From Thioalkalivibrio sp. XN279 (GTDB lineage: Bacteria; Pseudomonadota; Gammaproteobacteria; Steroidobacterales; XN24), in contig NZ_JAANBD010000025.1 in the NCBI RefSeq assembly GCF_011089885.1, forward strand, positions 124,001-188,000: a DNA stretch of 64,000 nt, read 5' to 3'. Positions 1 to 64,000 of the stretch are shown in pieces. The first letter of the stretch is position 1, and each line of letters opens with the position of its first letter. Position numbers and translations under genes: made by a program. The notes under the pieces are model-generated. The model made no database searches and was not told the origin of the DNA. It saw only the letters and a list, made by a program, of their open reading frames with translations.

Positions 1-113
1 AAGCGACCGAGCTGGAAGATCACGCCCCGCTCGTACTCCTTGAGAATCTTGATCGCGCTGATGAGCAGCAGCAGGACGCCGGCCAGGAGCAGCGTGGTGA
101 AGTAGCTAAACAT
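1..113 (-). CDS. Slipin/stomatin family (SPFH) membrane protein, N-terminus only
   Basis: Only the first 37 residues lie in the window; the gene runs off the left edge. After the start comes one hydrophobic segment (about residues 4-20, rich in Leu/Val), followed by a KEYERGVIFQLGR stretch, which is the characteristic entry into the SPFH domain of slipins. Slipins are membrane scaffold proteins that form large cages together with NfeD proteases. The start ATG (complement of 111-113) lies one base after the stop of the upstream nfeD gene, so the two are translationally linked, the usual NfeD-slipin (stomatin operon) arrangement. Family assignment is firm from motif plus context; the rest of the protein is not visible. 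Confidence 0.85.
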   Translation of the reverse strand, partial: MFSYFTTLLLAGVLLLLISAIKILKEYERGVIFQLGR

Positions 114-114
114 G

Positions 115-1536
115 TCAGTTCTCCTTGGATTCGTCCGCTTCCACTTCCAGGGTCAGGCCGTGCATCGCCTTGACCCGCAGGATCTGTCCCTGGCTCACCG
201 GTGCGCCGGCATGGGCGTTCCACAGCTCGCCGTGCACGCGCACCAGCCCGGTGCCGGAAAAGTCGTCCAGCGCCACCGCCTCGGCGCCGAGCATGTCCTC
301 GCGCCCGCTCACGATCGGTCGGTTGCGGGCCCGTACGGCGAACCAGACGATGGCCATCACCGCGCTGCCGCCGAGCAGGGCGATGGAACCGATCAACGCC
401 AGCGGCACGCCGAAGCCCGGCACGTCGGTGTCCATCAGGATCACCGACCCGACCACGAAGGCGATGATGCCGCCTATCCCCAGCGCGCCGAAGCTCGGCA
501 CGAAAATCTCCCCGATCATCATCAGGACCCCAAGGACGATCAGGGCCAGGCCGGCGTAGTTCACGGGCAGGATCTGGAAGGCGTACAAGGCCAGCAGCAG
601 GCAGATGGCGCCGACCACGCCGGGCACGATCGCGCCGGGGTTGTAACCTTCGAAAATGAGACCGTAGATGCCCGCAAGCAGCAGCATGTAAGCGACGGTG
701 GGGCTGGTGATCACGGACAGCAACTCGGTGCGCCAGTCGGGCTGAACGCTCTCCACGGCGAGACCCTGGGTCTGGATCACCACGTCGCCGGCTTCGGTGG
801 ACACCGTGCGGCCATCAATGGCGCGCAGCAGCTCGCCCATGTCGGCGGCGACCAGGTCGATGACGTTTTCCTCCACCGCGCGCTCGGCGGTCATGCTCGC
901 CGACTCGCGCACCGCGCGCTCCGCCCAGTCGGCATTCCGACCCCGTTGCTCCGCAAGACTGCGAATATAGGCGACGGCGTCGTTCACCGCCTTGGCTTCG
1001 GGGCCGCCCTTCATAGGGGCGGGCTCGGTGTCGTCCGCGCCCACGCCCTCGCTCTCGCCCTGGCCGGAGGCGTCGTCGCCGGGGTCGGCCGGGGGCTCCC
1101 CGGGCGCGGGCTGCTGGCCGCCACCCACGGGCACCGGGGTCGCGGCACCGAGGTTCGTCGCCGGGGCCATGGCCGCGACGTGGCTGGCATAAAGGATGTA
1201 GGTGCCGGCGCTGGCCGCGCGTGAGCCGCCGGGCGCCACCCAGGTCACGACCGGGACCGGCGAGCTCAAGATGGCCTTGATGATGTCGCGCATGGCGCTG
1301 TCGAGCCCGCCGGGCGTGTCCATCTGGATGATGATGAGCTGCGCCCGTTGCGCTGCGGCCTCTTGGATGCCGCGGACCACGTAATCGCTGGTGGCGGGTC
1401 CCAGCGGACCGTTGATTTCCAGCAGCACTGCGCGCCCCGTGCCGGCCCCGTCGGGCGGTGCAGCCGCCTGCTGGCTGAGAGCCGCGACGGCGACCAGGCA
1501 GAGCACCGATACGAGGAGGGCGCGCAGCGTGTTCAT
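115..1536 (-). CDS. NfeD family membrane-bound ClpP-class serine protease
   Basis: 473 residues, the usual size of full-length NfeD1b proteins. A signal peptide (about 1-25) leads to a ClpP/crotonase-fold protease domain: IIIQMDTPGGLDSAMRDII is the oxyanion region and SRAASAGTYI holds the likely nucleophilic Ser in an ASAG context. A low-complexity Gly/Pro/Glu-rich insert lies around residues 135-175. Four to five transmembrane helices follow, then a C-terminal OB-fold NfeD domain with the typical RVHGELWNA segment. The family cleaves partner proteins such as stomatins at the membrane, and the slipin gene follows one base downstream. The long hydrophilic insert inside the protease domain is larger than in many relatives. 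Confidence 0.9.
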   Translation of the reverse strand: MNTLRALLVSVLCLVAVAALSQQAAAPPDGAGTGRAVLLEINGPLGPATSDYVVRGIQEAAAQRAQLIIIQMDTPGGLDSAMRDIIKAILSSPVPVVTWVAPGGSRAASAGTYILYASHVAAMAPATNLGAATPVPVGGGQQPAPGEPPADPGDDASGQGESEGVGADDTEPAPMKGGPEAKAVNDAVAYIRSLAEQRGRNADWAERAVRESASMTAERAVEENVIDLVAADMGELLRAIDGRTVSTEAGDVVIQTQGLAVESVQPDWRTELLSVITSPTVAYMLLLAGIYGLIFEGYNPGAIVPGVVGAICLLLALYAFQILPVNYAGLALIVLGVLMMIGEIFVPSFGALGIGGIIAFVVGSVILMDTDVPGFGVPLALIGSIALLGGSAVMAIVWFAVRARNRPIVSGREDMLGAEAVALDDFSGTGLVRVHGELWNAHAGAPVSQGQILRVKAMHGLTLEVEADESKEN

Positions 1537-1626
1537 GGGCCCATGTTAACCACAGCGCGTGGCCGGTGCCACACGCCTTCCGCGGCGGCGATATACTTGC
1601 GGCCCCAGGCGGCGGCAGGCGCGGAA

Positions 1627-2124
1627 ATGGCATCCAACCGTATCGTTTTTCTCAGCACCGGCGGCACCATCGACAAGGTCTATTTCGACGAGGCCAGCCG
1701 CTTCGAGGTGGGCGAGACCGTGGTCGCCAAGATCCTGCGCGACGGTGGCGTGACTTATGACTTCGAGGTCGTGCCCTTGATGCGCAAGGACAGCCTGCAG
1801 ATCAGCGACCGGGACCGCGCTGCAATCCGTGCCGCCGTGGAGGTGCGTGACGAGTCACGGGTCATAGTGACGCACGGCACGGACACCATGGTGGAGACCG
1901 CGAAGGTTCTGGCAGGCATACCGGGCAAGACCATTGTCATGACCGGTGCGCTCAGCCCGGCGCGTTTCCAGGCTTCCGACGCGGTGTTCAACATCGGCAT
2001 GGCGGTCGCGGCGGTGCAGACCTGCCCGCCCGGCGTCTGGATCGCCATGAGCGGGCAGGTCTTCCCCTGGGACCACGTGCGCAAGAACCGCGGGCTCAAC
2101 CGCTTCGAACGCCTCGACGGTTGA
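1627..2124 (+). CDS. Small single-domain asparaginase-like protein
   Basis: 165 residues. The start is placed at ATG 1627 because homology begins at once (RIVFLSTGGTIDKVYFDE). The TGGTI motif carries the nucleophilic Thr of the asparaginase N-terminal domain, and THGTDTM (about residue 78) is the second active-site block. The protein stops after roughly the first domain of a canonical 330-residue L-asparaginase and lacks the smaller C-terminal domain. Such one-domain proteins exist as a distinct group, so this is probably not a truncation. Whether it hydrolyses asparagine is not known. It is transcribed divergently from nfeD and meets the ALDH gene tail to tail with no gap. Confidence 0.8.
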   Translation: MASNRIVFLSTGGTIDKVYFDEASRFEVGETVVAKILRDGGVTYDFEVVPLMRKDSLQISDRDRAAIRAAVEVRDESRVIVTHGTDTMVETAKVLAGIPGKTIVMTGALSPARFQASDAVFNIGMAVAAVQTCPPGVWIAMSGQVFPWDHVRKNRGLNRFERLDG

Positions 2125-3642
2125 TCAGTCCAGCTCGAACTTGATGCCCTGCGCAAGCGGCAGCTCGTGGCTGAAGTTGATGGTGTTGGTCTGGCGCCGC
2201 ATGTAGGCCTTCCACGCATCTGAGCCGGCCTCGCGCCCGCCGCCCGTCTCCTTCTCACCGCCGAAGGCGCCACCGATTTCGGCGCCCGAAGTGCCGATGT
2301 TGACGTTGGCGATGCCGCAGTCGCTGCCGGTGGCCGAGAGGAAGCGCTCCGCGGCCTGCAGGTCGTCAGTGAAAATGGCGGAGGACAGCCCCTGGCGCAC
2401 GGCATTGTTGAGGGCGATGGCCTCGTCGAAGTGGTGGAACGGGATCAGGTACAGGATCGGCGCGAAGGTTTCCTCCTGCACCACGTCCCACTCGTTGCTG
2501 GCCTTGACGATGGTCGGCTGCACGAAATGGCCCTTGCCCTCGATGACGTGGCCGCCGGTCAGCACGCGACCGCCGCGCACGATGACCTTTTCGATCGCCG
2601 CTTCGTAGCGCAGCACGGCGTCGCCGTCGATCAGCGGGCCCATCAGGGTCCCGGCGTCCAGCGGGTCGCCCACCTTGACCTGCTGGTAGGCATGCATCAG
2701 GCGATGCGCCAGCTCGTCGAACAGTTTCTCGTGCACCAGCACGCGCCGCGTCGTGGTGCAGCGCTGCCCCGCCGTGCCCACGGCGCCGAACACGATGGCA
2801 GGCACCGCCAGCTCGAGGTTGGCTTTCTCGTCCACGATGATGGCGTTGTTGCCGCCGAGCTCGAGCAGCGATCGTCCCATGCGGGCGGCCACGCGTTCGC
2901 CCACCTTGCGTCCGACCGGCGTCGAGCCGGTGAAGGAGACGAGGTCCACGCGGGGGTCGTCGACGAAGGCCTCGGCCATGGCGACGTCGCCTTCGATGAA
3001 GAGGTTGAAAATCGGCGGATAGTCGTGTCCGGCCAGCGCTTCGTTGCAGATCTTCTGCACGGCGAGCGCGCACAGCGGCGTCTTCGGCGACGGCTTCCAG
3101 ATACACACGTCCCCGCACACCGCGGCGATGAACGCGTTCCAGCTCCATACCGCGACCGGGAAATTGAAGGCGCTGATGATCCCGACCACGCCGAGCGGGT
3201 GCCATTGCTCGTACATGCGATGGCCCGGGCGCTCCGAGTGCATGGTGCGGCCGTAGAGCATGCGCGACTGGCCGACGGCGAAATCGGCGATGTCGATCAT
3301 TTCCTGCACTTCGCCGTCGCCTTCCGCCTTGATCTTGCCCATCTCCAGGCTGACCAGGCTGCCCAGCGCGTCCTTGTGCCGGCGCAACGCCTCGGCGCAC
3401 AGGCGCACGGCTTCGCCGCGCTGCGGCGCGGGCATCGCGCGCCAGAGGTGGAACGCTTCTTTCGCGCTGCCGACGATCTCTTCGTACTCGTCCGGCGAGG
3501 CGGTGCGGATGCTCGCGATGCGCTCTCCCGTGGCCGGGTTGAACGAATCGATCTTGCGACCGCGGCCAGGCAGTTCCCGGCCGCCGGCCCAGGCGCCGGA
3601 GTTCTCGTCCTCCAGGCCAAGGCTCTTCAGGATCTCGTGCAT
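2125..3642 (-). CDS. ALDH7-type aldehyde dehydrogenase, probable L-aminoadipate-semialdehyde dehydrogenase
   Basis: 505 residues, the typical size of ALDH7 (antiquitin) enzymes. It shows the NAD-binding FTGST motif, the general-base Glu in LLELGGNN and the catalytic Cys in the [12 protein letters not shown] block, all in ALDH7 style. The family oxidises alpha-aminoadipate semialdehyde to aminoadipate. The start ATG is one base after the stop of the saccharopine-dehydrogenase-family gene, so the pair forms an operon. The upstream enzyme would release the semialdehyde from lysine and this enzyme would consume it. Pathway assignment is inference from the pairing; other aldehydes are possible substrates. 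Confidence 0.85.
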
Positions 3643-3643
3643 G

Positions 3644-4807
3644 TCAGTCTCCCTTTGCGCGCTGGTGCCCCACGGCGCCAGTGGCGATCATGCGGGCCGA
3701 CACCTCGTAGGTGCCCCCGTGTGCGTAGTAGCGCCCGAAGCGGTTATCGAGCACGTCCCTGAGGTGAAAACTCTCCTGCGTCACGAACCCCCGGTGTTGC
3801 CCCGGGTTGGCCAGCACCAGGTCGGTGACGGCGCACACGCCGGCGGCCGTCGTCACCTGGATGGCAGACCACAGCCGACCGGCGATGACCTGCGGATAAA
3901 TCTTGTTGACGTAGTTCTCTTCGCGCAGCTCGCCGTCCTGCTTGCCGACGACCGACACGTAGACGATGACCACGTCCTGCAGGGTCCGCGGCACGGCGTT
4001 CTCGAGGACGCGCTTCAGGGTGTCGCGGTCGTGGTTGAGCTTGAGCCCGTTCATGAGCAGGCGCATCTGGTTGCAGTGCCCGGGGTAGCGCATGGTCTTG
4101 TAGTTCATCTTGCTCACGCGGCCGCGCCAGGAGTCGGCGAGGGAGCCAAGGCCGCCCGAGGTGTTGAATGCCTCGTACTTGGTGCCGTCGATCTCGATCT
4201 CCTCCAGGCCTTCGAGCGGCAGCACCTTGATCACTTCGCCGTCCTGCACGGCCTCGCACATGTTGCCGTACTCGTTGATCAGGCCGTCGGTGGACCAGGT
4301 CAGCGAGTACTTCAGCACGTTGTTGGGATGCTGGGGCAGGGCGCCGACACGCAGCTTCACCGTGCGCAGGTCGTCGAAATGTTGCGCCAGTTCGTTGGCG
4401 GCGATACTGACGAAGCCGGGCGCCAGGCCGCACTGCGGCGCAAAGGCCGTATCCGCGCCGGCGGCGATGGTGCGGACCTGCTCGGTGACCGCGACGTCCT
4501 CGGTGAGGTCGAAGTAGTGCATGCCGCGCTGACGGCAGGCCTCTGCCACCGGCACGTTGCAGAAGTAGGGCAGGCCCGAGATGACGGCGTCCGCCGGATG
4601 GGCGTCGAGGTGGGCGTCCAGCGCGCCGCGATCGGTGGCGTCGAAGCCGAAGGCCTGGACGTTGGGCAGGCCGTGCGCCTTGGCCACGGCGGCCGCGGCC
4701 ACCGCGTCCACGTCGGCCAGGGCCACGTGGTAATCGCCGGATTCGGCCAGCAGGCCGGAAATCAGGGCCCCGATCTTGCCGGCCCCGAGAACGAGAACTC
4801 GATGCAT
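3644..4807 (-). CDS. Saccharopine dehydrogenase family protein, probable L-lysine 6-dehydrogenase
   Basis: 387 residues from the ATG at 4807; the open frame extends 16 codons further, but this start has a GGGGAG ribosome site and is followed directly by the Rossmann motif [18 protein letters not shown]. The C-terminal half has the saccharopine-dehydrogenase-like substrate domain ([20 protein letters not shown]). The length fits bacterial lysine 6-dehydrogenases (about 384) rather than the fused LKR/SDH. It would oxidatively deaminate lysine at the epsilon position to aminoadipate semialdehyde for the adjacent ALDH7. A saccharopine reductase role cannot be excluded because no LKR domain is seen nearby. 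Confidence 0.75.
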
Positions 4808-4944
4808 GTGGTGCTCCCCAGGCTGGGCCGGCCCCGTGCCGACCCCGGTGTTCAAAGAGCCCGGTCGGACGACCCGGCTCGCGTGTGCGCCAATTATCGC
4901 GGCTCAGCCGCATGCGCGCCAGCCGGACTGCCGCGCCCCGGGCT

Positions 4945-4972
4945 TTTGCACTGCGGCATTAATGGTTACGAT
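4945..4972 (+). promoter_or_regulatory. Candidate promoter for DAHP synthase
   Basis: TTTGCA (4945-4950), 16 bases, TACGAT (4967-4972). A transcript initiated 7-8 bases downstream would begin at the A of the start codon at 4979. No Shine-Dalgarno sequence is visible, so the mRNA may be leaderless. Seen by eye only. Confidence 0.35.
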
Positions 4973-4978
4973 GCGCCC

Positions 4979-6331
4979 ATGAGTGCAGATCCCGCAAGAA
5001 TCGAGTGGCATCCGGGCAGCTGGCAGGCCCGGCCCGCCCTCCAGCAACCTGCGTACCCGGACGCAGCGGCGCTGAACGTCGTGGTGGAGCGCCTGTCGCG
5101 GTTGCCCCCGCTGGTGGTCTCGTGGGAAGTCGAGGCGTTGAAAAAGCAGATCGCGCGCGCCCAGCGCGGCGAGGCTTTCCTCCTGCAGGGCGGCGACTGC
5201 GCCGAGAATTTCTCCGACTGCAACTCCGACCAGATCGCGCGCAAGCTGAAGATCCTGCTGCAGGTGAGCGTGGTACTGCTGCACAGCCTGAAGAAACCCG
5301 TGATCCGCGTCGGGCGCATGGCGGGTCAGTACGCCAAGCCGCGCTCGGCAGACACCGAGACGCGCGACGGCGTGACGCTGCCGAGCTACCGCGGCGACCT
5401 GGTGAACCGCAACGCCTTCACGCCGCAGGACAGGGCGCCGGACCCCGAGCTCATGCTCGAGGGTTACCATCGCGCGGCGCTGACGCTCAACTTCGTGCGT
5501 GCGCTGGCGGAGGGCGGCTTCGCCGACCTGCACCACCCGGAGTACTGGGACATCGGCTTCGCCAAGTCGACGCCCTTCGAGCAGGCCTACAAGCGCATCG
5601 TCAAGAGCATCACGGACTCGATGGATTTCTTCGAGTTCATCTCCGGGCAGCCCGTGCACCGCACCCGGCGCATCGACTTCTACGCCTCGCACGAGGGCCT
5701 GCACCTGCTGTACGAGCAGGCGCAGACGCGCCTGATCGAGCGCTGGGGCCGCTGGTACAACCTCTCCACGCATTACCCCTGGATCGGCATGCGCACGGCG
5801 CAGCTCGATGGGGCCCACGTGGAGTATTTCCGCGGTATCGCGAACCCGGTCGCGGTGAAGGTCGGCTCGGGCATGAGCGTCGAGTGGCTGGAAGGCCTGC
5901 TCGACGTGCTCAATCCCGGCAACGAGCCCGGCCGCCTGACGCTGATTCACCGCTTCGGCTCCGGCAAGATCGCCGAGCACCTCCCGGCCATGATCGACGC
6001 CGTGCGCGCCAAGGGGGCCACCGTGCTGTGGGTGTGTGACCCCATGCACGGCAACACCGAGACCACCTCGAGCGGCATCAAGACACGCAGTTTCGATCGC
6101 ATCCTCTCCGAGGTGGAGCAGGCTTTCCGTATCCACGAGGAAATGGGCAGTTACCTCGGCGGCGTGCATTTCGAGCTCACCGGCGACGACGTCACCGAGT
6201 GCATCGGCGGGGCGCGCGGGCTTACCGAGGCCGACCTCGAGCGCGCCTACCTTTCCCAGGTGGACCCGCGGCTGAACTACGAGCAGGCCCTCGAGCTGGC
6301 GATGCGGATCGCGGAGCTGCGCGGGCGCTGA
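4979..6331 (+). CDS. Class II 3-deoxy-7-phosphoheptulonate (DAHP) synthase
   Basis: 450 residues. It condenses phosphoenolpyruvate with erythrose 4-phosphate, the first step of the shikimate pathway. It is the plant/mycobacterial type II form, recognisable from [13 protein letters not shown] near residue 65, [14 protein letters not shown], the [17 protein letters not shown] block and CDPMHGNT. An upstream in-frame extension to 3260 lies antisense to the lysine operon and is rejected; ATG 4979 gives the family-typical N-terminus EWHPGSWQ. The last 110 bases overlap the 3' end of the convergent rluE gene. Confidence 0.95.
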
Positions 6332-6887
6332 GCCAGTCCGGCGGGACTTCCACCTCGCGCCATTCCCCCGGCTGCAGTCCCGCGAGGCTGAACGGCCCCA
6401 CCCCGGTGCGCACCAGCCGCAGGGTCGGGTAGCCGACCGCGGCGGTCATGCGCCTGACCTGGCGATTGCGGCCCTCGCGGATGCGCAACTCCAGCCAGCT
6501 GTCCGGGATTTCGCGCCGCACGCGTATCGGCGGATCCCGCGGCCACAACTCCGGCGCCGGCATGCACCGGGCCTGCGCCGGCAGGGTAAGCCCGTCTTTC
6601 AGCTCGACCCCGGCGCGCAGGGCGCGCAGTGCCGCCGCGTCGGGAATCCCCTCGACCTGCGCCCAGTACGTCTTCCAGGTGCGGTGGCGCGGCTGGCTCA
6701 GCAGGGCCTGGAGCCGGCCGTCATCCGTGAGCAGCAGCAGGCCCTCGCTATCGAAGTCGAGCCGCCCCGCCGGGTATACGCCGGGCACGTCGATGTAGGC
6801 GGCGAGGGTGGCGCGCGCGCCGCTGGCGCTGAACTGGCTCAGCACGTGAAACGGCTTGTTGAAGAGTAGGAGGCGGGGCCCGCTCAT
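6222..6887 (-). CDS. rluE: 23S rRNA pseudouridine(2457) synthase RluE
   Basis: 221 residues. Starts at the only Met before [15 protein letters not shown], the typical RsuA/RluE opening. [18 protein letters not shown] holds the catalytic Asp (GRLD motif), and [13 protein letters not shown] is the conserved C-terminal block of this subfamily. Length and short N-terminus (no S4 domain) point to RluE rather than RluB or RsuA. After EVEVPPDW, where homologues usually end, the frame continues for about 37 residues of Arg/Pro/Ala-rich sequence antisense to the end of the DAHP synthase gene. This tail is probably not conserved. Confidence 0.87.
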
Positions 6888-6980
6888 CGGGGCATGATGC
6901 AGTGGCCATTGCGGAACTGTCACGCCTGCGGCAAGGTCTGTGCCGTTATGAACTCGATCCATGCCCGGAAAGGAAACACC

Positions 6981-8093
6981 GTGTTGCGCACCCTGGCTGC
7001 TTTCTTCCTGCTCACCCTGTCCGCGGCGCCGGCCGGTGCCGCGGTTCGCTTTGCGGACTGGACGCCCGCAACGATCGGCGCGGTGATGGAAACGGCCGCG
7101 ACGCGGGACGGCTACGTGATGGTGGTCATCACGCAGCCGGACTGGTGTCCGGGCTGCATCCAGCTGGACCGCGAGTTGCTGCGCAACCCGCAGGCAGAGG
7201 GCATTGCCGCGCTGACCGCCGACTGGCAGGTGCTGGAAGTGCTGGGCTATGACGAACCTGACGCCACCTTCCTGGCGGAGCAGGGACTGGGCTTTCTCGG
7301 TACCCCCACTACCTTGCTGCTGCGTCCGCAGCAGGGCGACCAGCGGCTGGGTGATGCGCGCCAGGTGGCTGCGATCGTGGGATATCCGGAGGACTACGAG
7401 GCCCGGCTGCGCCAGGCCGCCGAGGGCTACGACGCCATCGTGGTGGCGCAGGCCGCGGTGCGCGAGCGCAACGACGTCGCGGCGCTGGAAGGCCTGGCCC
7501 AGGCCTACCTGGCGGCCGGCCGGGCCGAGCCTGCCCGCCGCGTGTTTCGCAGCCTGCTGCTGCGCGAGGAGCTGACGGCAGAGCAACGGCGCGACATTGC
7601 CCTGCGCGGCATCCTGCAGCCCACCCAGCGTGTCGAGAACGACCACGCGCGTACGCTCGAGGAGCTAGAGGAATGGGCCGGGCGTTATCCGGAGGGTCGC
7701 AGCAGGCAGGATTTCATGTACGCCAAGGCCTGGGCCCTGCTGGCCACGGGCCAGCTCGACGCGGCCGCGGCCTACATCGACGAGGTCTATGCGGGGAGCG
7801 GGGATGCCGAGACCGTGGCGCAATATCTCTACCTCGCATTCCGTGAACCGACCCGGACCCTGCTGCCGGCGGCGGAGGCGCGTGCGCGGGCCGCGATCAC
7901 GGAGTTTCCGGAGCAGGCCGCGCGGTTCTACTCCGCTCACGGGCGGCTGTTGCGACGCATGGGACGGCTCGAAGAAGCGGAGCGGGCCTTCGCGGCGGCC
8001 GTCGGCCAGGCGGCGCCCGACAACCCGAGCCTCGGGACCTACCAGGGCCAGCTCGAGTTCGTGCGCCGGGAGCTCGCATCCCGCGGCAGCTGA
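6981..8093 (+). CDS. Exported thioredoxin-fold protein with C-terminal TPR-like helices
   Basis: GTG 6981 is chosen because it follows an AAAGGAAA ribosome site and gives a clean signal peptide ([19 protein letters not shown]). An ATG at 6948 is the alternative. A thioredoxin-like segment follows with a WCPGC motif near residue 54 of the mature frame (two Cys in a CxxC arrangement) and a cis-Pro candidate in [11 protein letters not shown]. The remaining roughly 240 residues are Ala/Glu/Arg-rich helical repeats with TPR character ([22 protein letters not shown]). A periplasmic thiol-disulfide role is likely; the target is unknown. It is transcribed divergently from rluE and ends 180 bases before aceB. 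Confidence 0.65.
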
Positions 8094-8139
8094 GCCCTCT
8101 TCTCGAGCCCCCGGACACCCCTGGGCGCCGCATGGCGCT

Positions 8140-8168
8140 TTGCATTGACCGTGCCGGGGCACTAATAT
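8140..8168 (+). promoter_or_regulatory. Candidate promoter of the aceBA glyoxylate operon
   Basis: TTGCAT (8140-8145), 17 bases, TAATAT (8163-8168), in the 180-base gap before aceB. It leaves an untranslated leader of about 100 bases. Found by eye; no regulator site was recognised. Confidence 0.45.
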
Positions 8169-8273
8169 GACGCAGTGCAGAAATCATTCGGCGAGGGTCG
8201 CTGCGCTCTCGCCACCAGGCGTTTTTACCCGCCCGGTTCTGTGCCATCCCGCTCCCGATCGAGAAGGACAGCC

Positions 8274-9872
8274 ATGACCCACGCACCGTCCGACACTGGT
8301 TACCGGATCCTCGGCCCCATGCGCCCCGGCTACGAGGAAATTCTCACCACCGAAGCGATGAATTTCCTTGCGGACCTCGCGCGCCGCTTCGGGCCCCGGG
8401 TCGACGAGTTGCTGGAGCGGCGCAAGGTCCGCCAGGCGGACATCGATGCCGGGACGATGCCGGATTTCCTGCCCGAGACTGCGGATATCCGCGCCGGTGA
8501 CTGGCGTGTTGGCGAGATCCCGGCCGACCTGCAGGACCGCCGCGTGGAGATCACCGGGCCGGTCGATCGCAAGATGATCATCAATGCGCTCAACTCCGGC
8601 GCCAAGGTGTTCATGGCGGATTTCGAGGACTCGATGACGCCGGCCTGGGACAACCTGCTGCCGGGCCAGCTCGCATTGCGCGACGCGGTGGCGCGCACCA
8701 TCAGCTTCACCTCGCCGGAAGGCAAGCAGTACCAGCTCAAGGACCAGGTGGCGACGCTGTTCGTGCGGCCGCGGGGCTGGCACCTGTTCGAGAAGCACGT
8801 CGAAGTCGATGGACGCCAGGTGCCCGGCGGACTGTTCGACTTCGGGCTGTACCTGTTCCACAACGCCCAGGCCACCAAAGAGATCGGCTCGGGCCCGTAC
8901 TTCTACCTGCCGAAGCTGGAGAGCCACGTCGAGGCCCGGCTGTGGGCCGAAGTGTTCCGCTATGCCGAGGATGCCCTCGGGCTCGAGCGCGGCACCATCA
9001 AGTGCACGGTGCTGATCGAGACCATTCTCGCGGCCTTCGAGATCGACGAGATCCTGTACGAGCTGCGTGAGCACATCGTCGGCCTGAATTGCGGTCGGTG
9101 GGACTACATCTTCAGCTTTATCAAGAAGTTCCAGAACTATCCTGAGTTTACACTTCCAGACCGGCACCAGGTCACCATGGCCACGCACTTCCTGCGCTCC
9201 TACTCGCAGCTGGTGATCAAGACCTGCCACCGCCGCGGCGCGCTGGCGATCGGCGGCATGGCGGCGCAGATCCCGATCAAGGGCGATCCCGAGGCCAACG
9301 AGGCCGCGCTCGCCAAGGTGCGTGCCGACAAGGAGCGCGAGGCCGGCGACGGCCACGACGGCACCTGGGTGGCGCACCCCGGCCTGGTCCCGGTCGCGAT
9401 GGAGATTTTCGACCAGCACATGCCGAATCCGAACCAGCTCGACCGCCTGCGCGAGGACGTCGAGGTCTCGGCGGCGGACCTGCTGCAGATGCCGGAAGGC
9501 GATATCACCGAGACCGGCCTGCGCAGCAACGTGTCCGTGGGCATCCAGTACATGGCCGCATGGCTCGGCGGCAACGGCTGCGTGCCGCTGTACAACCTGA
9601 TGGAGGACGCCGCCACGGCCGAGATCGCCCGGGCGCAGATATGGCAGTGGATCCGGCATCCGCAGGGCGTGCTGGACGACGGACGCAAGGTTACTTACGC
9701 CTTGTACGAACAGATTCGAGACGAAGAATTGGCCAAGATCAGGGAAGAAGTGGGCGGGGACGCATTCTCCTCGGGTCACTACACAGAGGCGGCCAAGCTG
9801 CTCGACCGGATCACGGCCGAGAAGCATTGCATGGACTTCCTGACGCTGGTGGCCTACGAGGCCATCGACTGA
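8274..9872 (+). CDS. aceB: Malate synthase A
   Basis: 532 residues, the size of E. coli AceB. Condenses glyoxylate and acetyl-CoA to malate. The start ATG 8274 follows GAGAAGGA. Diagnostic stretches are [20 protein letters not shown] (Mg-binding acidic loop), FVRPRGWHL, and [15 protein letters not shown]. It is followed 35 bases later by isocitrate lyase, so the two glyoxylate shunt enzymes form one operon in the order B-A. This bypass allows net gluconeogenesis from acetyl-CoA delivered by the beta-oxidation genes elsewhere in the window. Confidence 0.96.
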
Positions 9873-9907
9873 GGGGACACCGGGGACATCACACAGAGGA
9901 ACACGCG

Positions 9908-11188
<1,281 letters not shown>

Positions 11189-11209
11189 GGCTGCTTGTGC
11201 AACAACAAG

Positions 11210-11247
11210 GGGTCCCGGCGGCGCGTCTGCCGGGACCCTTCGTTTTT
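11210..11247 (+). terminator. Intrinsic terminator of aceBA
   Basis: A perfect 10-bp stem, GGGTCCCGGC (11210-11219) with GCCGGGACCC (11229-11238), 9-base loop, followed by TTCGTTTTT. It separates the glyoxylate operon from the DUF4396/efflux operon that starts 12 bases later. Confidence 0.93.
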
Positions 11248-11258
11248 AAGGAGGATGC

Positions 11259-11942
11259 TTGATTGCGGAACTCGCAGAATTTCTGAATAACTGGACCATC
11301 ACCATCGTCTGGGCCGCGATCGTGGCTGCCTGCCTGGCGGTGCTGGTATTCGACTTGCGCCGGCGCAATCCGCAGACGATGAGCCTGATGCGCGCCGTGT
11401 GGTTCCTGACCGTCCTTTATTCCGGCCCCATCGGACTCGGCGTCTACTGGTTCTCGGGACGCAGGCAGATTCGCCGCGACTCGATCTGGCGCCGCGGCTG
11501 GCGCTCCGTGAGCCATTGCTATTCCGGTTGCGGCGCTGGCGAAGTGATCGGCGTGGTGGTGACCATTGGCCTGCTCGCTTGGGCCGCCTGGCCGGCAGCA
11601 ATCGCGACCTTCACGCTGGCTTACGTGTTCGGCTACGCGATGACCGTCGGGCCGCTGCTGCAGGAAGGCGTCGGACTGCGCGCCGCCCTGTGGGATGCCT
11701 TCACTTCCGAGAGCGCCTCGATTTTCTTCATGGAGATCGTGGCCATCGGCGTGGACATGCTGATTGCGGGCGACGCCACCATCGGGCAGCCGCTGTTCTG
11801 GAACGGGATGATAGTTTCCTTGTCCTGCGGGCTTATCGCCGCGTGGCCCGTCAACGTGCTGCTGATCCGCTGGGGCGTGAAGTCCGGCATGCACGACCCG
11901 CGGGAAACGGCTGCGTCCGGACACCACGGGCAGGAGGGCTGA
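11259..11942 (+). CDS. DUF4396-type integral membrane protein
   Basis: 227 residues beginning with TTG at 11259, directly behind an AAGGAGG ribosome site. About six hydrophobic segments are visible. The conserved core is SVSHCYSGCGAGEVIGVVV (about residues 83-101), with His and two Cys at the membrane edge, plus the VLYSGPIGLGVYWFSGR opening and AFTSESASIFFMEIVAIGVDM. This pattern is what I know from DUF4396 proteins, whose role is undefined; the His/Cys set makes metal or redox binding conceivable. It lies 4 bases before a TolC-type gene and so heads an efflux operon. Domain assignment is from memory of the family. Confidence 0.65.
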   Translation: MIAELAEFLNNWTITIVWAAIVAACLAVLVFDLRRRNPQTMSLMRAVWFLTVLYSGPIGLGVYWFSGRRQIRRDSIWRRGWRSVSHCYSGCGAGEVIGVVVTIGLLAWAAWPAAIATFTLAYVFGYAMTVGPLLQEGVGLRAALWDAFTSESASIFFMEIVAIGVDMLIAGDATIGQPLFWNGMIVSLSCGLIAAWPVNVLLIRWGVKSGMHDPRETAASGHHGQEG

Positions 11943-11946
11943 GCCC

Positions 11947-13290
11947 ATGCAGTATGTCGTGCGCGCCATTCTCCCGCTTCTGCTGCTGGCTTTAACCCTG
12001 CCCGCGGCGGCCAGCGCAGCGCCGCGGCAGCGGGTCGAGACGCTGTCGCTGCAACAGGCGCTGGAACTGGCGCAGGCGCAGAACCCGGAGGTGCTCCTGG
12101 GTCGGGTCCGGCAGGCCCGGGCCGAGGCGGCGCGCCTGCAAACACAGCGCGGGGTACTGCCGACCGTCACGGCGGATGCAACTTACTTGCACGCAGACCT
12201 CGGGCTGCTCGAGGCGCCCTTGCCCGAAATCCCCGGCACTCTTCCCCTCGCCGGCGGGGTGAGCCTCGATCCCTTCGAAGGCACCATCCTCGGGGTGCAG
12301 CTGGTGCAGCCGCTCGTAAATGTGGGCGCGTGGCACGCGCGGGAGCAGGCGCAGCTCCAGGTCGAGGCCGCGCGCACCGGGTTGGGGAGAATCTCGGCCG
12401 AGGTCGCGGTGACAACGATCGAGGCCTATTTCGCTGCGGTCACTGCCGCCGCGCAGGTGGAGGCCGAGGCCGGGGCGCTTGCCGCGGCGCGGCGCGCGCT
12501 GGCACAGGCCGAGGCTGCGCATCGCGAGGGGCTCGTATCGCGCCTCGACGTGCTCAATGCCCGTACCCGGGTGGCCGAGATGGAGGCGCGGCTCGGCAGC
12601 GCCGAAGCACGCGTGATTGCGGCCGAGTCGGCCCTGCAGGAAACGCTAGGCATCGACGACGACGTGTCCATCGAACTCACTGACCCCGTCCCGGACCCGC
12701 CGCTGCGCCTGGCGGCGGGCGAAGAGCGACTGCTGCAGAGGGCAGACGTGCGCGCACTGCAGCAGGCCGTCGCCGCGGCCGAGGCGGGCGTGAAGCGGGC
12801 GCAGGCCGGGCACCTCCCGGACGTGAACCTGTTTGCGCGCTACCAGCGCGTCGATCTCAACAATCCGCTCGATTACGACGAGACCGACTGGATCGTCGGC
12901 GTGACTCTCGGCTGGACGCTGTTTTCGGGTTTCGGGGTCGCGGGCGCAGTCGACGAAGCGCAGGCGGACGCATGGCGACGGCGCATCGAACTCAGCGCCC
13001 GGCAACGGCGTGTGCAGAGCGAAGCCAGCGACACACGGGCCTGGTGGCAGGCGGAGCTGCAGGCATGGCAAAGCGCCACACGCAGCATCACGGGCGCAGA
13101 GGAGGCCCAGGCGCTGGCGGAGCGCCGCTACGCCGAGGGGCTGAACGACATGACCGAAGTGCTGCAGGCACAGGCCAGCGCGCTCGGGGCAAGGACCCGG
13201 GCGTTGCAAGCCCGGTACAAGGCCGTGGTCGCCGCACAACGGTACCTGCTCGCCATCGGTGCGCAGGACGCAGGGAGGTTGACACCTTGA
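11947..13290 (+). CDS. TolC family outer membrane efflux protein
   Basis: 447 residues with a signal peptide ending near AAASA. The body is a tandem pair of long coiled-coil halves (LQQALELAQAQNPEV, then TRVAEMEARLGSAEARVIAAESALQETLGID) typical of outer membrane efflux proteins. It would form the outer channel for the adaptor and RND pump encoded downstream. The TGA stop overlaps the TTG start of the adaptor gene. Confidence 0.9.
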   Translation: MQYVVRAILPLLLLALTLPAAASAAPRQRVETLSLQQALELAQAQNPEVLLGRVRQARAEAARLQTQRGVLPTVTADATYLHADLGLLEAPLPEIPGTLPLAGGVSLDPFEGTILGVQLVQPLVNVGAWHAREQAQLQVEAARTGLGRISAEVAVTTIEAYFAAVTAAAQVEAEAGALAAARRALAQAEAAHREGLVSRLDVLNARTRVAEMEARLGSAEARVIAAESALQETLGIDDDVSIELTDPVPDPPLRLAAGEERLLQRADVRALQQAVAAAEAGVKRAQAGHLPDVNLFARYQRVDLNNPLDYDETDWIVGVTLGWTLFSGFGVAGAVDEAQADAWRRRIELSARQRRVQSEASDTRAWWQAELQAWQSATRSITGAEEAQALAERRYAEGLNDMTEVLQAQASALGARTRALQARYKAVVAAQRYLLAIGAQDAGRLTP

Positions 13291-14414
13291 GTGATGCAAC
13301 ACGCCGTGTGACGAGAAATCGGGCTGCGGGTTTTCTCGCCGCCTGTGCGCTGGCCGCGGTGCTCGCGGCCTGTGGCGAGCAACAGGCCACGTCCGGGCCT
13401 GATGCCGACCGTCCAGTGGAAGTGCATGTCGCGACGGCCGCAGCCGTGTCGCAGAGCGGCGTGATCCGGGTCGCGGGCGTCGTGCGCCCGGCCACTCGCG
13501 CGCAATTGAGCACCCGCCAGGCAGGCACGGTCGAAGCCGTCCTGGTGGTGGCCGGCGAACGGGTGGCGATGGGGCAAGAGCTCCTGCGGATCGATGCCCG
13601 CGACCTCGTGGCGATGCGCAGCGCCGCGGCCAGCCAGCGGGATGCGGCCCGCGAGGCCTGGACGCAGGCCGTGCGCAACCGCGACCGGTTCGCCCGCCTG
13701 TACCAGCAAGACCTGGTGGCGAAGGTCCGGTTCGAAGAGGCCGAGCTGCAGGCCGAGCAGGCCGCAGGGCGTCTTGAGCGGGCCGAGGCCGAGCTTGCCG
13801 CCGTCGAGATGAACCTCGAGTACACGCGCCTGCGCGCGCCCTTCGCCGGCGTCGTCAGCGAGATCATCACCGAGGAAGGCGCCTTCGCTTCGCCGGGACG
13901 GCCCCTGCTGATGCTCGAAGACCGTACACGCCTGGAAGTCGAAGCCGGCGTGCAACAGGACGGCATCGCCGCCCTCGAAACAGGCACGCGCCTGTCGATC
14001 CGGGTCCACGGGATTGCGGAGCCCATCGCCGGTCGAGTGCAGGCCCTGCTGCCGGCGCTCGGTCAGAACGGTGCCGGAATGCGCCTGCGCATGGAGATCG
14101 AGGCGCCGCCGGCCGGGCTCATGCCCGGCATGACCGCCGAAGTGCTCCTGCCGTCACCACGGGGCGCGACGGCGGGGGTGAGTATTCCGGCCGAGGCCCT
14201 GCTGCGGAGAGGTCAACTCAGCGGCGTGTTCGTGGTAGCAGAGGATGCGCAAGGCGCCCAGCGTGCGCGCCTGCGCTGGGTCACCCTGGATGTGGCGGCC
14301 AGCGACGATGCAACGGCGCGGGTCAGGCGCGGGCTTCGCCCGGGCGAGCAGGTCGTTGTCGGCAGCATCGTGAGCGACCTGGCGGACGACCAGGTCGTCG
14401 TGCCGAGGGACTGA
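13287..14414 (+). CDS. RND efflux periplasmic adaptor (membrane fusion) lipoprotein
   Basis: 375 residues from TTG 13287, which overlaps the TolC stop and follows GGGAGG. A GTG at 13308 is the alternative. A lipobox (AVLAAC-G) near residue 31 indicates an N-terminally lipidated inner-membrane anchor. The adaptor order is visible: beta-barrel/lipoyl half (RPATRAQLSTRQAGTVEAVLV), alpha-hairpin (DAAREAWTQAVRNRDRFARLY), second lipoyl half (YTRLRAPFAGVVSEI). It bridges the TolC channel and the RND permease, whose ATG overlaps the stop of this gene. Confidence 0.9.
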   Translation: MSDATRRVTRNRAAGFLAACALAAVLAACGEQQATSGPDADRPVEVHVATAAAVSQSGVIRVAGVVRPATRAQLSTRQAGTVEAVLVVAGERVAMGQELLRIDARDLVAMRSAAASQRDAAREAWTQAVRNRDRFARLYQQDLVAKVRFEEAELQAEQAAGRLERAEAELAAVEMNLEYTRLRAPFAGVVSEIITEEGAFASPGRPLLMLEDRTRLEVEAGVQQDGIAALETGTRLSIRVHGIAEPIAGRVQALLPALGQNGAGMRLRMEIEAPPAGLMPGMTAEVLLPSPRGATAGVSIPAEALLRRGQLSGVFVVAEDAQGAQRARLRWVTLDVAASDDATARVRRGLRPGEQVVVGSIVSDLADDQVVVPRD

Positions 14415-17400
14415 TGGCCAGGCTCGGGCTCGCCGGCCGTCTCGCCGATCGCCTGATCGACTCTGCGCTCGTGCCGCTGCTGCTCGCAGCGTCGCTCATC
14501 TTCGGCGCCGCAGGCCTGTTGTTGACGCCCCAGCAGGACCGGCCTGACGTCGAGGTGCCCACCGCCCAGGTCGTCGTGCCGTTCCCCGGCGGTGGCGCCG
14601 AGCGGGTGGATGAACTGGTGGCGCGTCCCGTGGCCGCGTGGGCCGGCCAGCTCGAACATGTCGTGGAGGTGCGCAGCGTGGCATCGGCCGATGCCACGCT
14701 GCTGGAGGTCGAGTTCGCGACCGGCGTCAGCGATGCCCAGGCGTACGGTGAACTGAAAGAGTTGTTCGACAGTCACCGTCACCGGCTTCCACGCGGCGTC
14801 GGCGCGGAGACGATCCGCACGCTCGGCGACGACCTGCTCACCAGCCTGATGGTCACGATGTATAGCGAAAAGCTCGATGGCTTCGAGTTGCGGCGCATCG
14901 CCATTGAACTCGCGAGCCGGGTTGGCGCCATCGAGGGCGTGCGCGACGTCATCGTGCATGGCGGCGAGTCGCGGCAGGTTCGTGTCCTGCCCCGGCCCGC
15001 GGACCTCGCGGCGCACGGCGTCGACTTTTCCCAGCTGGTCGACGCGATCGAGGGCGCCAGTGTGCGCGTGCCCGCCGACGCATTGTGGGCTGATCCGGTG
15101 CGCCAGGTCAGGGCAGGAAGCCTGCCCGCATCGCCCGAAGCGCTGCTGGAAATCCAGGTGGGCGCCGGTACGGCCGGGGTGGTGGAGCTCCGGGACGTGG
15201 CCGAGGTGGTCGACGGTCCGGGCCCGGCCCGCTCGCAGGCGCTGCACTGGCAGCGGGGCGCCGATCGTGAAGCCCCGGCGGTCAGCCTGGCGATCACTAC
15301 GGTCCCGCATTACAACGTCAGTGATGTCACCGATCGAGCCATGGCGCTGATCGAGAGCGCGCAGGGCACCCTCATCCCCGCCGGGATCGACCTGCGGGTG
15401 GCTTACGATGCGGGCCGCGCCGCAACCGAAACGGTGCGCAGCGTGCTCCGGAACTTCGCCACTGCCATGGCCGTGGTGGTGGTCATCATCCTGCTCGGGC
15501 TCGGCTGGCGGGCCGCGCTCGGCGTGTTCATCCTGATTCCGGCCAGCATGGCTATCGTGCCCTTCGCCTACTGGCTGACGGACTTCACGCTCAACCCGAT
15601 CTCCATCGCGGCCATGATCCTGGCCATCGGCCTGATTGCCGATGACAACGTCATCATCATGGAGAACATCGGGCGCTACTTCCGCGACGCCGGCGAGCGC
15701 AGCCGCGAGCTCACGGTGAAAGCCGTCGACGAGGTGGGGAACCCGACCATCCTCGCGGTGGTCCTGATCATCATCACGCTGTTGCCGACCGCGTTCATCA
15801 GCGGCGAGATGGGGCAGTACACCCGCGTCATTCCCGTGGGCGCGTCGTGGGCGCTGTTGTTCTCCCTCACCGTCGCCCTGACGGCGACGCCGTATCTCGC
15901 CTTCCGCCTGCTGCGGGCAGGATCTTCGGGCCAGCGCGACCCGGCGGACGGCGCGCCAGGCGAGGGCGCGCCAGGCGAGGGCGCGGGGCAGTCGCAGCCC
16001 GAGCGTCCCGCCGGCCGGCTGGCGAGCGCCTACCGGGCGTTGCTCGAACCGCTGTTCGACCATGCCTGGCTGAGATGGTCTTTCTACGGGGTGCTCGTGC
16101 TTCTGCTGGCCGGCAGCGCCGGCCTGGTGGTGACCCGCGTGGTCCAGCTGACGCTGGTGCCGTTCCTCGACCGCGAGGCTTTCGTGGTGGAGCTCGAGCT
16201 GCCGCCGGGCAGCACCCTGGAGCGCACGCTCGAGGCCAGCGCCGCCCTGGGGCGCACGCTGCGCGCCTTCCCCGAAGTCGAGGCGTACACCACCTTTGCC
16301 GGCGTCGACGGCCCGATGCTGATGCCGCGGTCGGGCCCGCCGGATATCGGCGTCGGCGCATCGCACCGGGCAGCGCTCTATGTGCAGCTGCCCCCGGAAC
16401 ACGAGCGCGAGCGGCTCAGCTACGAGCTGGACCGCGAACTGTTCGACCTGCTCGGCCCGACGCTGGAGCCCTTCGCGGGGCTGGCATGGATTCGGCGCAT
16501 TCCCTCCGGGCCAGCGGCGGACAATGCCGTCCAGGCGGAGATCTTCGGGCCCGCTGCCGATGCACGGTTCGCGTTGGCTGATCGTGTGGCGCAGGCTCTG
16601 GATGCACATGATGCGGCCGGCAACCTCGAGCGGTTTCCCGCGGCCTTGGGTCCGGAGACACGGATCAGGGTTGCGCCCCAGCGCAGCGCGGCGCGCGGCG
16701 TGCCTCCCGCGCGGGCTGTGGCGGCGCTGCAGACGGCCCTGGCCGGGCGCGAGGTCACGGCGCTCGACCTCCCGGGGGAACGACACCCGGTCCCCGTGGT
16801 CGTGGAACTGCGGGACGCCGAGCGCGCGGGGCTGGACGACCTGGCGAGCCTTTACGTGCGCAGCCTGGACGGCAGCATGGTGCCACTCGCCGATGTCGTC
16901 GAGATCAGCGAAGGCCGATGGCAGGCGAATCGATATCGCAAGAACCAGTTGCCGGTGGTCTATGTGGCGGCAGAGGTCCATCGCGACCGTAGCCAGCCGC
17001 TGTCTGTCCAGCGGGACGTGGTGGCCGCGCTGGCACGCGAGGAGGAGGGCATGCCTCCGGTCAACTGGTTCGGCGTGCCGCGCAGCGACGTCGAGACCAC
17101 CCTGTTCTGGGGCGGCGAGTGGGAGATGACGCAGCAGGTTTATCGCGACATGGGCCTCGCGGGCCTGGCGGTACTGCTGGTGATCTATGCGCTGCTGGCG
17201 GGATGGTTCAACTCCTACCTGCTCCCGGTGATCATCATGGCGCCGATCCCGCTCGTCTTCATCGGCGTGATCCCGGCGCACGGCCTGATGGGCCTGGATA
17301 TCGCCGGCTTCGGTGTGCTCGGCGTGATCGCGCTGGCAGGCATCGTGGTGCGTAATGCGGTGCTGCTGGTGGATTTCACGCAGAGCAGGGTGAAGGACGG

Positions 17401-17653
17401 CATGGCCATGCGCGACGCATTGATCGCCGCGGCCACGCTCCGGACACGTCCCATATTGCTGACCGCCGGCACCGTGATGTTCGGCAGCGGGGCGCTGGTG
17501 TTCGAGCCGGCACTGAAGCCCCTGGGACTCACGCTGGCCAGTGGGGTGCTGGTGGCCACGCTGCTCACCCTGCTGCTCATCCCGACCCTCTACATGCACT
17601 GCCTCGGCCCGCGCGAGTCGCAGCAGCAACGATCTGCGGATCGCCATGGTTGA
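14414..17653 (+). CDS. RND family efflux transporter permease
   Basis: 1079 residues, the size of AcrB-type pumps, with 12 predicted membrane helices in two repeats. TM4 carries GLIADDNVIIMENIGRY with acidic Asp410/Asp411, the proton relay pair. LAGIVVRNAVLLVDF is the equivalent loop of the second half. Start ATG 14414 overlaps the adaptor stop (TGATG). It is a hydrophobic/amphiphilic-type pump by motif; the CusA metal-pump signature residues were not identified, so the substrate is open. A Gly/Glu/Pro linker encoded by a short tandem repeat lies in the cytoplasmic loop after TM6. Confidence 0.93.
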   Translation: MARLGLAGRLADRLIDSALVPLLLAASLIFGAAGLLLTPQQDRPDVEVPTAQVVVPFPGGGAERVDELVARPVAAWAGQLEHVVEVRSVASADATLLEVEFATGVSDAQAYGELKELFDSHRHRLPRGVGAETIRTLGDDLLTSLMVTMYSEKLDGFELRRIAIELASRVGAIEGVRDVIVHGGESRQVRVLPRPADLAAHGVDFSQLVDAIEGASVRVPADALWADPVRQVRAGSLPASPEALLEIQVGAGTAGVVELRDVAEVVDGPGPARSQALHWQRGADREAPAVSLAITTVPHYNVSDVTDRAMALIESAQGTLIPAGIDLRVAYDAGRAATETVRSVLRNFATAMAVVVVIILLGLGWRAALGVFILIPASMAIVPFAYWLTDFTLNPISIAAMILAIGLIADDNVIIMENIGRYFRDAGERSRELTVKAVDEVGNPTILAVVLIIITLLPTAFISGEMGQYTRVIPVGASWALLFSLTVALTATPYLAFRLLRAGSSGQRDPADGAPGEGAPGEGAGQSQPERPAGRLASAYRALLEPLFDHAWLRWSFYGVLVLLLAGSAGLVVTRVVQLTLVPFLDREAFVVELELPPGSTLERTLEASAALGRTLRAFPEVEAYTTFAGVDGPMLMPRSGPPDIGVGASHRAALYVQLPPEHERERLSYELDRELFDLLGPTLEPFAGLAWIRRIPSGPAADNAVQAEIFGPAADARFALADRVAQALDAHDAAGNLERFPAALGPETRIRVAPQRSAARGVPPARAVAALQTALAGREVTALDLPGERHPVPVVVELRDAERAGLDDLASLYVRSLDGSMVPLADVVEISEGRWQANRYRKNQLPVVYVAAEVHRDRSQPLSVQRDVVAALAREEEGMPPVNWFGVPRSDVETTLFWGGEWEMTQQVYRDMGLAGLAVLLVIYALLAGWFNSYLLPVIIMAPIPLVFIGVIPAHGLMGLDIAGFGVLGVIALAGIVVRNAVLLVDFTQSRVKDGMAMRDALIAAATLRTRPILLTAGTVMFGSGALVFEPALKPLGLTLASGVLVATLLTLLLIPTLYMHCLGPRESQQQRSADRHG
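15951..15985 (+). repeat. 15-bp tandem repeat inside the RND gene
   Basis: Two perfect copies of GCGCGCCAGGCGAGG (15951-15965 and 15966-15980) and a partial third. They encode APGEG units in the hydrophilic central linker, a place tolerant of length change. Confidence 0.9.
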
Positions 17654-17679
17654 GTCCCCGCCGAGCCGCGGGGGATAAT
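17650..17679 (+). promoter_or_regulatory. Candidate icd promoter
   Basis: TTGAGT (17650-17655), 18 bases, GATAAT (17674-17679), ending about 60 bases before the icd start. The spacer contains a CCCCGC/GCGGGG inverted repeat that could also act as the end of the efflux operon transcript. Weak, by eye. Confidence 0.3.
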
Positions 17680-17740
17680 ACGGGGCCCGTCGCCTGGCCT
17701 GTTCCGCGCGACGGTCCGTTTCCGCTGCGGAAGAGCCCCG

Positions 17741-19069
<1,329 letters not shown>

Positions 19070-19111
19070 GATCAATTAAAACAGCTATAAAGAAAACTAA
19101 GTTAAAGTTGA

Positions 19112-19789
19112 TTGAGACATAAAAATACAGCTTGCGCGCCGTATCCGGCATCCTGGTTCGACGCCGGATGCCGGCGTTGCCCACGCCTGGCGGCCTTCCT
19201 CGACCAGGTAAAATCGGAGCGCCCCGGTTACTACGCCGCGCCTGTGCCCCCGTTCGGGCCGGCCGATGCGCCGCTGCTGGTCGTCGGGCTGGCGCCCGGC
19301 ATGCACGGTGCGAATCGCACCGGCCGTCCCTTCACCGGCGACCATGCCGGGATTCTCCTCTATCGCACGCTGTGGGAACTCGGCCTTGCATCCGGTCCCG
19401 AGTCGGTGGCGGCGGACGACGGGTTGCAGCTGGTCGACTGCCGCATCACGAACGCGGTGAAGTGCCTGCCGCCCGCGAACAAGCCCCTGCCGGCCGAGGT
19501 GCGGGAATGCAGGGCCTGGCTGGCGGCGGAATTGCGCGAGAGCGCGCCACGCGTGCTGCTGGCGCTGGGGCGCATCGCCCACGACGGGGTCCTCGACGCA
19601 CTCGGGCTCAAGCGCAGCGCTCACGGGTTTGCGCATGGGGCGCAGCACGCCCTCCCGGGCGGAAGCTGGCTGGTCGATTCCTACCACTGCAGTCGCTACA
19701 ACACCCAGACGCGCCGCCTGACGGACGCAATGTTCCGTGAGGTCGTGGCCCGGGCCGCGCGCCTGGCCGGCCTGGAGGCGACGGGATGA
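19112..19789 (+). CDS. Family 5 (UDGb-type) uracil-DNA glycosylase
   Basis: 225 residues. Removes uracil and probably other deaminated bases from DNA. The motif GLAPGMHGANRTGRPFTGD (about residues 51-69) is diagnostic of family 5, and SYHCSRYNTQT is the second catalytic motif. Cysteines at CRRCPRL and in the DCRITNAVKC region fit the 4Fe-4S ligands of this group. The start is uncertain: the frame is closed by TGA at 19109-19111, so the TTG at 19112 is the earliest possible start, without a good ribosome site. The gene overlaps uvrC by ATGA, joining two DNA repair functions. Confidence 0.87.
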   Translation: MRHKNTACAPYPASWFDAGCRRCPRLAAFLDQVKSERPGYYAAPVPPFGPADAPLLVVGLAPGMHGANRTGRPFTGDHAGILLYRTLWELGLASGPESVAADDGLQLVDCRITNAVKCLPPANKPLPAEVRECRAWLAAELRESAPRVLLALGRIAHDGVLDALGLKRSAHGFAHGAQHALPGGSWLVDSYHCSRYNTQTRRLTDAMFREVVARAARLAGLEATG

Positions 19790-21669
19790 AACGCGGCAAG
19801 CGCGAGGGTGCGCCGGCCGCAGAGGAACGTGGTCGGCGCGCACCCTCGGCAGCCGAATTCGACCCGCGCCCGATCCTGCGCCGGCTGAGCCATCGCCCCG
19901 GCGTGTACCGCATGCTGGACGGCAACGGGGAGATTCTCTACGTCGGCAAGTCGCGCGACCTTAAAAAGCGGGTCGCCAGCTATTTCCGCGGCACACCGCG
20001 TCCTGGCAAGACAGGATTCCTGGTCAGCCAGGTGCGAGGGATCGAGGTCACGGTCACGCGCACCGAGGCCGAGGCGCTGGTGCTCGAGAACACCCTGATC
20101 AAGGCGCACAAGCCGCGCTTCAACGTCCTGCTCAAGGACGACAAGAGCTTCCCGTACATTCGCCTGGACACCAGCCACGAGTTTCCGCGCCTGTCGTTCT
20201 ATCGCGGCAGCCGCCGTGTGCCGGGACGGCTGTTCGGGCCCTATCCCAACGTGCCCGCGGTGCGCGCCACGCTGCGCGACCTGCAGCGGCTGTTCCGCAT
20301 CCGGCCCTGCGAGGACAGCTATTTCGCGCATCGCAGCCGGCCGTGCCTGCAATACCAGATCGAGCGTTGCTCGGCGCCCTGCGTCGGGCTGATCTCCCCG
20401 CAGGACTATGCGCGCGACCTCGACCACGCCATACGTTTCCTGGAGGGCCGCGGCAACGAGATCCGCGGCGAGCTGGTGAAGCGCATGGAGGCGGCGGCGG
20501 AGCGACTCGCTTTCGAGGAGGCGGCGCGCTATCGCGACCAGATCGCACGGCTGGCCGCGATCCAGGAGACGGCGGTGGGCGGCGAGGCTGGCGCGGTGCA
20601 GGCCGATGCGCTGGCGGTCCACGAGCAGGGCGGGCTGTACTGCGTGGCGGCGATGTTTATCCGCGGCGGGCGGGTGCTGGGCAGCCGCAGCTGGTTCCCG
20701 CGTGCGGCCCCGGGCACCGAACCGGGCGAGGTGCTGGCAGCCTTCGTGGCACAGCACTATCTCGGTGGCAGCCCGCCGGCAGAGATCCTGACCAGCCTCG
20801 GGCTCGAGGACGAGGTGTTGCTGTCCGAGGCGCTGACGAAACAGGTGGGCCGCCCGGTGGCCGTGCGGCACCGGGTGCGCGCGATCCGGGCACGCTGGCT
20901 GGAAATGGCTGCGGAGAACGCGCGCCAGGCGCTGGAGCTGAAGATTGCGGGCACCGCCGGGTTCAGCGCCCAGATGGAAGCCCTGGGCGAGGCGCTGGGG
21001 CTGGAGCGGACACCACGGCGCATCGAGTGCTTCGACATCAGTCACACGTCGGGCGAAGCGACTGTCGCCAGCTGCGTGGTGTTCACGCCCGAGGGACCGC
21101 TGAAGTCCGATTACCGTCGCTTCAACATTGCCGGCGTGGCGGCGGGGGACGATTACGCGGCCATCCGGCAGGCGCTGCAGCGGCGTTACAGCCGGGTCAA
21201 GCGCGGTGAAGCCCCGATGCCCGACCTGCTGCTGGTGGACGGCGGCGCCGGGCAGCTCGCCGAGGCCCAGGGCGTGCTCAACGAACTGGAACTCGAGGGC
21301 GTGGAGATCGCCGCGGTGGCCAAGGGGCCCAGCCGCAGGCCGGGCCTCGAGCGGCTGTTCTTGGCCGGTCGCCCCGAGGCACTTATACTGCCCCGCGACT
21401 CCGGAGCCCTGCATCTCGTGCAGCAGGTGCGCGACGAGGCGCACCGCTTTGCCATTGCCGGCCACCGGCAGCGGCGGGCCAAGACGCGTCGGGTCAGCCC
21501 GCTGGAAGGCATTCCGGGGCTGGGACCCAGGCGGCGCCGCCAGCTGCTGAACGAGCTTGGAGGGATGCAGGGCGTAGTCTCTTCGGGGGTCGAGGACCTG
21601 GCCCGGGTACAAGGCATCAGCCGCGACCTGGCCCATCGCATATATGACGCGTTACACCCCGCGGACTGA
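19786..21669 (+). CDS. uvrC: UvrABC excinuclease subunit C
   Basis: 627 residues. Makes both incisions in nucleotide excision repair. Domains in order: GIY-YIG nuclease (RPGVYRMLDGNGEILYVGKS, residues about 38-57), Cys-rich block (CLQYQIERCSAPCVG), UVR motif (residues about 218-252), RNase H-like nuclease (IECFDISHTSGEATVASCVVF region near 408) and tandem HhH at the C-terminus (PGLGPRRRRQLLNELGG). The first 25 residues are an Arg/Glu-rich extension. Start overlaps the UDG stop; pgsA follows 5 bases downstream, the conserved gammaproteobacterial order. Confidence 0.97.
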   Translation: MKRGKREGAPAAEERGRRAPSAAEFDPRPILRRLSHRPGVYRMLDGNGEILYVGKSRDLKKRVASYFRGTPRPGKTGFLVSQVRGIEVTVTRTEAEALVLENTLIKAHKPRFNVLLKDDKSFPYIRLDTSHEFPRLSFYRGSRRVPGRLFGPYPNVPAVRATLRDLQRLFRIRPCEDSYFAHRSRPCLQYQIERCSAPCVGLISPQDYARDLDHAIRFLEGRGNEIRGELVKRMEAAAERLAFEEAARYRDQIARLAAIQETAVGGEAGAVQADALAVHEQGGLYCVAAMFIRGGRVLGSRSWFPRAAPGTEPGEVLAAFVAQHYLGGSPPAEILTSLGLEDEVLLSEALTKQVGRPVAVRHRVRAIRARWLEMAAENARQALELKIAGTAGFSAQMEALGEALGLERTPRRIECFDISHTSGEATVASCVVFTPEGPLKSDYRRFNIAGVAAGDDYAAIRQALQRRYSRVKRGEAPMPDLLLVDGGAGQLAEAQGVLNELELEGVEIAAVAKGPSRRPGLERLFLAGRPEALILPRDSGALHLVQQVRDEAHRFAIAGHRQRRAKTRRVSPLEGIPGLGPRRRRQLLNELGGMQGVVSSGVEDLARVQGISRDLAHRIYDALHPAD

Positions 21670-21674
21670 GGACC

Positions 21675-22259
21675 ATGCCAGCCAGGCTCAACCTGCCCAA
21701 TACGCTCACCTGGATCCGGATCATCCTGATTCCGCTGATCGTGCTGGTGTTCTACCTGCCGCACTACTGGCCGTTCATCCCGGCCTACTGGGCGGGACCT
21801 GTGGCCGCCATCATTTTTTCCCTGGCCGGGATCACGGACTGGCTGGACGGTTACTTCGCGCGCAAGCTCAACCAGGTCTCGAACTTCGGCGCCTTTCTCG
21901 ACCCGGTCGCCGACAAGCTGATGATTTCCACCGCGCTGGTGCTGCTCGTCTCGCGCCATCCCGGGTTCGTCGTGGCCATCCCCGCGGCCATCATCATCGG
22001 CCGCGAGATCGCCGTGTCCGCATTGCGCGAATGGATGTCCGAGCTGGGCCGGCGGCACCACGTATCGGTGTCGGGCATCGGGAAATACAAGACCACGGCG
22101 CAGATCACGGCGTTGATCATGATGCTGTGGGAGCACACGCTGTGGTTTGTGCCCATGTACGAGATCGGTTACGGCTTCCTGCTCGCGGCGGCGGTGCTGA
22201 CGCTGTGGTCGATGTGGAAGTACCTGGTGGCGGCCTGGCCTCACCTGCGCGGTGACTGA
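21675..22259 (+). CDS. pgsA: CDP-diacylglycerol--glycerol-3-phosphate 3-phosphatidyltransferase
   Basis: 194 residues, four or more membrane helices. Commits CDP-diacylglycerol to phosphatidylglycerol synthesis in the inner membrane. The CDP-alcohol phosphatidyltransferase signature is seen as ITDWLDGYFARKLNQVSNFG followed by AFLDPVADKL. Position directly after uvrC and before the tRNA-Gly/tRNA-Cys genes matches uvrC-pgsA-glyW-cysT of E. coli. Confidence 0.95.
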   Translation: MPARLNLPNTLTWIRIILIPLIVLVFYLPHYWPFIPAYWAGPVAAIIFSLAGITDWLDGYFARKLNQVSNFGAFLDPVADKLMISTALVLLVSRHPGFVVAIPAAIIIGREIAVSALREWMSELGRRHHVSVSGIGKYKTTAQITALIMMLWEHTLWFVPMYEIGYGFLLAAAVLTLWSMWKYLVAAWPHLRGD

Positions 22260-22285
22260 GTCCGGCAGCGGCGCGCCCCGGAGAC

Positions 22286-22313
22286 TTGACAGGCCCCCCG
22301 CGTCGCTTAGAAT
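22286..22313 (+). promoter_or_regulatory. Strong promoter of the tRNA-Gly gene
   Basis: TTGACA (22286-22291), 16 bases, TAGAAT (22308-22313), ending 12 bases before the tRNA 5' end. Close to consensus, with a GC-rich spacer. Confidence 0.75.
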
Positions 22314-22325
22314 TGCGCCTCCTCA

Positions 22326-22401
<76 letters not shown>

Positions 22402-22412
22402 GATCAAGCCGA

Positions 22413-22440
22413 AAGCCCGGCCGCCGTGCCGGGCTTTTCT
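22413..22440 (+). terminator. Intrinsic terminator after tRNA-Gly
   Basis: AAGCCCGGC (22413-22421), 6-base loop, GCCGGGCTT (22428-22436), then TTCTTT. It means tRNA-Cys, 66 bases further on, is probably read from its own promoter or by readthrough. Confidence 0.85.
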
Positions 22441-22505
22441 TTGGGTTCCACGGCCTCCGGCTGTGGTAGAGTTCGACCCCGGTTCCCCGCTCGCGGGAAC
22501 CTCGT

Positions 22506-22579
22506 GGCGCGGTGGCGGAGTGGTTACGCAGCGGCCTGCAAAGCCGTGAACACCGGTTCGATTCCGGTCCGCGCCTCCA
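22506..22579 (+). tRNA. tRNA-Cys (anticodon GCA)
   Basis: 74 nt: acceptor GGCGCGG with CCGCGCC, anticodon loop CTGCAAA between GCGGC and GCCGT, T-loop GTTCGAT, encoded CCA. Corresponds to cysT. The stop codon of the convergent TIR gene lies only 10 bases beyond its 3' end, and no terminator is seen between. Confidence 0.97.
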
Positions 22580-22588
22580 GCTCTTTCC

Positions 22589-23227
22589 CTAGGGCCCGAT
22601 CGCCATCATGGCGATGAAGGCCACCAGGGCCGCGAAAACACCGAATGCCGCGGGTCGCCAGTGCGCCGAGAACAGCGGGCCCGGCGGCGGCGCATGGTGT
22701 CCGGCAGTCGGGGATGCGCCACGGGCCGGCGGCGGCAATCCCCCAAGTGCCCGATGCAGCCCGCTGGCCAGCTTGGCCCGGAAATCCCCCGCTGACATCC
22801 TGTGCATGAAGATGCGGTGGGTGCCGCCCAGGCTGAGCCGCAGTCCCGGAGTGAGTTCCGACGGCTCGACTTCCACGGGGACGATGGGCCGGCCGCACTC
22901 CAGGGCGAAGTGGATCTCATCCAGGCAGTAGCGCGAAGAGACCGATCGCGGGCTCATGAAGAAAAGCATCGCACCGCAGCCCTCGATCGCCAGGGCCAGG
23001 TCCTCGCTCCAGCGCTGGCCCGCCTCGATAGCCTCGTCGAACCAGACCTCGAAGCCCTGTTCACGCAACCATTCGATTTCGCTCACCACCAGGTCCCGCT
23101 GGTCGTGTGCATAGCAGACGAACAGGTAGGCGCCTGGTCCTGTGCCTGCCGAGTTTGCCGTTGCCTGCAAGTCCGCCTCCGGGGATGTCCTGCCGCGCTC
23201 GTTTGCCGATGCCGTGAAGCGCAGCAT
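22589..23227 (-). CDS. TIR domain protein with C-terminal membrane anchor
   Basis: 212 residues from ATG 23227 (a TTG 14 codons upstream is less likely). A TIR domain spans about residues 33-150: YLFVCYAHDQRD is strand A with the SY-like motif, EQGFEVWFDEAI the BB-loop side, and SSRYCLDEIHFAL places a Glu where TIR NADases have the catalytic Glu. A Pro-rich linker and one transmembrane helix (AAFGVFAALVAFIAMMAIG) end the protein, so the TIR domain probably faces the cytoplasm. Divergent with the TolB/TPR gene, only 35 bases between start codons. It could be an NAD+-cleaving immune effector or a signalling scaffold; the sequence does not decide. Confidence 0.82.
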   Translation of the reverse strand: MLRFTASANERGRTSPEADLQATANSAGTGPGAYLFVCYAHDQRDLVVSEIEWLREQGFEVWFDEAIEAGQRWSEDLALAIEGCGAMLFFMSPRSVSSRYCLDEIHFALECGRPIVPVEVEPSELTPGLRLSLGGTHRIFMHRMSAGDFRAKLASGLHRALGGLPPPARGASPTAGHHAPPPGPLFSAHWRPAAFGVFAALVAFIAMMAIGP

Positions 23228-23232
23228 AGAAT
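23203..23232 (+). promoter_or_regulatory. Candidate promoter of the TolB/TPR-peroxidase operon
   Basis: TTGCCG (23203-23208), 18 bases, TAGAAT (23227-23232), about 30 bases before the first start. It lies over the 5' end of the divergent TIR gene, so firing from it would interfere with that gene. By eye, weak -35. Confidence 0.35.
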
Positions 23233-23262
23233 GCCGGCGGCCGTATTGAAAACGGAATAACA

Positions 23263-24789
23263 ATGACAATGTCGGGGCAGGGGTGGTCGCAGGCCATGGG
23301 GGAGGCCCGCGACCGGGGCCTGGGCCGTGCGCTCGGCGCCTACGTTTTTACCCTCGTTCTGCTTGCTACGCTCGAGTGGGTCTCGAACCCCGACCGGGCT
23401 CTCCTGCTGCGTGGTACGGATATCCAGCTCGCACTCGGCGGGTTGGCACTGGCCGGGCTGCTGGCGTGGTTCGCACCCCGGCCGAGGCCTCTCGATACAG
23501 GCAAAGCAGGGGCACCGACGGTGCCGGAAAGAGCCTTGCCGGTCTCGGACACCGCACAGGCGTCGGTGGCCGTGATGCCGCTGGAGCCGCTGTCGCGGGG
23601 CGAGGACGACGCGTTGCTGGCGCAGGGTTTCTCGGCCGAGATTACGCGGGCGCTGTCCGGCGTCCCGGACCTGCGCGTCGTGCCTTTCGCCCAGTCGGCG
23701 CCGCTGGCGGGCCAAACCGCCGAAGCCATCGCCAAGACCCTGAACGCGCGCTACATCCTTTCCGGGACGTTCCAGCGCAGCCCGGCTCGTGTGCGTGTCA
23801 TCGTGCGCCTTACCGATGCCCAGTCGAGGACGGAGGCCTGGGTTGCTTCCTACGAGCATGAACTGGACGACCTTTTCAAGGTGCAGCGGGAGGTCGCCGA
23901 GGCGATCGCCGTGGAGACCGGCTCCCAGTACCTGAACATCGTCTCGGAGGACCTCTGCCGGCAGCCTCCCCAGGGGCTCTCGGCGTGGAGCCTGACGCAC
24001 AAGGCGCTGACCTTCTGGACCGTCTCTTACACGGCGGAGGCGTCGGCGGACGCCATCGGCTGGCTCGAGCAGGCCCTCGAGCTCGAGCCCGACAATGCCA
24101 TGGCTCACGTCCTGTTGGCATTCGTGCTGAACCAGCGGGTGGTCAACTCCTTCGCTGACGATCCGCTCGGAGAGAACGGGCGCGCGCTGGCGGAGGTGGA
24201 TGCGGCACTGCGTCTGGCTCCGCGGGACGCCACGGTGATGGAATACGCCGCGCTGGTGTGGCTCAACTGCGGCTTTCGCAAGCGCTCGCTGCAGACTGCG
24301 CGCCGCGTTGTCGCCATCGCCCCGTTCAACATGGTGGCATGGGGCTATGTGGGCTGTAACCTGGTGTGGGGCGGGAGCCCGAAAGAGGTCGAGGAAGGCC
24401 TCGCCATTCTCCAGCGCCTGCTCGACGAAGCGCCCAATCATCCCTCGGTGCCGTTCTGGCATTACTTTCTTGCCGTCGGCCACACCGAAGCAGGCCGGTA
24501 TGAACCCGCCCAGGAACACGCCCATACGGCGGTGGGTTTCCACCCCGGCTTCTGCCTCGGGTGGGTGGCCCTGGCCAACGCGCAGGGCGCGCTCGGCGAC
24601 GGCGCGGCAGCGGCCGAGTCCATCGCCAGGGCCCAGGCCGCGAACCCGCGCTTCGACCTGGAAAAGTTCCGGCAATATTTGACCGCCATCTCCCGGGAGT
24701 GGCCCGAGACCGCGAAGCGGCAAACCATCGGGCTGGTAAAGTCCGGCCTGCTCGAGCCGGCACCGGAGGAGATGGCCGCGCATGGCTGA
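23263..24789 (+). CDS. Membrane protein with TolB-like and TPR domains
   Basis: 508 residues; ATG 23263 or ATG 23269 may start it. Two hydrophobic segments (about 25-40 and 53-68) come first, then a TolB-like nucleotide-cyclase-associated domain (SVAVMPLEPLSRGEDDALLAQGFSAEI begins near residue 103), then TPR repeats (IGWLEQALELEPDNAMAHVLL, later QRLLDEAPNHPSVPFW). This is the C-terminal module usually joined to adenylate cyclase or winged-helix domains, here without either. It is the first gene of a four-gene operon: its last 8 bases overlap the di-heme protein gene. Sensor or scaffold function is inferred. Confidence 0.75.
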   Translation: MTMSGQGWSQAMGEARDRGLGRALGAYVFTLVLLATLEWVSNPDRALLLRGTDIQLALGGLALAGLLAWFAPRPRPLDTGKAGAPTVPERALPVSDTAQASVAVMPLEPLSRGEDDALLAQGFSAEITRALSGVPDLRVVPFAQSAPLAGQTAEAIAKTLNARYILSGTFQRSPARVRVIVRLTDAQSRTEAWVASYEHELDDLFKVQREVAEAIAVETGSQYLNIVSEDLCRQPPQGLSAWSLTHKALTFWTVSYTAEASADAIGWLEQALELEPDNAMAHVLLAFVLNQRVVNSFADDPLGENGRALAEVDAALRLAPRDATVMEYAALVWLNCGFRKRSLQTARRVVAIAPFNMVAWGYVGCNLVWGGSPKEVEEGLAILQRLLDEAPNHPSVPFWHYFLAVGHTEAGRYEPAQEHAHTAVGFHPGFCLGWVALANAQGALGDGAAAAESIARAQAANPRFDLEKFRQYLTAISREWPETAKRQTIGLVKSGLLEPAPEEMAAHG

Positions 24790-27631
24790 GGGACGGGTCA
24801 CGCGCATTCTCTCCCGCGCCGGGCGCCGGGTGCTGCGCTGGCTGGGCGCGGTCCTGGCCGTTCTGTTCCTGCCCATTGCCTGGCTGCTGCGGCACTGGTG
24901 GGGATTCTTCAGGCGGCGCGGCTGGTTCGGCCGCAGCGCCTGGGTGCTGGCGACCGTGGTGGCGGCATTCGTCGCCTACCTGGCCGTGGCGGTGCCCTGG
25001 CCCGGCTATCTCTTCGAGCCGCCGTTCCGGGCAGTGCAGTACCCGGTGATCAACGACCTGCAGTACACCCGCCCGGGCAGCATCAACGCCGGCCCTGAAA
25101 AGGACGTGGCTGCATGCCTGGAGCGCCAGGCCATCTGCGCGCGCACCGAAACCCTCGCCGCGCGCGCGGGCGTGTTGTGCGCGGAGGCGGCGCCCGCCTG
25201 CGCCGACGTCGCCAAACGCTGTGCGGGGGACCTGGCCATGGACCCGGCCTGTCGCGCCAGCCGCCAGCTGTGCGAGGAGGCGAGCCGCTCCTGCGCCACT
25301 GGCGAGGCTGTTGCGTCCTGTGAGGCGATCTCGGCCACGGACTGCAAGGTCGGCGAGGAGACCTGGCAGGGCTGGACCGCCGAGGACCGCAAGCGCTATT
25401 ACCACCACCCGCAGGGCTCCGCCCAGGTCATGATGGCGCAGCTGCGCTACTGGTGGATGGTCAACCTGGAGTTGCCCTTCGGCCGCGACCGCTTCGCGGC
25501 GCCGGAGAACATGGCCCGCTATGGTTTCCTGACGGACCTTCACCAGCAGCCCGACCCGGACTGGAATCCCGGCAACCTGCCCGTAGGCTTCACCAAGTAC
25601 TACGACGAGAAGGTGGGCGCGGAGCTGCTCGACATGACCTGCAGCCTTTGCCACACAGGCGAACTGCATTACCAGGGCACGGCCATCCGCATCGACGGCG
25701 GCCAGGCCATGCACGCCATCACGGATATGAAGCCCGGCCAGTTCCAGGCAGACCTGATGTCCTCCATGCTGGGGACCTACATCAATCCGTGGAAGTTCGA
25801 GCGCTTCGCCCGCAATGTGATTGAACCCACCCTCACCGGGGGCACGGACGTCGGCTTTGATTTCGACGCCGCCAAGGAAACGCTGCGCGAGGAGTTCGGC
25901 CGGACCATCAGCACGCTGCTCGCGAACGCCTGGACGGATCTGAAGCTGGGCACGTACCCTGTGTTCGAGGGCTACGGGCGCACCGACGCGACGCAGCGCA
26001 TCGCCAACACGGTCTTCGGCCGCCACATCTCCGCCAGCAACTACCGTCAGGCCACCGCCCCGGTGAGCTATCCGCACCTGTGGGACATCGCCAAGTTCAA
26101 CTGGGTGCAGTGGGAAGGCTATGCCTCCCAACCCATGGCGCGGAACATCAACGAGTCGCTTGGCGTGGGCGCTCGGCTGGAGCTGTTCGACGCCTACGGT
26201 GCGCCGCTGCCTCTGCACTTGCGCTACGACACATCGATCATGCCCGACCGCATTCACCACATCGAGCGCACACTGGCGCGCCTGGAGGCGCCGCGCTGGC
26301 CGGAGCACCTGTTCGGCCCGATCGACCTTGAGAAGGCGCGTGAGGGGCGGGTGCTGTTCGACGTGCATTGCCGCCACTGCCACGGCCCACACCTGACGGC
26401 GCATGACGAGCCGCCGCAGGCAGACCATCCGCCGGACCCGAACCTGGCCGTCGGCCTGGTCCACAACGCGGACGGAAGCTGCAGCCTGAAGTCGGCAGAG
26501 GCGGGCGAGGTCAAGCTCACGGTCCAACAGTGCCTCAACCTGCACAACCCGCAGCGGATCGCCGACATCGAGGGCAGGATCCTTTACGAGCTGGACGACC
26601 AGGGGCGCGTGCTGGGCCCGGCCTGCCGGCCGGACATCGAAGACTGCGGCGATGCGCCCACGCACGTGGAGCAGTGGCGCGTGAAACTGATTCCGATACG
26701 GGACATCGGCACGGACCGGAATGCGGCACTCAACTTCGCCGACCATCGCTACGACGCCAGCCGGCTCGGCTGGACTCCGGAGGAGCTCAAGCAGCTGTGC
26801 GTTGCGGATGCGATCGCGGACAACATCGATCCCAAGGCCGTCAGTGCGGTGGTAGGACTCAACATCATGAGCACGGCCATCACCAACCGGTATTTCGAGA
26901 AACACCGCCCGGCCTCGAAAGAGGAATTCCTCAAGTTCATGGGCTTCGGCGTGCTGGATTATCCGCGCACCGACCCGGAAGCCCTGAAGAACTACAAGTC
27001 ACGGCCGCTGCACGGGATCTGGGCGACGCCGCCGTTCCTGCACAACGGCAGCGTGCGGACGATCTTCCAGATGATTTCGCCGCGCTCGGAGCGCCAGGCT
27101 GAATTCTGGTCCGGGACCAGGGAATACGATCCCGTCCACCTCGGTTTCCACGACCTGGACGTGCCGGGCGCCGTGCGTTTCGACACCGGCGTGACGGGTA
27201 ACGACAACGTCGGCCACGAGTTCCGCCACGGCTGCCAGAAGAACGGGGTCATCGGGCCCTTCCTCGAGGTGGAGGAGCGTTTCCAGGTCCTCGAGTACAT
27301 CAAGCTCATGGACTACGTCGAGCCGACCCCGAACGGTGAGATTCCGTACGAGCCGGCCCTGTGCGACGACCGGCCCGGCGACGACCGCGCGGCCTGCGAG
27401 GCCGAGATGCAGGCGAAGACGGAGCGCCGCATGGTGCTGTATCCGGAGTGGGGCACACCGGCATTCCGTCGCGACGAGTGGCAGCAGCACTGCTCCGCCG
27501 ACAGGCATGTCTACGGTGATCACATGCCGCCCGCGCCGGCGCCGGACGACGAGGACGCGACCTGGGAACTGGCCTCGGAGTGCAGCCTGTTCACGCTTTA
27601 CCTGGAATCGGAGGAGGCCGGCCGTGACTAG
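24782..27631 (+). CDS. Large RoxA-like di-heme cytochrome c peroxidase/oxygenase family protein
   Basis: 949 residues, larger than RoxA (about 680). Two N-terminal hydrophobic segments (about 20-37 and 55-75) anchor it; the rest should be periplasmic. A segment with ten Cys lies between residues 112 and 188. Two c-type heme sites follow: CSLCH at 287-291 and CRHCH at 530-534. The late motif ATPPFLHNGSVRTIF is shared by MauG/CcpA/RoxA-type proteins. The family includes hydrogen-peroxide reductases and the rubber dioxygenase RoxA; which reaction applies here is unknown. Heme attachment would depend on the ccm genes at 34-41 kb. It overlaps the upstream TPR gene and the downstream catalase-like gene by 8 bases each. 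Confidence 0.8.
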   Translation: MAEGRVTRILSRAGRRVLRWLGAVLAVLFLPIAWLLRHWWGFFRRRGWFGRSAWVLATVVAAFVAYLAVAVPWPGYLFEPPFRAVQYPVINDLQYTRPGSINAGPEKDVAACLERQAICARTETLAARAGVLCAEAAPACADVAKRCAGDLAMDPACRASRQLCEEASRSCATGEAVASCEAISATDCKVGEETWQGWTAEDRKRYYHHPQGSAQVMMAQLRYWWMVNLELPFGRDRFAAPENMARYGFLTDLHQQPDPDWNPGNLPVGFTKYYDEKVGAELLDMTCSLCHTGELHYQGTAIRIDGGQAMHAITDMKPGQFQADLMSSMLGTYINPWKFERFARNVIEPTLTGGTDVGFDFDAAKETLREEFGRTISTLLANAWTDLKLGTYPVFEGYGRTDATQRIANTVFGRHISASNYRQATAPVSYPHLWDIAKFNWVQWEGYASQPMARNINESLGVGARLELFDAYGAPLPLHLRYDTSIMPDRIHHIERTLARLEAPRWPEHLFGPIDLEKAREGRVLFDVHCRHCHGPHLTAHDEPPQADHPPDPNLAVGLVHNADGSCSLKSAEAGEVKLTVQQCLNLHNPQRIADIEGRILYELDDQGRVLGPACRPDIEDCGDAPTHVEQWRVKLIPIRDIGTDRNAALNFADHRYDASRLGWTPEELKQLCVADAIADNIDPKAVSAVVGLNIMSTAITNRYFEKHRPASKEEFLKFMGFGVLDYPRTDPEALKNYKSRPLHGIWATPPFLHNGSVRTIFQMISPRSERQAEFWSGTREYDPVHLGFHDLDVPGAVRFDTGVTGNDNVGHEFRHGCQKNGVIGPFLEVEERFQVLEYIKLMDYVEPTPNGEIPYEPALCDDRPGDDRAACEAEMQAKTERRMVLYPEWGTPAFRRDEWQQHCSADRHVYGDHMPPAPAPDDEDATWELASECSLFTLYLESEEAGRD

Positions 27632-28802
27632 GCGCTGCTGGGTCCTGGCGGCCGCCCTCGCGGTGACGGCTTGCGGTGAGACTCCAAGGGACGTCGGCGA
27701 GAACGTCGACCCGGGTGAGCTGTATTACGTCCCGAGCATTATCGCCTCGGCCCGCAAGCTGGTGGACGACGTGCAGGAGAAGTCCGGCCCGACCTATCGC
27801 CGCGATGCGCACGCCAAGGCCCACGGTTGTGTCACGGCGACCTTCACTGTCCGCGACGACCTGCCCGAGGCGCTGCGCACCGGCGTGTTCGTGCCCGGGC
27901 GCGAATACAAGGCCTGGATCCGGTTCTCCAACGGCAACGCGGCGTTGCAGCCCGACGACACCAAGGACGCACGCGGCATGGCGATCAAGCTCATGGGGGT
28001 CGAGGGCGAGAAGCTGTTGCCGTCACCCCCGGGCGCATCGCCGCTCGAGACCCAGGATTTCCTCATGATCAACCACCCGGTGTTCTTCAACCGGAACGTG
28101 GCAGAGTACGAGGGCTTCATCCGTTACCAGGCCGACGGCAGCCAGTTCGGCTATTTCTTCCGCGACGCCAACCCCCTCGACTGGCAGATCCGCGAGCTGG
28201 TCATCGGCAGCCAGTTGCTGGGGCGCATTTCCAGTCCCCTGCAGACGCAGTACCACAGCATGACGGCCTATGCGCTGGGCGTGGATGCCGACAGCGACGT
28301 GTCGCCGCCGCCCTATCGGGACGCTATGAAATACAGCGCGCGCAGCTGCACGCGGAAATTGCCCGGGAAAGTCGACCGCAGTGACCCGGATTACCTGCGG
28401 CGCGCGCTGGCGGAGCACCTCGACAGGGAGGAGGCGTGCTTCGAGTTCCTGGTCCAGGTCCAGGACCCGGAAAAGAACATGCCGATCGAGGACCCGACAG
28501 TGAAGTGGAAGACCTCCGACGCACCGTTCCTCAGCGTGGCCTCCATCCGGATTCCGCTCCAGGAGTTCGATACGCCGGAGCGCAACCGCTTCTGCGAGGA
28601 CCTCTCCTTCACGCCCTGGCACGGCCACGTGGACCATCGACCGCTGGGCGGGCTGAACCGCATCCGCAAGGCGGTGTACGAGGAGATTGCCGTGTACCGG
28701 CATGCGCGCAACCAGCGACCCTTCACTGAGCCCCGTGGCTGGTGCCTGCAGCTGGACGGCACGGACTGTACCGATGCCGCTGAGCGGGCGGTAGTGCAGT
28801 GA
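27624..28802 (+). CDS. Catalase-family lipoprotein
   Basis: 392 residues from GTG 27624, preceded by GAGGAGG and overlapping the previous stop. A lipobox ends at AVTAC-G, so the protein should be a periplasm-facing lipoprotein, unlike soluble catalases. Catalase-fold marks: RRDAHAKAHGCVTATFTV (distal His in an AHAK context), WIRFSNGNAALQPDDTKDARGMAIKL, QDFLMINHPVFF (distal Asn region) and LQTQYHSMTAYALG (candidate proximal Tyr). It is the short catalase-like subfamily rather than a true 480-residue catalase. It may remove peroxide or act as a hydroperoxide-transforming enzyme next to the di-heme protein. Function is inferred. Confidence 0.8.
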   Translation: MTRRCWVLAAALAVTACGETPRDVGENVDPGELYYVPSIIASARKLVDDVQEKSGPTYRRDAHAKAHGCVTATFTVRDDLPEALRTGVFVPGREYKAWIRFSNGNAALQPDDTKDARGMAIKLMGVEGEKLLPSPPGASPLETQDFLMINHPVFFNRNVAEYEGFIRYQADGSQFGYFFRDANPLDWQIRELVIGSQLLGRISSPLQTQYHSMTAYALGVDADSDVSPPPYRDAMKYSARSCTRKLPGKVDRSDPDYLRRALAEHLDREEACFEFLVQVQDPEKNMPIEDPTVKWKTSDAPFLSVASIRIPLQEFDTPERNRFCEDLSFTPWHGHVDHRPLGGLNRIRKAVYEEIAVYRHARNQRPFTEPRGWCLQLDGTDCTDAAERAVVQ

Positions 28803-29977
28803 GCCATGCGGGCCTGCTGGGCCGACGGCCGCGGCTGCGTCGGGCCTTGAAGGTCCTCGTCGCGGTTGTCGTGCTCGTGCTCGCTTACCTGCTCGCCTGG
28901 CCCACGCCCTTGGACCCCTTCGCGTGGCAGCCGCCCCCGGACCCGGGCACCGGGGCGGACTCGCCGTTCCGGCCCACCCAGTCGATGGAGGGCGCGCAGC
29001 CGCTCGCCGAGACCCTGATCCGCGCACGTTTCCTGGCAGCCGGCAGCCCGGAGAATTTCGGCCCGGAAGACATCGCGATAAGCCCGAGAGACGGCCATAT
29101 CTACACCGGCATTGGCGACGGCAGCATCCTGCGCATCGAGCCGGAGAGCGGCGCCGTCGAGGTCTTCGCCGATACCGGCGGGCGCCCGTTGGGCATGGGG
29201 TTCGATCCGAGCGGCGAGCGCCTGTACGTCGCTGACGCGGAGCGGGGGCTGGTTGCGGTGGGGCTGGACGGCCGGGTCACTTACCTCGTCGACGTCGTGG
29301 GCGGCGAGCCCCTGACCTTTGCGGACAACCTCGAAGTCGGCCCGGACGGGGTGGTGTGGTTCTCCGCCCCGACCCGCGACCACACGCTGGAGCAGGTGGA
29401 ACTCGACGTGTGGGACAGTCGCCCGAGCGGCCGCCTGGTGCGCTTCGACCCGGCCAGCGGGGAAGCGAAGGTGGTGCTGGACAACCTGTTCTATGCCAAC
29501 GGCGTGGCCCTCGCCGATGACGGCGCCTTCGTACTGGTCAACGAGTTCCTGGCCTTCCGCATCCGCCGCCTGTGGCTCACCGGGCCCAAGGCAGGCGCCC
29601 ACGACATCTTCGCCGACGGGCTGCCGGGCTACCCGGACAACATCACGCTCACGCCGTCCGGGACGTTTCTCGTGGGCCTGTCGCTCGCTCGCATACCGGC
29701 CCTGGACGCCCAGCGGGACCGACCCTGGGCAGTGAAAGCTATTTACCGGTTGCCCGGCTTCATGAAACCGCCGCCCCAGTACCCGGGCTACCTGCTGGAG
29801 TTCGGCGCGGACGGGCGCCTGCTGCGGATGGTGGCGGACGAGAAAAAGGGCGAGGTCGCGCAGGTCACCGCCGGCGCGGTGCTGCCGGCGGCCTCTGCGG
29901 ACGACCCGGTCCAGGTCGTCATGGGCAGCCTGCTCGTCCCCGCCGTGCGCAAGCTCCAGCTCGACGCCAGCCGCTGA
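28799..29977 (+). CDS. Strictosidine-synthase-like/SMP-30 family beta-propeller protein
   Basis: 392 residues beginning with GTG 28799, which overlaps the preceding stop (GTGA). An Arg-rich N-terminus and one membrane helix (VLVAVVVLVLAYLLAW) anchor it. The propeller shows GPEDIAISPRDGHIYTG, FADNLEVGPDGVVWFSAP and the strictosidine synthase block VNEFLAFRIRRLWLTGPK...LPGYPDNITLTPSG. Relatives are lactonases/arylesterases or, in animals, APMAP. As last gene of the operon with two heme enzymes it may hydrolyse an oxidised lactone or ester product. This is inference. Confidence 0.8.
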   Translation: MSHAGLLGRRPRLRRALKVLVAVVVLVLAYLLAWPTPLDPFAWQPPPDPGTGADSPFRPTQSMEGAQPLAETLIRARFLAAGSPENFGPEDIAISPRDGHIYTGIGDGSILRIEPESGAVEVFADTGGRPLGMGFDPSGERLYVADAERGLVAVGLDGRVTYLVDVVGGEPLTFADNLEVGPDGVVWFSAPTRDHTLEQVELDVWDSRPSGRLVRFDPASGEAKVVLDNLFYANGVALADDGAFVLVNEFLAFRIRRLWLTGPKAGAHDIFADGLPGYPDNITLTPSGTFLVGLSLARIPALDAQRDRPWAVKAIYRLPGFMKPPPQYPGYLLEFGADGRLLRMVADEKKGEVAQVTAGAVLPAASADDPVQVVMGSLLVPAVRKLQLDASR

Positions 29978-30031
29978 AACCGGTCGACCCCGCGCAGGTC
30001 GGCCGCCCTGTGTTACTTTTTCCGCCTCGCC

Positions 30032-30118
30032 GCCCGGATGGCGAAATTGGTAGACGCAAGGGACTTAAAATCCCTCGGCTGAAAGGCCGTGCCGGTTCGA
30101 GTCCGGCTCCGGGCACCA
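30032..30118 (+). tRNA. tRNA-Leu (anticodon TAA)
   Basis: 87 nt with a long variable arm: acceptor GCCCGGA with TCCGGGC, anticodon loop CTTAAAA between AGGGA and TCCCT, variable arm CTCGGCTGAAAGGCCGT, T-loop GTTCGAG, encoded CCA. It corresponds to leuZ, which in E. coli directly follows cysT; here about 7.4 kb of protein genes lie between. Upstream only a weak -10-like TTACTT is seen. Confidence 0.97.
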
Positions 30119-30137
30119 GCACCGCAGGAGAAGAATC

Positions 30138-32075
30138 GTGAGCCTACGCAAGCTATCAGTCCTGGTCCTGCTCACCCTGGCATGCGGCGCCGCAGGCGCC
30201 GTGGAACGGGTGGAGCGGGGCAACCTCGTACTCGAGAACATGCCCGAAATTCCGCCGGCACTGACCGAGCGGCTGGAGCAGTACCAGAACACGCGCTCGG
30301 CCGGTTTCGCCAGCTGGCTCAACGACGGCGGCATCCTGGTCACGACCCGCTTCGGTGACACCAGCCAGGTGCACCGCGTCAGCCAGCCGCTGGGCGCGCG
30401 CTACCAGCTCACCTTTTTCCCGGAGCCCGTCAGTAACGCCTCGGTGCCGCCGGACCCGGAGCTCAACGGCTTCGTCTACAGCCGCGACGTCGGCGGTAAC
30501 GAGTTCTACCAGCTCTACTGGTTCGACTTCGCCAGCGGCGAAAGCACGCTGCTCACCGACGGCAAGTCCCGCAACACGGGCCCGGCCTGGTCCAATCGCG
30601 GCGATCGCTTCGCCTATGCCAGCACGCGGCGCGACGGGCGCAATTACGACATCTATGTTGCGAGCCCGCAGCAGGGCCATGATGCGCACCGGATGGTGCT
30701 CGAGGGCGAGGGCCTGTGGGTGCCCATGGACTGGTCGCCGTCCGACGATCGCCTGCTGGTGATCAACTATCGTTCCATCACCGACAGCAAGATCTTCGTG
30801 GTGGATCTCGAATCCGGGGAAAAGACGCAGGTCTTCCCGCAGGATGAGCCGGTCGGGTTCGGCGGCGCGGCCTTCGACCATACGGGCGATGCCGTTTACG
30901 TGATCCACGACCACGGCGGCGAGTTCAAGCAGCTCTACCGCCTGCATCTCGAGTCCGGCAAGTCCACCCCCCTGTCTGCCGGGATTCCCTGGGACGTCTC
31001 CTCGCTGGCGCTGACCCGCGACCGCACGCGCCTGGCCTTCGTCACCAACGAGGGCGGCATGTCGCGCCTCTACATGCGGGACGTGAAGCGCGATCGCGAA
31101 CTGCCGGTGCCGGACCTGCCGGTGGGGCTGGTGGGCGGCCTGGCTTTCAAGCCGGACGGTCATGCCCTGGCGATGACCCTGAACACGCCGCAGTCGCCAA
31201 GCGACGTCTTCGTCTACGAGTTCACCGGGCGCAAGCTGGTGCGCTGGACCGAGAGCGAGGTCGGGGGGCTCGATACTTCCGAGTTCCCGGTGCCGGGGCT
31301 GGTGAGTTTCGAGAGCTTCGACGGCCTGGAGGTGCCCGCGTGGCTGTACCTGCCGCAGGGGGAAGGCCCGCATCCGGTCATCATCCAGATCCACGGCGGG
31401 CCCGAGGCTCAATCGCGCCCCGGTTTTTCCTCCACCTACGCCTACTGGGTCAATGAGCTCGGCGCCGCGGTGATCAGCCCTAACGTGCGTGGGTCATCCG
31501 GGTACGGCAAGAGCTACCTGCAACTGGACAACGGGCCGCTGCGCGAGGATTCGGTTAAGGACATCGGCGCGCTGCTCGAGTGGATCGAGTCGCGTCCCGA
31601 CCTGGATGCCGAGCGCGTGATCGTCTACGGCGGCTCTTACGGCGGCTACATGGTGCTGGCGTCAATGATGCACTTCGACGAGCGCCTGCTCGGCGGCGTC
31701 AGCATCGTGGGCATCAGCAGCTTCGCCACCTTCCTCGAGAACACCGAGGCCTACCGGCGCGACCTGCGCCGGGCAGAGTACGGTGACGAGCGCGATCCGG
31801 AAATGCGCGCCATCATGGAGCGCATCTCGCCGCTGAACAATGCCGACAAGATCCGCTCGCCGCTGTTCGTGGCGCAGGGTTACAACGATCCCCGCGTCCC
31901 GTACACCGAGTCGGAGCAGATCGTTGCCGCTGTCAGGGATAACGGCGTGCCCGTCTGGTACCTGCTGGCCATGGACGAGGGCCACGGCTTCGCCAAGAAG
32001 CCGAACCGCGACTATTTCCAGGCCGCCACGGTGATGTTCTTCCGCCAGCTGTTCGCCGGCGAGCTGGCGGAGTAA
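30138..32075 (+). CDS. S9 family (prolyl oligopeptidase-type) serine peptidase
   Basis: 645 residues from GTG 30138 behind AGGAGA. A signal peptide (VLVLLTLACGAAGA) directs export. The N-terminal half is a beta-propeller with PD40/TolB-like repeats; the C-terminal half is the alpha/beta hydrolase. The catalytic triad is visible: Ser500 in GGSYGGY, Asp584 in YNDPRVPY and His616 in DEGHGF. It cleaves oligopeptides, dipeptidyl- or acylaminoacyl-peptidase style. It begins 19 bases after tRNA-Leu, so it may be co-transcribed with that tRNA. Confidence 0.93.
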   Translation: MSLRKLSVLVLLTLACGAAGAVERVERGNLVLENMPEIPPALTERLEQYQNTRSAGFASWLNDGGILVTTRFGDTSQVHRVSQPLGARYQLTFFPEPVSNASVPPDPELNGFVYSRDVGGNEFYQLYWFDFASGESTLLTDGKSRNTGPAWSNRGDRFAYASTRRDGRNYDIYVASPQQGHDAHRMVLEGEGLWVPMDWSPSDDRLLVINYRSITDSKIFVVDLESGEKTQVFPQDEPVGFGGAAFDHTGDAVYVIHDHGGEFKQLYRLHLESGKSTPLSAGIPWDVSSLALTRDRTRLAFVTNEGGMSRLYMRDVKRDRELPVPDLPVGLVGGLAFKPDGHALAMTLNTPQSPSDVFVYEFTGRKLVRWTESEVGGLDTSEFPVPGLVSFESFDGLEVPAWLYLPQGEGPHPVIIQIHGGPEAQSRPGFSSTYAYWVNELGAAVISPNVRGSSGYGKSYLQLDNGPLREDSVKDIGALLEWIESRPDLDAERVIVYGGSYGGYMVLASMMHFDERLLGGVSIVGISSFATFLENTEAYRRDLRRAEYGDERDPEMRAIMERISPLNNADKIRSPLFVAQGYNDPRVPYTESEQIVAAVRDNGVPVWYLLAMDEGHGFAKKPNRDYFQAATVMFFRQLFAGELAE

Positions 32076-32082
32076 CGGTGCG

Positions 32083-32113
32083 AGGGCCCGGGCACGAAGC
32101 GTGCCCGGGCCCT
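32083..32113. terminator. Bidirectional terminator-like hairpin between convergent genes
   Basis: A perfect 13-bp stem, AGGGCCCGGGCAC (32083-32095) with GTGCCCGGGCCCT (32101-32113), 5-base loop GAAGC, in the 42-base gap between the peptidase and prpE stops. It lacks a clear T-run on either strand. Confidence 0.75.
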
Positions 32114-32117
32114 GCAT

Positions 32118-34010
32118 TCAATCCTTGCCGTAGCCGATCGAGCGCAGCGCTTCGGTGACCTCGTCGAGGATCACCGGGTCGTCGATGGTCGGCGGCACGT
32201 TGTAGTCCTGGCCGTCGGCGATCTTGCGCATGGTGGCGCGCAGCACCTTGCCGGAGCGCGTCTTGGGCAGCCGGTCCACGATGGCGACCTTCTTGAACGC
32301 CGCCACCGGCCCGATCTTCTCGCGCACCATCTGCACCAGCTCGGCCTTGATGTCGTCCTCCGGCCGGTCCACGCCTGACTTGAGCACTACCAGCCCGACC
32401 GGCAGCTCGCCCTTGAGCTCGTCATGGGCGCCAATGACGGCAGCCTCGGCGACGTCCTGGTGCGACGCCAGCACTTCCTCCATGGCGCCGGTGGACAGCC
32501 TGTGGCCGGCCGTGTTGATGATGTCGTCGATGCGACTCATGATCCACAGGTAGCCGTCCTCGTCGCGGTAGCCGGCGTCGCCAGTGAGATACCACCCGTC
32601 GTGCGCGCTCAGGTAGGCGTCGATGTAGCGCTGGTCGTCGCCCCACAGCGTCGGCAGCGTGCCCGGCGGCAGCGGCAGGCGGATCATGATGCTGCCGATC
32701 TCCCCGTCGGGCACTTCCTTGCCGTCGTCGCCGAGCACGCGCACGTCGTAGCCCGGTACGGCGCGCGTCGGCGAGCCGGGCTTGATCGGCAGCTCTTCGA
32801 TGCCAAGGCAGTTGGCGGCGATCGGCCAGCCGGTCTCGGTCTGCCACCAGTGGTCGATGACGGGGATGCTCAGCTTCTCGCTGGCCCAGTTCAGCGTGTC
32901 GGGGTCACAGCGCTCGCCGGCCAGGAACAGGGCGCGCAGCTTCGACAGGTCGTAGCGCCCGATGTGCTCGCCGCGCGGATCGTCGCGCTTGATGGCGCGG
33001 AACGCGGTCGGCGCCGTGAACATCACGCTGACACCGTACTCGGCGATCACGCGCCAGAACGCGCCGGCGTCGGGCGTGCCGACCGGCTTGCCTTCGTAGA
33101 GTACGGTGGTGCAACCGTGAAACAGCGGGCCGTAGACGATATAGCTGTGGCCGACCACCCAGCCGACGTCGGAGGCGGCCCAGAAGACTTCGCCGGGCTC
33201 GACGCCGTAGACATGCTTCATGCTCCATGCCAGCGCCACGGCGTGGCCGCCGTTGTCGCGCACCACGCCCTTGGGAACGCCCGTGGTGCCCGAGGTGTAG
33301 AGGATGTACAGCGGGTCCGTCGCCGCCACCGGGACGCAGTCGACCGGGTCGCTGTCCGCCTCGAGCTCCGCCCAGTCGAGGTCGCGCCCGTCCTTGAGGT
33401 CCGAGGGCGCCTCAGGGCGAGCCAGGATGACGCAGTGCCGGGGCGGGTTCGTGGCGCTGCGGATGGCTTCGTCGAGCAGCGGCTTGTAGCGGATGACGCG
33501 GTTCACCTCGATGCCGCAGGAGGCGGACAGGATCACTTTCGGCTTGGCGTCGTCGATGCGGGTGGCGAGCTCGCGCGCGGCAAAGCCGCCGAACACCACC
33601 GAGTGGATCGCGCCGATACGGGCGCAGGCCAGCATGCCGATGACGGCTTCCGGCACCATGGGCATGTACAGGATGACACGGTCGCCTTTTTCCACGCCGA
33701 GACTGCGCAGGCCGCCGGCCAGGCGGGCGACCCGGTCGCGCAGCTCGCGGTATGTGAAGGTGTCCTTGCTGGCGGTCACCGGGCTGTCGTAGATGAGCGC
33801 CGCCTGGTCCGCCCGGCCGTTCTCGACATGGCGGTCCAGCGCGTTGTAGCAGGTGTTCAATTGTGCGCCGCGGAACCAGCGGTACAGGGGCGGCTTGCTC
33901 GCGTCGAGCACGGCGTCCCATGTCCGGTCCCAGCTGATCGCGCTGGCCGCATCGCCCCAGAACAGTTCGGGCGTCTCGATTGAGCGCCGGTAGATCGCGT
34001 CATATCCCAT
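32118..34010 (-). CDS. prpE: Propionyl-CoA synthetase (acyl-CoA synthetase family)
   Basis: 630 residues from ATG 34010, preceded by GGGGGA; an upstream extension is not conserved-looking. Activates propionate (possibly also acetate) to its CoA ester via an adenylate. Motifs: YTSGTTGVPKGVVRDNGGHA (P-loop), WWQTETGWPI, GWYLTGDAGYRDEDGYLW and the C-terminal acetylatable lysine in KTRSGKVLRATMRKI. The TVLYEGKPVGTPDAGAFWRV context is PrpE-like rather than Acs-like. No prp cycle genes are in the window. Confidence 0.88.
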   Translation of the reverse strand: MGYDAIYRRSIETPELFWGDAASAISWDRTWDAVLDASKPPLYRWFRGAQLNTCYNALDRHVENGRADQAALIYDSPVTASKDTFTYRELRDRVARLAGGLRSLGVEKGDRVILYMPMVPEAVIGMLACARIGAIHSVVFGGFAARELATRIDDAKPKVILSASCGIEVNRVIRYKPLLDEAIRSATNPPRHCVILARPEAPSDLKDGRDLDWAELEADSDPVDCVPVAATDPLYILYTSGTTGVPKGVVRDNGGHAVALAWSMKHVYGVEPGEVFWAASDVGWVVGHSYIVYGPLFHGCTTVLYEGKPVGTPDAGAFWRVIAEYGVSVMFTAPTAFRAIKRDDPRGEHIGRYDLSKLRALFLAGERCDPDTLNWASEKLSIPVIDHWWQTETGWPIAANCLGIEELPIKPGSPTRAVPGYDVRVLGDDGKEVPDGEIGSIMIRLPLPPGTLPTLWGDDQRYIDAYLSAHDGWYLTGDAGYRDEDGYLWIMSRIDDIINTAGHRLSTGAMEEVLASHQDVAEAAVIGAHDELKGELPVGLVVLKSGVDRPEDDIKAELVQMVREKIGPVAAFKKVAIVDRLPKTRSGKVLRATMRKIADGQDYNVPPTIDDPVILDEVTEALRSIGYGKD

Positions 34011-34235
34011 CGTCGTCCCCCTCAGTTGCCGGGCGTCGCGGGCGCGGGTGCACTGTTGCGGGCGCCCCTGATGCCGTCTCCGTTTCCCGGGAGTGTATAC
34101 TGCGCGGCGCCCGTCGGTCGTCCCTGTGCCGGTCCTGGTGGACGCGGCGGGGCGGTACGGCAGAGAAAAGACAGAGGGGAGTGCCTTGCGACGCAGGATT
34201 GCGCCGGCGCCGGATCGCGCCGGGGGACGCCAGTC

Positions 34236-34877
34236 ATGACGGCGGATACCGCTGCCGGCCCGGTGCTGATGGAGGGCCGCGACCTGGAGCTGTGGCGCGG
34301 CGAGACGCGCCTGTTCACGAAGGTTTCCTTCCAGCTGCGCGCCGGAGAGCTGTTGCACATCGTCGGCCCGAACGGCTGCGGCAAGACCAGCCTGTTGCGC
34401 GTGTTGTGCGGGCTGACGCTGCCCGAGACCGGTGAAGTCTACTGGCGCGAGCGCAAGATCTCGCGCAATCGTGCCGATTTTCACGCCAGCCTGTGTTACC
34501 TCGGGCACCGCGAGAGCCTGAAGGCCGACCTGACCGCGGAAGAGAACCTGGTGTTCCAGCTCGGGCTCCGCGCCTGGCTGAGCAAGGCGGACATCCATGC
34601 CGCGCTCGAGCGGGTCGGGCTGAGCAAGCGTCGCCACGTGCCCGCGCGCAGCCTCTCTGCCGGACAGAAACGGCGCGTATCCCTGGCCAAGGCGCTGGCG
34701 AGCGGGGCGAAACTGTGGATCCTCGATGAGCCGTACACCAACCTCGACGTCGCCGGCCGCGAGCTGGTGGACCAGATGATGAGCGAACACCTGTCACGCG
34801 ACGGGCTGGTGCTGCTGGTGGCGCACCAGGCACACGGCGTCGCTGCCGGCGTGACGCGCCGGCTGGAGCTGGGCTGA
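34236..34877 (+). CDS. ccmA: Heme exporter ATP-binding protein CcmA
   Basis: 213 residues. ATPase of the CcmABCD complex that releases holo-CcmE during cytochrome c maturation. Walker A VGPNGCGKTSLL, signature LSAGQKRRVSLAKAL and Walker B LWILDEPYTNLD are all present. The open frame reaches back to 34026, but the ATG at 34236 gives the usual N-terminus. First gene of the ccm cluster; TGATG overlap with ccmB. A TATACT hexamer at 34096-34101 may be a -10 box, without a clear -35. Confidence 0.95.
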   Translation: MTADTAAGPVLMEGRDLELWRGETRLFTKVSFQLRAGELLHIVGPNGCGKTSLLRVLCGLTLPETGEVYWRERKISRNRADFHASLCYLGHRESLKADLTAEENLVFQLGLRAWLSKADIHAALERVGLSKRRHVPARSLSAGQKRRVSLAKALASGAKLWILDEPYTNLDVAGRELVDQMMSEHLSRDGLVLLVAHQAHGVAAGVTRRLELG

Positions 34878-35563
34878 TGATGGAGTGGCCGGGTCTCGGG
34901 ACTGCCTTCTGGCTGCAGCTGACGCGCGACCTCCGGCTCGCGTTCCGCCATATCGGCCAGGCGGCCAACCCGCTCATGTTCTTCGTCATGGTGACGACGC
35001 TGTTCCCGCTGGCCCTGAGCCCGGCGCCGGAATTGCTGCAGGCGATCGCCCCGGGCGTGATCTGGGTGTCGGCGCTGCTGGCTTCGCTGCTGGCGGCGGA
35101 GAGCCTGTTCCGCCAGGACGTGGAGGACGGCACCATGGAGCAGCTGGCGCTCTCGCCGCAGCCGCTGTCGCTGCTGCTGCTGGCCAAGACCACCTCGCAC
35201 TGGCTCATGACGGGGCTGCCGCTGGTGCTCATGGCGCCCATCGTCGGGCACGCGCTGTTCCTGCCGGGCGATGCCGTGCCCGAGACGATGCTCGCCTTGC
35301 TGCTGGCCACTCCCGTGCTCAGTCTTGCCGGCGCGGTGATGGCGGCGCTCACGGTGGGCCTGCGCCGCGGCGGCGGGCTGCTGTCGCTGCTCATCCTGCC
35401 GATCGTGATGCCGGTGCTGATTTTCGGTGCGCGCGCCACGGACATGGCGATGCAGGGGCTGGATGTCAGCGGGGTGATGTACCTGCTCGCCGCGGTCCTT
35501 TTGCTGGCCATCAGCCTGGCTCCGGCGGGCATGGCCGCCGCGATGCGTATCAGCCTCGACTAG
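34877..35563 (+). CDS. ccmB: Heme exporter membrane protein CcmB
   Basis: 228 residues, six membrane helices, no soluble domain. Starts at ATG 34877 (a second ATG follows directly). LASLLAAESLFRQDVEDGTMEQLALS is the conserved cytoplasmic region. It partners CcmA and CcmC. The cluster breaks here: 159 unusually AT-rich bases separate it from ccmC, whereas the other ccm genes overlap or abut. Confidence 0.95.
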   Translation: MMEWPGLGTAFWLQLTRDLRLAFRHIGQAANPLMFFVMVTTLFPLALSPAPELLQAIAPGVIWVSALLASLLAAESLFRQDVEDGTMEQLALSPQPLSLLLLAKTTSHWLMTGLPLVLMAPIVGHALFLPGDAVPETMLALLLATPVLSLAGAVMAALTVGLRRGGGLLSLLILPIVMPVLIFGARATDMAMQGLDVSGVMYLLAAVLLLAISLAPAGMAAAMRISLD

Positions 35564-35685
35564 CGGGGCCGAGGCTCGCGCGGGGCAGCGGAATCATCGA
35601 TAATCCAGCGATTAATTAGTTCATTGGCCGCATGTTTCGGAAAAGGGAGAAAAAGTTCCCCAACCCGCATGCGTATTCGTCGCAA

Positions 35686-35714
35686 TTGAGACTCAATCTA
35701 CTTGGTTGTTAAAT
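35686..35714 (+). promoter_or_regulatory. Candidate internal promoter before ccmC
   Basis: TTGAGA (35686-35691), 17 bases, TTAAAT (35709-35714), within the AT-rich 35564-35722 gap. Initiation 8-9 bases downstream would fall on the ATG of ccmC at 35723, which has no Shine-Dalgarno sequence, so a leaderless message is possible. Confidence 0.4.
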
Positions 35715-35722
35715 AGCCGCCC

Positions 35723-36460
35723 ATGTGGGAATTCATACATAAGCTCGGTTCGCCACCGCATTTCTGGCGCTTGTCCGGCACGATGGTGCCGTGGTTCGGC
35801 TGGTTTGCCGCCATCCTGATCGCCGTCGGCACGGTCGGCGGGTTGTGGATCGCGCCGCAGGACTACCAGCAGCTCGATGCCTTCCGCATCATTTATTTCC
35901 ACGTGCCGAGTGCCTGGCTGTCGCAGTTCGGCTACGTGGTGATGGCTGCGGCTGCGGCCGTCGGGCTGGTGTGGCGCATCAAGCTGGCGCATGCGGTCGC
36001 TGCGGCCTGCGCGCCGATCGGTGCCTCGTTCACCATCGTGGCGCTTGCCACGGGCTCGATCTGGGGCAAGCCCATGTGGGGCACCTGGTGGGTGTGGGAC
36101 GCCCGGCTGACCTCCACGCTGGTGCTGCTGTTCCTGTACTTCGGCTACATGGCCCTGCGCGCCGCGATCGACGACGAGAACCGCGCGGACCGTGCCAGCG
36201 CGCTGCTGGCCATCATCGGCGTCATCAACATCCCGATCATCAAGTACTCGGTGGAGTGGTGGAACACCCTGCACCAGCCCGCCACCATCTCCAAGATCGG
36301 CAAGCCGTCCATGGAGCCGGAGATGCTGGTGCCGCTGCTCATCATGTGGCTCGGGTTCACTTTCTTTTTCTTCGCGGTGCTCATGGTGCGCACCCGGGCC
36401 GAATTAATCGCCCGGGAGCGGAACAAAAAGTGGCTTCGCGATGTCATCGATAGAGGTTGA
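35723..36460 (+). CDS. ccmC: Heme transport protein CcmC
   Basis: 245 residues, six membrane helices. Loads heme onto CcmE in the periplasm. The tryptophan-rich WGTWWVWDARLTS motif (about residues 115-127) and the flanking His (YFHVPSAW; EWWNTLHQPATI) are the heme-handling signature. Followed after 2 bases by ccmD. Confidence 0.96.
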   Translation: MWEFIHKLGSPPHFWRLSGTMVPWFGWFAAILIAVGTVGGLWIAPQDYQQLDAFRIIYFHVPSAWLSQFGYVVMAAAAAVGLVWRIKLAHAVAAACAPIGASFTIVALATGSIWGKPMWGTWWVWDARLTSTLVLLFLYFGYMALRAAIDDENRADRASALLAIIGVINIPIIKYSVEWWNTLHQPATISKIGKPSMEPEMLVPLLIMWLGFTFFFFAVLMVRTRAELIARERNKKWLRDVIDRG

Positions 36461-36462
36461 CG

Positions 36463-36618
36463 ATGGAATTCCTGACCTTCGGAAAATACACATGGTACGT
36501 CTGGTCCAGCGTCATCCTGTCCTTCGTAGTACTCGGCGCCAACGTGTTGATGGCGCGTCATCTGCTCAAGTCGCGCATTGAAACGGCCCGCCGTCGGCTG
36601 GCCGCAGAGGAGGTCTGA
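36463..36618 (+). CDS. ccmD: Heme exporter protein CcmD
   Basis: 51 residues, read directly from the sequence (starts MEFLTFGKYTWYVWSS, ends RRLAAEEV). One membrane helix with a positively charged C-terminal tail, as in CcmD, which stabilises the CcmE-CcmC-CcmAB assembly. The stop is immediately followed by the ATG of ccmE. Confidence 0.92.
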   Translation: MEFLTFGKYTWYVWSSVILSFVVLGANVLMARHLLKSRIETARRRLAAEEV

Positions 36619-37071
36619 ATGAAAGCTCGCAACCAGCGTCTTCTTGCCGTGGGTCTGGTCATCGCAGGCGTGGGCCTGGGCGCCACCTTCCTGCTGAAGG
36701 CCATGAACCAGAACATCCTCTACTACTACAGCCCGACGCAGATGGAAGCTGGTGAGGCGCCGCAGGACCGGCGCTTCCGCGTCGGCGGCCTGGTGGTCGA
36801 CGACTCGATCGTGCGCAAGGACGGCACCATGGAGGTGCGCTTCACCCTGACCGACGAGGCCCACGTCGTGCCGGTGGTCTACAACGGCATCCTGCCCGAC
36901 CTGTTCCGCGAAGGGCAGGGCATCATCGCGCACGGGCGCATGGACGGCAGCCAGTTCGTCGCTGACGAAATCCTCGCCAAGCACGACGAGAACTACATGC
37001 CGCCGGAAGTCGCGGCCTCCCTGGAAGAGACGCACAAGAACGCCGCCCAGAAGTCGGCCGGAGGCTACTAA
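36619..37071 (+). CDS. ccmE: Cytochrome c-type biogenesis heme chaperone CcmE
   Basis: 150 residues with an N-terminal membrane anchor and an OB-fold domain (FRVGGLVVDDSIVRKDG, YNGILPDLFREGQGI). The heme is bound covalently to the His in ILAKHDENYMPPEV near residue 125. Abuts ccmD and ccmF with no spacing. Confidence 0.96.
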   Translation: MKARNQRLLAVGLVIAGVGLGATFLLKAMNQNILYYYSPTQMEAGEAPQDRRFRVGGLVVDDSIVRKDGTMEVRFTLTDEAHVVPVVYNGILPDLFREGQGIIAHGRMDGSQFVADEILAKHDENYMPPEVAASLEETHKNAAQKSAGGY

Positions 37072-39066
37072 GTGATACCTGAACTCGGCCACGTGGCCCT
37101 GGCCCTGGCGCTCTGCCTCGCCATTGCGCAGGCGTTCTTCGGGCTTGCCGGCCCGATCTTCAACAAGCCGGGCTGGAGTGCGGCGACCAAGCCGGTGTCG
37201 ATCGGGCATTTCGTGTTCGTCGCCATCGCTTATGCCGGCCTCACCTACGCGCACGCCGTGGATGACTTCACGGTCGCCTACGTGGCGAATCACTCCAACT
37301 CGCAGCTGCCGATGATGTACAAGATCTCCGGCGTGTGGGGCGGCCACGAGGGCTCGATGCTGCTTTGGGTCCTGATGCTCGCGGTGTGGGGTGCGCTGGT
37401 CGGCGTGTTCACCCGCCGCGTCCCGCTGCAGACCTCGTCCAAGGTGCTGGGCGTCATGGGCATCATCAGCGTGGCCTTCATGTGGTTCGTGCTGGCCACC
37501 TCGAATCCCTTCGATCGCCTCATCCCGGCGCCGATGGACGGCCGCGATCTCAACCCGCTGCTGCAGGACCCGGGGCTGGTGATCCATCCGCCCCTGCTCT
37601 ACATGGGCTACGTCGGCTTCGCCGTGGCTTTCGCATTTGCTATTGCCGCCATGATCGAGGGCAAGCTGGACCAGCAATGGGCGCGCTGGATCCGTCCCTG
37701 GACCGCGGCGGCCTGGGCTTTCCTCACCGTCGGCATCGCGCTCGGCAGCTGGTGGGCCTACTACGAGCTGGGCTGGGGCGGCTGGTGGTTCTGGGATCCG
37801 GTCGAGAACGCCTCGTTCATGCCCTGGCTGATCGGTACGGCTTTGCTGCATTCCCTCGCGGTGACTGAGCGGCGCGGCCTGTTCAAGGGCTGGACCCTGC
37901 TGCTGGCGGTCTCGGCCTTCTCGCTGAGCCTGCTCGGCACCTTCCTGGTGCGCTCCGGCGTGCTGGTGTCGGTGCACGCTTTTGCCACAGACCCCGACCG
38001 CGGGCTGTTCATCCTGGCGATGCTGGTGTTCTTCATCGGCGGCGCGCTGGCGCTGTACGGCTGGCGGGCGCCGCAGCTGGCGCAGAAGGGCGGCTTTGCG
38101 CCGCTGTCGCGCGAGACATTCCTGCTGGCCAACAACATGTTGTTCGTGGTCGCCACGCTGCTGATCCTGTTCGGCACGCTCTACCCGCTGTTCATCGACG
38201 GTCTCGGACTGGGCAAGATCTCGGTCGGTCCGCCGTACTTCAACACCGTGTTCATCATCCCGACCCTGCCGCTGGTACTGCTGATGGGCCTGGGCATGCA
38301 TGCCGCGTGGAAAAAAACCGACTGGCAACAGCTGAAGGGCAAGCTATGGCCCTATGCGCTGTTCGCACTGCTGTTCTCCATCATCGTGCCGCTGCTCGTC
38401 TACCGCCAGTTCGGCGTGATGAAGTTCATCGGCATCCTGCTCGGCGTCTGGGTGATGGCGGTGGCCTTCATCGACCCGGTGAAGTACATCCGGCGCAAGG
38501 GCTCGCTGAAGGGCTACTCCCGCACCATGATTTCCATGTGTGTGTCGCACTTTGCAGTCGGCATGTTCGTCATCGGCGTCACCATGGTCTCCACCTACGG
38601 TATTGCGCGCGATATCGGCATGAAGCCGGGTGACACGGTCCAGGTGGAGGATTACTCCTTCACCCTGAACAGCACCTCCAACGTGCGCGGCCCCAACTAC
38701 ACGGCGGTGCGCGGCGAGGTGCTGGTGGAAAAGGACGGCGAACAGGTCACCGTGCTGTATCCCGAGAAGCGCACCTACCTGGTGCAGCAAAGCCCCATGA
38801 CCGAGGCTGCCATCCATGCGCGGCTGCATCGCGACATCTTCGTCGCCATGGGCGAGCCGCTGGGGCAGGGCGCCTGGAGCATGCGCATCCAGTACAAGCC
38901 GTACATCCGCTTTATCTGGCTGGCCGCGCTGATCATGGCGCTGGCGGCGTTTTTCGGCATGACCGACAAGCGTTACCGCGTGCCGCGTGAGGCGGAGGCG
39001 GGCGCGCGCGTGCAACCGGGCCAGTCGGGTCAGGCGGCCGGGAAGCTGCAGGAGGGCACGGCCTGA
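37072..39066 (+). CDS. ccmF: Cytochrome c heme lyase subunit CcmF
   Basis: 664 residues starting with GTG directly after the ccmE stop; about 15 membrane helices. Transfers heme from CcmE to CxxCH sites of apocytochromes together with CcmH and CcmI. WWAYYELGWGGWWFWDPVENASFMPW is the conserved WWD domain (roughly residues 226-251); only the family-typical size and this motif are needed for the call. Overlaps ccmG by TGATG. Confidence 0.96.
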   Translation: MIPELGHVALALALCLAIAQAFFGLAGPIFNKPGWSAATKPVSIGHFVFVAIAYAGLTYAHAVDDFTVAYVANHSNSQLPMMYKISGVWGGHEGSMLLWVLMLAVWGALVGVFTRRVPLQTSSKVLGVMGIISVAFMWFVLATSNPFDRLIPAPMDGRDLNPLLQDPGLVIHPPLLYMGYVGFAVAFAFAIAAMIEGKLDQQWARWIRPWTAAAWAFLTVGIALGSWWAYYELGWGGWWFWDPVENASFMPWLIGTALLHSLAVTERRGLFKGWTLLLAVSAFSLSLLGTFLVRSGVLVSVHAFATDPDRGLFILAMLVFFIGGALALYGWRAPQLAQKGGFAPLSRETFLLANNMLFVVATLLILFGTLYPLFIDGLGLGKISVGPPYFNTVFIIPTLPLVLLMGLGMHAAWKKTDWQQLKGKLWPYALFALLFSIIVPLLVYRQFGVMKFIGILLGVWVMAVAFIDPVKYIRRKGSLKGYSRTMISMCVSHFAVGMFVIGVTMVSTYGIARDIGMKPGDTVQVEDYSFTLNSTSNVRGPNYTAVRGEVLVEKDGEQVTVLYPEKRTYLVQQSPMTEAAIHARLHRDIFVAMGEPLGQGAWSMRIQYKPYIRFIWLAALIMALAAFFGMTDKRYRVPREAEAGARVQPGQSGQAAGKLQEGTA

Positions 39067-39605
39067 TGAAGACGCTGAAATACCTGCTGCCGGTCCTGGT
39101 GTTCGTGGTCCTGGCCGGCTTCTTCTACAAAGGGCTGTTCCTCGATCCTCGCACCGTGCCGTCGCCCCTGATCGGCAAGCCGGCGCCGGCTTTCCAGCTG
39201 GAGGACCTGCGCCAACCGGAGGCGGTTTTTGCCAGGGACGACATGCTCGGCAAGCCGGCCGTGCTGAACGTCTGGGCGACGTGGTGCACGGGCTGTCGCC
39301 AGGAGCATCCTTTCCTGATGCAACTGGCGCGCACCAGCGACGTGCCGTTGTACGGCATGAACTACCGCGACGAGCGACCGAAGGCGCTGGACTGGTTGCG
39401 CAAACTCGGTGATCCCTATGCCAAGGTGGCGTTCGATCCGGACGGCATGGTGGCGCTCGACTGGGGCGTTTATGGGTCCCCGGAGACCTTCCTGATCGAC
39501 CCGGCGGGCACGGTGGTCTACAAGCACCTCGGCCCGATGACGCCGGGCGTGTGGCAGCAGGAGTTCCTGCCGCGCATCGCCCAGATGGAGACCAATACCC
39601 AATGA
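39066..39605 (+). CDS. ccmG: Thiol:disulfide interchange protein CcmG/DsbE
   Basis: 179 residues: N-terminal signal anchor, then a periplasmic thioredoxin fold. The active site reads WCTGC (in VWATWCTGCRQEHPFL, near residue 77) rather than the WCPTC of the E. coli protein. The GVYGSPETFLID segment carries the cis-Pro loop. It keeps apocytochrome Cys reduced for heme ligation. Overlaps ccmH by ATGA. Confidence 0.94.
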   Translation: MKTLKYLLPVLVFVVLAGFFYKGLFLDPRTVPSPLIGKPAPAFQLEDLRQPEAVFARDDMLGKPAVLNVWATWCTGCRQEHPFLMQLARTSDVPLYGMNYRDERPKALDWLRKLGDPYAKVAFDPDGMVALDWGVYGSPETFLIDPAGTVVYKHLGPMTPGVWQQEFLPRIAQMETNTQ

Positions 39606-40066
39606 AGTTCTTTGTGGCCCTGTTGCTCGCCGGGATGATCCTCCTCGGCGGCGCGGCAGCTTGGGCGGATGACAGCGTCCTGCGGATGAACCCGGAGGAG
39701 ACTTTCGACACCCCCGAGCAGCTTGAACGCTACGAGCGACTCACGCACGAGTTCCGCTGTGTCGTGTGCCAGAACCAGAGCGTCGCCGAGTCCAACGTGG
39801 ACCTCGCCAAGGACCTGCGTCGCATCACCCGCGACATGATCCTGGCGGGCAAGACGGACGCCGAGATCAAGCAGTTCATGACGGACAGGTACGGTGACTT
39901 CGTGCTCTACAACCCGCCCGTGAAGCCGGTCACTTACCTGCTGTGGGGCGCGCCGGTGATCCTGTTGTTGATCGGCGCCGCCGTCATGGTCTCCGTTGTC
40001 GGCCGGCGCTCGCGCGAGACGGGCGAGAACGGCGCAGAAGCCGAAGGGATGGGAGAAAACTCATGA
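39602..40066 (+). CDS. ccmH: Cytochrome c-type biogenesis protein CcmH
   Basis: 154 residues, the short CcmL-type form. Signal peptide ending near AAAWA, then HEFRCVVCQNQSVAESN with the conserved CxxC that reduces apocytochrome c, and a C-terminal membrane helix. Start ATG 39602 overlaps the ccmG stop. Confidence 0.95.
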   Translation: MKFFVALLLAGMILLGGAAAWADDSVLRMNPEETFDTPEQLERYERLTHEFRCVVCQNQSVAESNVDLAKDLRRITRDMILAGKTDAEIKQFMTDRYGDFVLYNPPVKPVTYLLWGAPVILLLIGAAVMVSVVGRRSRETGENGAEAEGMGENS

Positions 40067-41187
40067 CTCAGTTCTGGATCGCGGCCCTGGCCCTCGGGCT
40101 GGTGGCCGCGGCGATGGTGCTCGTGCCTGTGATTCGCGCCTGGGCGCGCGCAGACGGCGAGCGTAACTCCTCGGTGCTCGGCGTCGGGATCGTCGTTGCC
40201 CTCGCCATCCCCGTGGCCGGCATCATGCTCTATTCGCACTGGACCACCTGGGACTGGGGCACCGGCGGCACACAGGCACAGGCCGGCAGCGACGAGGGCA
40301 TGCACGAGATGGACGAGGCGCTGCGCGCGCTGGAGCAGCGGCTGGTGCAGAATCCGGAAGAGCTGGAGAGCTGGCTGCTGCTCGGGCGCACGTATATGTC
40401 CCTGCGTCGTTTCGAGGACGCTGCCGGCGCGTTCCGCAAGGCAGCCGCGCTGGACGGCGGCGATTCCCCGCAGATCCAGTCGGACCTGGGCGAGGCGCTC
40501 GCGCTGTCGCAGCCCGAGGGCCTGCAGGGCGAGGCGGGCGCAATTTTCGAGCGCGTCCTGGTGGCGGAGCCGGCCTATCCCAAGGCGCTGTGGTACGGCG
40601 GGCTCAATGCATTCGAGAACGCCAACTGGGATCTCGCGGTGGAGCGCCTGGAGAAGCTGCTCAGCATGAACCCGCCGGAGACGCTGGTGCCGCTGATCGA
40701 GGAGCGCATCGCCATGGCGCGCGCCAACAGCGGCGACGGCCCGATGGCAGGCATGTCCATGCCGGGCACTGACGGGACCAACTCCGCGGCGGCTCCGGCT
40801 CCAGCTCCGGCTGCGACAGAGGCGCCCGCTCCGGTACCGGCAGCGGGTGAGGGTATCCGCCTCGACGTCTCGCTGGATCCCGCCTTGGCGGCGCGCATTC
40901 CGCGGCCTGCGCCGGTGTTCATTATCGCCCGCTTGCCGACGGGCGGGCCGCCCCTGGCGGTGGTGCGAGCGCGGTCCAACGAACTGCCGCTGTCGGTGAC
41001 GTTGACCGATGCCAACGCCATGATGGAAGGCGTGACGATCCTCGACCAGCCCGAACTGCAGCTGGTAGCGCGCATTTCGCTCTCCGGCGGGCCAGGCCAG
41101 AGTCCCGGCGACCTCTACGCTACGGTAGACTATCGCGGCGAGGAAGGCGGCCCGGTCCGCCTGCACATAGACCGCGTAGCCGAATAG
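40063..41187 (+). CDS. ccmI: c-type cytochrome biogenesis protein CcmI
   Basis: 374 residues: two N-terminal membrane helices, a TPR domain (about 85-230; LESWLLLGRTYMSLRRFEDAAGAF), an Ala/Pro linker (PAPAPAATEAPAPVPA) and a C-terminal periplasmic Ig-like domain. It chaperones apocytochromes to the CcmF-H lyase. Corresponds to the C-terminal half of the fused E. coli CcmH. Start overlaps the ccmH stop. Confidence 0.9.
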   Translation: MTQFWIAALALGLVAAAMVLVPVIRAWARADGERNSSVLGVGIVVALAIPVAGIMLYSHWTTWDWGTGGTQAQAGSDEGMHEMDEALRALEQRLVQNPEELESWLLLGRTYMSLRRFEDAAGAFRKAAALDGGDSPQIQSDLGEALALSQPEGLQGEAGAIFERVLVAEPAYPKALWYGGLNAFENANWDLAVERLEKLLSMNPPETLVPLIEERIAMARANSGDGPMAGMSMPGTDGTNSAAAPAPAPAATEAPAPVPAAGEGIRLDVSLDPALAARIPRPAPVFIIARLPTGGPPLAVVRARSNELPLSVTLTDANAMMEGVTILDQPELQLVARISLSGGPGQSPGDLYATVDYRGEEGGPVRLHIDRVAE

Positions 41188-41205
41188 CGCCCGAGGGGAC
41201 ACGCG

Positions 41206-41466
41206 ATGACCGACGATCTTAAGGCCCGCTTCGAGCAGGCCATGGTGGACGTGAAGGGGCTGTCACAGCGCCCCAGCGACAACGACATGTTGTCGCTCTA
41301 CGCCTTGTACAAGCAGGCCACGGAAGGCGACGTGAGCGGCAAGAAGCCCGGCATGTTCGATTTCGTCGCCCGCGCCAAGTTCGAGGCCTGGGAAAGCCTC
41401 AAGGGCACCTCTGCCGAGGACGCCATGCAGCGCTACATCGACAAGGTGCGTGCGCTCGGCGCCTGA
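41206..41466 (+). CDS. Acyl-CoA-binding protein
   Basis: 86 residues, the usual ACBP size, one domain. LKARFEQAMVDVKGL and LYALYKQATEGDVSG (the Tyr/Lys ligands for the CoA head) are clear. It buffers long-chain acyl-CoA in the cytoplasm. A GAGGGGA ribosome site precedes the ATG. Common in some proteobacteria; here it heads a pair with a MaoC-type protein 3 bases downstream. Confidence 0.95.
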   Translation: MTDDLKARFEQAMVDVKGLSQRPSDNDMLSLYALYKQATEGDVSGKKPGMFDFVARAKFEAWESLKGTSAEDAMQRYIDKVRALGA

Positions 41467-41469
41467 CGC

Positions 41470-42336
41470 TTGTCCCGCCTCAGTTTCGCTGCACCGCCGT
41501 CGCTTGGCGCCGCCTACCTCCGCGCGCTGATCGACCGCCGTCCGCGCCGGCTGCCGCCCGGCAGCGGCGCGTCCGCCCTGGACGCCGAACTGGGCGGCGT
41601 CAAGGCGCAACCTGCCAATGTCGCAGCGTATCGCGCGGTCTGCGGGCTGCCGGACGACGGCCGGCTGCCGCTGACCTACCCCCACATCATGGCCGGCGGA
41701 CTGCACATGCATATGCTGCTGCACCCGGCCTTCCCGGTGAAAGTGCTCGGCCTGGTGCACCTGGCCAACGACATCGAGTTGCTGCGGCCGTTGCCGCAGG
41801 ACGCGACACTGGCGTTCGCATGTCGCCTGCAGACCGGCCGCAGCAAGCCGCGTGGCGACGAGTTCCAGCTGGTGACCGAGGGTCTCTGCCAGGGTGAACT
41901 GGCCTGGCGCGAGACCATGCGCTTCCTCGCCCCGGCGCCGCGCGACGGGCGGCGCTCGCCACGGGAATCCCTCGAGCTCCCCGAGGCGATGGCGGAGTGG
42001 TCCGTGCCGGCCGACACCGGGCGTGGCTACGCGCGGGTCTCTGGCGACTGGAACCCGATCCACCTGGCCGGCTTCCTGGCGCGGCCCTTCGGCTTTCCTG
42101 CGGCGATCGCCCACGGCATGTGGTCGCTGGCGAGTTGCCTGGCGCACCTGGCCACCAGGTCCCCGGGTGCGGGCGCCAGGCTGGAGGTGCGATTCCTCAA
42201 GCCGCTGCTGCTGCCGGGCGAAGTGCGGCTCCACGTGACCCCCCCGGAGGATTCCGGCGCCAGCACCTTCTGGCTGGTATCCGCCAGGGACGCTGCGCCG
42301 CATCTCAAGGGCAGCTGGTACCCGGGACCGGATTGA
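41470..42336 (+). CDS. MaoC-like hot-dog-fold acyl-CoA hydratase family protein
   Basis: 288 residues from TTG 41470. Two hot-dog halves; the C-terminal one carries YARVSGDWNPIHLAGFLA and AIAHGMWSLA, the hydratase-2 motif (Asp...Asn-Pro-Ile-His) of MaoC/FabZ-like enoyl-CoA hydratases. Probably adds water to or dehydrates 3-hydroxyacyl thioesters; the preceding ACBP suggests acyl-CoA substrates. Meets the SLC13 gene tail to tail. Confidence 0.82.
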   Translation: MSRLSFAAPPSLGAAYLRALIDRRPRRLPPGSGASALDAELGGVKAQPANVAAYRAVCGLPDDGRLPLTYPHIMAGGLHMHMLLHPAFPVKVLGLVHLANDIELLRPLPQDATLAFACRLQTGRSKPRGDEFQLVTEGLCQGELAWRETMRFLAPAPRDGRRSPRESLELPEAMAEWSVPADTGRGYARVSGDWNPIHLAGFLARPFGFPAAIAHGMWSLASCLAHLATRSPGAGARLEVRFLKPLLLPGEVRLHVTPPEDSGASTFWLVSARDAAPHLKGSWYPGPD

Positions 42337-42366
42337 ACGGCGGGCCCGCGCGGCGCGGCCCCTGGA

Positions 42367-43800
42367 TCAGCCCAGGCGGGGCAGCAACCACCCGACCCAG
42401 GCGACGGTGCCCAGCGGTGTTGCGAATGCCAGTGCGAGACCTGGCGCCAGGAAGGAGCGGCTGTGCAGCTCCCCCGTGGAGTAGGCGATGGCGTTGGGCG
42501 GGGTGGCGATCGGCAGGCACATGGCCGTCGACGCGGACAGCGCGATCACCACGGGCAACAATCCGGCCGAGCCCGAGAATCCGATGCCGACCGCGGCGCC
42601 GAGTGGCACGAGAATGTTGGCGGCGGCGGTGTTGCTCATGAAATTCGACAGCACCGTCGTGAGCAGGGCGAAGGCCAGGGCCGCGCCGGCGAGGCCCAGC
42701 CCTTCGGTGGGCAATCCCGCCACGATCCAGGCGGCCAGGCCGGTCTCCGTGACCGCCACGCCGAGCGACAATCCTCCGGCCATGAGGATCAGGACGTCCC
42801 AGCGCAGCTGGCGGATCTCGGCAACTCCGATCACGCCGGTGACCGACAGGACCGTGATCGGAATGAACGCGACCACCGCGGCGGGCGCGGGCCCGAACAT
42901 CCACAACAGCAGCGTGGTGCCGAAGACGAGCACCACGACCCCCTGCTGCCAGCGCGGTGCGTGGCTCGCGCCTCGATGCACCGTGGACAGCGCGCTGCGG
43001 TCCAGCACCAGCCCTGCAGGGCGGTAGCGATAGAGCAGAAAAGCCGCAAGCATGCCCGCGAGTACCAGCGCGGGTGGCAGCCCGAGCAGCATCCACTCGA
43101 GGAATGACAGTTCATTGCCGGCCTGGCGCAGGAAGCCGGCGGCGATGGCGTTCGGCGGCGTCCCCACCAGCGTCCCCATGCCGCCGAGGTTGGCGGCGGC
43201 GGCGATGCCCAGCGGCAGGGCCGGCCGAAAGCTGTGTCCTGCGGGCAGCGTGCGCAGCAGCGGCGCGACGACCGCGATCATCATCGCGGCGGTCGCCGTG
43301 TTGGACATGAACATTGAAAAGACGAAGGTGACGGCCATGGCGGCCAGCAGCACCGCTGTCGCCCTGGCGCCTGCGGCGCGAAAGACCAGGCCGGCGAGGG
43401 TGCGATCCAGCCCGGTGCGCGCCGCGGCCTCCGCGAGGATGAAGCCGGCGAGGAACAGCCAGATCAGCGGGCTGGCCATCGGTGCGATGAAGATCTGCCA
43501 CCGTTCCGGCTCATCCGCGGCCGCGAAGACGCCATCCGGCCGGCCCAGCAGGAGAATCGACAGGCCGATGACCAGCAGGGAGACCGCGAAGGCGGGGATG
43601 GCTTCACTGGCCCAGAGCCCCGCCGCGAACAGGAGGATGAAGAGGCAGCGGCGCCCGGCGGCGTCGAGGCCGCTCCAGTCCGGCAGGAAGGCCACGAGGG
43701 CGGCGATGCCCAGCGCAGCCAGCAGGCGCAGCAACGCTCCGACGTCGTCAAACTCGACTGCCGCCAGGAACCTCCGGGCGGCGCGCCGCGTATCCCTCAT
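42367..43800 (-). CDS. SLC13/DASS family sodium-coupled anion permease
   Basis: 477 residues, about 11-12 membrane helices. Both halves carry the SNT substrate/sodium-binding motif, each followed downstream by a Pro-Pro-Asn-Ala-Ile loop (FSMFMSNTATAAMM with GTPPNAIAAG; SNFMSNTAAANILV with ATPPNAIAYS). Transports C4-dicarboxylates such as succinate or malate, or sulfate in some members. Its position 37 bases downstream of pckA on the same strand suggests C4 acids feeding gluconeogenesis. Confidence 0.87.
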   Translation of the reverse strand: MRDTRRAARRFLAAVEFDDVGALLRLLAALGIAALVAFLPDWSGLDAAGRRCLFILLFAAGLWASEAIPAFAVSLLVIGLSILLLGRPDGVFAAADEPERWQIFIAPMASPLIWLFLAGFILAEAAARTGLDRTLAGLVFRAAGARATAVLLAAMAVTFVFSMFMSNTATAAMMIAVVAPLLRTLPAGHSFRPALPLGIAAAANLGGMGTLVGTPPNAIAAGFLRQAGNELSFLEWMLLGLPPALVLAGMLAAFLLYRYRPAGLVLDRSALSTVHRGASHAPRWQQGVVVLVFGTTLLLWMFGPAPAAVVAFIPITVLSVTGVIGVAEIRQLRWDVLILMAGGLSLGVAVTETGLAAWIVAGLPTEGLGLAGAALAFALLTTVLSNFMSNTAAANILVPLGAAVGIGFSGSAGLLPVVIALSASTAMCLPIATPPNAIAYSTGELHSRSFLAPGLALAFATPLGTVAWVGWLLPRLG

Positions 43801-43837
43801 GGCCGCTCGCGGCCCGCGTCAGCCCGAGAGGGAATCG

Positions 43838-45433
<1,596 letters not shown>

Positions 45434-45640
45434 GCGATTGGCCTCCGTGAGTCATTGCGCGGCGGAGGGGTTGCGAACCCGCCGGAAAACCGTGGCTTCC
45501 CGGCCCTGGCGGCGAGGAAGCCGTGATGAGCACGTAAGTATATACCGTGGGCCGGCAAATCCCATGCTTGCGGCAATCCACAGTACGCTGCTTCGCGAAA
45601 GTCGACATAGACTCGGGCCCGAGAGAGTACGGGGAGCCCG

Positions 45641-46429
45641 ATGCGACAGCCACTTGACGTCCTCGACGCCGAGCGCGTCGCCGCCGAAGCCCGTGCGCCC
45701 GCCCATGGGCGTGCGGCGGCGCGGCGTGAGCTCTACTGGGAGATCCTGAGCGGCGGCAGCGGTTTCCTGCTGACAGTCTTCATCTGGTTCCATGTTTTCG
45801 ACGTCGGCTCGCTGCTGTTCGGGCCTGAGGGTTTCGACCGGCTGGCCGAGTTCCTCGAGGGGCTGTACATCGCCCAGCCGATCGTCATCATCGTCGCCCT
45901 GCTGTTCTTCGCCCACGCCGTTGCCGCAGCGCGGAAAATCCCGGCGCGCGTGCGCGAGCGCCGGCGCCTGAACCGCCTGGCGCGAGAGATGGCCGGCGCC
46001 GGCAAGCAGTGGGTCGCGGGGGAGGGCGCCGAGCGCCCGCATGAAGACTCCCGGCTCTGGGTATGGCAGGTCCGCACCGGCATGCTGATCCTGGTGCTGG
46101 GCAGTTTTCATATCGGTCTGATGACCCTGGATACTTTCACCGCTCTCTGGGGCGAGCGCCACGGCATGGAAGCGGCGACGACCATGGAGCGCGTCGCGGC
46201 CGGCCTGTCGTGGTTCTATTTCCTGCTGCTGGTCCTGCTCGCGATCCACGCTTCGGCCGGCATCTACCGGCTCGCCGTGAAATGGGGCGTGGCGTCCCGC
46301 AGCTCCCGGCGAGGCCTGAAACGCTTCGCGCGTATCTTCGGGGCCGCCTTTCTTGCCGCCGGGCTTTTCGTGCTGGCCGTCATGGCCGGCTGGCTGCCGG
46401 CCCCGTTCGCCTTCCTGCTGGGGTCCTGA
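45641..46429 (+). CDS. frdC: Fumarate reductase/succinate dehydrogenase cytochrome b subunit, Wolinella type
   Basis: 262 residues, five membrane helices. Four histidines placed in helices (His51, His92, His157, His203) match the four axial ligands of the two hemes b in the Wolinella succinogenes quinol:fumarate reductase. Start ATG 45641 has GGGGAG. The order C-A-B is that of the epsilonproteobacterial operon, not of E. coli sdhCDAB or frdABCD. It anchors the complex and exchanges electrons with the quinone pool. Confidence 0.88.
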   Translation: MRQPLDVLDAERVAAEARAPAHGRAAARRELYWEILSGGSGFLLTVFIWFHVFDVGSLLFGPEGFDRLAEFLEGLYIAQPIVIIVALLFFAHAVAAARKIPARVRERRRLNRLAREMAGAGKQWVAGEGAERPHEDSRLWVWQVRTGMLILVLGSFHIGLMTLDTFTALWGERHGMEAATTMERVAAGLSWFYFLLLVLLAIHASAGIYRLAVKWGVASRSSRRGLKRFARIFGAAFLAAGLFVLAVMAGWLPAPFAFLLGS

Positions 46430-46432
46430 GCC

Positions 46433-48376
46433 GTGAAGATCACCGACGTCCTCGTCATCGGCGCCGGCCTGGCCGGCGAGCGTTGCGCCATCGAGGCAGC
46501 TGCGGCGGGCCACTCGGTCCTGATCCTGTCCCTGGTCCCGCCGCGACGCAGCCACAGCTGCGCGGCCCAGGGCGGCATGCAGGCGGCACTGGGGAACTGC
46601 GCCAAGGCCGAAGGGGATAATCCCGACGTGCATTTTCTCGACACGGTGCGCGGTTCGGACTGGGGCGCGGACCAGGAAGTCGCGCGCATCTTCGCCGACA
46701 ACGCCCCCATCGCCGTGCGCGAGCTGGCGCACTTCGGCGTGCCATGGACCCGGGTGAGGCCCGGGAAGAACCGCTACCACATCAAGGGCGAGCAGGTCGA
46801 AATCGACGAGCCTGCGGACAAGGCCGGCCTGATCATGCACCGCGACTTCGGTGGCACGGCCAAGTGGCGCGCCTGCTACGCCGCCGCGGGCACCGGGCAC
46901 GCCACGCTTTATGCAGTGGACAGCCAGGTCGTGCGGCTCGGTATCGACGTGCTCGACCGCATGGAGGCCATTGCGCTGATCCACGACGGCGAACGTTGCC
47001 ACGGTGCGGTCGTGCGTTGCCTGCGCACGGGGCGTCTCGACACCGTGCTCGCCCGGGCCACGGTGATCGCCACCGGCGGCTACGGGCGCATCTACGGCGG
47101 CTACACCAGCAACGCGGTGATCAACGAGGGCACCGGCGCAGCGCTCGCGCTCGACACCGGGATCGTGCCGCTGGGCAACATGGAGGCCGTGCAGTTTCAT
47201 CCCACCGGTCTCTGGCCGGCAGGGATTCTCGTCACCGAGGGTTGCCGCGGTGACGGCGGCTACCTGCTCAACGCAGCCGGCGACCGGTTCCTGGTCGAGC
47301 TGGAGCCGGAGAAACAGGAGCTCGCCAGTCGCGACGTGGTGTCGCGTCACATGATGAACGAGATACTCGCGGGGCGCGGGGTCGACAGCGCGAACGGCCC
47401 GCACTTGTGGCTGGACCTGCGTCATCTCGGCGAGGAGCACCTGACGACGCGGCTGCGCGAGATCTACGAGATCTGCCGCGACTTTCTCGGCATCACCCCC
47501 TGGCAGGAACTCGTGCCGGTGCGGCCGACGCAGCATTACTCCATGGGCGGCGTGCGCGTGAACAAGGACGGCCAGGCCTATGGCCTGTCGGGACTGTTTG
47601 CGGTGGGCGAAGCTGCCTGCTGGGACATGCACGGCTTCAACCGCCTCGGCGGCAACAGCCTGGCCGAGACCATCGTCGCCGGCCGCGTGGTCGGCATGTC
47701 CATTGCTGATTTCGTGGCGCGGGGCGGACCGGGGCCTGAAGCCGCCCTGGCTGCGAGCGCGCTGGCCGCACAGCAAGCACGGATCACGGCGCTGGCGGCC
47801 CGCCCGGCCGGCGGACGTACCCTGTACCAGGTGCGCGACGAAATGGGCGAAATCATGATGAACCGGCTCGGCGTGTTTCGCACCGGGGACGAGATCGAGA
47901 CCGCCGTGGCGGACCTGCAGCACCTGCTGCGCGAGGTATCGACCATGGGGCTGCGCTCGAGCAGCCCCGGGCTCAACCCCGAGTTGACCTATGCGCTGCG
48001 ACTGCCCGGGATGCTGAAACTCGCCCTCGCCACCGCGCTCGGGGCCCTGGCGCGCAAGGAAAGCCGCGGCGCCCATTACCGCACCGATTATCCGCAGCGC
48101 GACGACGCCGAATGGCTCAAGCGTACGCTGGCACGCTGGCAGCCGGGCGCGGAGGCGCCGGACCTCAGCTACGAGCCCGTGGGCCTGCTCGACCTGCCGC
48201 CGGGGCATCGTGGCTACGGCGCTTCAGGCCATGTGGACCTGCCCGTCACCCTGGAGGAGTACAACCAGGGCGTGGCGAGTGCCCAGGCGGCCCAGGGTTG
48301 CCTGGAGACGAAAGAACCCATCGGTGCCCGCCTGCGGCCCGGCGCGTGGCGCGGCGCGTTCAGCGCGCCGAGCTGA
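46433..48376 (+). CDS. frdA: Fumarate reductase/succinate dehydrogenase flavoprotein subunit
   Basis: 647 residues starting with GTG 46433. FAD-binding VLVIGAGLAGERCAIEA at the N-terminus, then RRSHSCAAQGGMQAALGN with the His that attaches FAD covalently. HPTGLWPAGILVTEGCRGDGG and SRDVVSRHMM hold the dicarboxylate site with its catalytic Arg; GLFAVGEAACWDMHGFNRLGG-type C-terminal capping follows. It interconverts succinate and fumarate. Direction cannot be read from sequence. Confidence 0.95.
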   Translation: MKITDVLVIGAGLAGERCAIEAAAAGHSVLILSLVPPRRSHSCAAQGGMQAALGNCAKAEGDNPDVHFLDTVRGSDWGADQEVARIFADNAPIAVRELAHFGVPWTRVRPGKNRYHIKGEQVEIDEPADKAGLIMHRDFGGTAKWRACYAAAGTGHATLYAVDSQVVRLGIDVLDRMEAIALIHDGERCHGAVVRCLRTGRLDTVLARATVIATGGYGRIYGGYTSNAVINEGTGAALALDTGIVPLGNMEAVQFHPTGLWPAGILVTEGCRGDGGYLLNAAGDRFLVELEPEKQELASRDVVSRHMMNEILAGRGVDSANGPHLWLDLRHLGEEHLTTRLREIYEICRDFLGITPWQELVPVRPTQHYSMGGVRVNKDGQAYGLSGLFAVGEAACWDMHGFNRLGGNSLAETIVAGRVVGMSIADFVARGGPGPEAALAASALAAQQARITALAARPAGGRTLYQVRDEMGEIMMNRLGVFRTGDEIETAVADLQHLLREVSTMGLRSSSPGLNPELTYALRLPGMLKLALATALGALARKESRGAHYRTDYPQRDDAEWLKRTLARWQPGAEAPDLSYEPVGLLDLPPGHRGYGASGHVDLPVTLEEYNQGVASAQAAQGCLETKEPIGARLRPGAWRGAFSAPS

Positions 48377-48390
48377 GGAGGAGGGCGGCC

Positions 48391-49143
48391 ATGACCATGT
48401 CGAAAGCGCGCAAGCTCAAGTTCGAGATCTTCCGTTACAACCCGGAGGATCCGGCCTCGAAGCCGCGTATGGAGACCTTCGAGCTCCAGGAAACCCCTTT
48501 CATGTCGCTGTTCATCGCACTTAATAAGTTACGTGAGGAACAGGATCCAAGTCTCCAATTTGACTTCGTTTGCAGGTCGGCAGTCTGCGGTTCCTGCGGC
48601 ATGATGGTGAACGGGCGACCGGCGCTGGCCTGCAAGACCCTGACGGCCCAGCTCGAGAGCACCATCCGGTTGCACCCGTTGCCGGCGTTCCGGCTGGTCG
48701 GCGACCTGTCGGTGGATACGGGCAGCTGGTTTCGCGGCATGACCGAGCGCGTGCAGGGCTGGATCGACGAAAAGGCGCCGTTTGATCCGAATGCACAGGA
48801 AGAGCGGATGGACGACGAGCTCGCCCAAGCGATTTACGAACGCGAGCGTTGCATCGAGTGCGGCTGCTGCGTGGCGTCCTGCGCCGTGGCCAACACCCGG
48901 CCGGCCTTCGTTGCGCCCGCCGGGCTGAATCGTGTCGCGCGCTTCATGATGGATCCGCGGGACCGGCGCAAGACGGGCGACTGGTTCGAGGTCTTCGCCA
49001 GTGACGAGGGCGTCTTCGGTTGCCTGGGCCTGATGGCCTGCCAGGACGTGTGCCCGAAAGAGCTGCCGCTGCGCGAGGTCTACGCTTACCTGCGCCGCAA
49101 GGCACTCACGGGCGTGTTGAGCAGGAAAGCCAAGCCCGTCTAG
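48391..49143 (+). CDS. frdB: Fumarate reductase/succinate dehydrogenase iron-sulfur subunit
   Basis: 250 residues from ATG 48391 behind AGGAGGAGG. Three cluster motifs in order: 2Fe-2S (CRSAVCGSCGMM...ALAC, about residues 57-77), 4Fe-4S (CIECGCCVASC) and 3Fe-4S (CLGLMACQDVCPK). Passes electrons between FrdA and FrdC. A longer frame to 48112 lies inside frdA and is rejected. A GTGTTTC/GAAACAC inverted repeat (49163-49196) follows the stop. Confidence 0.95.
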   Translation: MTMSKARKLKFEIFRYNPEDPASKPRMETFELQETPFMSLFIALNKLREEQDPSLQFDFVCRSAVCGSCGMMVNGRPALACKTLTAQLESTIRLHPLPAFRLVGDLSVDTGSWFRGMTERVQGWIDEKAPFDPNAQEERMDDELAQAIYERERCIECGCCVASCAVANTRPAFVAPAGLNRVARFMMDPRDRRKTGDWFEVFASDEGVFGCLGLMACQDVCPKELPLREVYAYLRRKALTGVLSRKAKPV

Positions 49144-49524
49144 GGATCGCAGAGCCGGGAAAGTGTTTCACGGCAAGATGAGCCCTAAAGAAACACGCGT
49201 AACTAGCTGTTAAAACAAACGGAAACGTAATAGGGGATATTGTCGTGCCGGGTGAAATGGGCTCCCCATATCTATACGCGACTTAACATAATATACATTA
49301 TGCGCAGTTGTTGACGTAGCCCCCCAAGCTGCGGCAAGCTCTCAGCGTCCATTGGCGCTTCCCTTCGGGATAGACGCCCCGACCGGCAAACAGGCGACTG
49401 GTCGAGAGCCCCGGGTGGACACCGGGCCCCAGCCGAGCGAAATGCCAGGCTTAAAAAGGGACCAAAGGTCCCGAGGGGAAGCGGGCCGAGTGGCAGCGCA
49501 GCTCTGCTACTTGATGGTAGAGCT
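49144..49524. other. Non-coding stretch: frdB tail, dif and structured leader of the integrated element
   Basis: No protein gene seen. 49163-49196 is a 7-bp inverted repeat (GTGTTTC/GAAACAC) with a 20-base loop, a weak terminator candidate. 49197-49280 is AT-rich relative to the region. 49281-49308 is the dif site. From 49309 the sequence changes to GC-rich with many short hairpins, e.g. TCCC/GGGA around TTC and GGGACC/GGTCCC around AAA (49460-49475), as in the intergenic regions of filamentous phages. TTGACG at 49311-49316 could be a -35 box. Confidence 0.55.
49281..49308 (-). other. dif: Chromosome dimer resolution site dif
   Basis: On the + strand: XerD-side arm ACTTAACATAA, 6-base spacer TATACA, XerC-side arm TTATGCGCAGT. 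Read on the minus strand this matches the E. coli dif at 25 of 28 positions; the differences are one base in the outer XerD arm and two at the outer XerC end. XerC/XerD resolve chromosome dimers here at division, under FtsK control. It marks the replication terminus region. It forms the left junction of the element at 49291-50378. Confidence 0.93.
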
Positions 49525-49542
49525 ATGCCCGAGGGTCGGGCC

Positions 49543-49890
49543 ATGACGAATCCGACCCGCCTGAACATCTTCTACGGTACGCCCGCTCGCGTGGTGGCTG
49601 AATGGTGCGAGGTCCATCCGAACACGGCCTACCAGTACAAGCGCGGCGAACGCATCCCCAGTCCGCAGGCTCGCCGCCTGTTCCTGCTGCACCGTGACGG
49701 CCGTGTGCTCAATGACGCCTGGGCAGGCTGGCGCATTACCGCCGATCGCCTCATTGACCCGCAGGGTCAAGTCACGACGCAGGGCCAGCTCCGCGCCTAT
49801 GTCCTCGTCTACCAGCTCGCCGCCGAGCTCGCTCGCCATGTCCCCGGGGCTCAGGAGCGGTTCTACAGCATCTTCCGGGAGGCCGTCTGA
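49543..49890 (+). CDS. Phage protein, DUF3653-like, in the dif element
   Basis: 115 residues from ATG 49543, which follows GAGGG at proper spacing; an ATG at 49525 is the alternative, with a GCCCGA/TCGGGC hairpin between the two. RLNIFYGTPARVVAEWCEVHPNTAYQYKRGER looks like a short helix-turn-helix, and ARRLFLLHRDGRVLNDAWAGWRI is the part I associate with DUF3653 proteins of Xanthomonas-type filamentous phages, where they sit near the origin/regulatory end. Probably a DNA-binding regulator. The family call is from memory. Confidence 0.65.
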   Translation: MTNPTRLNIFYGTPARVVAEWCEVHPNTAYQYKRGERIPSPQARRLFLLHRDGRVLNDAWAGWRITADRLIDPQGQVTTQGQLRAYVLVYQLAAELARHVPGAQERFYSIFREAV

Positions 49891-50033
49891 TGGTGACCCT
49901 GACCACCCTCTCCGAAACCGTGTTCCGGCTCCTGCTGCGGTTACGCCTTCACCGGCTCGCCTCGAGCTGGGCGCACGCATCCGGCCTCGTGTGGCTCCGG
50001 TGCCAGGCTTTGAAGGGTGAGTCCCATGACTGA
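49890..50033 (+). CDS. Small coupled reading frame in the dif element (47 aa)
   Basis: MVTLTTLSETVFRLLL... ending KGESHD. The ATG overlaps the stop of the DUF3653-like gene (TGATG), the usual sign of translational coupling in filamentous phage operons. The peptide is Leu/Arg-rich with an amphipathic stretch but no recognisable domain. No homologue recognised. Could be a phage small protein or a chance frame. Confidence 0.4.
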   Translation: MVTLTTLSETVFRLLLRLRLHRLASSWAHASGLVWLRCQALKGESHD

Positions 50034-50441
50034 CTCGCGCCGTCCATCGTCACCGCCGCGCGCCCAAGGTACGAAGGGCGCCGGCGTCCCCTGTCGCCAC
50101 CCCCAGCGGCCTACCCCTACCCCCTGCACTTACCCCCGACCCCGGCGGCCTGGTCAGCCCTCTCTTGTGCGCGAAGCGCACGCCGAACGGCCTTTCCCTG
50201 TTGCGCAAATCCAGCCCCGAAGCTGCCCCGCGGCCCCCGCATTATCCGGACTGGATAGACCTGCCTCGCGTCATGTAGACTTAGCAGAAATTCCTTGCCA
50301 ATCAGGTGACTCGATTCCCTGTCGTAACCCCAACGACGGGGGCTTTTCGGCTGCCCCAAGATATACATTATGCGCAGTGCGTCCGGTATGCGCCCGAGGC
50401 CCTGGCGTGTGGCTGGGACCTTCCAGGCAGTCCAGGTTTGA
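50034..50441. other. Non-coding right end of the dif element and downstream spacer
   Basis: A C-rich stretch (50050-50190, several runs of CCCC), then a more AT-rich part. 50321-50347 reads GTCGT...ACGAC nested with CCCC/GGGG followed by CTTTT, a likely terminator at the element end. The right repeat is at 50361-50378. 50379-50441 is host sequence before the stop of the CBM/TPR gene. A frame from 50026 crosses the right repeat into that gene and is not believed. Confidence 0.5.
50361..50378 (+). repeat. Right direct repeat (partial dif) of the integrated element
   Basis: ATATACATTATGCGCAGT, identical to 49291-49308. Preceded by CTGCCCCAAG instead of the XerD arm, so XerD should bind poorly here and the left copy should be the working dif. 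Confidence 0.9.
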
Positions 50442-52106
50442 TCAGTCCGCGACCTGGCGCCGCAGACTTTCGTACTCTTCCTTCAACCCGGCTTGGGCGG
50501 GTCCCGCGTCCAGGGCCATGCGGTAGAAGCGCAGCGCCGCTTCTGTCTTGCCTCGCTCCCTCGAGATCACGGCGAAGCCCCACAGCGCGTACTGGTTGCC
50601 CGGATCCAGCATCCACGCCTGATTGAAGCGCTTGATCGCAACGGTTTTGTTGTCCTGGTAGTAGAAGTTCCACCCCGTCCGTGCAAAATGCTCGGCCGCT
50701 GCGGCGCGGTCGCCCTGGAATCCGGGCAGTACCATTTCCAGGAACTTCTCGTCGGTGGTCTTCTGCCACGCCGTCTTCTCGTAGCCGCCGAACATCGGCA
50801 GCTCGTTGACCGGGACCCAGATGTCGGCTTCCCGGGACAGGCCTGCGGGCACGTTTTTCATCAGCGGCTCACGCCGCAGGCGCACGTCGTCAACGAAAAA
50901 GGTGATTGAGCCATCCGTTTGAAGCGCTGCAATCCCCCAGCCATGAACCGCAGAGAGACCCAGCCCGTCGTTCGGCGCGCCGTTCCAGATCTCCTTCCGG
51001 GCCATGATCTCGAGGGGAATGGACATCAGCCTCCAGCCGGAGAAGGCATCGGCGAACTCGTATGAATAGCGTTCGGCATCGTCCAAGACCGAGCACAGAC
51101 GGCGGTTGTCGAGCACGTCGATGACCAGCCGCGTTCCACTGTCGTTGCCGTGGAACCAAAAGCTCAGTTCGAGCGCGCCGCTCCAGTCATAGCCGAGCCA
51201 CTCGTCGACGGTTTCGTTAGCAAAGCGATGCAGGACACCCGCCCAGGTGTCGACCTCCAGCTCGAGTTTCAGCACGGAATTCCCCGGCCTCTCCCCGGGC
51301 ACTGGAGGATGATCCGGAGTGGTGGAAATGCGCGCCCTGCTCCTGTCGCCGTTGAAGGTGGAGAAGCCCAGGGGGATGCCGTGGGGATCGAAGCCACTGG
51401 GGAGCCCGGTCTCAAAACCATCTATCAGGTCTGAGGCGGGCTGGGTGGGGATCCTGGTCGGCGCCGCTCCTGCGCAGGGTTCCACCCTCGCGAGCTGTTG
51501 CTTGAGGGCCTGCATGGCCACCCGGGTCGCGTTCTCGATCATGGCGTCCCTTGCGGCCTGGGACTCGCCGGCAACCAGCCCCGCCGCGGCGAACATCTGG
51601 TGGTGCTCGTTGAGAAGGAAGGAGAAGGCGTTCTCCCCTGCCGCGTTCACGACGTAGCACTGGATTCCGAACACCACGCGGTCATCCGGGACCAGGATTT
51701 CCAGGACCAGGCTGTATCCGGCATCCACGGGCGCCTCCGCCAGCTGCCCGGCGACGGTCGCCAGCCCGCCCTGGAAGATGTTCCATTGTGAGTCCGGCAA
51801 CATTCGGCCCCGGTCGATGCGCTTGTGTGCTGCGATTGCCCGACCCGTCCCCTCCTCGTTCAGGAATGCGATCACCAGTTCCTGGGACTTGAAAGAATGG
51901 GCCGAACGCTCGGCGCGCCGGATAATGGTCGGATACACCGCGATGGTGGCTCCGCCCAGGTCGGCAAGAAACCGGGCCTCTGCGGGGGCTTCCGGACGAA
52001 AGCCCGGCTCGGGTGAGGTCGACTCGGCCTTGTGTGCGTTGCCCAGCGGCGATGCGAGCAGCAAGGCGACCAGCGCCAGGCCGGTAGCAACTTTCATGGC
52101 TTTCAT
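50442..52106 (-). CDS. Exported protein with CBM11-like and TPR-like regions, function unknown
   Basis: 554 residues with a signal peptide ending near GNAHA (start ATG 52106 behind GGAG). Residues about 40-200 show no domain I recognise. Residues about 225-410 resemble a carbohydrate-binding module of CBM11/galactose-binding type: LIDGFETG opening, DWSGALELSFWFHGNDSGTR, FSGWRLMSIPLEIM and a closing SITFFVDDVRL. The last 90 residues contain a TPR-like pair (AIKRFNQAWMLDPGNQYALWGFAV). A periplasmic glycan- or ligand-binding role is conceivable. The stop lies 63 bases from the right end of the dif element. Confidence 0.6.
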   Translation of the reverse strand: MKAMKVATGLALVALLLASPLGNAHKAESTSPEPGFRPEAPAEARFLADLGGATIAVYPTIIRRAERSAHSFKSQELVIAFLNEEGTGRAIAAHKRIDRGRMLPDSQWNIFQGGLATVAGQLAEAPVDAGYSLVLEILVPDDRVVFGIQCYVVNAAGENAFSFLLNEHHQMFAAAGLVAGESQAARDAMIENATRVAMQALKQQLARVEPCAGAAPTRIPTQPASDLIDGFETGLPSGFDPHGIPLGFSTFNGDRSRARISTTPDHPPVPGERPGNSVLKLELEVDTWAGVLHRFANETVDEWLGYDWSGALELSFWFHGNDSGTRLVIDVLDNRRLCSVLDDAERYSYEFADAFSGWRLMSIPLEIMARKEIWNGAPNDGLGLSAVHGWGIAALQTDGSITFFVDDVRLRREPLMKNVPAGLSREADIWVPVNELPMFGGYEKTAWQKTTDEKFLEMVLPGFQGDRAAAAEHFARTGWNFYYQDNKTVAIKRFNQAWMLDPGNQYALWGFAVISRERGKTEAALRFYRMALDAGPAQAGLKEEYESLRRQVAD

Positions 52107-52343
52107 GGCTCATCTCCAGGCCGCGGATTCCAGCAAGGCCGGGTGCGAGCCAGTGCCTGAACGGCGGGAGGCGTCGAAAAGGGCGTCCGGTCGTAACCAA
52201 CCCTTGTTTTGGATATAGCAGACCCGGCCGCGATTGCCAGAACGAGCGGAGGCGATTCTTGACGTGGAATTGAGACCTGGTACAGGGTCTGTTGCTGCCG
52301 GACGTTATATGTTCGGATTCGAGCACTCAGGGGGGGATGTGTT

Positions 52344-52709
52344 GTGTGGCCTTTTTCCCGTTCCAGGGACCGGAAGAACAAGTCAGCCGGCCGGTCCGAC
52401 AGCGCGCCGGCCAAAAAACCGCCGCGCTTCGACGCGGTCGAAGTCGTCCCCTCCGACTACGGCGCGTGCAATGCGGCCCGGGAACTCGCGGGCCAGCGAT
52501 TCCTGAGTAATCGGATGCCCAAGTTGCCGTTGCCCGAATGCGACAAGTCGCAGTGCGAGTGTGGTTACCGGCACCACAAGGATCGCCGCACGGAGGTGCG
52601 TCGGGTCGCCGATATGGACGGTTCGGTGTTGCAGCTTGCGGATAACGAACAGGATCGCCGGGACTCCGCCCGGCGCGGACGGCGCCGCACGGACAACACG
52701 CCCGCCTGA
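52344..52709 (+). CDS. Conserved hypothetical Cys/His-rich small protein
   Basis: 121 residues from GTG 52344, with a GGGGGG stretch upstream. The central part ACNAARELAGQRFLS, LPLPECDKSQCECGYRHHKDRR and RRGRRRTD looks conserved and not like a shadow frame. Cys-x4-Cys-x-Cys and two His could bind a metal. Very basic at both ends. I do not know a function; I believe similar proteins occur in Xanthomonadales-like genomes. A 237-base gap with nothing recognised precedes it. Confidence 0.6.
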   Translation: MWPFSRSRDRKNKSAGRSDSAPAKKPPRFDAVEVVPSDYGACNAARELAGQRFLSNRMPKLPLPECDKSQCECGYRHHKDRRTEVRRVADMDGSVLQLADNEQDRRDSARRGRRRTDNTPA

Positions 52710-52823
52710 ACTTTGCTGGATGGGCGGATTGAGCTCCGCGCTCCGCCGGATCGTCCGTCGGACGCACTGAGCATGCATTGCGCCTGCAATGTGCCTGAAA
52801 TATCCCTCCCCTATTCTCGATCG

Positions 52824-54347
52824 ATGATCCCGGACCCTTACCCCGTTCCAGGCATGATCGGTCGACTTACCCCTCCCCTGGATCGCCAGGCGCAACTGCT
52901 GCGGCAGCTGCAGGACCTGCGGCAAGAGGTCGATGACGAAGCCCTGCGCATGGTCCAGGGATGGGAACAGCGCATCCGTCGCCCGGGATTCCGTGAACGC
53001 GCGCTCAACCTGGCCCATTACATCGTGCTGCGCCGACGGGACCTGAGACCATTGCAGGACGGGTTGACTCTTCTCGGGCTGTCTTCCCTGGGCAGGCTCG
53101 AAGGGCGGGTTCTCGCCAACCTGGATGCCGTCATCGCCGCATTGGCTGCAATCACCCGGGATCCCAGGCCGGAGCCATTCCCCTCGCCCGCCGAAATGTT
53201 TCATGGGCGCGACCTGGCGCGCCTGAACGCCGATGTGGCGTTTGGTCGGAGGCACGACGGCCGCCCGGTCCGCCTCATGGTGACGCTCCCCGTCGAGGTC
53301 GGGGATAGCCCGCGGCTGGCTGAGGAATTGCTCGACAGCGGTGCTGATCTCGTGCGCATCAATTGCGCGCACGACGCCCCGGCGCAGTGGCGCGCGATGC
53401 TCGACAACGTGCGGCGGGCGGCACGGGAAGCTGGGCGCGAGACACGCATTCTCATGGACCTCGCCGGGCCCAAGTGCCGCACGGGTGAAGTCCACGTGGC
53501 CAAGGGCCGCAAGCGACTGCATGCTGGCGACGAATTCCTCCTGCTGCGAGACGGTTTCGCGCCGCTGGCGCAGTTTCCCGTCCAGGTGAAGTGCACCTTG
53601 CCGAGCGTGTTCCAGGACCTCCGCTTCGGCGCCCGTGTCTGGCTGGACGAGGGCCGGCTCGGCGGCGTCGTGAAGGCGGTCATGGACGAGGGGGCGCTGG
53701 TGAGCGTGGAGTCTGCCCCGCCGCGTGGGCTGCGCCTGAAGCCCGACAAGGGGCTCAATTTCCCGGGCACCGATCTCGGCGTCGCGCCCCTTACGCCGAA
53801 GGATCTCGCTGACCTCGATTTCGTCGCCGCGGAAGCCGATCTCGTGGGCTATTCCTTTGTGCAGGACGCCGCGGACATTGCCCTGCTGCAGCGCGAACTC
53901 GAGCAGCGCGTGGGCGGGAGGAAGGCGCACGACATTGGCATCGTCGCCAAGATCGAGACCGCCAGGGCGGTGCGCAACCTGCCCGATATCATCGTGCAGG
54001 GCGCGGGAAGCCAGCCCTTCGCTATCATGATCGCGCGTGGTGACCTGGGCGTGGAAATCGGGTTCGCGCGCCTGGCCGAGATCCAAGAGGAGATCCTGTG
54101 GCTCTGCGAGGCGGCCTACGTGCCGGTGATCTGGGCGACCGGGGTGCTCAACGGGCTCATCAAGGAAGGCCAGGCCAACCGCGGCGAGATGACTGATGCC
54201 GCCATGTCGGCTCGCGCCGAGTGCGTGATGCTGAACAAGGGGCCGCACGTCCTGGAGGCGCTCCGGTGCCTGGACCAGCTTTTTGCCAGGATGGCAGAAC
54301 ACGTCGAGAAGAAAACCCCGCGGCTCCGGGCCCTGAAGTCCTGGTAG
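52824..54347 (+). CDS. Pyruvate-kinase-like protein with N-terminal extension and no C-terminal domain
   Basis: 507 residues if ATG 52824 is used; ATGs at 52773 and 52854 are also possible. The first 150 residues are helical and not part of a pyruvate kinase. Then barrel motifs appear: DLAGPKCRTGEV, IVAKIETARAVRNLPDI, MIARGDLGVEIGF with the K+/Mg2+ ligands, and WATGVLNGLIKEGQANRGEMTDAA. The chain stops right after the barrel, so the allosteric C-terminal domain is missing. It may be a PEP-using enzyme outside glycolysis or a regulatory paralogue. Activity is not assured. Confidence 0.7.
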   Translation: MIPDPYPVPGMIGRLTPPLDRQAQLLRQLQDLRQEVDDEALRMVQGWEQRIRRPGFRERALNLAHYIVLRRRDLRPLQDGLTLLGLSSLGRLEGRVLANLDAVIAALAAITRDPRPEPFPSPAEMFHGRDLARLNADVAFGRRHDGRPVRLMVTLPVEVGDSPRLAEELLDSGADLVRINCAHDAPAQWRAMLDNVRRAAREAGRETRILMDLAGPKCRTGEVHVAKGRKRLHAGDEFLLLRDGFAPLAQFPVQVKCTLPSVFQDLRFGARVWLDEGRLGGVVKAVMDEGALVSVESAPPRGLRLKPDKGLNFPGTDLGVAPLTPKDLADLDFVAAEADLVGYSFVQDAADIALLQRELEQRVGGRKAHDIGIVAKIETARAVRNLPDIIVQGAGSQPFAIMIARGDLGVEIGFARLAEIQEEILWLCEAAYVPVIWATGVLNGLIKEGQANRGEMTDAAMSARAECVMLNKGPHVLEALRCLDQLFARMAEHVEKKTPRLRALKSW

Positions 54348-54377
54348 CCAGGACCGCCCGGTGCGGGCGCGGCTCGA

Positions 54378-54830
54378 CTACAAGTCGAACTCGATGGTGT
54401 CGAAGCGGGTGGTGTCCTCGTGCCGGGCCTGGCGCCGGATGGCGTCCACGATGCTGCGCGAGTCCCAGCCGACCACTTCGGCGGCATGCCCCTTGAGGCG
54501 CGGATCCATGTTCTTGGGACCGAAGTGCTCCACGGCGACGATCGGCAGGTCCAGCATGCGCGCCGTGTCGATGGTGTAGCGGGCCCAGTCGTTGAAACGC
54601 TCCCAGGTGCCGGCCGGGCACACCACGCATTCCGCTTCCTTCAGGGCCTCACTGATCAGGGTGCGCCGCGCGGCGACCCCGTCTCCCTGCGGGCTCGGCG
54701 CATCCGGGTCCAGGACCACGCGGTAGAAGAAATTATCGGCGCTCTCGATGAACTCGAACAGGCGGGCATAGTCCTCATCACGGTGCCAGCCGTGGACGGC
54801 ATAGAGCTTGATGGGGTTGTGTTCCGACAT
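54378..54830 (-). CDS. ThsB/MTH538-type TIR-like domain protein
   Basis: 150 residues from ATG 54830 with a perfect GGAGGG site. The whole protein is one Rossmann-like TIR-like domain (Pfam DUF1863/ThsB type): KLYAVHGWHRDEDYARLFEFIE opens the fold, EAECVVCPAGTWERFNDWARYTI the middle, and DEVVGWD-like AAEVVGWDSRSIVDAIRRQA closes it. ThsB proteins make a cyclic ADP-ribose signal in Thoeris phage defence, but no ThsA partner is adjacent. Stand-alone members are common and may be nucleotide enzymes of other kinds. Convergent with the pyruvate-kinase-like gene. Confidence 0.7.
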   Translation of the reverse strand: MSEHNPIKLYAVHGWHRDEDYARLFEFIESADNFFYRVVLDPDAPSPQGDGVAARRTLISEALKEAECVVCPAGTWERFNDWARYTIDTARMLDLPIVAVEHFGPKNMDPRLKGHAAEVVGWDSRSIVDAIRRQARHEDTTRFDTIEFDL

Positions 54831-54967
54831 GACGCCCTCCTCGGCCTGCCCAGCTTTCACGGGATTTTACCCTATGCGCATAAGGATGGTGCTGCTCCGG
54901 GAGCACGGTCCCCCGGGGTTGGATAGAATTGCCTCTTGCGGTCATCGCCGAGCCTGCTCTGCCACAC

Positions 54968-55702
54968 GTGAAATTCCTGCTATACAACATCCGTTACGCT
55001 GCCGGGACCGGCGCGCGCTTCCACCTGCCCGTCCCCGGGGCAGGTTACCTGCGCGGCAACCAGGGCAATCTCGACGCGATCACGACCTTCATCAAGGAAC
55101 ACAGTCCCGACGTGGTCGGCCTGATCGAGGTCGACACGGGCTCGATCCGCACCGGCATGGTGAACCAGGCCGAGGCCATAGCGCGCCAGCTCGGGCATTA
55201 CAGCACCTACCAGTGCAAGTACGGCGAGAGCTCGATGAACACCCGGCTGCCCATCGTGCGCAAGCAGGCGAACGCCTTCCTGGCCGCGCCCCGGGTGTAC
55301 GGTGAGCGCTTCCATTACTTCGATACCGGTATCAAGCGGCTGATCATCGAGCTCGAACTCGACGACGTCGCCATCTTCCTGGTGCACCTGTCGCTGAAAT
55401 ACCGGCATCGCCACTGGCAGCTGCGGCACCTGCATGACCTGGTCAAGGCGGCGTCCAAGCCGGTGATCGTGGCCGGCGACTTCAACACCTTCTGGGGCGA
55501 GAACGAGATGTACCTGTTCATGCAGGCCGCCGGCCTGCAGAGCGCTAACGAGGCGCGCCTGCCCTCCTATCCCAGCCATGCGCCGCGCAAGGAGCTGGAT
55601 TTCATTCTCTACGGCGAGGGCCTGCGGCCGCGCAGCTTCGAGATCCCGCAGGTGCGCTTGTCGGATCACCTGCCGCTGATCTGCGAGTTCGATCCCGCCT
55701 GA
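54968..55702 (+). CDS. Endonuclease/exonuclease/phosphatase (EEP) family hydrolase
   Basis: 244 residues from GTG 54968, where the fold begins (KFLLYNIRYAAG); a TTG at 54929 is the alternative. EEP motifs: Asn in LLYNIRY, Glu in GLIEVDTG, Asp/Asn in AGDFNTFWGE and Asp-His in SDHLPLICEF. A metal-dependent phosphoesterase acting on DNA, lipid heads or phosphoinositide-like compounds; no signal peptide. The substrate cannot be told. Confidence 0.85.
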   Translation: MKFLLYNIRYAAGTGARFHLPVPGAGYLRGNQGNLDAITTFIKEHSPDVVGLIEVDTGSIRTGMVNQAEAIARQLGHYSTYQCKYGESSMNTRLPIVRKQANAFLAAPRVYGERFHYFDTGIKRLIIELELDDVAIFLVHLSLKYRHRHWQLRHLHDLVKAASKPVIVAGDFNTFWGENEMYLFMQAAGLQSANEARLPSYPSHAPRKELDFILYGEGLRPRSFEIPQVRLSDHLPLICEFDPA

Positions 55703-55801
55703 CGGTGTGTCGGCGCACGGTCGCGCTTTCGCCCCCGTCCGTCCCGCCCGACCGTCGCCGCCCGTGGCTTTGTTGCGGTGACGCATGGCTGCGCCTACCA
55801 T

Positions 55802-55815
55802 TAAACAGTTGTTTC
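55802..55815 (+). promoter_or_regulatory. PsrA-like operator
   Basis: TAAAC-AGTT-GTTTC, matching the (G/C)AAAC-N2-4-GTTT(G/C) motif known for Pseudomonas PsrA. It lies 17-30 bases before the start of the TetR gene, so it would block that gene's promoter (autoregulation) and with it the thiolase and hydratase genes read through from it. Confidence 0.6.
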
Positions 55816-55831
55816 AATCGGGCCGAACATC

Positions 55832-56524
55832 TTGACCAGCCTGCTCGACTCCACGCGGGACCGCATCATCGTCGCAGCCGAGGAGCTGTTCGCGCGCACC
55901 GGCGTGGCGCGCACCTCGCTGCGCGCCATCACCGCCCTGGCGCGCGTGAACCTCGCTGCGGTGAATTACCATTTCGGTTCCAAGGAAGGCCTGGTCGACG
56001 AGGTTTACCGGCGGCGCCTGGAGCCCCTGAACAGGGCCCGGCTCGCCAACCTGGAAAAGCTCGAGAAAAGGCGCCGCAAGCCGACGCTGGAAGAGATTCT
56101 CGAGGCCTTCATGACCCCGGTCGCCAACCTGGCGCGGGACCCGGCCCAGGGCGGGCCGACAGTGATGCGGCTCCTGGGCCAGACCCATGCGGAAGCCGAG
56201 GCGCCCTACAAGTCCTGGTTCGCGGGCGAGTACAAGCGCGTGCTCGAGCGCTACCACGCGGCGCTGTGCCGCGCCCTCCCCGACCTGCCGCCCGAGGACG
56301 TCCGCTGGCGGCTGCAGTTCCTGGTCGGCGCCCTGACCTACCCGGTCGCGGAGCGCCAGCTGGTCGAGCTGGTGTCGGGGGAGTCCATGAGTCCCGACGA
56401 CGTCATCCACGTGGTGCACCGCCTGATGCCTTTCGTGGCTGCAGGCTTCCGCGCCCCGGTCTCAGCATCCAAGCCCGTCCGCCGCCGCGTGCCGGCGCGG
56501 TCGACCCAACCCCGGAAACGCTAG
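55832..56524 (+). CDS. TetR family regulator, PsrA/FadR-like
   Basis: 230 residues; TTG 55832 is the only start that keeps the full DNA-binding domain. The HTH TSLRAITALARVNLAAVNYHFGSK (about residues 28-51) is very close to that of PsrA, and the long C-terminal ligand domain (LLGQTHAEAEAPYKSWF) fits fatty-acyl sensing. The chain ends in a basic tail. It is followed 9 bases later by beta-oxidation genes and preceded by a matching operator, so it probably represses them until fatty acids or acyl-CoA are present. Confidence 0.85.
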   Translation: MTSLLDSTRDRIIVAAEELFARTGVARTSLRAITALARVNLAAVNYHFGSKEGLVDEVYRRRLEPLNRARLANLEKLEKRRRKPTLEEILEAFMTPVANLARDPAQGGPTVMRLLGQTHAEAEAPYKSWFAGEYKRVLERYHAALCRALPDLPPEDVRWRLQFLVGALTYPVAERQLVELVSGESMSPDDVIHVVHRLMPFVAAGFRAPVSASKPVRRRVPARSTQPRKR

Positions 56525-56533
56525 GAGTAAATC

Positions 56534-57844
56534 ATGGCCAAGACCCGCCACGCGACCCACGCGAGCCGCGCCTATGTGGTGGATGGCGCGAGAACGCCTT
56601 TTCTCAAGGCGCGCGGGCGCCCCGGGCCGTTCAGCGCCTCGGACCTCGCCGTCGCCGCCGGGCGCGCCTTGCTGGCGCGCCAGCCCATCGCCCCCGACCA
56701 GATCGACGAGGTCATCCTGGGCTGCGCCATGCCCAGTCCGGACGAATCGAACATCGGGCGCATCACCGCCCTGCGCCTGGGGTGTGGCAACAAGGTCCCG
56801 GGCTTCACGGTGATGCGCAACTGCGCCTCCGCCATGCAGGCCCTGGACTCCGCGGCCCGCAACATCTGGCTCGGTCGTGCGGACCTGGTGCTGGCCGGCG
56901 GCACCGAGGCCATGAGCCGCGCACCCGTGCTGTTCAATGACGACATGGTGAACTGGCTGTCCGACCTGGCACGGGCCAAGTCGCCGGTCGACAAGGCGGT
57001 ACAGATGACCCGCCTGCGGCCGAAGCATTTCGCCCCGGTGATCGCCCTCATCAAGGGCCTGACCGACCCGGTGGTGGGCCTGAACATGGGCCAGACCTGC
57101 GAAGTCATCTCCCACCGCTTCGGCATCAGCCGCAAGGAGATGGACAAGTTCGCGGCGCGCAGCCACCAGAGGCTTGCTGCCGCCTTCGACGAGGGGCGCA
57201 TGGACGAGGTGGTGGCCGTGTACGACGCCGCCGGTCGCGCCCACGAGGAGGATGACGGGCTGCGGCGCGACAGCACCGAAGAGAAGCTGGCCACCCTGAA
57301 GCCTTTCTTCGACCGCAAGGTCGGCCAGGTCACGGCCGGGAACAGTTCCCAGATCACCGACGGCGCGGCGTTGTTGCTGCTGGCCAGCGAGGCCGCCGTC
57401 AAGAAGTACGGCCTCGAAGTGCTCGGTGTCATCGAGGACTGCGAGTGGGCTGCACTGGACCCGGCCGAAATGGGCCTGGGCCCGGCGCACGCCTCGGCGC
57501 CGCTGCTGCAGCGTCACGGGCTCGGCCGCGACGACATCGATCACTGGGAGATCAACGAGGCGTTTGCCGGCCAGGTCTTGGCCTGCCTTGCTGCGCTCGA
57601 CGACGAGGATTATTGCCGCAACGTGCTGGAGCTCGAGGGCGCGTTCGGGCGCATCGACGAGGACAAGCTGAACATCGACGGCGGCGCCATCGCGGCCGGG
57701 CACCCGGTCGGCGCCAGCGGTGCGCGCATCGTCCTGCACGCCCTCAAGGTCCTCGAGCGCCAGGGCGGTGGCACCGCCGTGGCCACCCTTTGCATTGGCG
57801 GCGGCCAGGGCGGCGCCATGCTGCTGAAGAGCAAGCCGGAGTAG
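56534..57844 (+). CDS. Acetyl-CoA C-acyltransferase (beta-oxidation thiolase, FadI/FadA-like)
   Basis: 436 residues, the FadI length. Cleaves 3-ketoacyl-CoA to acetyl-CoA and shortened acyl-CoA. Active Cys97 in MRNCASAMQALDSA, His in NEAFAGQVLA region, His in IAAGHPVGASGAR and the second Cys in LCIGGGQGGA. Start ATG has TAGGAG. The order thiolase then multifunctional subunit resembles fadIJ rather than fadBA. Confidence 0.92.
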   Translation: MAKTRHATHASRAYVVDGARTPFLKARGRPGPFSASDLAVAAGRALLARQPIAPDQIDEVILGCAMPSPDESNIGRITALRLGCGNKVPGFTVMRNCASAMQALDSAARNIWLGRADLVLAGGTEAMSRAPVLFNDDMVNWLSDLARAKSPVDKAVQMTRLRPKHFAPVIALIKGLTDPVVGLNMGQTCEVISHRFGISRKEMDKFAARSHQRLAAAFDEGRMDEVVAVYDAAGRAHEEDDGLRRDSTEEKLATLKPFFDRKVGQVTAGNSSQITDGAALLLLASEAAVKKYGLEVLGVIEDCEWAALDPAEMGLGPAHASAPLLQRHGLGRDDIDHWEINEAFAGQVLACLAALDDEDYCRNVLELEGAFGRIDEDKLNIDGGAIAAGHPVGASGARIVLHALKVLERQGGGTAVATLCIGGGQGGAMLLKSKPE

Positions 57845-57848
57845 CCTC

Positions 57849-59879
57849 ATGAACGACACTCTCAAGAACTGGACACTGCGCCGCGACGATGACGGCATCG
57901 CCTGGCTCTGCTTCGACAAGGCGGACGCCTCCACCAACGTCCTGTCGCGCGACGTCATGGTCGAGCTCAATACCATGCTCGAGGCGATCGAAAAGGACCT
58001 GCCCAAGGCGGTGGTGGTCACGTCGGGCAAGAAATCCGGCTTCGTCGCCGGCGCCGACATCAAGGAATTCACCGGCCTCAAGGACTCTGAGCAGGCCTAC
58101 GAGATGGTGCGCGCCGGCCAGCAGGTGCTGGATCGCCTCGAAGCCCTGAAGTGCCCCACCATCGCGCTGATCAACGGCTTCGCCCTCGGCGGCGGCCTCG
58201 AACTGGCACTGGCCTGCCGTTATCGCATCATCAATGACGACCCGAAGACGGTGATCGGGCTGCCCGAGGTGAAGCTGGGCATCCACCCGGGCTTCGGCGG
58301 CACCGTGCGCTCCGTGCAGCTGGCAGGCCCGCTCAAGGCCATGGACATGATGCTGACGGGCAAGAACATCCGCCCGAAGCCAGCCCGCGCCATGGGCCTG
58401 GTCGACCAGGTCGTGCCGGCGCGCCATCTCGAGCGCGCCGCGCGCATGATGGCGCTCAAGCCACCCAGGCCGCGCCAGCTGCCGCTGCAGGACAAGCTCA
58501 TGAACCTCGGCCCGGCGCGCAACGTGCTCGCCGGCGTGCTGGAGAAGCAGGTCGCCAAGAAGGCCCGCCGCGATCACTACCCCGCCCCCTACGCCATCAT
58601 CGACCTGTGGAAACGCTACGGCGACAAGCCGGCGCTGATGATGGAGAAAGAGGCGCGCTCGATCGCCGAGCTGTTCTGCACCGACACCTCGCGCAACCTG
58701 GTGCGAGTCTTCCTCCTGCAGGACAAGCTGAAGGCGCTGGGCGGCAAGACACGACACCAGTTCAAGCACGTGCACGTGGTCGGCGCCGGCGTGATGGGCG
58801 GCGACATCGCCGTGTGGTGCGCCTTGCGCGGCATGACGGTGACCCTGCAGGACCGTGAGCCGAAGTACATCGCGCCGGTGATCAAGCGGGCCGCCAAGCT
58901 GTACCAGAAGAAGCTGCGCGAACCGCGCCTGGTGCAGGCGGCGCTGGACCGGCTGATGCCGGACGTCGAGGGCCGCGGCGTGGCCGGCGCGGACGTCGTC
59001 ATCGAGGCGATCTTCGAGGACGCCGAGGCGAAGAAAGCGCTGTTCCGCGACCTCGAGCCGCGCATGAAGCCGGATGCGGTGTTGGCCACCAATACCTCCA
59101 GCATCCGCCTCGAGGACCTGCAGGATGCGCTCGACAAGCCGGGCCGCCTGATCGGGCTGCACTTCTTCAATCCCGTGGCGATGATGCCGCTGGTGGAGGT
59201 GATCCACACCCCGGACACGCCCCAGGCCGAGATCGACAAGGGCATCGCGTTCGCGCGCAAGATCGACAAGCTGCCCCTGCCCTGCCTCAGTTCGCCTGGC
59301 TTCGTGGTGAACCGGGTGCTGATGCCGTACATGATGGAGGCGCTGCTGGCCGGCGAAGACGGCGTGCCGATGCCGCTCATCGACTCTGCGGCGAAGCGCT
59401 TCGGCATGCCGATGGGGCCGGTGGAGCTGGCCGACACCGTGGGCCTCGACGTGGCGCTGCACGTGGCCAAGATCCTCGGCGCAGCCTACGGCATCCCGGT
59501 ACCGGACCGCCTCGTCGAGATGGTGGACAAGAAGCGCCTGGGGCGGAAGACGGGCCGCGGCTTCTACGAGTGGAAGGACGGCAAGGCCGTGAAGCCGCAG
59601 GTCAAGGACGCCACGCCGCCCCAGGACCTCGCCGACCGGCTGGTGCTGCCGATGGTGAACGAGTGCGTGGCCGTGTGGCGCGACGGCGTGGTGACGGATC
59701 TCGACCTGCTGGATGCGGGCGTCATCTTCGGCACCGGCTTTGCGCCGTTCCGCGGCGGCCCGATCAACTTCGCGCGCGCGCGCGGCGTCGCCGATGTCGT
59801 CGAATCGCTGCAACGGCTGGAAGAGCGCTACGGTGAGCGCTTCGCCCCCGACCCGGGGTGGAAGGACTTGCCGCGCTAG
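57849..59879 (+). CDS. Fatty acid oxidation complex alpha subunit (enoyl-CoA hydratase/3-hydroxyacyl-CoA dehydrogenase)
   Basis: 676 residues. Residues about 1-190 form the crotonase domain (FVAGADIKEFTG; FALGGGLELALACRYRI; LPEVKLGIHPGFGGTVR with the two catalytic Glu). Residues from about 300 form the NAD-dependent dehydrogenase (HVVGAGVMGGDIAVWCALRGM; GLHFFNPVAMMPLVEVI with catalytic His). Slightly shorter than E. coli FadB/FadJ. Forms the trifunctional complex with the thiolase encoded 4 bases upstream, under the PsrA-like regulator. Confidence 0.94.
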   Translation: MNDTLKNWTLRRDDDGIAWLCFDKADASTNVLSRDVMVELNTMLEAIEKDLPKAVVVTSGKKSGFVAGADIKEFTGLKDSEQAYEMVRAGQQVLDRLEALKCPTIALINGFALGGGLELALACRYRIINDDPKTVIGLPEVKLGIHPGFGGTVRSVQLAGPLKAMDMMLTGKNIRPKPARAMGLVDQVVPARHLERAARMMALKPPRPRQLPLQDKLMNLGPARNVLAGVLEKQVAKKARRDHYPAPYAIIDLWKRYGDKPALMMEKEARSIAELFCTDTSRNLVRVFLLQDKLKALGGKTRHQFKHVHVVGAGVMGGDIAVWCALRGMTVTLQDREPKYIAPVIKRAAKLYQKKLREPRLVQAALDRLMPDVEGRGVAGADVVIEAIFEDAEAKKALFRDLEPRMKPDAVLATNTSSIRLEDLQDALDKPGRLIGLHFFNPVAMMPLVEVIHTPDTPQAEIDKGIAFARKIDKLPLPCLSSPGFVVNRVLMPYMMEALLAGEDGVPMPLIDSAAKRFGMPMGPVELADTVGLDVALHVAKILGAAYGIPVPDRLVEMVDKKRLGRKTGRGFYEWKDGKAVKPQVKDATPPQDLADRLVLPMVNECVAVWRDGVVTDLDLLDAGVIFGTGFAPFRGGPINFARARGVADVVESLQRLEERYGERFAPDPGWKDLPR

Positions 59880-59937
59880 GCCCTATTTGCGAACTGGAAC
59901 ACAGCCGGGCACCTGCCTGATCGTGTGATATTCTTGG

Positions 59938-59966
59938 CACCGGCGCGGCTCCTGGCCGCGCCGGTG
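59938..59966 (+). terminator. Hairpin after the fad operon
   Basis: CACCGGCGCGGC (59938-59949), loop TCCTG, GCCGCGCCGGTG (59955-59966): a perfect 12-bp stem without a T-run, 59 bases after the stop. It may end the fad transcript or sit in the leader of the next gene. Confidence 0.55.
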
Positions 59967-60012
59967 GCCAGTGCGGCCAGGAAACAAAACAACAGGGAGC
60001 AGCAATCCCGCT

Positions 60013-61068
60013 ATGCCCGACAAGTCTCTCGAAGTTGAAGCACTGAAGGCTTTCTCCCCTCTCGACGGGCTGAAGGCGGAGAACCTCCGTGCCCTTTCCG
60101 AGAAGACCAAGGTGCAGGAGATTCCCGGTGGGCGCTTCCTGTTCCGCAAGGGCGATACGGACCGCCGCACCATCTACGTCATTTCCGGTGAAGTGGAGTT
60201 GCGCGACGGCGATCGCGTCCTGTCGGTGATCGAGGGCGGGACGCACGACGCCCGCAGCCCGTTGTCGCCGGGGCTGCCGCGCCGAGCCAGCGCCCGGGCG
60301 CGTAGCCGCGTCGAGTACATCGCCATCGATTCGGACCTGCTCGACGTGATGCTGACCTGGGACCAGACCGGCACCTACGAGGTGAGCGAATTACGCATCG
60401 GCAGCCTGCCCGAAAGCGACGACTGGATGACGACGCTGCTGCAGACCAAGGCCTTCCACCGTATTCCTGCGGCGAATATCCAGGCCATTTTCATGCGCAT
60501 GCAGCAGGTCAATTTCAAGGCCGGCGATGTCGTGATCAAGCAGGGCGACGAAGGCGACTATTTTTACGTCATCACCGACGGCCGCTGCGCCGTGACGCGC
60601 GAGACGCCGCTGAACAGGGACGGCATCAAGCTGGCCGACCTGGGGCCGGGCGACACTTTCGGCGAAGAAGCCCTCATCTCCCACGCCAAGCGCAACGCCA
60701 CCGTCACCATGGTGACGGACGGTTCGCTGATGCGCCTGGGCCAGGATGATTTCAACACGCTGATGAACGAACCCATGTTGCAGTGGGTCGATTTCGAGGA
60801 AGCCTCGCGCATCGTCGCCAACGGCGGCCAGTGGGTCGACGTGCGCCTGCCCTCCGAGTTCGAGAGCTACCACCAGGACGGCGCGATCAACATCCCGCTG
60901 TACTTCATCCGCCTCAAGTTGAAGACCCTGGATCCGTCGAAGCCGTACGTGGTGTGCTGCGATACCGGCCGGCGCAGCAGTGCCGCCGCGTACATCCTCA
61001 GCGAGCGGGGCCTGGACGCCCACGTGCTGCGGGGCGGCCTGACCATGGCGGACATCGAAGGCCGCTAG
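60013..61068 (+). CDS. Tandem cyclic-nucleotide-binding domains fused to a rhodanese domain
   Basis: 351 residues from ATG 60013. The first cNMP-type barrel (about 10-125) is degenerate. The second (about 145-255) keeps the phosphate-binding signature FGEEALISHAKRNATV. A rhodanese domain follows (about 262-351) with the active loop CCDTGRRS (CxxGxR), so sulfurtransferase activity is possible. The fusion suggests nucleotide-controlled sulfur transfer or sensing. cAMP or c-di-GMP binding cannot be decided. No HTH or membrane segment is seen. Confidence 0.85.
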   Translation: MPDKSLEVEALKAFSPLDGLKAENLRALSEKTKVQEIPGGRFLFRKGDTDRRTIYVISGEVELRDGDRVLSVIEGGTHDARSPLSPGLPRRASARARSRVEYIAIDSDLLDVMLTWDQTGTYEVSELRIGSLPESDDWMTTLLQTKAFHRIPAANIQAIFMRMQQVNFKAGDVVIKQGDEGDYFYVITDGRCAVTRETPLNRDGIKLADLGPGDTFGEEALISHAKRNATVTMVTDGSLMRLGQDDFNTLMNEPMLQWVDFEEASRIVANGGQWVDVRLPSEFESYHQDGAINIPLYFIRLKLKTLDPSKPYVVCCDTGRRSSAAAYILSERGLDAHVLRGGLTMADIEGR

Positions 61069-61097
61069 GACAGGCATCCCCCGCAGGGACCAAGCTC

Positions 61098-61775
61098 ATG
61101 ATCCAGATGATTTCTGCCTTTGCGGCGCCGCTCGTGACAGCCCAGATGCAGGATTGCGAGGCGCTCAACCAGGAACTGCGCGAGCTGTTCATGGCGCGTG
61201 CCGCCGAGGGCGACAAGTATCGCAACAAGACGCCCTTCGTGGATCGCAACGACGCGCTCTACGAGAGCAATTTCCGCCTGTTCGACTGGCCGCACGACTG
61301 CATCCGCAAGCTGCGGGATTTCTGCTGGGCCGCGCTGTATAGCACCGTCGGCGAACTCAACGGTTACGACCAGGCATTCCTGGCCCGGCTGCAGGTTGCG
61401 TACGAGGCGTGGTTTCACCTGACGCGGCGCGGCGGCTTCTTCGCCGCCCACAATCACCCGCTGCACAGCTGGTCCGGCGTCTATTGTGTCTGTCATCACG
61501 GCGACGACCCCGAGTCTGACAGCGGCAAGCTGACCTTCATCAACCCCTTCTCCACCAACACCATGTACATCGACATGGGGTCGGCGAAGCTGAAGCCGCC
61601 TTTCGGCGGTGGGCATCGCAAGATCCGGCTGCAGCCGGGACAGCTGGTCATGTTTCCGTCGTGGATGCTGCACGAGGTGCTGCCCTACGATGGCGATGAC
61701 GTGCGCATCACCGTCGCTTTCAACGCGCGTTTCCGGCTGGCGGGCGCCGAGCGGCCGGACGAGCCGCTGGGCTGA
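61098..61775 (+). CDS. Putative 2-oxoglutarate/Fe(II) oxygenase (TIGR02466-like)
   Basis: 225 residues. A double-stranded beta-helix with HNHPLHSWSGVYCV (first iron His), LVMFPSWMLHEVLPY (second His) and RITVAFNARF (2OG-binding Arg) in the order seen in the TIGR02466 family. The substrate is unknown. It follows the cNMP/rhodanese gene by 29 bases on the same strand and may be co-transcribed. Meets pilZ tail to tail with a 5-base gap. Confidence 0.8.
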   Translation: MIQMISAFAAPLVTAQMQDCEALNQELRELFMARAAEGDKYRNKTPFVDRNDALYESNFRLFDWPHDCIRKLRDFCWAALYSTVGELNGYDQAFLARLQVAYEAWFHLTRRGGFFAAHNHPLHSWSGVYCVCHHGDDPESDSGKLTFINPFSTNTMYIDMGSAKLKPPFGGGHRKIRLQPGQLVMFPSWMLHEVLPYDGDDVRITVAFNARFRLAGAERPDEPLG

Positions 61776-61780
61776 ACCGG

Positions 61781-62125
61781 CTACATGGTGTGCGTGGGCT
61801 TGTCGCCGCCGAGTGCGCCGGCCAGGTAAGTCTCGATACGGCGCTGGGTGCTGCCGCGGTCCTGCTCGCTGAACTGGACGCCGATCCCCGCCGTGCGCTT
61901 GCCCTGCGCGCCCTTGGGCGTCACCCAGATGACTTTACCGGCCACCGGGATCTTTTCGTCCTCTCCCATCAGGTTGAGCAGCATGAAGACCTCGTCGCCG
62001 AGGCGGTAGCTGCTGCTCGTGGGGATGAAGAGGCCGCCGTTCTTCACGTAGGGCATGTACGCCAGGTACAAGGCGCTCTTGTCCTTGATCGTGAGGGTCA
62101 GAAGGCCGGGTTTGTTTGTAGTCAT
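61781..62125 (-). CDS. pilZ: Type IV pilus PilZ domain protein
   Basis: 114 residues from ATG 62125. The PilZ fold of the type IV pilus assembly kind: LTLTIKDKSALYLAYMPYV, NGGLFIPTSSSYRLGDEVF and GAQGKRTAGIGVQF. The RxxxR c-di-GMP motif is absent, as in the pilus PilZ of Pseudomonas and Xanthomonas, which acts with FimX/PilB. The order mltG-tmk-holB-pilZ is conserved in many Gammaproteobacteria. Confidence 0.93.
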   Translation of the reverse strand: MTTNKPGLLTLTIKDKSALYLAYMPYVKNGGLFIPTSSSYRLGDEVFMLLNLMGEDEKIPVAGKVIWVTPKGAQGKRTAGIGVQFSEQDRGSTQRRIETYLAGALGGDKPTHTM

Positions 62126-62129
62126 TACC

Positions 62130-64000
<1,871 letters not shown>

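Follow-up and report, generated by a model that had tools for sequence, protein, structure and literature searches.

A 1.07-kb Xer-integrated element with a DUF3653 regulator at the chromosomal dif site of Thioalkalivibrio sp. XN279 is one of a recurrent class

The elements known as IMEX, such as CTXphi, GGI and LME-1, borrow the Xer machinery of their host at dif. RS1, a dif-associated satellite without virion genes of its own, carries rstA and is spread by a helper. TLCphi is also associated with Xer and dif, lacks its own virion genes and is spread by helper filamentous phages, and TLC combines an autonomous replication module with a XerD-first exchange (PMC4246890, in excerpt). GGI and LME-1 are flanked by a wild-type dif on one side and by a modified site on the opposite side (PMC9765430, in excerpt). 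In VGJphi the homology to dif is confined to the XerC side of attP, the part of the spacer adjoining the XerD site differs from dif, and integration proceeds by XerC only, from double-stranded DNA and reversibly (PMC4246890, in excerpt). Phages of this type measure 6.8-8.6 kb and, in the case of VGJphi, carry Rep, capsid, adsorption and Zot-like genes, while VGJphi, VEJphi and VFJphi all bear related regulators (orf136/orf135) beside attP that point away from it. According to an excerpt of PMC3731265, integration of VFJphi was undetected in its host, its regulatory module is common in integrated filamentous phages and is possibly a relic in VFJphi, and the regulators of integrated filamentous phages inhibit replication and virion genes. 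Acinetobacter also has arrays of small gene modules with Xer sites at their borders (dif/pdif modules). They lie on plasmids or at additional dif-like sites, and the main dif is held not to take part (PMC12907356, in excerpt). Finally, a few tailless prophages integrate at dif in Vibrio (PMC11630473, in excerpt).

The window analysed here is a stretch of 64,000 nucleotides from Thioalkalivibrio sp. XN279, in which a 1.07-kb segment of a kind already known (IMEX, VGJ-type) occupies the chromosomal dif. The segment is inserted at dif in the manner of IMEX, one end being a full dif and the opposite end an att copy, and has no integrase among its two candidate genes; it is smaller than CTXphi, GGI and LME-1, which have other attP types. 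Its att copy is homologous to dif on the XerC arm and the spacer and not on the XerD side, as in VGJ-type attP, and its regulator lies beside the site as in VGJphi, VEJphi and VFJphi. Unlike in VGJphi, the spacer is identical to that of dif, and, unlike VFJphi, the element is integrated. It resembles TLCphi and RS1 in carrying no virion genes and differs from TLC, with its replication module, and from the rstA-bearing RS1 in having no replication gene. The Acinetobacter modules lie away from the main dif and have complete XerC/XerD sites on both sides, whereas here the main dif and a single half-site are used, and the gene enclosed is a phage regulator. In the open PMC literature we found no description of a replication-less, regulator-only element of about 1 kb that recurs and stacks.

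The first-pass annotation had placed a near-perfect gammaproteobacterial dif at 49281-49308 and a partial repeat at 50361-50378, and had proposed a Xer-integrated element between them. Both sites were recovered, and the att copies together with the uniqueness of the dif supported that reading. The full dif (49281-49308, minus strand), which forms the left junction after integration, reads on the plus strand as XerD arm 49281-49291, spacer 49292-49297 and XerC arm 49298-49308. It was identical at 25 of 28 positions to the E. coli dif sequence, and it was the sole match at ≤3 mismatches in the 3.13-Mb genome of the host, so that a better dif elsewhere was not found. GC skew across 102 kb of the contig passed from +0.025 left of the site to -0.010 right of it, and counts of GGGNAGGG, the E. 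coli KOPS motif, changed from 8:1 (plus versus minus strand) to 1:8. Because both signals switch there, 49281-49308 is the functional dif by position.

The 18-mer ATATACATTATGCGCAGT, made up of one base, the spacer and the XerC arm, had exactly two copies in the window, at 49291 and 50361, both on the plus strand, giving a repeat period of 1070 bp; an order-2 Markov model returned a chance expectation of 2e-10 per 1.1 kb for such a repeat. In the right junction (50361-50378, plus strand) the spacer and XerC arm were identical to dif, while the inner bases of the XerD arm differed at 6 of 9 positions. The right copy had been said to have lost its XerD arm: the arm is indeed absent, but by analogy its degeneracy is more plausibly the usual outcome of XerC-only integration than a loss, because VGJ-type attP has no homology on the XerD side (PMC4246890, in excerpt).

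On the left, the chromosomal flank (46433-49143, plus strand; frdA- and frdB-like genes) was syntenic in the same-genus genomes G001 and G002, up to the end of frdB, and partly so in G003 and G004. On the right, the CBM_11/TPR protein gene (50442-52106, minus strand) was kept in G001, where it also lies right of dif with a VIT1-like gene (PF01988, below its cut-off) and a 170-aa gene intervening. The latter has its counterpart in the window on the opposite side of the CBM_11 gene (window 52344-52709; 8389-8901 of G001 locus L042), and the DNA right of dif has therefore been rearranged. The element DNA was single-copy in the host, and in the six other genomes of the family it found 24-32 bp of dif only (five genomes) or nothing (the sixth), at odds with a sequence fixed between the two repeats. 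As for an empty dif, the candidate clean site in the window's own genus was rejected, G001 having other DNA right of dif, whereas an empty dif was seen in two congeners of G419, a genome considered below.

The element opens with a structured non-coding leader (49309-49542, plus strand), predicted as such by the first-pass annotation: folding of 49309-49548 gave a z of -2.85 and was more stable than all 200 shuffles. No Rfam family was matched at gathering score in the leader or the rest of the element; two sub-threshold matches on the element were taken as chance. The regulator follows on the same strand (49543-49890), in a frame open from 49525. The 121-aa frame 49525-49890 matched DUF3653 (PF12375) with 27.8 bits against a gathering cut-off of 22.4, which upheld the assignment to a DUF3653-like phage gene, and comparison with homologues makes ATG 49543 the likelier start. 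The frame is intact, overall GC is host-like, and the codon-position GC of 0.70/0.47/0.80 resembles that of frdA (0.73/0.50/0.87). An AF2 model (pLDDT 78.5, pTM 0.48) predicted three helices within residues 21-57, as in an N-terminal helix-turn-helix, and Foldseek against PDB gave weak matches only, several of them to HTH regulators (best E 0.72). The PHROG matching DUF3653 regulators, phrog_1668, is named 'tail assembly protein', a name that looks wrong; we set it aside for the window regulator as a likely mislabel, because other members have HTH domains and inovirus relatives are annotated as regulators.

A 47-codon frame (49890-50033, plus strand) overlaps the regulator stop (TGATG) and has coding-like codon-position GC (0.62/0.50/0.83). 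It had been described as a coupled frame; the overlap and composition stand, but no Pfam or PHROG family was matched, and it is perhaps not a gene. The right end (50034-50360) holds no supported gene. Two adjacent hairpins (50320-50338 and 50339-50357) immediately precede the right att copy, where a terminator had been proposed: the hairpins are there (z -2.0; 8 of 200 shuffles as stable), but the T run is only four long. Neither candidate gene was recognised in Pfam or PHROG as a Rep, coat, assembly or integrase gene, in line with the earlier remark that replication and coat genes are missing. The Inoviridae gene set (Zot/pI ATPase, coat, Rep) is thus absent from the element, and no Zot was found in the whole host genome.

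A search of the element against phages had been proposed, and at the DNA level it gave no relative: among 50,697 phage records nothing was found beyond the 28 bp of dif and one chance match. Element DNA of two further genomes with related regulators, G401 and G419, returned either only dif and one chance match or nothing. At the protein level the window regulator had four phage matches, namely the VEJ and VFJ regulators, each deposited twice, at a weak 31-33% identity (E 0.002-0.004). The related G401 regulator matched 28 phage records, from Vibrio phages (21) and from inoviruses of Stenotrophomonas (6) and Xanthomonas (phiLf); the Vibrio records included NO16-like phages, Vinavirales prophages and inoviruses, VGJ (orf136) and fs1 being among the last. 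The Vinavirales and NO16-like phages, the latter tailless, share the regulator type, but their records are 10-15 kb long. No phage record was matched by the G419 regulator, viral contigs searched with single regulators (window, G401, G419, G252) gave no relatives, and genome contigs searched with the window protein gave one remote 43-residue match in an actinobacterial MAG. The layout agrees with VGJphi, where orf136 (6102-6512, minus strand) starts about 30 bp from the functional attP (6544-6560, minus strand) and points away from it, as the window gene does from dif. The VGJphi attP also lies within a second regulator frame, orf154; none was seen in the window.

We then considered how often such a regulator accompanies dif. 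PF12375 was found at E ≤ 0.01 in 10 of the 296 genomes of the order, seven of them over the cut-off, and in all ten the gene lay within about 1 kb of dif, the farthest domain match being that of G262 at 1.03 kb. Three cases escaped this search: G052 and G108 were found genome-wide, with both matches of the former near dif and that of the latter beside it, whereas G067 was found only by looking around dif and is therefore uninformative on the rate of association. Within the genus of G191, a related protein occurred in 3 of 73 genomes, always beside dif, although G191 and G241 are themselves rows of the profile used. Profile A1, consisting of six rows (the window protein and five proteins of the order, G191 and G262 among them), linked the regulators lacking PF12375 or below its cut-off, G191 and G262 being its own rows. 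Two class-wide scans of 369 genomes each gave ten genomes with a match in all, the host of the window included, and nine of these (window, G303, G336, G419, G444, G628, G567, G633 and G401, the last with a variant dif) had at least one copy beside dif or a dif-like site. A second copy in G336 sits at a contig end, and in G524 a XerD-side half match lies 0.3 kb from the related gene. Among 123 fetched dif loci of the order, partly chosen for such matches and hence not a random sample, 13 had a related gene nearby. All 13 genes point away from dif, ten on the XerC side and three on the XerD side (G041, G142, G270). The second G052 copy lies about 3 kb off on the XerD side, behind what looks by eye like an IS21-like insertion, and the G241 regulator gene contains stop codons.

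Eleven elements of 0.93-2.5 kb, in nine genomes, carry a related regulator and are bounded by dif-type junctions. Both junctions were present in the window element (1070 bp), G098 (1904 bp) and G262 (2491 bp); the right site was one mismatch from consensus in G191 (1274 bp) and had two mismatches in G067 (1798 bp) and G108 (1787 bp), G108 being the weaker of this pair. In G444 a 930-bp element is followed by the start of a second copy, while G419 and G401 contain tandem elements of 1582 and 1605 bp and of 1417 and 1507 bp, respectively. G052, G041, G241 and G252 were left out, as no second junction was found. The PF12375 match was absent in the G419 and G108 regulators and below cut-off in G444, G191 and G262. 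The first-pass view that the window element would be among the smallest is right as to size, but the element is not unique, the same design recurring at 0.93-2.5 kb; the element is genuine and belongs to a recurrent class.

Identity between the two G419 copies was 97%, and the differences cluster mainly within one patch of about 70 bp. A 238-codon frame (9409-10125 of locus L094, and the second copy) differs between them by a 1-bp indel, and its 219-codon part from an inner start matched no family in Pfam or PHROG. The G419 element was missing from all four other congeners searched, two of which, G663 and G662, show dif, the other two giving no match at dif; the two with an empty dif have the same right flank. 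The distance to the conserved right-flank sequence is 60 bp from dif in G663 and 58 bp from the last half-site in G419. On its left side G419 has about 2.3 kb, with a dinB-like gene by eye, that is missing in G663, and the empty site is therefore precise on the right side only. In the G401 pair, similarity is confined to some 876 bp at the left end (84%), a patch of 63 bp (86%) and the final 166 bp (99.4%), the rest being different. These tandem arrays and the empty site in the G419 congeners point to repeated insertion of whole elements of this size at dif.

Some of the elements carry additional genes. G108 has a SIR2-like gene that scores marginally above cut-off, G262 encodes a protein of 291 aa that looks by eye like a membrane protein, and G098 one of 117 aa that has no Pfam family. 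A nucleosidase-domain protein follows the interrupted regulator of G241, where the right junction was not found. None of seven mini-element hosts had a Zot over cut-off (G067 and G108 being outside this set), with sub-threshold matches in G401 and G444, and no resident helper was therefore found. Rfam returned only a tRNA on eight related loci.

Larger relatives also use the site. G270 holds an inovirus beside dif, on the XerD side, with a DUF3653 gene and a Zot of 94 bits; G567 is inovirus-like, with a pI-like gene by eye and 7.2 kb between dif and half-site; G252 holds a Rep-bearing element (PF23343) whose right junction was not found. A corticovirus-like prophage lies beside dif in G234 (locus L071, 9485 onward), with PM2 P2 coat domains, an HUH-type Rep by eye and a DUF3653 regulator adjoining the site; the regulator thus occurs in unrelated dif-using viruses. 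In a tree of the regulators, those of the window, G262, G098, G191, G067 and G108 grouped with modest support (87/79), with G252 inside. The label of mini-element needed five changes on the tree, a value reached by 57 of 500 shuffles. The VGJ orf136 protein is on a very long branch and its exact place is therefore unsure.

Just upstream of the window regulator, a hairpin (49499-49524, plus strand) carries CTTGATG in its loop. CTTG^A is the nick context of some rolling-circle initiators, and the hairpin could be such a nick site. Hairpins with a CTTGA loop 5' of the regulator were strong in three elements, that of G191 being the weakest of the three: of 829 background sites, 3 matched the stability of the hairpin in G262, 6 that in G067 and 25 that in G191. 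The last two elements are relatives, so their hairpins are not independent. The window hairpin is weaker and not exceptional, 148 of the 829 sites being at least as stable, and none was found on this strand in G444, G108 or G419. Within 1.5 kb of dif, four CTTGA hairpins of at least 8 pairs were found against 1.58 expected, a mild excess, and one of these belongs to G121, a locus without such a regulator. VGJphi also has CTTGA-loop hairpins, in a region annotated 'distinctive'. These hairpins may, as a lead, be origins used by the Rep of a helper, and their role as a universal origin was rejected on the counts above.

Modules without DUF3653 were also found at dif. A second XerC half-site (≤1 mismatch, in sequence of up to 15 kb) was present at 6 of the 123 dif loci, three with DUF3653 and three without, compared with 0 of 123 for the reversed core used as a control. 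In G059 (L126, 7742-15160) three consecutive modules of about 2.2, 1.8 and 3.4 kb follow the main dif. Every one of them terminates in a CCCTTG-TATACATTAT half-site, and their right ends are similar over some 60 bp (CTGATAA ... GGCGAA-TTCGCC hairpin). The genes inside are ordinary, one being a LysR regulator according to Pfam and the others recognised by eye; this is an integron-like array at dif. Single dif-bounded modules occur in G026 (L048, 8815-9928; 1.09 kb, with a gene matching DUF6090 below cut-off) and G036 (L072, 2767-7283; 4.5 kb), and G267 and G156 (L077-L080) have dif-bounded modules whose two ends are on different contigs. The G026, G036, G267 and G156 modules have no recognised phage genes, and their right ends are similar.

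Taken together, we lean towards the reading that the 1.07-kb segment is a minimal, mobile VGJ-type element integrated by XerC and dependent on a helper, that is, a satellite. It would correspond to the 'attP plus lysogeny-regulator' module of a VGJphi-type filamentous phage. A circular double-stranded form would carry one attP, composed of the XerC arm, a dif-identical spacer and a degenerate XerD side, and would exchange strands with the chromosomal dif by XerC alone, an exchange that excision would reverse. Integration would rebuild a perfect dif on the left (frd side), which would leave chromosome dimer resolution unharmed, while the right side would retain a half-site. Expressed from the left end, the DUF3653 protein would be a DNA-binding repressor and, by analogy, would be expected to shut off replication and virion genes of its own phage kind. 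As the element has no Rep or virion genes, copying and transfer must come from outside, and a compatible dif-using phage would supply them in trans. A broader reading, which we put forward only tentatively and hold to be somewhat doubtful as a whole, places the element in a class of satellites, some 1-2.5 kb long, that would be widespread, so far undescribed and dependent on helpers. Each would combine a XerC attP of the VGJ type with a repressor of the DUF3653 type and a hairpin acting as rolling-circle origin, and an optional slot could hold cargo such as SIR2-like, membrane or unknown proteins. The main dif would be their integron-like landing site, on which they would stack in arrays and leave dimer resolution undisturbed.

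The recurrence of two-junction elements at 0.93-2.5 kb, and the pairing of two different mini-elements with shared ends in G401 and G419, would be left unexplained if the segment were a relic, namely a complete VGJ-type prophage that lost its replication and virion genes and persists, immobile, with its repressor kept as superinfection immunity. We regard this, the main rival reading, as rather unlikely, while several observations agree with it: the intact DUF3653 frame with host-like codon-position and overall GC, the single copy and the lack of Zot in the host, the existence of full inoviruses with DUF3653 beside dif (G270, with its Zot, and G567, pI-like by eye), the unremarkable ori-like hairpin and the want of a clean empty site in the genus, along with the possible relic status of the widespread VFJphi regulator module (PMC3731265, in excerpt). 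Circles of any content with a XerC half-site might instead be captured at the main dif as integron-like cassettes, by transformation or conjugation and without a phage helper, as the G059 array, the single G026 and G036 modules and the second half-sites at 6 of 123 non-randomly chosen loci would suggest. For the window this is improbable: its regulator is phage-type and placed as in VGJphi, and the CTGATAA/CCCTTG signature that marks the G059 modules is missing from the right end of the element. That a host gene near dif merely adjoins a fortuitous 18-bp repeat, or that the assembly is at fault, is scarcely credible; the genome is a single one in 29 contigs, but the contig involved spans 485 kb, the expectation of the repeat is minute and the same design in many genomes excludes the idea in practice. 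Of the two readings in the first-pass annotation, satellite or relic, we prefer the former for the window element, with reserve.

If the elements are satellites, those of 1-2.5 kb would be, to our knowledge, among the smallest DNA satellites, and they would reveal the minimal equipment of a Xer-borrowing element, namely half a dif, a repressor and an origin. It could then be tested whether a bare repressor with an att site protects hosts from dif-using phages. The mini-elements and the G059 array further suggest that genes can be captured at the chromosome terminus, and such capture at the main dif contrasts with the view from Acinetobacter that the main dif takes no part (PMC12907356, in excerpt). 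Finally, G041 (L066) has a ThsB-like TIR gene (PF08937, just over cut-off) on the XerC side of dif, at a distance of about 40 bp, and a similar TIR-like frame, by eye, lies about 2.2 kb from dif in G052 (L047); these genes near the terminus are possible defence cargo.
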